Assembly: GCA_017743475.1 (NCBI GenBank)
Contig: JAGHYV010000051.1
Location: 1-35,685, forward strand
Direction of reading: 5' to 3'
Length of the DNA: 35,685 bases
DNA from: Roseiflexus sp.
GTDB taxonomy: Bacteria > Chloroflexota > Chloroflexia > Chloroflexales > Roseiflexaceae
In this document: piece by piece, positions 1 through 35,685 of the stretch
Layout of the letters: each line of letters opens with the position of its first letter
Position numbering within the stretch: the first letter of the stretch is position 1
The notes under the pieces: generated by a model
Database searches by the model: none
Told to the model about the DNA's origin: nothing
What the model saw: the letters and a program-made list of their open reading frames with translations, nothing else
Position numbers and translations under genes: made by a program

Positions 1-36
1 CCATTTTCAGATTGTACAAAAATAGTATATCACTAA

Positions 37-180
37 ATCTTGATGATGTCTACTGCTTTTATGCTGATGGATCGCGAAACGCTCGCAGGTGAACTGATTG
101 AGTTCGCGCCGACCGATGTGATCTTTACCAATCCGAAGGATAAGCGAACTGAAGACTACGTGACCGGTCGATTCGGATAA
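37..180 (+). pseudogene. pstB: C-terminal remnant of phosphate ABC transporter ATPase PstB
   Basis: Frame 1 from base 37 reads through to the TAA at 178-180. Its last ~40 residues match the conserved end of PstB, the cytoplasmic ATPase of the PstSCAB phosphate importer: TAFM, then [16 protein letters not shown], then [13 protein letters not shown] and the terminal TGRFG. An in-frame stop lies at 34-36, and nothing upstream resembles the preceding PstB segment, so Walker A, signature and Walker B regions are absent. The piece is therefore a severed 3' end and not a gene cut by the window edge, unless a frameshift sits near base 40. It is followed directly by repeat-rich DNA, which suggests loss by rearrangement. 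Family recognition is by memory of the PstB C-terminus. An intact pstB elsewhere in the genome is expected but cannot be seen. Confidence 0.7.
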
Positions 181-310
181 CAGTCGCCACAGGGGGCGGG
201 CGTTCTGCTCTTGTGGAGTCTTATAGCAGTTTCTCAGATACGTTGAACCCTTGACTGAATTTCTGGAGTGTTCCATCTTCGCCTCCGGCGGGCTGATGGT
301 CATTGAGTAA

Positions 311-494
311 ATAATCCGCCATAGCCCGCGTAGGCCGACTCTGCATTCCATAGCCGAGGGCTTCAGCCTCACGGCTAGCTCGGTATAGTGGTTCTCAATC
401 TCCATCAGCCCGACGGCTAGCGAAGAAATAATCCGCCATAGCCCGCACAGGCCAGCTCTGCATTCCATAGCCGAGGGCTTCAGCCCCACAGCTC
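311..494. repeat. Direct repeat pair, ~67 bp, offset 117 bp
   Basis: The segment beginning ataatccgccatagcccgc at 311 recurs at 428 with only a few substitutions, and both copies run through ctctgcattccatagccgag and the gggcttcagcc core. The intervening DNA contains tctcaatctccatca, which reappears near 681. Degenerate intergenic duplication is the simplest reading. Confidence 0.7.
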
Positions 495-1080
495 GTTCGG
501 TAGAGCGGATTATAGCAGTTCTCAGATATGTTGAACCTTGTCCGGGTTTGCCACGTCGTGCGAGGCGCCCGTTTCCGGCAGAGCGTAGACCGAAATTCAT
601 TTTGGTCACCATGTTCGGTAGCGCGATTCTGGGAGTGTTCAACCATGTCCAATTGGTTCAACCTCTATGGGAACTATAAATTCTCAATCTCCATCATACC
701 CACGGCTCTGCAGTGTAGCGGATTATAGCAGTTCTCAGATACGTTGAACCTTCTTCGTGCGCCTCCGGCGGGCTGAAGCCCTGTCTAAGGTCGGGCAAGC
801 CCTGCGGGCTAGATCAACCCGGCGACCCCTCGGTAGAGGGAAGGGTGACAGACACGCTAGCCCCGCAGGGGCTTCCACACGACCAGGAAGGGCTTTAGCC
901 CGCATGCGCTGCGGTCGTCCAGGGAGGTTCAACCTCTATGAGAACTGCTATAATTCTAAGTCACATTGCTGCATGTGGGGTGTGACGACCACGCATCCGC
1001 TTACAGGAGTGGGCTTTTTGGAAGTCCCTACATTCCTTCTCTCGTCCTACATTCCTTCTCTCGTTTTGGGACTCAGAACG

Positions 1081-1125
1081 CCCAAACTCCCCCTTCTCCC
1101 CTTGTGGGAGAAGGGGGAGTTTGGG
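1081..1125. repeat. Perfect 20-bp inverted repeat (hairpin) with 5-nt loop
   Basis: Arms 1081-1100 and 1106-1125 are exact reverse complements, around a cttgt loop. The stem is C-rich on one side and G-rich on the other. No T-tract follows on either strand. It lies about 100 nt beyond the stop of the minus-strand DUF6174-like gene, so it could end or stabilise that transcript. It could equally be a mobile palindromic repeat. Confidence 0.8.
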
Positions 1126-1229
1126 GGGATGAGGGGCAAAAAGCTCGCGGGAACGCAGAAAGCCGCTCATCTCTCCCAATAACGCCACCCTTGAGAGCAC
1201 GCAGCCAGGCAGTGGCCTGAGCAATTCTC

Positions 1230-1847
1230 TTACCGCACCCGCCTGAATTCGGCTGTCTGCGCTGGACTCTCTGGGGGCAACGGCATAAGCGTTAGCACCT
1301 GCACGGTAAAGCGGCGTCGTGCTGGTTGACATACCGGCAGGCTGCCCTCTGTCCAGAGATACTCCCAGAAATCGCGCCGCATCGGATGGAACTGCACTTT
1401 AGAGCGTGCAATGATTGTGCTAGGGAAGCCATACTCTGCATCATACTCGATGCGGCGCAACGTGAAGACGCGATGACAGGGACAAGTGTGCGGCGATGGC
1501 ACGCAACGTGAGGCAGGGATGCTCTCAATATCGCTGCTGAGCGCAAACAACTGATCGACAGTCAGCGGATCGATCCAGAGCGTATTGCAGGTATTTTCGA
1601 GCACCCGGCGTACCCACCCGCTGCGCACCTCGAGGCGCTGAACGCACACCCGCCCTAACGCCTCGATACGCACTGCGATGTAGTAGGAGTCGGGCGCCCG
1701 CGCACTCCACCGGGCGCGTGCTTCCGCCCAGTGCGCGCTCTGCGGCGGATCGACAGACGCCAGCCCCATCAATTGCAGACTCAACAGGCATGCCAGCACA
1801 CTGCAGAGCAGTGCGCCCATTCTGGTCAAACGTACTCTATGATGCAT
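1230..1847 (-). CDS. Secreted DUF6174-like protein of unknown function
   Basis: A 205-residue protein with an N-terminal hydrophobic signal segment (about residues 10-30, LLCSVLACLLSLQLMGLA), so it is probably exported or membrane-tethered. The rest resembles the DUF6174 pattern: an ARARW...APDSYY start where bases on the first strands set up the repeat, a late CPCHRVF segment, and EYDAEYGFPSTI, matching the family's typical 'YD..YG.P' ending. The start chosen is the ATG at 1847, eight bases after the stop of the acyl-CoA dehydrogenase gene. Longer readings would overlap that gene by about 160 bases. The tight spacing implies co-transcription, but no metabolic link is evident. Family assignment is by remembered pattern and moderately sure. 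Function is unknown. Confidence 0.6.
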   Translation of the reverse strand: MHHRVRLTRMGALLCSVLACLLSLQLMGLASVDPPQSAHWAEARARWSARAPDSYYIAVRIEALGRVCVQRLEVRSGWVRRVLENTCNTLWIDPLTVDQLFALSSDIESIPASRCVPSPHTCPCHRVFTLRRIEYDAEYGFPSTIIARSKVQFHPMRRDFWEYLWTEGSLPVCQPARRRFTVQVLTLMPLPPESPAQTAEFRRVR

Positions 1848-1855
1848 ACGCCCTG

Positions 1856-2995
1856 CTACCGCGCAATCTCGCGCGCAATGATCAGGCGCTGGATTTCGCT
1901 GGTTCCTTCGTAGATCTCGGTGATCTTTGCATCGCGGAAGTAGCGTTCGACCGGATATTCCTTCGAGTAGCCATTGGAGCCAAAAATCTGAACCGCTTTG
2001 GTCGCCGTCCACATAGCGGTTTCTGAGGCGTACAACTTCGCCATTGACGCTGCACAGACAAAATCAAGATGCTGGTCCTTACGCCAGGCCGCTTCATACG
2101 TGAGCAACCGCGCTGCTTTGATCCGCGTCGCCATATCCGCCAGGGTGAACCCGATCGCCTGATTCTCGATGATCGGCTTGCCAAACTGTTCGCGGATTTT
2201 GGCATACTCCAGCGCTGCCTCATACGCACCCTGCGCAATGCCGACCGCCTGCGCCGCAATCCCGATTCGTCCAGCATTCAGGATGGTCATTGCAATTTTG
2301 AACCCCTGCCCTTCTTCGCCTAACCTTCGCCATGCTGGCACACGGTAATTGTCATACGCCATCTGGCACGAATGGGCGCTGCGGATGCCCAGTTTGTGCT
2401 CGACCTTGACAATGCTGCACCCTGGCGCACGCGGATCGACCAGAAAGGCGGTGATCCCTCGATGCCCCTTAGACGGATCAGTCATTGCCATCAGGATGAT
2501 CGTATCGGCATAGTCACCATTCGTCACCCAGTTCTTGATACCGTTGATGACGTATTCATCCCCGTCACGCACCGCGGTTGTCTTTTGAGCGGCGGCATCC
2601 GAACCAGCGCCCGGCTCGGAGAGTGAGAAGGCGCCGAGCATGCGTCCCGAAGCCAGCGGGGTCAACAGTTCACGTTTCTGCTCTTCAGTACCAAACGTCT
2701 CAATACCGTAACACACTAGCGAATTATTGACCGACGCAATAACGCCGAGCGATGCATCCACCCGTGACAGTTCTTCGATGACGATCGCATACGAGACGTA
2801 ATCGAGCCCAGCGCCGCCGTACTTTTCGCTCACAGCGACGCCCATCAAGCCAAGTTGCCCCATTTTCTTTACAAGGTCAACCGGGAACTCCATCGCCTCG
2901 TCACGCGCTGCTGCCGTTGGACGAATCTCCTGCTCAGCAAATGCGCGCACCGTCTGGCGCAACATCTCGTGCTGATCGCTGAGGGCGAAATCCAT
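1856..2995 (-). CDS. Acyl-CoA dehydrogenase
   Basis: A 379-residue flavoprotein, the usual length for short/medium-chain acyl-CoA dehydrogenases. It should oxidise an acyl-CoA to the 2-enoyl-CoA using FAD and pass electrons to electron-transfer flavoprotein in the cytoplasm. Visible signatures are the FAD/substrate segment AFSLSEPGAGSDAAA, the NWVTNGDYAD region, the REQFGKPI motif in the C-terminal helical domain, and IYEGTSEIQRLI, whose glutamate (residue 363) is the expected catalytic base of the butyryl/medium-chain type. The start is the ATG at 2995, preceded by AAAGGAGG at good spacing. An upstream in-frame extension to 3178 lacks family similarity. Exact chain-length specificity cannot be read from sequence alone, and butyryl-CoA-like is the best guess. 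It heads a two-gene unit with the secreted protein downstream. Confidence 0.93.
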   Translation of the reverse strand: MDFALSDQHEMLRQTVRAFAEQEIRPTAAARDEAMEFPVDLVKKMGQLGLMGVAVSEKYGGAGLDYVSYAIVIEELSRVDASLGVIASVNNSLVCYGIETFGTEEQKRELLTPLASGRMLGAFSLSEPGAGSDAAAQKTTAVRDGDEYVINGIKNWVTNGDYADTIILMAMTDPSKGHRGITAFLVDPRAPGCSIVKVEHKLGIRSAHSCQMAYDNYRVPAWRRLGEEGQGFKIAMTILNAGRIGIAAQAVGIAQGAYEAALEYAKIREQFGKPIIENQAIGFTLADMATRIKAARLLTYEAAWRKDQHLDFVCAASMAKLYASETAMWTATKAVQIFGSNGYSKEYPVERYFRDAKITEIYEGTSEIQRLIIAREIAR

Positions 2996-3035
2996 GCCAT
3001 TGCCTCCTTTGTGTGACGCGCCTGATTCTCTTCCC

Positions 3036-3066
3036 ATCATACCATATTCCCCGCTTCGCCCTTCAA
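3036..3066 (-). promoter_or_regulatory. Possible promoter of acyl-CoA dehydrogenase
   Basis: On the minus strand, TTGAAG (3061-3066) and TATGAT (3036-3041) are separated by 19 bp, with a TGG before the -10. The spacing is long, so this is only a candidate. Its predicted start lies about 35 bases before the ATG at 2995. Confidence 0.35.
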
Positions 3067-3105
3067 ATTTGTGCAAAATAACCAAATAAAAACCTCTTGT
3101 ATTTG

Positions 3106-3134
3106 TTGAAAATGACCATATTGTATGGTATACT
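3106..3134 (+). promoter_or_regulatory. Sigma70-type promoter of the DUF542-like gene
   Basis: TTGAAA at 3106-3111 and TATACT at 3129-3134 with exact 17-bp spacing. It lies about 100 bases before the ATG at 3232, leaving an untranslated leader of roughly 90 bases. Confidence 0.6.
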
Positions 3135-3231
3135 GAAGTCACCGAACCGCAGAGACGCGGGGCGACCTGGAGAGGCAAAACGCGACGCCTTCCTAGCAGT
3201 TATAGCAGTGAAGCATACGAGGAGGAGAACC

Positions 3232-3477
3232 ATGCAACTCAAGAACTACAAAGAGCAGACTATCAATGAAGTTGCCGGTCGTGTGCCAGAGGCGCGCCAC
3301 GTATTGCGAGCGTATCACATCAGCGCATCTAACACGATGCCACTGGATATTGCTGCCGCTGAAGCATCGGTGACGCCAGATGAGTTGCTGGCGGTTGTCG
3401 AATACCGCGCGCGCCGACGGGCGCGGCAGGCGCCAGCAGTACGTGAGTACGCTATGGAAGAGGAACTGGTTGCCTGA
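3232..3477 (+). CDS. DUF542/ScdA N-terminal-like small protein lacking the CC pair
   Basis: An 81-residue protein preceded by GAGGAGAACC and started at the ATG at 3232. Residues 8-60 follow the layout of the DUF542 domain that begins ScdA/RIC/YtfE iron-sulfur repair proteins: a TINEVAGRVPEARHVLRAY helix, then a central loop, then VTPDELLAVVE. The family's Cys-Cys pair, normally placed in the loop (I-D-x-C-C), is replaced by HISASNT, so it probably does not do the same chemistry. The tail is basic (YRARRRARQ) and then acidic. It stands alone between its own promoter and a strong terminator. Its role is unknown. A small redox-independent binding protein is inference only. Confidence 0.7.
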   Translation: MQLKNYKEQTINEVAGRVPEARHVLRAYHISASNTMPLDIAAAEASVTPDELLAVVEYRARRRARQAPAVREYAMEEELVA

Positions 3478-3499
3478 ACATCACGAAATGGTTGAACGT

Positions 3500-3535
3500 C
3501 GCCGTGCAGGTATCTTCACCTGGGCGGCGCTTTTT
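3500..3535 (+). terminator. Intrinsic terminator after the DUF542-like gene
   Basis: A stem with cgccg/cggcg outer and caggt/acctg inner pairing around atcttc, followed by CTTTTT. It begins 23 bases after the stop codon. Confidence 0.8.
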
Positions 3536-3891
3536 CGTTAGAAGCAGACACTATCTATCGAGATATAAGCAGTATAAGACACAAACTCATCGCCAAGGCG
3601 CGAAGAGTGCAGCGCGAAAACACTTGTAGCAGTTCTCACAAAGATTGTACCTAATGGACGAGGTGAACACTTCTGGGAATGGTGCACCCCACGCGATGAC
3701 CGAAATAAATTTCACTCCGCTAGCAGCAGGTATCTTGTGCGACACGGCAGACCCGGACAGGGGTCAACGTATCTGAGAACTGCTTTATAAAACTCCGCGC
3801 CCTCTGCTCCCTAGTGTAGAAGCCGAGGGCGCTGCGACGAGGGTACAGAGACGGTTAGGGTGCAGAAACAGATTGTATCTCCTGATAATCC
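3536..3891. repeat. Intergenic stretch with a degenerate dispersed element
   Basis: No gene is seen. Bases about 3655-3789 are recognisably an inverted, diverged copy of 511-650: shared pieces are gaacac...tgggaat, gaccgaaat, aatttc, acccggaca, ggtcaac and atctgagaactgct. A further partial motif copy lies at 3625-3651. The remaining ~100 bases before the actF stop show no clear terminator. Confidence 0.65.
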
Positions 3892-5142
3892 TCAATGATG
3901 CTCTACTGCTGCCTTCCCGTGGTGGCCATGCCCGTGACTACCCGCTTCCTGGCGACGTAACAGTGGCACGCGGTAATCGTTCGGTGCAAGCAACGGCGCC
4001 CGCTGCAGATGCCATGCAAACGTGCCAAGCCATAGTCCACCAATCGCAATCAGGGTCACCAGATCGAGCCAATGGATATGGAACCTATCCGGATGGAACG
4101 CTGGCATAATTTTCCAGAAGTACCAGACAATTTCAATTGCAAACATATACACTGCAATCGCCGTTAGGTTCGCGAGCCGACGCTTGACGGAGCGGCTTAG
4201 CAGGATCATGAACGGAAGCAGGAAATGGCCAAAAATCATCATAATCCCCAGGATTTCCCACCCGCCTGCCGAGCGATGCCCGTGCCAAGGGGTCAGTTCC
4301 GGCACATTTCCTGACCAGATGATCAGATATTCCGAGAAGTTGACATACGCCCAGAGTGCCACAAACGCAAACAGAAACTTGCCCAGATCGTGCAGTCGGT
4401 CGGTTGGGATGCCAAATGGCAACAAATTGCGCGCCTTGAGTGCTGCCAGTGCAATAATCCCGCCACCGAACGTCAGGATCAGCATGCTGGCGATGTAAGT
4501 CACCGGGTACATTGATGAGAACCATTCCGGTTCCAGTGACATCCCCCAGTCGGTCGCGGCAAGCGTCCACGCGAGCACCAGTACAACAATGCCAGGGCCG
4601 CTCAGACGCTGGAAGCGACCGCGCAAATTCTCGCTGAACCCTTTCGCATCCTCCTCCAGCGACCATTGACGCAGCAGATATGCCATGCCGACGAACAGCA
4701 CAAAGTAGATCACTGCGCGCGCTAGGAAGAATGGCACATTCAGGTACGGCGTCTTCAGCGCCACCACTTCATCGTTTGCGACCACTTCCGGATTCGTCCA
4801 CGGGAACAGATAGTGGGTTCCGGTCAGTGTTTCGATAGCAATTGGCAGGAACAGGATCGCCATTAAAGGCAGGGTCATCGCCGCTGCTTCCAACAAGCGC
4901 CGTAGCATCAACCCCCACACACCCTGCGTCAGATGGTTGATCATGAGCACCAGCAATCCGCCGAGCGACAGGGCAAACCAGAAGAAATAGGCAAAGATGT
5001 ACGAATGAAAGAACTGCGCTGCTCCTAAAAACGCCCCCGCCACTGCCAGGAGCATTGCAACGCTACCGACAATGAGAGCGACTCGCTGAAAACGCTCCAG
5101 TGCAGGACGAAGCGCAGCCGGTTCTTGTGCGATCATGGTCAT
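3892..5142 (-). CDS. actF: Alternative Complex III subunit ActF (quinol oxidoreductase membrane subunit)
   Basis: A 416-residue polytopic membrane protein of the NrfD-like/ActF family, with about ten hydrophobic helices starting near residue 20. In ACIII it pairs with ActC, and the two NrfD-type subunits form the membrane core. It is thought to take part in quinol binding or proton translocation. Recognisable features are the polar helix segment FSEYLIIWSGN and the loop PELTPWHGHRSAGGWE, typical of ActF, and a His-rich C-terminus (SHGHGHHGKAAVEHH). The start ATG at 5142 has AAGGGATG upstream. It is the last gene of the operon, separated from actE by a 181-bp repeat-containing gap, much wider than the other gaps. 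That is odd, because actC-actD and actD-actE are nearly contiguous. The identification is supported by position and family. Confidence 0.92.
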   Translation of the reverse strand: MTMIAQEPAALRPALERFQRVALIVGSVAMLLAVAGAFLGAAQFFHSYIFAYFFWFALSLGGLLVLMINHLTQGVWGLMLRRLLEAAAMTLPLMAILFLPIAIETLTGTHYLFPWTNPEVVANDEVVALKTPYLNVPFFLARAVIYFVLFVGMAYLLRQWSLEEDAKGFSENLRGRFQRLSGPGIVVLVLAWTLAATDWGMSLEPEWFSSMYPVTYIASMLILTFGGGIIALAALKARNLLPFGIPTDRLHDLGKFLFAFVALWAYVNFSEYLIIWSGNVPELTPWHGHRSAGGWEILGIMMIFGHFLLPFMILLSRSVKRRLANLTAIAVYMFAIEIVWYFWKIMPAFHPDRFHIHWLDLVTLIAIGGLWLGTFAWHLQRAPLLAPNDYRVPLLRRQEAGSHGHGHHGKAAVEHH

Positions 5143-5242
5143 CCCTTTCGGAAGTGAAACATTCCTTGATTATGATCGACGTAGTTCCTAAACATCCGAA
5201 TCTGTGCCGCAACACGTCGGGCAGCGACAACCTCGCGCTCAC

Positions 5243-5331
5243 TTCTCAATCCCCGATTCTTGGTTCTCAATTCTTCGGTTCCTGGTTCTCAGTTCCCGAT
5301 CCCCGTTTCTCGATTCTTGGTTCTCAGTTCT
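5243..5331. repeat. Degenerate direct repeats of a ttggttctcagttc-type unit between actE and actF
   Basis: gattcttggttctca occurs at 5255-5269 and 5312-5326, with related units between (ttcttcggttcctggttctcag, ccccgtttctcg). The second exact copy overlaps the actE stop codon (5324-5326). It resembles slipped-strand, low-complexity repeat growth inside an operon. Confidence 0.75.
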
Positions 5332-5908
5332 GCGGCGGCGGATTCTTCTGCAACTCACGGATGTGCGCAACGATTGCCCAGCGATCGCTGATGCTCTGGA
5401 TGCGATAGCCATAGGCGTACATGGTTCCCCTGCCGTTGACAATCACATCGTAGTACTCACCATCAGGCATCTCGAGCAACCGCTGGTCATAAAACGACGG
5501 CGGGCGCGGGTTGAGCAACAAGCCGACCTGACCACGACCGTTCCCGTTGGCACCATGGCAGACTGCGCAGTGGATGCGATAGCGCTCTGCGCCGCGAGCA
5601 AGCATTTCCGGCGAAACCTGTATCGGAATAGTCGTCAGATACGCACCGTTTGGGTCACCGTCGACGCGCCCGGTGCTGGTTGCATCGATGCGCAACTGAC
5701 CGCGTGCCACGGTATGCTCCACCAGCGGGCGTGCTGCCGCACCATCGGCGAAGAGATCATTTGCTGCTTGCTGCGGATTGAACTTCGCCTGGTCGTACAT
5801 GTCGAGGTGGCAGGCGGCCATCAGCAACGCCGCAGCGATCAGCCAGCCTGCTCGGAGAATCCGCCCAAACCATACACTCTGGCAGCGGTATTGTCGTTCG
5901 TTCAGCAT
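5324..5908 (-). CDS. actE: Alternative Complex III mono-heme cytochrome c subunit ActE
   Basis: A 194-residue periplasmic lipoprotein. A hydrophobic signal (about residues 20-32) ends in the lipobox LMAAC with Cys33 as the lipidation site. A single heme c motif CAVCH is at residues 114-118, and GTMYAY (Met163) supplies the probable axial methionine. In ACIII, ActE carries one heme next to the five hemes of ActA and is on the electron path to the soluble acceptor. The start at 5908 leaves 11 bases after the actD stop, consistent with one transcript. The stop codon lies in a repeat. Homologous mono-heme subunits are typically around 200 residues, so the protein is complete. Confidence 0.93.
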   Translation of the reverse strand: MLNERQYRCQSVWFGRILRAGWLIAAALLMAACHLDMYDQAKFNPQQAANDLFADGAAARPLVEHTVARGQLRIDATSTGRVDGDPNGAYLTTIPIQVSPEMLARGAERYRIHCAVCHGANGNGRGQVGLLLNPRPPSFYDQRLLEMPDGEYYDVIVNGRGTMYAYGYRIQSISDRWAIVAHIRELQKNPPPQN

Positions 5909-5919
5909 TGCAAATTCCC

Positions 5920-6504
5920 CTAGTTATCTACCGGAGAGACCGCCAGTGGCTCCAGGCTTTCCAGAAACTGGCGCGTCCGCTTGAGTTCGAACTTAGGGTC
6001 GGCAGCCTCAATACACAGGAAAAACCGGTCAACCGACGCTCGCTCGAAGTTGGGTGCGTTGAAGACCGGATGGTATGGACGCGGCAGACCACAAGCTGCA
6101 ATTAAACCGAACACAGCAGCGAACGCCGACAGCAGTACCATCCCTTCGAAGGTTGCCGGGATGAAAGCGGGCCAGCTGAACAACGGTCGTCCGCCGATAT
6201 TCATCGGATACTCCACCAAATTGATCCACGTCTGAAGGGCGAACATCCCGGCTGCACCAAGCAGACCTGCGCCAAAAATAACCCATGGCAGGCGTGTGCC
6301 CCGGTAGCCAACTGCTTCGTCCAGCCCATGGATCGGGATTGGTGTGTACGCTTCGAACTTTTTATACCCGGCATCGCGGGTTTTTTCAGCTGCCGCTAGC
6401 AACGCTTCAGCGTTGTCGAACTCAGCTATCAACCCATACAGAACCGGTTCGGTTGAAACCTTTGGCGCCTCCTTTGCGCGCATTGCATTTCGCTTCAGCA
6501 TCAC
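5920..6504 (-). CDS. actD: Alternative Complex III subunit ActD (DUF3341)
   Basis: A 194-residue DUF3341 protein. A cytoplasmic N-terminal half carries the ferredoxin-like pattern LYGLIAEFDNAEALLAAAEK...GYKKFEAYTPIPIHGLDEAVG. Two membrane helices follow, at about residues 70-90 and 115-140, then a short C-terminal domain with DRFFLCIEAADPKF. It is a structural ACIII subunit bound to ActC/ActF. The translation start is GTG at 6504 or the directly following ATG at 6501. GGGAGG lies upstream of both. The actC stop is only three bases away, so the two genes are translationally coupled. Confidence 0.93.
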   Translation of the reverse strand: MMLKRNAMRAKEAPKVSTEPVLYGLIAEFDNAEALLAAAEKTRDAGYKKFEAYTPIPIHGLDEAVGYRGTRLPWVIFGAGLLGAAGMFALQTWINLVEYPMNIGGRPLFSWPAFIPATFEGMVLLSAFAAVFGLIAACGLPRPYHPVFNAPNFERASVDRFFLCIEAADPKFELKRTRQFLESLEPLAVSPVDN

Positions 6505-6506
6505 TG

Positions 6507-7937
6507 CTACGCCTCCCTGACGTGTCTGGCGCTGCCGACCTGGACTGGCGCGTGGTTTTCAGTCTCGATCTTATGCACCAGGTCGCGCACCTCGAAGATC
6601 GAAATTGCTGGCAACAAACGGATGAACAGGAAGAACAGGAAGAAGAACCATCCGAACGAACCGGCGTATAGTGAAATATCCCATACCGTGGGCGTGTAGT
6701 ATCCCCAAGACGCTGGCATAAAGTCGCGGTGCAGGCTGAGCACGATGATTACCCAGCGCTCGAACCACATCCCAATATTGATACAGATCGAGATGAAGAA
6801 GAGCCAGGGCAGACTGACACGGAAGCGTTTGAACCACAGGAGTTGCGGAATGGCGACATTCAACACAATTAGCGCCCAGTAACTCCAGGCGTATGGACCC
6901 ATAGTGCGATTCGTAATCAGGAAGTACTCGTAGATATTGGCGCTGTACCAGGCATAGAACATTTCACTGAAGTAACCGTATGCCACCACCAGACCTGACG
7001 CCAGCATCACCTTGCCCATCAGGTCGAAGTGCTTCATCGTGATCAGATCATGCAGTTTGTACCACCGGCGCATCGGTATCAGCAGCAGGATCACCATCGC
7101 AAAGCCACAGTAGACTGCGCCAGCAACGAAGTAGGGCGGGAAGACCGTCACGTGCCAGCCAGGCAACTGTGAGATGGCGAAGTCTAGACTGATGATACTG
7201 TGCACCGACAGTACCAGCGGCGTCGAAAGCCCCGCCAGAATCAGCGATGCCACCTCATAGCGATGCCAGTCGCGGGCACCGCCACGCCAGCCAAGTGCCA
7301 GGAAGCCATAGAATATCTTGACCCACTTATTTGTCGCCCGGTCGCGCAGTGAAGCAAGGTCGGGAATGAGACCAACATACCAGAACAGGATTGAGACCGT
7401 GGCATACGTCGAGATCGCAAACACGTCCCATTCCAGAGCACTGCGGAACTGTGGCCACATACCGAGCGTGCCAGGATAGGGGAGCATCCAGTAATCGAGC
7501 CAGGGGCGGCCTGTATGCACCAGCGGGTAGATACCGGCGCATGCAACGGCGAAGATTGTCATCGCCTCAGCAGCACGATTGATCGAGGTGCGCCAGTCCT
7601 GCCGGAAAAGGAGTAGGATTGCCGAGATAAGCGTCCCGGCGTGTCCAATGCCAATCCACCAGACGAAGTTGATAATATCGAAGCCCCAGGCAACCGGAAT
7701 ATTAATCCCCCAGATGCCAACACCGACGGTAAACAGCACCGCCAGCGAGTAGAGATACATCAGCAATCCCAGGGCTGCAAGAACGAACCCTAGCGCCCAG
7801 CCCCACGGGGTTCGCTTGAGTGGCGTCAGCACGATGTCGCCAATGGTTCTGGTAACCGATTCATAACTCTGCTTCGGTCCCAGCAACTCCTCAAGCATCT
7901 TGCCGTATGCCGATTTCTGTGCGGGTTGTGAAGCCAT
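6507..7937 (-). CDS. actC: Alternative Complex III NrfD-like membrane subunit ActC
   Basis: A polytopic NrfD/PsrC family protein of 476 residues from the preferred ATG at 7937, which has GGAG six bases upstream. An ATG four codons earlier (7949) has AGGA too close to be ideal. About ten transmembrane helices begin near residue 45 (WALGFVLAALGLLMYLYSLAV) after a cytoplasmic N-terminal region. In ACIII it holds the quinol site next to the iron-sulfur subunit ActB. Clear family segments include WWIGIGHAGTLISAILLL, HSIISLDFAIS, and the FFVAG-like PPYFVAGAVYCG. It shares the act operon with adjoining subunits and is complete. Confidence 0.95.
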   Translation of the reverse strand: MASQPAQKSAYGKMLEELLGPKQSYESVTRTIGDIVLTPLKRTPWGWALGFVLAALGLLMYLYSLAVLFTVGVGIWGINIPVAWGFDIINFVWWIGIGHAGTLISAILLLFRQDWRTSINRAAEAMTIFAVACAGIYPLVHTGRPWLDYWMLPYPGTLGMWPQFRSALEWDVFAISTYATVSILFWYVGLIPDLASLRDRATNKWVKIFYGFLALGWRGGARDWHRYEVASLILAGLSTPLVLSVHSIISLDFAISQLPGWHVTVFPPYFVAGAVYCGFAMVILLLIPMRRWYKLHDLITMKHFDLMGKVMLASGLVVAYGYFSEMFYAWYSANIYEYFLITNRTMGPYAWSYWALIVLNVAIPQLLWFKRFRVSLPWLFFISICINIGMWFERWVIIVLSLHRDFMPASWGYYTPTVWDISLYAGSFGWFFFLFFLFIRLLPAISIFEVRDLVHKIETENHAPVQVGSARHVREA

Positions 7938-8004
7938 GTGCCACTCCATGTATCCTAGACGGGGTACGTCAGCAGACCGTTCCCGTATCCCGACACTGCT
8001 GCAC

Positions 8005-11000
8005 CTATGCCTTCTTTGCCTCTGTGAGGTCGGGGTTCAGATTCTTGATCTTTGCCAGATAACTCACCCGCGGTTTTGTATTGAGTTTATCGAGCGATGT
8101 GTAATTCAGCGGTTGATCCTTCAAGGTCACAACCCGCGCCTGCGGATCGTTCAGGTCACCAAAGACAATCGCCTGTGTCGGGCAGACCTGCTCACACGCC
8201 GTCATAATCTCGCCGTCAGCGATGCGTCGATTTTCCTTGCGCGCTTCGATGCGCGCTTCGTTGATGCGCTGAACGCAGAACGAGCATTTTTCCATCACAC
8301 CACGCGTTCGCACGGTCACATCCGGGTTGCGCATCATCTTGAGCACTGGAATGCTCTCGTTCTCGGTTGATGCATCAGTTGGTGAGCGGTACGGCACATC
8401 CTGATAGTGCAGGAAGTTGAACCGGCGCACTTTGTACGGGCAGTTGTTCGAGCAGTACTTCGTGCCAACGCAACGGTTGTACACCATGTTGTTCAACCCC
8501 TCGGCATCGTGAACCGTTGCCGCCACAGGACAGACGATCTCGCACGGCGCCTGTTCGCACTGCTGGCACAGCATGACCATGTTGTAGACATCTGGCGTGT
8601 GCTCGTCGCCGACGTAGTACTGATCGATCCGGATCCAGTGCATCTCGCGCCCGAGCCAGACTTCGTCCTTGCCGACGACCGGAATGTTGTTCTCCGACTG
8701 GCAGGCAATGACACAGGCATTGCATGAGTTGCACACGTTCAGGTCAATCGACATGCCCCATTTGTAGCCATTGTACTCATACTCACCGATGAGTGAGACT
8801 GGCTCCTTCTTTTCGACCTGCAGGAACTTCTCGTTTTCCACATACTCGGCGAGCGTCCCGTACCGCACCAGGTCTTTCTTGCGCCCTTCCATCAAGAAGT
8901 GACCCTGAGTGCTTGACAGTTTGTAGTTTTCACCCACCTTCGCCACTTCCAGACCGACGCCGAACCAGGGCGTCGTGCTGGTGCGCAGGCGATAGGCATT
9001 GAACCCGACATTATTGCCGACCCTTCCAGCAGCCGTGCGCCCGAAGCCGAGATGCACCGTCACCGAGTCGTCAGCATGGCCCGGTTGCACCCACACCGGC
9101 GCATCCACCGAACGTCCCTGGTACGTCAACCGCACGACATCACCATTCTTGAGGCGCAGCGCATTCGCGGTGCGCACGCTCATCATAGCGACATTATCCC
9201 ATGTCAGTTTGGTATACGGCTTGGGGACTTCCTGCAACCAGGCATTGTTGGCAAACGCACCGTCCCATACCGACGGATCGGGGCGGAACACGATTTCCAG
9301 CCCCTGCGCTGGCGCTGATGGCGCAGCACTGGCAAACCCACGCTGGAGAGTCACCTGACGCGCCTGCGCCTGGGTGCCGGGAATAATGCCATCATGCAAC
9401 GCCCGGTTCCAGAAGACGCGGAAATTGCCGCTCGAATCCTGCGTCTGCCAGTAAGCAGTCAGTGTCTGGTAGCCAGTCTCCTGCGGCTTGCCAAGCAGCA
9501 CATTGAGCACTTCAATCGCCGACTTTCCATTGTACAGCGGGGCAATCAGCGGTTGGACAATCGTCACTGTGCCATCGAAGGCGCGCACATCCCCCCACGC
9601 TTCGAGGAAGTGCGTTCCATTAATATGCCAGGTGCTCTTCTGCGCAGTCTCATCGCGGTACAGTCCGACGTGAATGCTCAACGGCACTTTTGCTAGCGCT
9701 TCAGCGAACGGAATATCGGCTGGCGCATTGTAGACCGGGTTGCTATCGAGCATCACCAGCATCTCGACCGTACCAGCGTTCATCTCCTGGGTGAGCGCGC
9801 TGAGGGCGGCAATACCGCCTGACGGATCGCTCTCCACCGGATCGGTGTAGACCACCGTGCTCCCCACATTGCCAAGTTGCGCATTGATCGCGTGACCAAG
9901 CGCATGAACAACTGGCGGTTGACTTTCGCCGACCAGCACGACGCATGATCCACGGTGCGCCTGCATATCTTTTGCGACCGCCTCAACCCATTTCTTCTCT
10001 GCGTCGCTGAGAGCAGCACCCGCAGCCACATCAGGAACACCCACAAGGATTGCCAGCGCGCGCACCAGATGTTCAATCTGCGATGAGCGCACCGGCAGAC
10101 GATGATCGGCGAGCAAACCTGTAATCGAGGGCGTGCTTTCCGCCAGGTACAACCGGTTAACCTCCTTTGTCCCCTTGCGGATGCGACGCCCATCGGCGAG
10201 TTGACGCGCCATGCGCACGCCAGTCGGCGACGGCGCTGTAAAGTCGGAGTCGAAACCGACAATCACCTTCGCAGCGTCGAGACGATAGATCGTCTGCACA
10301 TCCTCGCCAAACGCCAGGCGTGCGCCAGCGTTGACATTATCACGACCGACTGGTTCGTACTGATACCACTTCGCCTGCGGGAATTGCGTCAGCAATTGCT
10401 GCTTTTGCGCAATCAGCGTCGGCGAGGTCATTGCCCCGGAAAGGATACGTAACCCGGCGCCTTGTTTCGCCGCCTGCGCCTGAATTGCAGCAGTTGCGGC
10501 AGCAACAAACGACTCCCATGTCGCCTCCTGACCGGCATTCATTGGCGACTGCGACCGATCCGGATCGTACATGGTCAGAATCATCGCCTGCGTGATCAGG
10601 TCAGTCGCCCCAAGCGACGCAGGATGGTCGGGATTTCCCTCAATCTTGGTTGGGCGCCCTTCATGACTTTCAACCAACACCCCTATGCCAAAGCCAGCGA
10701 ACGTCGCTGCAGTGGCAAAAAAGAGCGGTTTGCCATGAATAATCTCCTCTGGCTGGCGCACATAGGGAACAATCTTTTCCTGCGGTTGCTTCAGCGCGAA
10801 CTGGCACCCCGACAGGCCCGCGAGCGCCAGCGACGCACCCATCAACTTGAGAAAATTGCGCCGGCTCACCGGGTCGCGCCATTCGGCGGCGCCTTGCGGG
10901 AACTCACGCTTCAGCAGCTCATTGAACTCTGGCGTATCAGCCAGTTCATCGAGGCTACGCCAGAACTCGCGCCCCTCGGCATTGGCGAGGCGCGCACGCA

Positions 11001-11031
11001 ATGCGTTCACATCCTGGGACTTGGTATTCAT
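8005..11031 (-). CDS. actB: Alternative Complex III iron-sulfur/molybdopterin-like subunit ActB
   Basis: A 1008-residue fused subunit. An N-terminal segment has a twin-arginine motif RRNFLKLMG at residues 57-65 and a Cys at LSGC (73-76), consistent with Tat export and possible lipidation. Residues ~80-730 follow the molybdopterin oxidoreductase fold but are known in ACIII to lack the cofactor. Residues ~740-960 are a four-cluster ferredoxin domain, with cysteine runs CNSCNACVIACQ, CQQCEQAPCEIVCP, CVGTKYCSNNCP and CSFC...CEQVCP. It conducts electrons from the quinol site to ActA. The start at 11031 (MNTKSQ) lies 14 bases after the actA stop. The longer reading from 11151 would overlap actA by >100 bases. 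The domain order is normal for the family. Confidence 0.95.
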   Translation of the reverse strand: MNTKSQDVNALRARLANAEGREFWRSLDELADTPEFNELLKREFPQGAAEWRDPVSRRNFLKLMGASLALAGLSGCQFALKQPQEKIVPYVRQPEEIIHGKPLFFATAATFAGFGIGVLVESHEGRPTKIEGNPDHPASLGATDLITQAMILTMYDPDRSQSPMNAGQEATWESFVAAATAAIQAQAAKQGAGLRILSGAMTSPTLIAQKQQLLTQFPQAKWYQYEPVGRDNVNAGARLAFGEDVQTIYRLDAAKVIVGFDSDFTAPSPTGVRMARQLADGRRIRKGTKEVNRLYLAESTPSITGLLADHRLPVRSSQIEHLVRALAILVGVPDVAAGAALSDAEKKWVEAVAKDMQAHRGSCVVLVGESQPPVVHALGHAINAQLGNVGSTVVYTDPVESDPSGGIAALSALTQEMNAGTVEMLVMLDSNPVYNAPADIPFAEALAKVPLSIHVGLYRDETAQKSTWHINGTHFLEAWGDVRAFDGTVTIVQPLIAPLYNGKSAIEVLNVLLGKPQETGYQTLTAYWQTQDSSGNFRVFWNRALHDGIIPGTQAQARQVTLQRGFASAAPSAPAQGLEIVFRPDPSVWDGAFANNAWLQEVPKPYTKLTWDNVAMMSVRTANALRLKNGDVVRLTYQGRSVDAPVWVQPGHADDSVTVHLGFGRTAAGRVGNNVGFNAYRLRTSTTPWFGVGLEVAKVGENYKLSSTQGHFLMEGRKKDLVRYGTLAEYVENEKFLQVEKKEPVSLIGEYEYNGYKWGMSIDLNVCNSCNACVIACQSENNIPVVGKDEVWLGREMHWIRIDQYYVGDEHTPDVYNMVMLCQQCEQAPCEIVCPVAATVHDAEGLNNMVYNRCVGTKYCSNNCPYKVRRFNFLHYQDVPYRSPTDASTENESIPVLKMMRNPDVTVRTRGVMEKCSFCVQRINEARIEARKENRRIADGEIMTACEQVCPTQAIVFGDLNDPQARVVTLKDQPLNYTSLDKLNTKPRVSYLAKIKNLNPDLTEAKKA

Positions 11032-11045
11032 AGTCACGCTCAATC

Positions 11046-11708
11046 CTAGCGGTGGCAAATGGCGCAATTCGTCAATTCCCACGACGAGCGGATATTGTAC
11101 TCCTGCACCAGACGTCGTCCGACTTCGAGTTGGTTGGCTGGCGGCGTCCACGCCATGTTGTAGATTTCTTCGCGTGGACGGACGTATTTCTCAGGGTTGC
11201 GATGGCAATCCAGACACCACGACATGAACAGCGGCTGCGTCTTGTAGACGACGCGCATCTGGTCGACGCGCCCGTGGCACGTCGAGCAACCGATGCCCTT
11301 GGCAACGTGGATGCTATGGTTGAAGTAGACAAAATCGGGAACGTCGTGAACCTTATTCCACTGGATTGCATTCCCAGTTTCCCAACTCTGCCAGAGGAAT
11401 GCGACTTTCTCGCTGCGGCTGATAATCTGTGAGTGACATCCCATGCACGTTTCAGTCGGGGGAATGTTGGCATGGGCAGCAACTTCGACTGCTGTGTGGC
11501 AGTAGCGACAATCCATTCCCAGGGCAACGTGCAACTGGTGATTGAACCCACCCCCTGGTTGTTCAATAGGCACCCCAACATCCCGGTGCCAGTCCGACCA
11601 GCCAAACAGCCACCAGATCCCCCCAAGGATGGCAAGCACCAGCGGAATACCGGCAAAGATACTCACCCTGGCAAGCGTATTGGCTCTCCGATCGAATATC
11701 TGGGCCAT
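11046..11708 (-). CDS. actA: Alternative Complex III pentaheme cytochrome c subunit ActA
   Basis: A 220-residue protein with one N-terminal membrane anchor (about residues 14-36) and five heme c motifs: CRYCH (67-71), CMGCH (88-92), CSTCH (141-145), CLDCH (165-169) and CAICH (215-219). These are the hallmark of ActA, the periplasmic pentaheme wire of ACIII that passes electrons from ActB towards ActE and the soluble acceptor. It is the first gene of a six-gene minus-strand operon (actABCDEF). The start ATG at 11708 has GAAAGG upstream at six bases. The last heme motif ends one residue before the C-terminus, as I recall is normal. No actG-like seventh gene follows actF. Confidence 0.95.
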   Translation of the reverse strand: MAQIFDRRANTLARVSIFAGIPLVLAILGGIWWLFGWSDWHRDVGVPIEQPGGGFNHQLHVALGMDCRYCHTAVEVAAHANIPPTETCMGCHSQIISRSEKVAFLWQSWETGNAIQWNKVHDVPDFVYFNHSIHVAKGIGCSTCHGRVDQMRVVYKTQPLFMSWCLDCHRNPEKYVRPREEIYNMAWTPPANQLEVGRRLVQEYNIRSSWELTNCAICHR

Positions 11709-12300
11709 GTGGCGCCTTTCTAGAAGTCAGAACGTTCTTGACAACCGGATGCGTATCAGCGGGACATTGCCAGAACAACGCGAAAGAGCAACTTGCCAGC
11801 GCAACTCACTGCACCAGACAGTTATCACGCTCCGCACAAACAGGCACGTCGAGCATTGTGCGCAGCCATCAGCATGCACGTCACACAGTCACCACGGACC
11901 TGATTGGAATAATGACCGAATAGCGTGCTCTAGCCAGCACATACATCGACGTGGGTTTCCAGGAGGGGCAAGATTGCCTGGCTGCACCCTCTTTTCTAGT
12001 TCTGCTTTCGGATATCTGTGAGATGCGGCAGCAAGACGAACTGTGATAGTGCGTCTGACACGTTGCCGATGTAGCTGAACGGCATCATGCAACCTTGGCT
12101 TGGTTAATAATATCACAACTGGTTACAGTCAGTTTCAGGGGTGACCCCCTGAAACAGTGAAGATATCTTAACTGAAGGATAGTTTGTCTACATTCATTAC
12201 ACAAAACTTCCACAATGATCAAAGTGTACTTATTTAAGCGACAATATCTTAAATCACGGGCATTCCTCACACTCCCGAACGTTTGTGCCGTCGAACGACG
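11709..12300. other. Intergenic region upstream of the act operon
   Basis: About 590 bases between actA and the arginase stop with no supportable gene. It contains AT-rich segments near 12100-12260 and a 24-bp inverted repeat at 12132-12155. I could not assign a convincing -35/-10 pair on the minus strand. A long act leader or a distal promoter is likely. Confidence 0.6.
12132..12155. promoter_or_regulatory. 10-bp-arm inverted repeat upstream of actA
   Basis: gtttcagggg and its exact complement cccctgaaac are separated by tgac. No T-run follows on either strand. It may be an operator or attenuator of the act operon, or the arginase terminator. Unassigned. Confidence 0.55.
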
Positions 12301-13200
12301 TCAGTAAATCGTCTTGCCAAGCGCCGAGAGCGCGAACTCAACCGCCAGCAGCGCCGTCATGTTGCGAGTATCGAGAATGGGATTGACCTCCACCAGATCA
12401 AGGCTGATCAACCGCCCCGACGCTGCGACCAGTTCCATTGCCAGGTGCGCCTCCCGATAGGTAATGCCACCCAGCACCGGCGTCCCAACTCCTGGCGCTT
12501 CATGCGGGTCAAGCACGTCGAGATCGAAACTGAGATGAAATCCGCTTGTGCTGGAGCTGACATGCAGGATCGCCTCTTCCATTACTGCTGCCATGCCGCG
12601 CCGGTCGATATCGTGCATGGTAAAGACATGGACGCCGGAGGTGCGCAGCAGTTCACGTTCGCCGCTGTCGAGGTTTCGCACCCCAACTAGCGCCGCATCT
12701 TCCGGGCGAATAACTGGCGTCCGTCCGATCAGTCCGGTCAACATTGGATGCCCGCGTCCAGTCAGAACTGCCAGACCCATGCCGTGAATATTTCCCGAAG
12801 GGGTTGTCTCTGGTGTATTATAGTCGCCGTGTGCATCGAGCCAGATAACGCCGATGCGCCGGTTGTGCGCTGCACCTGCAACCGAACCAATCGATAGACT
12901 ATGGTCGCCGCCAAGTACGATCGGCAGCGTATTGCCGGAGATGACATTGCGCACCTGTTGCGCCAGATCGCGCACAACGCCAACTATCGGTTGCAGGTAG
13001 CGCAACGGTTCGTCCAGAGTCGGAGGTTCAATTTGCTCCGCCAGCGGTACGGCAAGGTTGCCAAGGTCGCGCACCCGGTAGCCCAGCGCTGCAATCCGCT
13101 CACGCAAACCTGCATACCGGATGGCGCTCGGTCCCATATCGACGCCGCGCCGTCCTGCGCCAAGGTCGAGCGGCACGCCAATAATAGCAATATCACGCAT
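12301..13200 (-). CDS. rocF: Arginase
   Basis: A 299-residue ureohydrolase of the arginase type that cleaves L-arginine to ornithine and urea with a dinuclear Mn centre. All ligands are present: H100 in GGDHS, D122/H124/D126 in LDAHGDYN, and D226/D228 in SFDLDVLDP. This numbering is almost that of Bacillus arginase. The length equals the bacterial norm. The ATG at 13200 has no recognisable ribosome binding site, and only 19 bases separate it from the ATG of the divergent gene. Its promoter must therefore lie inside the neighbour, or the message is leaderless. Agmatinase and formiminoglutamase are less likely, because the N-terminal IIGVPLDLGAGRRGVD pattern is arginase-type. Confidence 0.94.
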   Translation of the reverse strand: MRDIAIIGVPLDLGAGRRGVDMGPSAIRYAGLRERIAALGYRVRDLGNLAVPLAEQIEPPTLDEPLRYLQPIVGVVRDLAQQVRNVISGNTLPIVLGGDHSLSIGSVAGAAHNRRIGVIWLDAHGDYNTPETTPSGNIHGMGLAVLTGRGHPMLTGLIGRTPVIRPEDAALVGVRNLDSGERELLRTSGVHVFTMHDIDRRGMAAVMEEAILHVSSSTSGFHLSFDLDVLDPHEAPGVGTPVLGGITYREAHLAMELVAASGRLISLDLVEVNPILDTRNMTALLAVEFALSALGKTIY

Positions 13201-13219
13201 ACGTGTGGAGGAAGAGTTG

Positions 13220-13669
13220 ATGGAGCGTTTCTTTCAGTATCTGAACATCTTTCCCATGCCACTCTGGCTGGCAATGATGTTTGCCCCCAATCATCCGTTG
13301 ACCGAACGGATGAGTCGTCCTGGTCCGCTGTTTATTATTGCTGGCTTGAACTATGTTGTGGCGCTGGCGCTGGCGGTGCGGCGCGGGCGACACGAGGGCG
13401 CTCGTATTGATTTTACATCGCTTGAGGGAATTCGCAAGGGCTTGAGTTCGCCAGAAGGCGCTGCTGCGGCGTGGGCGCACATGATCGCACTCGATCTGTT
13501 CAGTGGTGCGTGGATTTATCGTGAGTGCCGCCGCCTGAACGCTCCAGCCTGGGTACGTATTCCCTCCCTCTTCGCTACCCTGATGGCCGGTCCAGCCGGA
13601 TTGATGGGTTTTTTGATCTGGCGCCTGCGTTTGCCTGCCATCACTCGCCAACCGATAGATAAAGATTGA
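13220..13669 (+). CDS. ABA4-like (DUF4281) membrane protein
   Basis: A 149-residue integral membrane protein with about four hydrophobic helices. It shows the DUF4281/ABA4 pattern: an N-terminal MPLWLAMMFAPNHPLTERM segment, the hallmark WAHMIALDLFSGAWIYREC, and a closing IPSLFATLMAGPAGLMGFLIW. In plants ABA4 is needed for neoxanthin formation. Bacterial homologues are of unknown function, and a carotenoid or terpenoid isomerase-like role is inference, attractive in a carotenoid-rich phototroph. The start ATG at 13220 has the strong site GGAGGAAG. It is divergent from arginase with 19 bases between the start codons. A longer upstream reading would overlap arginase and lacks support. Confidence 0.82.
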   Translation: MERFFQYLNIFPMPLWLAMMFAPNHPLTERMSRPGPLFIIAGLNYVVALALAVRRGRHEGARIDFTSLEGIRKGLSSPEGAAAAWAHMIALDLFSGAWIYRECRRLNAPAWVRIPSLFATLMAGPAGLMGFLIWRLRLPAITRQPIDKD

Positions 13670-14158
13670 GAATACAAACCGGTATGCATCCGGTAGCCCG
13701 GCAGCTGGTGACGTTCTGACCGCGGGGCTGTCATACAAACCGGTATTTGCCCTTGCCATGGGGCTAACGAAGATTGAGCACTTAATCCGGCATCCTGAAC
13801 TGGACACGGAGCTAACGAAGACCTAATCTAGTATGCTAAACCGGTCATCGGGCTGATAGGGCATCTAATTCGGTGTGTGCCTCTTACCGTCAGGCTAAGA
13901 TGTAAATCGGTATTTGTTCTTGCCGTGGGGCTAAAGCCCTCGGCTACGCAAGGCAAAGCCTGCCTGCGCGGGGTTTGCCAGACTTCTTGAAACTTACAAG
14001 CTCTCAACCACGGAATGCAAAGCCCACCTGTGTGGCCAAGAGCGGGTTATTTAATCAAACACCATGAGTCCCCCAGCTGTACGGTGCAAAGCCTGCCTGC
14101 GCAGGCCGTACCAGATTTGCAGACAGATAATACAGCGCGAAAGCAACACGTCTCCCAG
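13670..14158. repeat. Repeat-rich intergenic stretch
   Basis: No gene is seen. acaaaccggtat occurs at 13674 and 13734, and a related taaatcggtat near 13902. ttgcc(a/g)tggggctaa follows the last two. gcaaagcctgcctgcgc-type units occur near 13952, 14017 (diverged) and 14087. Convergent genes flank it. A transcription-ending role is possible but not visible as a T-tailed hairpin. Confidence 0.65.
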
Positions 14159-15115
14159 CTATGCCCGCGCCATCGACGGTGCAGGCTGCGCTTCGGATGA
14201 CTGGGCACTCACACGCAGCGCCGACGCGGCCAGAAGGATCAGCGCAATCCAGACTGCATCCGCCAAGAACAGGTGCACCAGTTGCATCCAGACGGGCACC
14301 TGCAATGCGACGTTGACATACCCTGCAACCAGTTCCATCGCGTACAGCACGGTCAGCACAATCGCCAGGCGGCGCGTTGTTGCGCCCGGTCGTGCAGTGC
14401 TCGTGTACCAAGCTGCCACCACGACGAACGCGCCAACGCCAATTGCGAGTGCAGGGTGCATCATGCGGATCGAGACGATTGTCGCCACCAGCGGCGCCAG
14501 GTCTTCCTCACTGCCGCCAGCGCGGGTGTGGGCAAAGAAGAGGGTGTCTCCCAGAGCGATGACTGCACCGCTCATGCCGACCAGGATCAACCCGACCATA
14601 CTGGTGATCAGCCAGGATGCGACAGCGCCTTGACCGCGCAGGCGGATCGGTTCGCCGCCTGACGCCCACCATCCGGTCAGTGTAATACAGGCGATCAGAA
14701 TAAATGTGTTCAACAGATGCGCCGCCATCGAAAAGGCGCGCGTCAGCGACGCATTGTGCGCCACCAGTTCAAACAGCACCAACCCGGCGCCCAGCAGCGC
14801 TTCGGTGATGATGAACACCATCGATAGTTGCGCGCCGCGCCGGACGATATGACCTCGCGGGTATGCGCGATACGCCCACACAAGCATTCCAATTACCATC
14901 AGTAATGCGACGCCGCTGGTCAATCGATGGGTGAACTCAACGATGGTTTCAACTGCCGGAGCGCGTGGAATGACTTCGCCGTTGCACAGGGGCCAGTGAC
15001 TACCGCAACCCGCGCCCGAACCCGTTGCTCGCACAAACGCACCCCAGAGAATGACCAGCAGATTGTAGATCAACACTCCCCACACATAGGTTGCAAAGCG
15101 ATTGCGTGCCAGCAT
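14159..15115 (-). CDS. ctaA: Heme A synthase (CtaA/Cox15 type)
   Basis: A 318-residue, eight-helix membrane protein that oxidises the C8 methyl of heme O to make heme A for aa3-type cytochrome c oxidase. Features are the extracellular Cys pair C37-x6-C44 in CGSHWPLC, H63 in EFTHRL, and later helix histidines in AAHLL, MMHPA and QLVHL that bind the two hemes. The ATG at 15115 has AAAGGAAG six bases upstream. It is single, with its own promoter. Its location close to the act operon fits a respiratory neighbourhood: ACIII reduces the carrier that a heme A oxidase then oxidises. No ctaB is seen next to it. Confidence 0.93.
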   Translation of the reverse strand: MLARNRFATYVWGVLIYNLLVILWGAFVRATGSGAGCGSHWPLCNGEVIPRAPAVETIVEFTHRLTSGVALLMVIGMLVWAYRAYPRGHIVRRGAQLSMVFIITEALLGAGLVLFELVAHNASLTRAFSMAAHLLNTFILIACITLTGWWASGGEPIRLRGQGAVASWLITSMVGLILVGMSGAVIALGDTLFFAHTRAGGSEEDLAPLVATIVSIRMMHPALAIGVGAFVVVAAWYTSTARPGATTRRLAIVLTVLYAMELVAGYVNVALQVPVWMQLVHLFLADAVWIALILLAASALRVSAQSSEAQPAPSMARA

Positions 15116-15162
15116 GACCGCTTCCTTTCTAGGAGCTTCGACTGTGCATCGATAGTGCGGGC

Positions 15163-15192
15163 ATTGTATACCTGAAGTGAGCAGATGGTCAA
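15163..15192 (-). promoter_or_regulatory. Promoter of ctaA
   Basis: On the minus strand, TTGACC (15187-15192) and TACAAT (15163-15168) are spaced 18 bp apart, with an overlapping TATACA at 16 bp. It lies about 48 bases upstream of the ATG at 15115. Confidence 0.55.
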
Positions 15193-15353
15193 ATATTGCA
15201 GCAATTGCGACAGGGCTTGAGCAACGAAAACAGCGGTCATTGCCAGATGACGCCTGACATACAAACGGAGCTGCCCTGCTCTGCCTGGAGGTTTATTGCA
15301 ACCCGTTGTTGTCTTCAACTACATTTCCGGTACTATGGGCGGGTCATGACCAT

Positions 15354-15382
15354 TTGTTTACTTTACGCATGTGTGATATACT
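15354..15382 (+). promoter_or_regulatory. Promoter of the gene at 15492
   Basis: TTGTTT at 15354-15359 and TATACT at 15377-15382 have 17-bp spacing. The predicted leader before the GTG at 15492 is about 100 bases. Confidence 0.5.
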
Positions 15383-15491
15383 GACAAAGAGCAGTCTCCC
15401 GATATGCTATCCCGATTACGCTACGCCTGCACCGTCCCTGCAGCATCGATCCGCCAGTTGTGTCGGCGTTGCGCTCGCCAGGAGGCTACCT

Positions 15492-15872
15492 GTGGAACAT
15501 CGCTCCGAGGCGCCTGATTTTGAGCGGATGGCACGCAATGCCGGGTATCGAGTTATAGTGACCGAGCGTCTCCGCAGCAATCGCTGGTTAGTCACGCTGG
15601 TGGATGGTGATGGTCACACGGTGCTTGTGCTGGCGCAAGCGCGTCCACTGATCGGTTCTGCCGATGTGCAGGACCTGGCGGAATTCGTTCGTTTGCGGAA
15701 CCCGACGATGGGGATTCTGCTCGCCATCGGCGGCGTGTTTAGCGCCAGTGCACACCACACCTGCGCCGAACTGCGCGACCGGCGCCTGCACCTCTGTACC
15801 GCGTTGCCGCCAGCGCCTGCTGTAGTTGCAGAAGAGTCCGCTATGCGCAATGCACTGGCATCACTGCGCTGA
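15492..15872 (+). CDS. Unrecognised protein, possible degenerate Mrr/restriction-endonuclease-like fold
   Basis: A 126-residue protein beginning at GTG (15492) with AGGAGG six bases upstream. A TTG start at 15306 would add 62 residues without any family-like character. Residues ~18-105 have the strand-strand-helix feel of PD-(D/E)xK fold proteins: YRVIVTERL...WLVTLVDGDGHTVLVLAQARP, then IGSADVQDLAEFV, then GILLAIGGVFSASA and RRLHLCT. This matches the order of Mrr-type domains (xVQCKR...V..VQ.L...GI.VT..GF). The catalytic lysine position reads Arg (QAR), and the Asp is uncertain. Nuclease activity is thus doubtful, and the fold is inference. Single gene, own promoter. Confidence 0.6.
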   Translation: MEHRSEAPDFERMARNAGYRVIVTERLRSNRWLVTLVDGDGHTVLVLAQARPLIGSADVQDLAEFVRLRNPTMGILLAIGGVFSASAHHTCAELRDRRLHLCTALPPAPAVVAEESAMRNALASLR

Positions 15873-16275
15873 TCGCTGTTTTCCTCAAAATCAGTGCGCT
15901 GGAAGAGTTCACATATCCCCTGGGAGCGGGGGCATTCTACCCCTGTAGACGCAACAAGGGCGGGACGCCCTCAATGGACCACGGTCACGCTGCTCCCTGC
16001 CAGTTCGACTACCACATCTCAACACAATCAGCGCTGTCTTTTTCTCTCCTTGTAAAACGGCGTACAGGAGTGGCAGGTGCCTGAACATGCCACAGATTCG
16101 CCTCGCCCTACACCTTTAGTCCTGTTTGTCTCCCACCCGTTTGACGCGCTGCGATTAGATACAATGACCTCTTTTTTGGCAGGGAGATGCATGCTATCCT
16201 GCCCCCGTAATGAACGACGCCTGTCCGCTTCTGACGTTCCGAATCAAACAATTTGCCAGAAACAGGGGAAGACCA
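15873..16275. other. Intergenic region before the ATPase pair
   Basis: About 400 bases with no gene seen. A short inverted repeat agggcg/cgccct at 15957-15971 could end the preceding gene, although no T-run follows. Open frames here are short, and none has a good ribosome binding site until 16276. Confidence 0.5.
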
Positions 16276-16686
16276 ATGAGAACTGCCAGCAGTGAGACGC
16301 CCGATTCACTGATCACTGCGCTGCTGCGCGCGCTGGAACCTGCATCCGCGAGTGACCCGCCAGACAATGACAGCGCCAGCGTTCCCAAAACCGTCACTCA
16401 AACCCTATCGGTCGAGCGGCTGGCGGCAATTGCGGCAATGCTGGCGACGGCACCATCGATTGTGGCAGTTGTTCCGCCCGGCGTCACGAAAGGACGCATC
16501 GCAGCGCTGTTATCGCCAGATGAACGGCGCTACGCCGGGACGGTGATGGAAGTGCTCGACCGCGCCGGAGTGCTGGTTGAGCCGCGCGCCGAAGCGTTGC
16601 GCTGGCGAGAGCCGCGCCTGTTTTGCCGGGACGACCGTGACTGGATCGTAGCGCAGGTGCGTTCGAGCAGCATGGAGGACCAATGA
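16276..16686 (+). CDS. Small protein coupled to the VirD4-like ATPase
   Basis: A 136-residue protein from the ATG at 16276, preceded by AGGGGAAG. Residues 1-40 are low-complexity and polar. From about residue 45 there is a helical segment, LSVERLAAIAAMLATAPSIVAVV, and then GVTKGRIAALLSPDERRYAGTVMEVLDRAGVLVEPR, a helix-turn-helix-with-wing-like arrangement, followed by an RWREPRLF strand. It ends ATGA-overlapped with the ATPase start, so the two are translated together. I do not recognise a family. A winged-helix partner that binds DNA or the ATPase is inference from secondary-structure feel and linkage. An alternative upstream ATG at 16210 lacks a good binding site. Confidence 0.6.
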   Translation: MRTASSETPDSLITALLRALEPASASDPPDNDSASVPKTVTQTLSVERLAAIAAMLATAPSIVAVVPPGVTKGRIAALLSPDERRYAGTVMEVLDRAGVLVEPRAEALRWREPRLFCRDDRDWIVAQVRSSSMEDQ

Positions 16687-19613
16687 GCCGCGTTGCACTC
16701 CGTTCCTCGTCTTCAAACCCGCCGCCAGCGACCCGTCCGCCGCGCCCAGACCTGCCGTTCCATCTTGTGCGCGCGCTGGCGTTGATCTGCATTGTGCTGG
16801 CGCTTATCCAACCACTGGCGCTACCGCAGGTTGCCGACTCACCTTCATTCCAGACGATCCCGCTACCCCGTGTCCTGCACGAGCCAGGAGTTGTTGCGCT
16901 GGCATTGCTGCGATATGCATTCGAGCCGCCGCTATTCCCGCTGATCAGCGCCGTGGCAGTGGCATCGCTGTGCATCCTTGCGGGGGAACTCAGCTTGGCG
17001 CTGATCGCAGCGATCCTGTCGCGCCGCGTTGCACGTCGCGCCACACGCTCGACGATCTGCCTGCGGGTTCGCCCCGCGCATACCATCGCCGGGACGAGCG
17101 CATCTGTTGCCAGACCGGGCGCGCTTATGCGTATGGTTCACGGTGGCATGGCGAAGCATTTCTGGATGCATCCTGCTCCACCGTATACCCTGATCATCAG
17201 TGGCGCACCAGATCTTCCCGCAGAACTGGAGGCGCTGATCAGCGGTACGCCAGATGATCAACAACGCGCCATGGGTGTGCTGGACGGCGCAGTACGCAGC
17301 AGCGCTCCGGGCGCACAGATCAATGCGACCGATGATCCGCTCATCGCGGCGGCAATTCCCGGACGCTGGATCGCCTGGCAGCGCTTCGGTCTGGCGCTGC
17401 CGCCGGCCTATCCGCTCCACACCCCGGCGCTTGTTGTTGAACATGAACTGGCAGGGGTATTGCTGGCGGCAGTCCGCCCCCACGGCAGCGTAGTGCACGC
17501 CGGGCTGGAGATCGCCCTGCGCCCACAGGGTGGCATGACCGGATGGGCGCTGGGGAAACAATGGCGCGCACGTGCGATGGCGCTGAAACTGACGCTTGAA
17601 CAGCGCCAGGATTATGCGCTTGCGCCAGATATTGCTGCCATCGAGGCAAAACTGGGCGATGCCGCATTCGAGGCGACCATCGTGGCAACCGCCGTCGCCG
17701 GGCGGCGTGATGACGCAATCGCTGCGCTCCACGCCATCGGTGATGCGCTTGGCGCATTCCAGCAACGCACCGCAAGCCGCTTGCAGCGTCTCATCCCGCT
17801 TGCCCGTGCGTCGGTCCGTCAGATAACTGTGGGTCAGGAGATGCAGACCGTATCGCACCTGCGCACGCCGCCGGTCTCACATCCCCCCACGCTGCTGCTG
17901 CCGTTCCGTCTCTGGCGTGGACCGGACATTTTGAGCGCCGGAGAAGTGGGGTATCTGTGGAATCTGTCCAATCCTCAGTCGAACGGATTGATGCGCTGTG
18001 ATCCATGCCGCCGGATTGCAGCGCCACCTCACGCCTTCTGTGCCGACGATCCGGAGCGTGTCATCGTTGGATATGCCCTGCACACCGATGGACACAGCGC
18101 ACCGGTTGGACCAACGCTGCGTGACCTGCGTCAGATTCTGCACCTGACCGCTGGCATGGGCGCCGGAAAGAGTCGTTTGCTGGCGAACCTGTGTCAGCAG
18201 TTGATCCCGCACGGATTCATGCTCATCGACGGCAAAGGCGATGATCGTGGCGGTAGTCTGGTTGATGTCGTGCGTCAACTGATTCCGGTCGCGGACGAAG
18301 GACGGTTTGTCCTGCTCGATCCGCTCGACACAGCATGGCCCATTGGACTGAACCCGCTCGCTGGCGCAGATGTGACACAACCTGGTGGCACCGATCTGGC
18401 GCTGGGGCAAATCCTGGCAACATTCGCGCGCATCGATCCTGATACGTGGGCGCGATCTCCAGGCATGCAGCAGTTCGCACGTATGGCAGCGCTGCTGGTG
18501 CTGGAGGGCGAAACGCATCCCACACTGGCGCACGTCAAACAGGCGCTGATCGACGAAGCGTACCGCCAGGAACTGCTCCGGTCGGTGCGGAACATCGAGG
18601 TCGCCAGTTTCTGGCTTGAGATATACCCGCGCCTGGGTGAGGGGCAGCGATCCAGTTGCGACGCGCTGTTGAGGCGTTTTGACGCCCTGTTGACCGCTGA
18701 AACGACGCGCTATCTGATGGCGCAGGCACGCCCCACGCTCGATCTGGCGCAGATGATTGCCGACCGGATGATCGTGCTGGTTCCGCTTCCCGATGTGGCG
18801 CTTGGCGGGCTGGCAGGCGCAGTCGGCATGCTGATTGCCCAGGCGTTTGTGCGTGCTGCCTTCAGTCGTAGCGGCAGTGACCGCACTCGCCACGACTATC
18901 CGTTGATCATCGATGAACTCCAGGTGCTGATCGGCAACAGCGACACAACCGATATAGCGACTGCCATCACGCGCCTGCGGTCGCTCGGCATTCCAGCGAT
19001 CTACGCCCATCAGGCGCTTGCACAGTTGGGCGATCTGCGCGACCTGATGCTGATCAATGCCGGGAACCGCATTATGCTGCAAACCCAGGAACCCGACGCC
19101 AGCATCTATGCGCGCGCCTACGCCGCCAGCGGTCTCACTGCCGCCGACCTGAGCGGGCAACCGCCGAACGACCATCAGTACGCCGTCCTGCGCTGTCGAG
19201 GCGTGGTGGCCGGACCTTTTTCGATGCAACCGCTCCCCTGGCCCTCTGTACGCGACGAGTCGCCGCCGCCATACCAGGGACCAGCGTGGCGCGACGTTCT
19301 ACCCGACGACGCCGATCCGGCAGACCGGTTCATCGTACGTGTCATCTACGATGCCGGTCCAGGCGTGGCTGCCGCCAATGAACTGTCGCACCTCAGCGAT
19401 GCCGACTGGCAGCGACTTTCGAGACGGTGGGAGCGGATCAGACAGGTTCAACGGCAGTACATCCTCGCGCATCCCGGTTGCATCGCTGATCGACTGGAAC
19501 GTCAACGCTGGCTATCGCGTCTCTATGCGGCGCGTCCGCGGGTGCTGGCTGCCGCTGAATACCTGCGCGGGCGTCAGAAAAGATCGCATCAGCAAGCCTT
19601 AAACTCGACGTGA
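16683..19613 (+). CDS. Membrane-anchored VirD4/TraG-like (HerA/FtsK superfamily) ATPase
   Basis: A 976-residue protein. Two hydrophobic segments lie near the N-terminus (about residues 28-50 and 85-112), then a basic linker. A long central region of no recognised family follows (about 120-450), with a CDPCRR...HAFC cysteine cluster near residues 440-457. The P-loop ATPase domain has Walker A GMGAGKSR near 492-500, LIDGKGDD after it, and Walker B LIIDELQVLI near 740-749. The closing QTQEPDASIYARAYAASGL segment is typical of coupling-protein ATPases. The family pumps DNA or protein across membranes in conjugation or type IV secretion, but no relaxase, VirB or pilus gene is present in the window. 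It overlaps the upstream small gene by 4 bases, with GGAGG before the ATG. Motor activity is likely, and the substrate is unknown. Confidence 0.85.
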   Translation: MSRVALRSSSSNPPPATRPPRPDLPFHLVRALALICIVLALIQPLALPQVADSPSFQTIPLPRVLHEPGVVALALLRYAFEPPLFPLISAVAVASLCILAGELSLALIAAILSRRVARRATRSTICLRVRPAHTIAGTSASVARPGALMRMVHGGMAKHFWMHPAPPYTLIISGAPDLPAELEALISGTPDDQQRAMGVLDGAVRSSAPGAQINATDDPLIAAAIPGRWIAWQRFGLALPPAYPLHTPALVVEHELAGVLLAAVRPHGSVVHAGLEIALRPQGGMTGWALGKQWRARAMALKLTLEQRQDYALAPDIAAIEAKLGDAAFEATIVATAVAGRRDDAIAALHAIGDALGAFQQRTASRLQRLIPLARASVRQITVGQEMQTVSHLRTPPVSHPPTLLLPFRLWRGPDILSAGEVGYLWNLSNPQSNGLMRCDPCRRIAAPPHAFCADDPERVIVGYALHTDGHSAPVGPTLRDLRQILHLTAGMGAGKSRLLANLCQQLIPHGFMLIDGKGDDRGGSLVDVVRQLIPVADEGRFVLLDPLDTAWPIGLNPLAGADVTQPGGTDLALGQILATFARIDPDTWARSPGMQQFARMAALLVLEGETHPTLAHVKQALIDEAYRQELLRSVRNIEVASFWLEIYPRLGEGQRSSCDALLRRFDALLTAETTRYLMAQARPTLDLAQMIADRMIVLVPLPDVALGGLAGAVGMLIAQAFVRAAFSRSGSDRTRHDYPLIIDELQVLIGNSDTTDIATAITRLRSLGIPAIYAHQALAQLGDLRDLMLINAGNRIMLQTQEPDASIYARAYAASGLTAADLSGQPPNDHQYAVLRCRGVVAGPFSMQPLPWPSVRDESPPPYQGPAWRDVLPDDADPADRFIVRVIYDAGPGVAAANELSHLSDADWQRLSRRWERIRQVQRQYILAHPGCIADRLERQRWLSRLYAARPRVLAAAEYLRGRQKRSHQQALNST

Positions 19614-19657
19614 AAAGGTTCAGGGGCGTTTTGCAGCGTCCTGATGAGGAACCCTAC

Positions 19658-19685
19658 TTGACAAACGCAGTATACTGCATAGTGA
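19658..19685 (+). promoter_or_regulatory. HU promoter with a 12-bp perfect palindrome in the spacer
   Basis: TTGACA at 19658-19663 is followed by the perfect palindrome gcagtatactgc at 19667-19678. A weak -10 TAGTGA lies at 19680-19685 (16-bp spacing). The palindrome between -35 and -10 looks like an operator. TATACT inside it is too close (7 bp) to serve as the -10 for this -35. Confidence 0.45.
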
Positions 19686-19735
19686 AGAGGAAAATGCTTC
19701 ATTATCTCCCAGAGGAAAGGAAGGATAGAACAAGT

Positions 19736-20014
19736 ATGCAAAAGACTGACTTTATCAAGGCGGTTGCTGAGCGGGCGAACCGGTCGCAGAAGGAAACGAA
19801 GGAGATCGTCGATGCGGCGCTGGAAGTTATTACCGATGCGCTGAAGCGTGGCGAGAAAGTCACCCTGACTGGCTTTGGCACATTTGAAGTGCGGCATCGT
19901 CAGGCGCGTGAAGGAGTGAATCCGCAGACCCGCACAAAAATCCAGATCCCGGCGACCAAAACTCCTGGCTTCAGCGCCAGCAGTACGTTGAAGAACGCAG
20001 TGAAGGATAGTTGA
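19736..20014 (+). CDS. hup: HU-family nucleoid DNA-binding protein
   Basis: A 92-residue histone-like protein that bends and compacts DNA as a dimer. It matches HU along its length: an N-terminal MQKTDFIKAVAERANRSQKE helix pair, the VTLTGFGTFEVRHRQARE core, the NPQT turn at the tip of the DNA-binding arm (proline intercalates), and IPATKTPGFSAS in the C-terminal return. The start is the ATG at 19736, with a purine-rich GGAAGGAT upstream. It is monocistronic, with its own promoter and a strong hairpin after the stop. An upstream extension to 19610 is not supported. The paralogue symbol is uncertain, and IHF-like members look similar. Confidence 0.93.
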   Translation: MQKTDFIKAVAERANRSQKETKEIVDAALEVITDALKRGEKVTLTGFGTFEVRHRQAREGVNPQTRTKIQIPATKTPGFSASSTLKNAVKDS

Positions 20015-20050
20015 GCGTTGTGGTTCTGACCACGCACGGGAAATGATCAC

Positions 20051-20077
20051 GGCGCCAGCGAGGCGTTCGCTGGCGCC
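20051..20077 (+). terminator. Hairpin terminator after HU (no T-tract)
   Basis: The 11-bp perfect arms ggcgccagcga and tcgctggcgcc enclose a five-base loop. The stem begins 36 bases after the HU stop. The absence of a T-run makes intrinsic termination uncertain. Confidence 0.6.
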
Positions 20078-20786
20078 ATCATGTGCAGAGCAGTGTTGTC
20101 GTGCGAGGCGCAGAGGGTTGCATGTCTATAAGACTCAACGTATGATTGCCGGGTACGGTTGACTTCTCTCCGTTCAAGACCGATGGGTGCAGCACAGATG
20201 ATGCAACGTTCTAAGAGAGCGTGCTCTCTCAGTCGAAGAGGCGCAAGACCTCAATCTGAAAGACTTCCTATGTTGATATCTGGTTGTTGATGGCAGCTAG
20301 ATCCTGCTAGCCGAGACACTGCTCATCGAAAGGTACCTGCTGGTATCGAACACGATTGTCTCCGGCTTCGGCACGCATGCCCCCGGAAAAGAGAGACGTA
20401 AGCAACAGCGTTCCGCATGAGAGATACACTTCATCCCGGCCGCCTCCGGGCAGCAAGGCTTCAGGATCATCCGAATATGCGTGATCACGAAGAGATGCGC
20501 CAGTCGTTTCGGGTCCAATAGCGGTACAACGTTTCTACCGGCGCTCGCCGCAAGCATTCCCTCCTACCTGCAGCCTTTCTGCCCGTAATCCCCGCCTCCA
20601 CACTGCGCTCAAGTCAGGTCTCCAGCCTTCGACGTTTAACCTGCAACGTTCAACCTGCAACTTGCAACCTTCCCGCTCTCTCTTTGTTTTCTACGCCACA
20701 CTTGCATATCTAAACGTTATCAAGTATACTTCTCACATCCCCCCTAATGGTCAACAGATGGTTCTGAAGCAAGGAGCAACGAAAGC
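20078..20786. other. Intergenic stretch between HU and the TRAP-binding protein
   Basis: About 700 bases. A minus-strand frame at 20297-20557 (86 codons) has no ribosome binding site or family pattern and was not called. Bases 20632-20670 hold short direct repeats of the type acctgcaacgttc/aacctgcaacttgc. The promoter TTGCAT (20702-20707)-17-TATACT (20725-20730) lies at the end. Confidence 0.55.
20702..20730 (+). promoter_or_regulatory. Promoter of the TRAP-type binding protein
   Basis: TTGCAT at 20702-20707 and TATACT at 20725-20730 have exact 17-bp spacing, about 55 bases before the start codon. Confidence 0.55.
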
Positions 20787-22004
20787 ATGCGACGACGAGT
20801 GTTTCTTCGCAGCGTCGCGGCAGGCAGTGCAGCCCTGACAGCAGCCACACTGGCAGCGTGTGGCCAGGCGCCGCAGACGCCAGTCCAGCAGGCGACGACC
20901 GCTCCGACACAGGAGCAACAGGCGACGACCGCCCCGGCGCAGCCAGCAACGCAGGCGCCGGTAGCCACTGCGCCGCAACCGCAGGCGCCAGCGCAAACGA
21001 GTGAGATGCCTTCCCTTGAGTGGGATATGGCTACCAGCTGGCCCGTGGCGCTCGACACGATTTTCGGCGGAGCGAAGACGGTTGCTGACCGAGTAGCCGC
21101 ATTGACGGATGGCAAGTTCAAAATCACGCCGCGCGCTGCGGGCGAACTGGCGCCCGCTTTGCAGGTGCTTGATGTGGTGCAGCAGGATGCTGTGCCAATT
21201 GGACATACTGCATCATACTACTATGTCGGCAAAAGTCCAGTGACTGCATTTGGAACCACTCTGCCCTTCGGTCTCAACGCGCAGCAGCAAAATGCCTGGC
21301 TGTACGAAGGCGGCGGGCTGGCAAAACTGCAGGCGGTGTATGCCAAGCTGTTCAATGTCATTCAGTTCCCGGCAGGCAATACCGGCGTCCAGATGGGTGG
21401 GTGGTTCCGCAAGGAGATCAACACCGTTGCCGACCTTCAGGGTCTCAAGATGCGCATCCCCGGTCTCGGCGGGCAGGTGTTAACCAAACTGGGAGTCACC
21501 GTTCAGGTCATTCCGGGTGGTGAGATCTTCCAGGCGTTGCAAACCGGCGCGGTCGACGCGGCGGAATGGGTCGGGCCGTATGACGATGAGAAACTCGGTC
21601 TGAACAAGGCGGCGAAGTTCTACTACTATCCGGGCTGGTGGGAGCCGGGTCCTACACTCGAGGTGCAGGTCAACCTCAATAGGTGGAACGAACTGCCAAA
21701 AGCCTACCAGGAGGCGATTGCGACCGCATCCGCCGAGGCGAATATTACGATGCTGGCGCGGTACGATGCGCGTAACCGTGAAGCGCTCAAGCGTCTGATC
21801 GACGGCGGCACTCAACTGCGCCCCTACAGCAAGGAAATCCTTGCCGCAGCTGAGAAGGCCGCCTTCGAACTGTACGATGAGTTTGCCGCGAAAGACGCCG
21901 ACTTCAAGGAAATCTACGAGGATTGGAAAGCATTCCGCGAAGCCGTCTACGGGTGGCACAAGGTGAACGAAGCCGGGTTTACCAACTACGTCTACAATAA
22001 GTGA
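20787..22004 (+). CDS. TRAP transporter substrate-binding lipoprotein (DctP/TakP type)
   Basis: A 405-residue protein with an N-terminal RRRVFLRS basic/twin-arginine stretch and the lipobox LAAC near residue 25, so probably an exported, lipid-anchored receptor. A low-complexity linker rich in Gln, Ala, Pro and Thr runs to about residue 70. The DctP domain follows: [64 protein letters not shown], then [26 protein letters not shown]. This is the TakP-like (2-oxoacid or related) pattern. No DctQ/DctM membrane genes lie next to it, so the partner must be elsewhere. The ligand is not knowable from sequence. GCAAGGAGC precedes the ATG at 20787. It has its own promoter, and a hairpin follows its stop. 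Confidence 0.9.
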
Positions 22005-22516
22005 GACCCCCCACAACCAGCAATCGGAGAGGGCACAAAAGGGACGCAGACTGTGCGTCCCTTGTTAATCTGGCAGAACACAACGCACGCTCCACCAGTA
22101 TTTATTTACCATCTGCCCTGGTTGCTCTGGAGCGAAGGTGTCCCACTCTCGCCCCGCAGGACAGCCGAAGACACGATGCCCTCGCTCCCGTGAAGGGTTA
22201 CAGCGCTGCATGCGGGCGAGACGCTCGCGCACCCAGGCGGTGGGTGACACGCACCGTTCCAGCGCGCCAGGAACATTCCAGAACGACCATCGGGCGCCCT
22301 GACAGGAATGCATCCTATCGATCACGTTTTAGTCCACTGCAAAAAGGGTTAGGTCACCGCTGAGGCGCAGCGTTCGCAGAGGCGGATTCCATAGCGAGCC
22401 ACGCACACGCAAGCTTTGCTATGCATCCATCATGGTTCGTTTTTAGGGTTCTCTGCGCCCTCGGCGTCTCAGCGGTGCGTTTTTGCAGCGAAGTCACTAT
22501 TCATTTCGCCATCGCA
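22005..22516. other. Convergent intergenic region
   Basis: About 510 bases without a supportable gene. It contains the hairpin at 22039-22063 and a long imperfect inverted repeat between about 22353-22382 (accgctgaggcgcagcg...) and 22449-22480 (...ctcggcgtctcagcggt). The latter may be a dispersed element or a bidirectional terminator. Confidence 0.55.
22039..22063 (+). terminator. Hairpin terminator after the TRAP-binding protein
   Basis: The arms aagggacgca and tgcgtccctt enclose a gactg loop, followed by GTTAAT. The stem begins 35 bases after the stop at 22004. Confidence 0.65.
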
Positions 22517-23587
22517 TCACTGCATGACGTCCGAGAGTTTTCGCACCTCAAAGCCCATCGCTGCAAAGCGATCCAGGATATCTGGCAGTGCCTTGGCAGT
22601 TGCATCGCTGCCGCAGTGCGCCAGAATAATTGCACCATGCAGGTCGTTGGGGCTGAGTTTTTGCGTCACGCGCGCGATGAGAAACTCCGGCGTCTTCGGT
22701 TCCCCAACCGAATCCAGACTATCGAGCGACCAGTAGACTGGCAGGTATCCTTCTGATAATGCCACACGCAAAACCCGCTCATTGTACGCGCCATACGGCG
22801 GTCGAAAGAAGGGACGTATCACAGCATCCGGCGCAATTTCGTGCAGGATTTCCTCAGTTTCTTTCAGCTCGCGGCGAATAGTGTCGTCGTCTAGGGTTGT
22901 CAGATCGGGATGGTTCATAGTATGGTTAGCGAGTTCATGCCCATCCGCCACCATACGGCGAACCAGATCGGGATTGTCACGTATCCAGCGTCCGGTCAGG
23001 AAGAAGGTGATGGTGATCCCGCGCTCGCGCAACGAATCAAGGATGCGCGGCGTCGGCGCTGCACCTGCGCCAGCGTCGAGGGTCAGCGCAATCCACGGGC
23101 GCATCGGATTGCCGCGCTGAACCAGCAGTGCTTCGCCAGCATCGCCTGGTTCGATCAGCGGCACGACAAGTTCTCTCCCGGTGCGTAGCGGCGCATTGAT
23201 CATATTGTATGTTTTGATCAGCGCCGGAGAGGTGCGGTAGCGCGCTGCGATCTGTTCTAGGGTTTCACCAGCAGCAACGCGATGCCCCACGTAGCCATTT
23301 ACCCGTGGCAGGGGGGATGCAGTGGAAGTTGGCGGGACGGTAGTCGCTGGCAGCGACGTCACTACAGGTGGCAGTGAGAGGACCGGCGATTGGGACGCGA
23401 TTGTTACCGACGGAACGGGTGCGGTTGGCACAGATGTCGCACGAGCGGTCACCGTCGGCGCTTGCGTCGGGACAACTGCCAGCGGCGCTGGCGGTTGCCG
23501 CATCAGGTCGTTGAGCAACCATCCCAGCGCAATACCCGTTAGCAGAGTGAGAAGAATGAGTGGAAGGCTTGTACTGTTCTGTTCCAT
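22517..23587 (-). CDS. LysM-containing polysaccharide deacetylase (NodB fold)
   Basis: A 356-residue protein with a signal-anchor helix (about residues 7-25) and a Pro/Thr/Val-rich linker to ~98. A LysM domain lies at 99-145 (HRVAAGETLEQIAARY), then a NodB-type domain at ~160-355. Motifs are TLDAG at 169-173 (in place of TFDDG), a zinc-type H222-x3-H226 in NHTMNH, RPPYG at 262-266, and LAHCGS near the C-terminus. It probably deacetylates a cell-surface or wall glycan. The second Asp of motif 1 is Ala, so metal binding may differ. The start chosen is the ATG at 23587. A GTG at 23626 adds 13 residues without a better binding site. It follows the ycxB-like gene by about 80 bases and is probably co-transcribed. 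Confidence 0.86.
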   Translation of the reverse strand: MEQNSTSLPLILLTLLTGIALGWLLNDLMRQPPAPLAVVPTQAPTVTARATSVPTAPVPSVTIASQSPVLSLPPVVTSLPATTVPPTSTASPLPRVNGYVGHRVAAGETLEQIAARYRTSPALIKTYNMINAPLRTGRELVVPLIEPGDAGEALLVQRGNPMRPWIALTLDAGAGAAPTPRILDSLRERGITITFFLTGRWIRDNPDLVRRMVADGHELANHTMNHPDLTTLDDDTIRRELKETEEILHEIAPDAVIRPFFRPPYGAYNERVLRVALSEGYLPVYWSLDSLDSVGEPKTPEFLIARVTQKLSPNDLHGAIILAHCGSDATAKALPDILDRFAAMGFEVRKLSDVMQ

Positions 23588-23669
23588 TCCCGTCCATGGT
23601 TGCGCTGTACGCAGCTGTTTCTTCACCAGCGCAGGCAGGTGTTGCTAGCAGCGCAGTCGCGTGCGTCTT

Positions 23670-24185
23670 TTACCTGTTCTGCGTCGATGGACGAATCTTC
23701 GCCCGCAGAAGTTCCCGAAACGCGTCGATTGCCTGCGGACCGGCAAAGGCGCGCTTCGGCACAACTGAATATGCCCAGCGACCGTGGATCAGAACAAAGA
23801 CACGATCACTCTCGACAAACGACAGGTATCGATCCCACGGGCGACTGACGCGCTCCGTACCGAAGCGAAAGTGGGCACCGCGCTGGTCAAACATGGCTTC
23901 GACGTTCTGGCGGAGGATCGGGCTACTGCGGAACGTTGACCAGACGATGAGCAGCGGCACAGGATCGAACCAAGTGAACAACCCCAGTGCCAGCAGCAAC
24001 AGCGCTTGCGGGTTAACACCGGACATTATTGCAATCCAGACTCCGCTAAAAATCGCTAGAAAACCGATACCGCGATATATCAGATGCTTACGGGTCGAAC
24101 GCTGGTAGAGTCGGCACGCATGGAGCTGTTCGTCCAGCGTGTGGGTATAGTTCAGCGTGAAACTGCTCGCAGTCGTCACCGTCAT
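23670..24185 (-). CDS. YcxB-like membrane protein
   Basis: A 171-residue protein with a YcxB-like layout. An N-terminal strand ([23 protein letters not shown]) is followed by two adjacent hydrophobic helices (about 40-60 and 63-85). A C-terminal domain then has [40 protein letters not shown], ending [12 protein letters not shown], the pattern shared by YcxB domain proteins. It is an inner-membrane protein of unknown role. The start ATG at 24185 overlaps the stop of the LysM gene (ATGA), so they are coupled. No strong binding site precedes it, consistent with reinitiation. The family call is from memory of the pattern, fairly sure. Function is unknown. Confidence 0.78.
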
Positions 24186-24793
24186 GGAATGATCAACTCC
24201 TGTCCAACGCGCAGATTATCAGCAGCAGCTGGCGTCAGATTGTTGGTGCGTAGAAGCGCCTCGACTGTCACTCCGTTGCGCTCGGCGATTGCGCGCAATG
24301 TGTCTCCCGGTTGCACCACATACCGTCGCGAACCCGATTGTGGCGCCGACGTCACGGTCGGTTCCAACGTCGCGGTCGGTTCCGGTGTCACGGTCGGTTC
24401 CGGCGTCGCGGTCGGTTCCGGCGTCACGGTCGGTTCCAACGTCGCGGTCGGTTCCGGCGTCGCGGTCGGTCCTAGCATCGCGGTTGGTCCCGGCGTCGCG
24501 GTTGGAGCCACCGATGGAACATTCACCGTCGGGACGATCGCTGGCGGTTGTGACACAGGGGCAACGGGCGGTGCAATCGGTTGCATAACCGTCAGACCGG
24601 CAATACGCAGGCTGGATATATCGCTACGTGCCAGGGCGAACGCTGCACCGAACGCTACACCAAAAACAATGATCACCAGCACGAGACGCCCTCGCTCCTC
24701 TAGGCGTTGTCGTGTTAACCGTAGCGCAATTGCGCCAATAAATGGCAGGACAAGCGCAACAACGATCAGCGCAAACAGCATCCACTGTGGCAT
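24182..24793 (-). CDS. Membrane protein with a TATPEP-type tandem repeat and C-terminal LysM domain
   Basis: A 203-residue protein with two N-terminal hydrophobic helices (about 3-23 and 37-56), then a linker. A nine-unit tandem repeat ([18 protein letters not shown] variants) is followed by a C-terminal LysM domain ([25 protein letters not shown]...[10 protein letters not shown]). LysM binds peptidoglycan or chitin-like glycan, so the protein likely links the membrane to the wall, with the repeat as an extended spacer. At DNA level the repeat is 18 bp x 9 at 24351-24512. The start ATG lies five bases after the mutS2 stop and is coupled. LysM orientation outside the membrane is inferred. Confidence 0.85.
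24351..24512. repeat. 18-bp tandem repeat, nine units
   Basis: Units of the type gtcgcggtcggttccggc begin at 24351 and every 18 bases to 24495. Most differ only at the gtc(g/a)cg and the (ccggc/caac/ctagc) positions. The repeat encodes the Pro/Thr-rich spacer of the LysM protein. Length variation between strains is expected. Confidence 0.9.
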
Positions 24794-24798
24794 TCAGG

Positions 24799-27288
24799 TC
24801 ACCGTTCCTGCAGGCGCACGATAGTAACGCCCTCACCGCCTTCTATGGCGCTTGCGCTGCTGAACGACGCGACCAGTTTGTGGTCTTTGAGCGTATCGCG
24901 TACTGCTTGACGCAGCGCGCCGGTGCCTTTTCCGTGAATGATACGAACCCACGGCAAGCCGGCCAGGTAAGCATCGTTCAAATACCGGTCGAGTCGTTCG
25001 CCGACATCAGCCGCGCGCCATCCACGCATATCGAGTTCGAGCGAAACGTCACGCGGCACCGGAAGCAACGTGCCGCGCGACTCGTAGGCAGGGCGGGCAG
25101 GTTGACCGCCACCATTCCCGGCAGCACGCTTTTCGCGCGTCAGTTCGGCGAGATCAGCCTGCATCCGAAAACCTCCGACCTGAACCTCAGCCGTCTGTTC
25201 TTCTTCGTTGATCGAAAGAATTTCTCCTGTTAACCCGACTGATCGCACGCGGACGACATCGCCGGGTTGCAGCGGACGCGGGACCTGTTCAGCAGGGGGC
25301 GCCGGGCGTCCGGCGGGTCTACCAGGCGGAACATCAGGCAGACTCGCACGCACTTCCTGCAAACGCCGCTCCGCCTCTTCGAGCCACTGGCGCGACACCG
25401 ACACCGAGCGAAACTCATCGCGCAACCGGCGTAACTCGCCGCGCACCTGACGCAGTTCCGCCTCAATCTCTTCGCGCGCAGCCTGCCAGGCGTCGTCACG
25501 CTGCTCCTCAAATGCGCGTAACTCAGCAGCAAGTCGTTCACGATACTTCTCTGCGTCGGCACGTACTTCCATCGCACGTCGCAACTCTGCCGCTGCAGCA
25601 TCGCGCTCACGATGGATACCCGCTAGCAGATCTTCGACCTGCACGTTCTCTCGCGCCATTGTTGCGCGGGCGCGCTCAACCAGGTCGGGCGCGAGTCCCA
25701 GACGCGCCGCGATCGCCAGCGCATTCGAGCGCCCTGGCAAGCCAATTGTCAGTTTATAGGTTGGCGCAAGCGTTTCGACATCGAACTCTACCGACGCATT
25801 CTCAACGCCGGGTGTGGCGTAGGCGAACGCCTTCAATTCAGCGTAGTGCGTCGTCGCTACACCCAGTACACCGAGTTCAAGCAGGCGCTCGATAATTGCG
25901 CGCGCCAGCGCCGCACCTTCGACCGGATCGGTGCCAGCGCCAAGTTCATCGAGCAGCACCAGCGCTGGCGGGCGCCCCGTGCGCTGCGTGTCAGGCGGCA
26001 TTGTTTGGGTTGAGCCAGAGACGGATGTTTCAGCAGGCGCCGCGTTCGGTACGTCTTCAAGCGCACGCAGAATGCGGATGATATTCGTCATATGCGACGA
26101 GAAGGTCGAAAGGCTCTGCTCGATGCTCTGCTCATCGCCGATGTCGGCGAAGATCTGCGCGAACACTGGCAGGCGCGACGGTTGGGATGCAGGGATGTGC
26201 ATCCCCGCCTGTGCCATCAGCGCCAGCAGACCGGTTGTTTTCAGCGCCACAGTCTTGCCGCCGGTATTGGGACCGGTGATCAGCAGCAGGCGAAACCGAC
26301 CGCCGAGGCGCATATCGATCGGGACGACCTTTTGCGGATCAAGGAGTGGATGGCGTGCGGCAGTCAGCAGCAGCAACGGTTCGTCAGGCGACAACGGAGG
26401 ATCGACAATTTCCGGCATCACACAGCGCATCGCCACTGCATACCGCGCCATTGCGAATGCCAGATCGAGCGTCGCCAGCGCCTCAACACCAGCAGTAATC
26501 GCATCGGCATGATTGCCGACAAGCGCAGAAAGTTCTGCCAGAATACGTTCGACCTCTGCCTGCTCGGCAAGTTGCAGTTCCCGCCAGGCATTGTTCAGTT
26601 CCACGATCGTCAGCGGCTCGATGTACAGCGTCGCGCCACTGGCCGACTGATCGTGCACCAGACCACGAATAGCGCGGCGGTGTGTGGCTTTCACTGGCAC
26701 GACGTATCGCCCGTTGCGCACAGTGATGATCGGTTCCTGCAACGCATCACCGTGCGTCATGATCAGGTTGTGCAGTTTTTCCTGGAGGCGGTTGAACGCT
26801 GTGCGCACCTCAGAGCGCAATCGCGCCAGTTTCGGGCTGGCGCTGTCGAGTACCTGACCGTCCTCGCCAATTGCGCGGGCGACAGCATCCTCAACCTCCG
26901 GCAGCAGAGGCAGATCGACGGCAGTCTCGCGCAGGAGCGGGAAGGATGCCGCGTCGAGTTTCAGCAACGTGGTGCGCAGACGGCGGGCGCTTGCAAGTGT
27001 GGCAGCGATTTCGAGCAGCGCTGCCGGATCACACACTCCGCCGCGTCGCGCCAGACCAACCGCGGGACGCACATCACGCGCCCCGCCGATACTCACATCG
27101 GGCATCTCGTCGAGCAGCCGACGCGCCTCATCGGTCAGGCGCAGACGACGATGTACCTCACAGGGATTGACCGACGGCGTCAGATTGAGCGCCAGTTCAC
27201 GTGAGGCGGAAAACGCTGTGTATCGTGCGAGTTGCGAGCGCACTTTGGGAAACTCGAGGGTTTCGAGCGTCTGGAAAGCGATAGCCAC
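24799..27288 (-). CDS. mutS2: MutS2-type ATPase/endonuclease (RqcU-like)
   Basis: An 829-residue protein with an N-terminal MutS2 domain (ETLEFPKVRSQL, YIEPLTIVELNN). The ABC-type ATPase has Walker A GPNTGGKT near 339-346 and Walker B LVLLDELGAGTDPVEGAA near 443-460. A long coiled-coil follows (about 530-650), with a KOW-like segment (PGDVVRVRS...GEIL) and a C-terminal Smr domain with LDMRG and HGKGTG. MutS2 suppresses homologous recombination in some bacteria. In Bacillus it acts at collided ribosomes. Between Walker A and B there is a Ser/Thr/Pro-rich insertion near 413-438 that most homologues I know lack. The start is the GTG at 27288, with TTGAGGT upstream. ATG at 27306 and 27321 are alternatives. 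Confidence 0.92.
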   Translation of the reverse strand: MAIAFQTLETLEFPKVRSQLARYTAFSASRELALNLTPSVNPCEVHRRLRLTDEARRLLDEMPDVSIGGARDVRPAVGLARRGGVCDPAALLEIAATLASARRLRTTLLKLDAASFPLLRETAVDLPLLPEVEDAVARAIGEDGQVLDSASPKLARLRSEVRTAFNRLQEKLHNLIMTHGDALQEPIITVRNGRYVVPVKATHRRAIRGLVHDQSASGATLYIEPLTIVELNNAWRELQLAEQAEVERILAELSALVGNHADAITAGVEALATLDLAFAMARYAVAMRCVMPEIVDPPLSPDEPLLLLTAARHPLLDPQKVVPIDMRLGGRFRLLLITGPNTGGKTVALKTTGLLALMAQAGMHIPASQPSRLPVFAQIFADIGDEQSIEQSLSTFSSHMTNIIRILRALEDVPNAAPAETSVSGSTQTMPPDTQRTGRPPALVLLDELGAGTDPVEGAALARAIIERLLELGVLGVATTHYAELKAFAYATPGVENASVEFDVETLAPTYKLTIGLPGRSNALAIAARLGLAPDLVERARATMARENVQVEDLLAGIHRERDAAAAELRRAMEVRADAEKYRERLAAELRAFEEQRDDAWQAAREEIEAELRQVRGELRRLRDEFRSVSVSRQWLEEAERRLQEVRASLPDVPPGRPAGRPAPPAEQVPRPLQPGDVVRVRSVGLTGEILSINEEEQTAEVQVGGFRMQADLAELTREKRAAGNGGGQPARPAYESRGTLLPVPRDVSLELDMRGWRAADVGERLDRYLNDAYLAGLPWVRIIHGKGTGALRQAVRDTLKDHKLVASFSSASAIEGGEGVTIVRLQER

Positions 27289-27335
27289 GGAAATGACCTC
27301 AACCATACTGGCAGGAAACATTCTGCCAGGATTAT

Positions 27336-27890
27336 TTATCGAATAAGAAAGATGATTTCGGTTTCACGCGGCAAAATCGGCTTCACCGTTGCGTAGATCA
27401 ACGGCAGAATATTATTGGCGAAGAACTGTACCAACACCGAACCGCGAACTCCGTCCTGTAATGCTCGAATAATTGGGAAGGTAATATCTCGTGCAGTATC
27501 ACGAAAAACGAACAGTTGCTCAAGGATTGTCGCCAGCATTCCTAAAAAGAGCGCCCCAAGCACCAGACCAAGCAATGTACCGACGATCTTATCGACGAAA
27601 TCGAGACTTGCGGGCATTTTTGCATAGCGAAATGTATAGAGACCGGCAGTTGTTATCAACAAAAATGCAACCAGCAAAATAATGCCGAACGCAACAATCT
27701 GCGCTATATCGAATGTTGTGCCAAAACGCTCGCGAAAGAAACGCCCGAGTGACTGGAAGTAGAGACTTGCCAGGATAATGCTGACGTAGAACGAAATGAT
27801 GGCTATCACCAGCCTGATGGTTCCCTGGAAGAATCCAAGGGCAAGACCGCCGAGCACGCCAAGCAAAAATAGAACATCGATCAGATTCAC
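27336..27890 (-). CDS. CvpA-family membrane protein
   Basis: A 184-residue integral membrane protein of the CvpA family with four hydrophobic helices (roughly 5-25, 28-48, 65-88 and 100-125). The hallmark N-terminal LIDVLFLLGVLGGLALGFFQGTIR and the VDKIVGTLLGLVLGAL segment are both present. CvpA is known for colicin V secretion and envelope stress tolerance in Enterobacteria. Its biochemical role is unclear. The start is GTG at 27890 with AGGAGG six bases upstream. It heads the mutS2 cluster, and the cvpA-mutS2 pairing is also seen in Bacillus (yshB/yshD). The promoter is an extended -10. Confidence 0.88.
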   Translation of the reverse strand: MNLIDVLFLLGVLGGLALGFFQGTIRLVIAIISFYVSIILASLYFQSLGRFFRERFGTTFDIAQIVAFGIILLVAFLLITTAGLYTFRYAKMPASLDFVDKIVGTLLGLVLGALFLGMLATILEQLFVFRDTARDITFPIIRALQDGVRGSVLVQFFANNILPLIYATVKPILPRETEIIFLIR

Positions 27891-27927
27891 TGCGCCCTCC
27901 TATCCGCTATCTGACGGCGCGTGCTGC

Positions 27928-27936
27928 ATTATAGCA
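27928..27936 (-). promoter_or_regulatory. Extended -10 promoter of cvpA-mutS2
   Basis: On the minus strand, TGC precedes TATAAT (27928-27933) with no recognisable -35. This extended -10 element is plausible for the cluster and lies about 40 bases upstream of the GTG at 27890. Confidence 0.5.
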
Positions 27937-28204
27937 TATCGGCGTGTGCTTCTTCCTGAAGGTCAGCCACACATGTTACCTGTGCGTGCGACCCAATTAC
28001 TTCCACCTGCACGAATGCGAACAAGTCCTGCGTGACATGTGGAACCACCGAACGACACACCAGGAATAACACGAAGAGGCGGGGGAATTGCACCCCGCCT
28101 CCTCAGCCGAAAGCGCTTCGCCACAGACGGAAGGTTGATGCCTCACAATTTCAGGCGCCGCCTCTGTTGGGCAGAAACATCGAGACCGATAACGTACCAT
28201 CCGG
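27937..28204. other. Intergenic region with a hairpin after the CPBP gene
   Basis: About 270 bases of non-coding DNA. It contains the terminator-like inverted repeat at 28076-28101. Nothing else is supported. Confidence 0.5.
28076..28101 (-). terminator. Hairpin terminator of the CPBP gene
   Basis: The inverted repeat gaggcgggg/ccccgcctc with an eight-base loop is followed on the minus strand by TTCGTGTTATT, partly T-rich. It lies about 100 bases after the stop at 28205. Confidence 0.6.
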
Positions 28205-29086
28205 TCATCCATATCGCTGTTCCTGTCTCGAAGCCGTCGGAACCCCCGGCGCCTCCAGACGGTTGAGGAACAGGGAGGCTGCCAGCGCGGCGACCAGCAG
28301 CGAAAGAAGCGCATACGCTGCGTCCAGTTCAGAAGCGACGAACAATGCCAGCGCCGGTAATGCCCCGCCCTCATACCCGGCAATGATCAGACCAAACAGG
28401 TTGTTGACGGCGTGAATTCCCAGCGCATAATCGAGACTGCCGCTGCGCAGCGTGATGATTGTGACAAAGAAGCCGAAGACAAACCAGTTCAGACCCGCCA
28501 GCACAGCATTGCTTTCCGCCTCTGGATTGGCGAGGTGCGGCAGGGTGAACACTACGCCATTGATGACGCTCAACACCAATCCGTTGCGCGTCAGACGACC
28601 GGTGGCCTGCAACAGATACCCGCGAAAGAACACCTCTTCAGCGCTGGTCTGAAGAGGGATCAGCAACAGCCCTACCAGGAGCAATGGCAGATTCTGGAAG
28701 AAAGCCAGGTTCAACATATATTGTTCGGGACGGAGGAGGGCATCAACCAGGGTTGCTAACCCTGCCAGCACAAGCCAGAGCAACGCGCCGACACCGATGC
28801 GTCGCCAGTTGAGTCGCCGCTCCGGACCCATTAACGTCGCAACCGGGCGTCCATGAAGCCAGCGGGTCACCAGCATCGATCCCAACAACATCGGCGCAAA
28901 TGTCACCAGCGCAAGCGCCAGACCAAAGGGCGATGCTTCATTTACGATCTGGAGTGTCACCGGGATGAGGATGATCACCGCGCCAATCATCCACATCATC
29001 AGCACCAGCAGCATTCCCAACATGTAGCGCCACCAGGCGTTTTTGCCTGTGTCGGCAAGGTCAAGAAACGGGTTTGACATCTCCAT
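28205..29086 (-). CDS. CPBP-family intramembrane metalloprotease
   Basis: A 293-residue, polytopic CAAX/CPBP (abortive-infection-like) protein. Active-site motifs are visible: EEVFFRG (E150, E151, R155), H184 in FTLPHLANP, and H225-x2-N228-N229 in GIHAVNN. The family includes prenyl-protein proteases, bacteriocin self-immunity and modification proteins. It overlaps the regulator gene by 26 bases, with AGGAAAG before its ATG at 29086, so it is co-transcribed and probably controlled by it. A second ATG two codons in is badly spaced. The substrate is unknown. A bacteriocin-immunity role is not supported, because no toxin gene is near. A C-terminal extension after the last helix is Gln/Arg-rich. 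Confidence 0.87.
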   Translation of the reverse strand: MEMSNPFLDLADTGKNAWWRYMLGMLLVLMMWMIGAVIILIPVTLQIVNEASPFGLALALVTFAPMLLGSMLVTRWLHGRPVATLMGPERRLNWRRIGVGALLWLVLAGLATLVDALLRPEQYMLNLAFFQNLPLLLVGLLLIPLQTSAEEVFFRGYLLQATGRLTRNGLVLSVINGVVFTLPHLANPEAESNAVLAGLNWFVFGFFVTIITLRSGSLDYALGIHAVNNLFGLIIAGYEGGALPALALFVASELDAAYALLSLLVAALAASLFLNRLEAPGVPTASRQEQRYG

Positions 29087-29633
29087 GCTTACTTTCCTGG
29101 TTCATTGTCGTGGTCAACATCGGATGAGCAATAACGAACATGCGCCGTTGCGTGCGTCCCGGCGCAGGCGGTTGTTGTTCCATCTCCTGCAGCAAAGCGT
29201 AGATTGCCTCGCGCAAACGGGTAAACTCCTCCTCGGTGGCATAGAAAATATAATCGCGCGCTGCAATGTTGGTCAGATCAGGAACACCGTGCCGGATCAC
29301 ATACTGCGCCAGCGCCTGCGCAACCACTGCGCCATACGTGCTCACGTGTGCGGCGAACTTTTCTATGCCGCCTGGCTTTTCAAGTTCAGCCGGATCGATC
29401 AATCCTTCAACGGATGTATAAAAGCGCTCCTCGATGCCATTGATACGCCGGGTCGCGGCTACACGGATCAGTCCTGATTCCTGCAACTTTCTGACGTGGC
29501 GGTACAGGGAGGGCCTGGGCACGTCGGTCAGCAGGTCGGCGATCTGATGGATGGACAGTTGATTGCCGTACAGCAACTGGAAGATGCGCATCCGTACCGG
29601 ATGGTTGATGGCATCGAACTTTTGTTCATACAT
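29061..29633 (-). CDS. ArsR-type winged-helix transcriptional regulator
   Basis: A 190-residue protein with an N-terminal winged helix (FDAINHPVRMRIFQLLYGNQLSIHQIADLL...VPRPSLYRHVRKLQESGLI) and a C-terminal helical ligand-like region (about 95-190, DYIFYATEEEFTRLREAIYALL) of unassigned family. ArsR-type proteins without metal-binding cysteines often respond to small molecules or partner proteins. It is transcribed from a consensus promoter (29670-29698), with a palindrome between promoter and gene that suggests autoregulation. AAGGGG precedes the ATG at 29633. It overlaps the CPBP gene, giving a regulator-protease unit. A GntR/PadR assignment is less likely. Confidence 0.83.
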   Translation of the reverse strand: MYEQKFDAINHPVRMRIFQLLYGNQLSIHQIADLLTDVPRPSLYRHVRKLQESGLIRVAATRRINGIEERFYTSVEGLIDPAELEKPGGIEKFAAHVSTYGAVVAQALAQYVIRHGVPDLTNIAARDYIFYATEEEFTRLREAIYALLQEMEQQPPAPGRTQRRMFVIAHPMLTTTMNQESKHGDVKPVS

Positions 29634-29645
29634 GGCATCCCCTTA

Positions 29646-29661
29646 TTATCAATTATGATAA
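29646..29661. promoter_or_regulatory. Palindromic operator candidate at the regulator's transcription start
   Basis: TTATCA-ATTA-TGATAA is a perfect inverted repeat that covers the predicted +1 of the minus-strand regulator promoter. Its position is typical for autorepression by the encoded winged-helix protein. Confidence 0.6.
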
Positions 29662-29669
29662 CGATACTA

Positions 29670-29698
29670 ATTATAATACTCGCTCCAACGGCTGTCAA
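29670..29698 (-). promoter_or_regulatory. Consensus sigma70 promoter of the regulator-CPBP unit
   Basis: On the minus strand, TTGACA (29693-29698) and TATAAT (29670-29675) with 17-bp spacing match the consensus exactly, and no other promoter in the window is this good. Confidence 0.8.
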
Positions 29699-29722
29699 GA
29701 TCGCTCTACCGGAATGCAGGAA

Positions 29723-29752
29723 ATGACAACCGGCAGCGTCTGTGGGTATAAT
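29723..29752 (+). promoter_or_regulatory. Promoter of the molybdopterin oxidoreductase-fdhD unit
   Basis: ATGACA (29723-29728) and TATAAT (29747-29752) with 18-bp spacing, facing the opposite way from the regulator promoter. The inverted repeat ATAATC-A-GATTAT at 29748-29760 overlaps the -10 and could be a related operator. Confidence 0.55.
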
Positions 29753-29795
29753 CAGATTATCACCCTCATGTTCCCCGAACCGCAAAGGAGGCGCT

Positions 29796-32090
29796 ATGAA
29801 ACTACGCGGCTTCAACTCCGCAACGTGGGTCAGCCTGGTTCCCAATGGGCTGGGGCACGTGAAGCCGAACCATTACTGGGAGATCGTGCGCACCATCTGG
29901 GAGAACCGCGACAACCTGGGCACGGCATGGCGGATCCTGCGCGATGGCGTGTGCGATGGGTGCGCCCTCGGCACAACCGGACTGCGCGATTTTACGATGG
30001 ACGGCATCCACCTCTGTACGGTGCGCCTGAACCTGCTCCGGCTCAATACCATGCCGCCGCTCGATCTGCGCCACCTCGACGATGTTTCCCGGTTGCGTTC
30101 CCTGAACAGCCGACAATTGCGCGCCCTCGGTCGGTTGCCCTATCCGATGCTGCGACGACGCGGCGACGCCGGATTCCGGCGCATCTCGTGGGACGAGGCG
30201 CTCGACCTGATCGCTGCCCGCATTCGCGCAACCGATCCGCAACGTATTGCGTTTTACCTGACGTCGCGGGGGATCACGAACGAGACCTACTACGTGGCGC
30301 AGAAGGCGGCGCGCTTCCTCGGCACGAACAATGTGGACAATGCCGCGCGATTGTGCCATGCTCCTAGCACGACGGCAATGAAGCAGACACTTGGCGTGGC
30401 AGCATCCACGTGCAGTTACCGCGACTGGATCGGAACCGATGCGCTGGTCTTTATCGGCAGCGACACGCCGAACAATCAACCGGTGACGACGAAGTATCTC
30501 TACTATGCAAAGCAGAAGGGCACGCGCATTTTCGTTATCAATCCGTACCGCGAGCCAGGGTTGGAACGCTACTGGGTGCCGAGCGTCTTTGAAAGCGCGC
30601 TGTTCGGCACCCGACTCGCCGACCGCTTCTTCCAGATTCATACCGGCGGCGACATTGCTTTCCTTAATGGAACGCTCAAACACCTGATCGAAAACGACTG
30701 GATCGACCGCGCATTCGTTGCGGCGCATACGAACGGCTTCCCGGAGACGAAGGCGCATCTGGAGACGCAATCGTGGGATATGCTGGAACACGCCAGCGGC
30801 GCAAGCCGCGAAGAGATGCGCGTGTTTGCAGAAATTCTGGCGCAGGCGAAGAGCGCCGTCTTCGTCTGGAGCATGGGGATCACCCAGCACGAGTATGGCG
30901 TCGAGAATGTCAAAGCGATCCTGAACCTGGCGCTGGCGCGCGGGTTCATCGGGCGTGAGTTCTGCGGCGTTATGCCCATCCGCGGGCACAGCGGCGTTCA
31001 GGGGGGCGGCGAGATGGGATGCACTGCCACCACCTTCCCCGGCGGTCGTCCGATCACTGTTGAGCACGCGCGCTGGTTGAGCGAGCAGTGGGGCTTCGAT
31101 GTACCGGCGTGGAAAGGACTTACCTGCGGCGACATGCTGGACGCAGCGTATGCCGGGGAGATCGATGTGTTCTATGCTGCAGGCGGCAACTTTCTCGACA
31201 CGATGCCCGATCCGGAGTACATCCGCACCGCACTGGAGCGTCCGGCGTTGCGGGTGCACCAGGACATCATCCTTTCTTCGCAGACGCTGGTTGATCCGGC
31301 GGATACCGTGCTTCTGCTGCCCGCTGCCACCCGCTACGAGCAGCGCGATGGCGGAACCGAGACCAGCACCGAGCGCGAAGTCATCTTCTCACCGGAGATC
31401 GTACCGCCGCCTGCGGAAGCGCGCAGCGAATGGGAAATCTTCATGCACGTGGCGGAACGGGTGGCGCCGGATCGTGCGCCTCTCATCCACTATGCGAGCG
31501 GGCAGCAGATCCGGGAAGAAATTGCGCGCATCGTGCCGGAATACGACGGCATCCAGCGGCTGCACCGCGCTGGTGACCATGTGCAGTGGGGCGGGCGCAT
31601 CCTGTGTCGCAACGGCATCTTCGCCACACCCGATGGTCGCGCGGTGATGACGCCGCTCACGCCGCCAGATCTGACGTTGCCCGATGGGACATTCGTGCTC
31701 AGAACCCGTCGCGGGAAACAGTTCAACTCGCTCATCCACGGCGAACGCGATCCGCTCAACGGTGCGCGGCGCGATGATCTCCTCATCAACCCGGACGACG
31801 CGGCTGCGCTCGGCGTGCGCGAAGGCGATCCGGTACTCATCCGGTCAGAGACGGGGGAAATGCGGGCGCGAGTGAAGTACGCGCCGATGAAGCCACGCAA
31901 TGTGCAGGTTCACTGGCCCGAAGGGAATGTGCTGATCGCTCCCCGTCGCCGTGATCCGAGTTCCGGCGTACCGGCGTACAAAGCGGTCGTCACACTGCAC
32001 CCGATCCGCACTGCGAACCAGACCACACCCATCGTTGCCGGACCGCAGGGCGCGAGCGCCGGAGACGCGGAGTCGCACAGGGAACAGTGA
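29796..32090 (+). CDS. YdeP/FdhF-type molybdopterin oxidoreductase
   Basis: A 764-residue protein of the molybdopterin oxidoreductase family. It starts with an N-terminal Fe-S-like segment (C53-DGC56 and C74), then the conserved [33 protein letters not shown] (C187 at the Mo-ligand region), [19 protein letters not shown], and [18 protein letters not shown]-terminal substrate/cofactor domain carries the [12 protein letters not shown] and [13 protein letters not shown] segments. Its nearest named relative by memory is YdeP and the alpha-subunit-type formate dehydrogenase-like enzymes. With three N-terminal cysteines visible and not four, the cluster may be altered. No signal peptide, so probably cytoplasmic. 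Its substrate is unknown. The linked fdhD gene fits its need for a sulfurated cofactor. AAAGGAGG precedes the ATG at 29796. Confidence 0.88.
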
Positions 32091-32141
32091 AACACAGCGG
32101 CGCGGGGAAGAGCGGATGGCAACGACAGAAAGGAAGAACCC

Positions 32142-33008
32142 GTGTTGACGCAGCCAAACGTGCAACGACGCACTATCGTCAAAGTGCGCGATGGACGGTG
32201 GCGCCGTGAGAAGGACGCGCTGGTCGTTGAGGAACCGCTGGAGATCCGCCTGACGGTCTCCGTCGCCGATGGTCGCCAGACCATCCCGCTGACCACGATT
32301 ATGCGCACGCCGGGCGAAGATTTCGAACTCGCCGCCGGGTTTCTGTTCGGCGAAGGGATTGTGCGCGAGCGGCGCGAGATTGCGACGATTCGCTACTGCA
32401 ATGATGCGACGATCAGCGAGGAAGCGCGGTTCAACACCATCACTGTTGATCTTCACCCCGATGCCCACCCCGACCTGACCGGCGCTCAACGCATGTTCTA
32501 CGTCTCATCTTCGTGCGGCGTCTGCGGCAAAGCGTCGCTGGAGACGCTGCTTGCGCGCGGTTGCGCCCCGCTGCCCGATGATATGCTGCGCGTCGGGCTG
32601 CCGGCGCTCACAGGCATCGACGCTGCGCTCCGACAGGCGCAGGCGCTCTTCCACAAAACCGGCGGTCTCCACGCGGCTGCGCTGTTCGACGCCGACGGCG
32701 CGCTGCTGGCGCTCCGCGAGGATATTGGACGGCACAACGCTGTGGACAAACTGATCGGCGCGCATCTGCTGGAGGGGCGTCTATCGGCGCTCACGCAGGC
32801 GATTCTGCTGGTCAGCGGACGCGCCGGGTTCGAGATCATGCAGAAAGCGCTGACGGCGCGCATACCGGTAGTGGCTGCGGTGGGCGCGCCCTCGACACTG
32901 GCGGTCACACTGGCGCAGCGTTTCAATATGACCCTGATCGGGTTCCTGCGTGGCGCGTCGCTGAATGTGTACGCCGGTGAACAGCGGATCGAATGGGTGG
33001 GGGAGTAA
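32142..33008 (+). CDS. fdhD: Formate dehydrogenase accessory sulfurtransferase FdhD
   Basis: A 288-residue protein that passes sulfur from a cysteine desulfurase to the Mo-bis-MGD cofactor of formate-dehydrogenase-like enzymes in the cytoplasm. The essential CxxC pair is C125-GVC128 in SSSCGVCGKASLE. The family segments TPGEDFELAAGFLFGEGI, REDIGRHNAVDKLIG, and the LVSGRAGFEIMQKA strand are all present. The start is GTG at 32142, with AAAGGAAG upstream, 51 bases after the oxidoreductase stop. Length is normal. Co-transcription with the oxidoreductase is likely and supports a sulfurated molybdenum active site there. A short G/C-rich gap follows before the next gene, without a clear terminator. 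Confidence 0.94.
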   Translation: MLTQPNVQRRTIVKVRDGRWRREKDALVVEEPLEIRLTVSVADGRQTIPLTTIMRTPGEDFELAAGFLFGEGIVRERREIATIRYCNDATISEEARFNTITVDLHPDAHPDLTGAQRMFYVSSSCGVCGKASLETLLARGCAPLPDDMLRVGLPALTGIDAALRQAQALFHKTGGLHAAALFDADGALLALREDIGRHNAVDKLIGAHLLEGRLSALTQAILLVSGRAGFEIMQKALTARIPVVAAVGAPSTLAVTLAQRFNMTLIGFLRGASLNVYAGEQRIEWVGE

Positions 33009-33104
33009 GCGCGCTCTTCTCCCTGAGAAGTGCAGCCTTCCCAATCACCACCTGCTTCTGGTACAATCAATTCAGACATCAGGTCCCGCGATTGCGCCTG
33101 CGAT

Positions 33105-35685
33105 ATGACAATGACAATGGAACCTCTCTTTGCTGCCCTTGCCGAAGCCGTCTTCAGCTCCCTGCTCCAGGAAAGTGGCCTGGCGGAGCGCACCCGCGCC
33201 GCCCTCGGTCTCGACCCGACGCGCCGCGCCTTCCAGACCGCGCTGGCACGGGCATACACTGTCTTCGCCCGCCACTACCCGGAATGGACGACAACCCTCT
33301 TCGATCAACCGTTTCTCACCAGTCCAACCGTCGTTCCGCTGCTGGCTGAACTGCTCACCCGCCGCGGTCAACCGGACCCGGCGCACCTGGCGCGTCTGTT
33401 CGCCGCACACCTCGGGCATCCCGACCCCGACCGCTGGGAACGGCTGGGTGATGCCACCCGCGCCGCCGCCGACTTTTTGACCTGGCTGGAGGGCGAACTG
33501 GCACGCCAGGACGCTCTGCAACCCCTCTTCGACAGCCGTGCGCTGGAGCGCATTGCCGAACACACCGGGGCCATTCGCCGGGCGCTAGAAGCGCTGGCGC
33601 ACAACCGGCAAACGGCAGCCGACCTCGATCTCCTGCGGCAGGCGCTGCGCGATGGTCAGATCACGCTGGCGACCGGCAATCGCGCCGTGGCTCTCGGTAG
33701 CAGCGCCGACAGCGCGGTCATCGTTACTGGCGACGGCAATATCGTTCAGGTGCTGAATGTCCAACAGCGCACCGACCTGGAGCGCCTGCTGACCACCCGC
33801 CGTTATAACCTCCCCTCGCTGCCGGAGCACTATGTCCTGCGTGAAGCAGACCTGGAACGGCTGCGGCAGGCGCTGCTGAACAATGGCGCCGTTGCCCTGG
33901 GCATTGTCGGCGTGAAGGGCATGGGTGGCATTGGCAAGTCGGTGCTGGCTGCTGCCCTGGCCCGTGATCTTGCCGTGCAGGCCGCCTTTCCCGATGGCAT
34001 CGTCTGGCTGCCCATCGGTCGCGAGCCAAACCTGCCCGCCCGCCAGGAAGAACTCTACCTCTTTCTGACCGGTCAGCGCGAGAACTTTCGCGACGCGATC
34101 CAGGGCCGCAGCTTCTTGAGCGTTGCACTGGAGGGCAAGACCTGCCTGGTGATCCTGGACGACGTCTGGGACTCCAGCCACACCGAAGCCTTTCCCGTGG
34201 TGACCGGTTCGGCGACCCGTTACCTGATCACCACCCGTAACGCCGAGGTCTTGCAGACGCTCAACGCGCCCACCGTTTCGCTGGACGTACTCAGCCCGGA
34301 TCAGGCATTGAGTCTGCTGGCCGATTGGACCGGGCAACCCGTTACGAATCTGCCATCGATAGCCTGCGAGGTAGCGCGGGAGTGTGGCTACCTGCCGCTG
34401 GCGCTGGCGATGGTAGGCGCCTTCGTTCGCCAGAACCCCGAAAGCTGGGAGCGGGCGCTGCACCGCTTGCGGAACACTGACCTGGAGAAACTCCGCCGCC
34501 TCTTCCCCGGCTACGAGCACCCCACCCTGCTGGCGGCGCTGGAGGTGAGCGTGGATGCGTTGCCGAAGGACGCCTGCACCCGCTACCTGGATCTGGCCGT
34601 CTTCCCTGAAGAGGCTGCCATCCCGCTCCCCGTGCTGCACGCCTTCTGGCAACCGCTGGGGCTAGATGATGATGACGTGTTCGACCTGGCGGAGACCTTT
34701 GTGAACCGCTCGCTGGCCCGCCGCGATGAGGACGGCCACCTGCGCCTGCACGACCTGCAGCACGACTATCTGCGCGCCTGCGCGGGAGCGAACCTGCCCG
34801 TCCTGCACCGTCGCTTCCTGCTCGCCTGCGCCCGGAGTTTCCTGGGCGCCTCCGGTGAGACGCTGGAAGGGCTGCCCTGGCATCGGCTGCCATCGCAACC
34901 CAACTACCTGTGGGATCGGCTGGTCTATCATCACCTACAGGCTGGCGCCTGGGACGCCATCTATGCCCTGCTGACCGATTTCGACTTCCTGGAAGCGCGC
35001 TGCCGGGCGACGACCGTCTTCGAGCTGGAAGCCGATTACCGACTGGCGCTGAACGCCTGGCCGCAGGAAGATACCGCACGGCGCGAGGTGCTGTCCGCTT
35101 TCGAGGAGCGCCTGCGCCTGGAAGCCTCGCGCATTGCCCAGGCGCCCGAATGGTTCTTCCCCGCTCTCTACAACCATCTGCGCTGGCTAGATGCACCGGA
35201 TGGTGGTCCCCTGCATCGGCTGTGCGACACTGCTGCATCCCACCGCACGAATTACCTGCGCTCCCGCCTCGACCCGCGGCCCGAACCGCCGCTCTGGCTG
35301 CGCTCCCTGGAAGGACATACGGATTGGGTGCGGGCCGTGGCGGTCAGCCCCGACGGGCGCACCATCGTCAGCGGCTCTGATGACCGCACGGTGAAGGTGT
35401 GGGAGGCGGAAAGCGGGCGCCTGCTGCGCTCCCTGGAAGGACATACGGGTTCGGTGCTGGCCGTGGCGGTCAGCCCCGACGGGCGCACCATCGTCAGCGG
35501 CTCGGATGACCGCACGGTGAAGGTGTGGGAGGCGGAAAGCGGGCGCCTGCTGCGCTCCCTGGAAGGACATACGGGTTCGGTGCTGGCCGTGGCGGTCAGC
35601 CCCGACGGGCGCACCATCGTCAGCGGCTCGGATGACCGCACGGTGAAGGTGTGGGAGGCGGAAAGCGGGCGCCTGCTGCGCTCCC
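33105..35685 (+). CDS. NB-ARC/STAND ATPase with C-terminal WD40 array (partial, runs off the window)
   Basis: Open to the window end (860 codons, 3' end missing). An N-terminal helical domain of no recognised family (about 1-150) is followed by a short motif [20 protein letters not shown] (near 193-213) of the kind found before NTPase domains of bacterial conflict proteins. The NB-ARC ATPase has P-loop [14 protein letters not shown] (269-282), Walker [10 protein letters not shown] (348-356), [10 protein letters not shown], and [13 protein letters not shown] as the GLPLA motif. A helical region follows (~520-730). WD40 repeats begin at 732 as SLEGHT...[20 protein letters not shown], with four DNA units of 126 bp. 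It is likely a STAND-type sensor that oligomerises on ligand and activates an effector. The ATG at 33105, 33111 or 33117 is possible. No good ribosome binding site is seen. It is in its own transcription unit after fdhD. Confidence 0.88.
35298..35685 (+). repeat. 126-bp near-identical WD40-encoding tandem repeats
   Basis: Units start at 35298, 35424, 35550 and 35676 (the last cut by the window). Units two and three are identical over all 126 bases, and unit one differs at only about five bases. Each encodes one 42-residue WD40 repeat. Such DNA-level identity implies recent unequal exchange or gene conversion and is not typical of old WD40 arrays. Confidence 0.95.

Follow-up and report, generated by a model that had tools for sequence, protein, structure and literature searches.

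The Rickettsia rvh type IV secretion system (T4SS) is vertically inherited and chromosomal, and its genes are scattered as an 'archipelago'; the T4SS-like genes of Roseiflexus that we describe here likewise appear to be chromosomal, vertically inherited and dispersed over the genome (PMC2653234). They differ from rvh, a known case of a scattered and vertically inherited T4SS, in T4SS class and phylum, in the Tad-type genes that belong to the main locus, and in a break that falls inside a gene. Tad pilus loci similarly hold adjacent genes for a T2SSE ATPase, ParA/TadZ-like, SAF/CpaB-like and (by eye) TadB/TadC-like proteins, but the Roseiflexus-type locus runs on into VirB6-, M23-, VirB4- and coupling-ATPase genes. 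With TrwB, DotL and TrwK, the ATPase encoded in our window (the whole 35,685-nucleotide stretch of Roseiflexus DNA analysed) shares a same-fold P-loop motor with a helical insertion (predicted-fold Z about 12.5-13.7), and like the coupling proteins it is membrane-anchored. Unlike these three proteins, it is anchored by two helices, after which comes an extra alpha/beta domain, its gene overlaps that of a winged-helix-like protein, and no relaxase partner was found. Mobile elements of Chloroflexales (L027 and L028) encode a VirB4-like ATPase, a winged-helix-tailed partner and the ATPase in the same order, whereas the Roseiflexus copy is single, syntenic and without a linked Replic_Relax or recombinase gene. 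The literature searched, with partial coverage, held no published description of the hybrid locus and nothing on a Roseiflexus T4SS.

The window contains two overlapping genes that probably supply the coupling ATPase, as a module, to a type IV secretion-like system encoded in the chromosome, the genes of which are split between two distant Roseiflexus loci. The features of this region are the following.

16276 to 16686, plus strand: 136-residue small partner (open reading frame, homology, dN/dS)
16408 to 16626, plus strand: winged-helix-like core of the small partner, residues ~45-117 (AlphaFold2 model, fold matches)
16683 to 16686, plus strand: ATGA stop/start overlap of both genes (sequence; present in all loci checked)
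16683 to 19613, plus strand: 976-residue membrane-anchored T4SS-class ATPase, coupling-protein-like (open reading frame, homologues, fold search, dN/dS)
16752 to 17042, plus strand: two predicted transmembrane helices, residues 24-51 and 84-120 (hydropathy, AlphaFold2 helices)
17043 to 17822, plus strand: N-terminal alpha/beta domain, residues ~121-380 (AlphaFold2 model, fold search)
17997 to 18041, plus strand: Cys cluster C439/C442/C453, CDPCRR...HAFC (alignment: not conserved)
18153 to 18173, plus strand: Walker A GMGAGKS, residues 491-497 (alignment)
18387 to 18719, plus strand: helical insertion in the motor, residues ~569-679 (AlphaFold2 secondary structure)
18903 to 18917, plus strand: Walker B LIIDE, residues 741-745 (alignment)
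19736 to 20014, plus strand: HU-family DNA-binding protein gene (Pfam; tblastn 89-97% identity)

The first-pass annotation had described a 136- and a 976-residue protein translated from an ATGA overlap. Both open reading frames were recovered, and a 4-bp overlap (ATGA or GTGA) was found in 11 of the 11 loci checked, among them congeners, other genera and mobile elements; this arrangement suggests that the two genes may be translationally coupled. The ATG at 16276 is taken as the start of the small partner in counting its length; the mechanical open reading frame begins at 16210. Neither gene gave a Pfam match over the cut-off, the ATPase matching only AAA_16 (E 0.39), and a PDB sequence search with the profiles of both proteins returned chance matches only. 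The AlphaFold2 model of the small partner had a mean pLDDT of 66 and mostly matched winged-helix proteins (best Z 6.5), a result that is weakly consistent with the winged-helix-like character first proposed for it. The small partner is homologous to the C-termini of proteins from six other loci (L045, L026, L047, L042, L027 and L028). A suspicion raised by eye, that the partner is an FtsK-like pseudo-ATPase with a gamma domain, is not claimed here: Pfam FtsK matched none of the partner proteins, the partner had no sequence match in the PDB, and FtsK gamma was absent among the fold matches listed for the small protein.

In the ATPase model (mean pLDDT 73, poor around and after Walker B), a pair of long helices at the N-terminus is followed by an alpha/beta domain and by the motor, which bears a helical insertion. 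Hydropathy analysis gave two N-terminal hydrophobic segments with peaks at residues 24 and 93, and an alignment of 15 homologues showed that G493, G495 and K496 of Walker A and D744 and E745 of Walker B are invariant. The best fold matches were the DndH C-domain (Z 14.5, 303 residues aligned, rmsd 3.7), VirB4/TrwK (Z 13.7, 505 aligned, rmsd 11.2), a DotL-type coupling complex (Z 13.6, 316 aligned, rmsd 4.0), TrwB (Z 12.6, 327 aligned, rmsd 4.2) and HerA (Z 12.0, 292 aligned, rmsd 4.6). On the predicted structure the motor clearly falls in the VirB4/VirD4/HerA fold class; the N-terminal helices, the intact Walker motifs and the fold search thus agree with the membrane-anchored VirD4/TraG/HerA-type motor previously suggested. 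Because the Z scores lie close together, fold does not separate VirB4 from VirD4, and the coupling role is favoured by the gene order, by the separate VirB4-like protein of the system and by a VirD4-family Pfam match in a distant homologue. This match (T4SS-DNA_transf, 28.8 bits) was over the cut-off in L035 only, the window ATPase being below the gathering cut-offs; a weak match to CedB (E 0.045) was also obtained. By comparison with TrwB and DotL, the modelled helical insertion would sit where coupling proteins have their all-alpha domain. The N-terminal domain aligned with the N-terminal region of VirB4/TrwK and, less strongly, with chains of the ESX-3 core complex (Z about 8), a likeness that may merely reflect a common arrangement. 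At two other loci (L031, 8523-9914; L037, 7898-9340), the N-terminal domain of this family is encoded by a separate gene right before a shorter motor, indicating that domain splitting recurs in the ATPase family. The Cys cluster noted earlier in the linker does contain C439, C442 and C453, but its conservation failed in homologues: the first Cys is gone in L023 and L025 and further Cys residues are gone in L026-L028. It is therefore unlikely to be a metal site, and a metal-binding cluster was rejected.

The window lies on contig C45 of a 4.97-Mb genome in 206 contigs (G000); the congener G002 is a single contig of 5.8 Mb. One copy of the ATPase gene was found in each of the five congeners (76-95% identity) and one in G009, from another genus of the family (66% identity). 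The HU gene directly follows the pair in all Roseiflexus loci checked and in G009, though not in G007 or G010, and marks the present site of the pair. Beyond HU lie a pdaA-like gene and, in some loci, DctP, and the upstream flank differs between loci. The window contained no tRNA gene that we could find, and no recombinase was present among the annotated neighbours of the pair. An open reading frame upstream of the pair (15306-15872) weakly matched NA-iREase1, an inactive restriction-endonuclease fold (E 0.027); among the loci compared its only homologue was in G002, ~4.5 kb further from the pair.

Within the window the ATPase is indeed an orphan without conjugation genes, as initially reported, but the genome carries a VirB4-like/VirB6-like/Tad-like locus elsewhere. 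With the VirB4-like protein of G007 as query, a VirB4-like gene of 59-61% identity was detected in each of the six Roseiflexus genomes and in G009, where it belongs to a second locus. In the window genome it lies at G000:C147:23133-24980, and in G002 it is at 2,724,031, 2.29 Mb from the pair at 5,012,044. The gene order of this second locus is conserved among the Roseiflexus genomes and G009. Pfam searches identified a strong VirB4-like match (P-loop_TraG/AAA_10), a clear M23 peptidase, a weak match to TrbL/VirB6-like proteins (E 0.001-0.002) and the Tad-type families T2SSE (two genes), ParA-like and SAF. Two membrane proteins encoded next to the T2SSE genes had no significant Pfam match and, judged by eye, resemble TadB/TadC. 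A 247-residue protein, which has a single hydrophobic segment and matched SnoaL-like marginally (E 0.087), is a VirB8-like candidate only. In Roseiflexus the VirB4-like gene is followed by genes for a 453-residue and then a 629-residue protein. At L083, the two T2SSE-family ATPases (10240-11481 and 12894-14981) share one Tad-like locus, and either could be the VirB11 or TadA equivalent. In a survey of 60 genomes, strong VirB4-like matches (E below 1e-200) occurred in exactly ten (G000-G005, G007, G009, G010 and G013), and all ten also carry the ATPase of the pair. The ATPase and a VirB4-type gene are in the same run in G007, G010, L028 and L042; in Roseiflexus they are unlinked and always co-occur.

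In G007 (L049 plus L026) the two parts form one unbroken run of ~20 kb with the ATPase gene last: SAF, ParA-like, T2SSE, TadB-like, TadC-like, TrbL/VirB6-like, M23, a 220-residue family, VirB4-like, a 464-residue protein, a 605-residue fused partner and the ATPase. A single contig of G010 similarly contains M23, the 220-residue family, VirB4-like, a 431-residue protein and a 643-residue fused partner, along with a portion of the ATPase gene. The fused partner (588-643 residues in G007, G010 and G013) matches the 136-residue protein over its last ~120 residues and the Roseiflexus 629-residue protein in its middle. On the G010 partner (L045, 643 residues), the profile of the 136-residue family aligned with residues 521-634 (E 2.7e-22) and that of the 629-residue family with residues 216-429 (E 3.7e-13); profile comparison of the two families found no similarity to each other. 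We infer that the Roseiflexus run was broken inside the partner gene, leaving the 629-residue N-terminal part by VirB4 and the 136-residue C-terminal part by the ATPase. The simplest history places this break in an ancestor shared by Roseiflexus and G009; the opposite polarity, a fusion elsewhere instead of a fission in Roseiflexus, is less economical. The split offers a natural domain boundary for experiments.

Selection was estimated by the Nei-Gojobori method, the resulting dN/dS figures being rough because the wider comparisons involve high synonymous divergence. Values were 0.14-0.18 for the ATPase, 0.23-0.35 for the 136-residue gene and 0.05-0.38 across the second locus (VirB4-like 0.05-0.07, 629-residue gene 0.31-0.38); for comparison, two ordinary neighbouring genes, DctP and pdaA-like, gave 0.04-0.21. 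By these codon comparisons both loci appear to be under purifying selection, and no gene looks unconstrained. The ATPase tree was resolved, with G009 adjoining Roseiflexus, and the VirB4 tree was mostly unresolved, so that the case for common vertical descent is carried mainly by gene order and co-occurrence and less by the trees. Strong ATPase homologues were confined to the same order in class- and phylum-wide samples of 158 and 400 genomes.

More distant copies (L027, L028 and L042) retain the order VirB4-like, partner, ATPase. A Replic_Relax gene follows the ATPase in L027 and L028, L027 additionally has a serine recombinase, and its VirB4-like gene is a fragment. Profile comparison showed that the small domain is the C-terminus of the partner in these elements and that the N-terminal part has no similarity to the 629-residue family. 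These copies are best read as mobile elements; with VirB4, Replic_Relax and recombinase genes adjoining them, the ATPase family evidently occurs in mobile elements too.

Collectively, the best reading is a split T4SS-like system that is vertically inherited, scattered and without a detected relaxase. It is supported by the VirB4-like second locus in all Roseiflexus genomes and G009 together with the single contiguous run in G007, and by co-occurrence in ten genomes, the split of the partner gene, purifying selection and the fold class of the ATPase. One genome, G014, counts against it: its ATPase is accompanied by a Replic_Relax-like gene, and of VirB4 it has no more than a fragment. The weak TrbL match, the poorly resolved VirB4 tree and the window ATPase falling below the Pfam gathering cut-offs also count against it. 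The synteny check of the pair, suggested in the first-pass annotation, returned neither of the outcomes foreseen there, a two-gene stand-alone system or a decaying relic, but a displaced and conserved part of a split system. That the ATPase and the winged-helix protein alone, beside HU, would translocate DNA or protein agrees with their adjacency and overlap in every genome checked and with their retention beside HU in Roseiflexus and G009; it is nevertheless improbable, given that the remaining apparatus is present in each of these genomes and, in G007 and G010, lies in one stretch with the pair, and that the small protein is a piece of a larger partner. Still less credence is due to a decaying relic of an integrative conjugative element. 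Distant homologues do adjoin VirB4-like, Replic_Relax and recombinase genes, and relaxases of PF03432 and PF08751 were not detected, but the pair is present as single intact copies with open frames in six of six Roseiflexus genomes and G009, its Walker motifs are invariant, and dN/dS is low at the pair (0.14-0.35) as at the second locus.

The relaxase families searched were PF03432, PF08751 and PF01076: none was found for the first two, the controls of which worked, and the PF01076 control itself gave no match. Replic_Relax gave only a partial match in Roseiflexus, covering 76 of its 191 positions and confined to three of the six genomes, and neither it nor a recombinase was linked to the pair there. 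Since these searches detected no relaxase, the split system is probably not a self-mobile conjugative element; its cargo is probably protein, or else DNA that it transfers with no relaxase of its own. Both possibilities are sub-cases of the split-system explanation and share the high probability given to it. Vertically inherited, relaxase-less chromosomal T4SSs are often effector systems (compare rvh), and the Tad-like genes suggest a surface structure. A T4SS/Tad hybrid that exports effectors or surface proteins, with the pair as substrate receptor, is accordingly a plausible candidate, held at somewhat less than even chance as no effector or pilin gene was identified. A chromosomal DNA-exchange apparatus for uptake or release, analogous to Helicobacter ComB, the gonococcal DNA-secreting T4SS or the archaeal Ced system and with the pair as DNA motor, is given a somewhat lower chance. 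The HerA/VirB4/VirD4-class motor, the winged-helix-like partner, the weak CedB match and the lack of PF03432 and PF08751 relaxases are in keeping with it, but nothing in the analysis points specifically to DNA as cargo, and ordinary competence may suffice, as a ComEC homologue is present in most of these genomes.

In the split system, the 976-residue protein would act as a membrane-anchored hexameric motor that docks on a VirB4/VirB6 inner-membrane complex made from the second locus and feeds substrate in. The 136-residue winged-helix domain, formerly the tail of the partner, would work in trans at the motor, where it may recognise the substrate or DNA or bridge the motor to the 629-residue partner. 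More tentatively, the Roseiflexaceae machine could be a hybrid in which a vertically inherited Tad-type assembly module and a relaxase-less VirB4/VirB6/coupling-ATPase module serve a non-conjugative use and in which, in Roseiflexus, the winged-helix domain of a split scaffold gene acts in trans from another locus; equally speculative is its use in hot-spring mats for DNA exchange or effector delivery. That a Tad/T4SS-like hybrid locus, with no relaxase detected, is conserved among phototrophs prompts the question of what it does in microbial mats. The locus also illustrates that an ATPase which looks orphaned within one window may belong to a complete system from which it has been displaced; here the missing parts can now be named.

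Other origins and contexts were considered. A phage origin was rejected, there being no relative in viral contigs at the sensitivity used, and the only PHROG match was to a family of unknown function; a defence system was likewise set aside, the only match being a generic HerA-like one (mad8). A gene of peptidase family C25 directly follows the distant ATPase homologue of G027 (L035, 7538-10105), and a gene 82% identical to it likewise follows an ATPase homologue in G039 (L048). Elsewhere in the window, positions 8005-11151 encode a molybdopterin-like/iron-sulfur protein with a TAT-variant signal that, with its neighbours, resembles QrcB/QrcC; these genes probably encode an alternative complex III.
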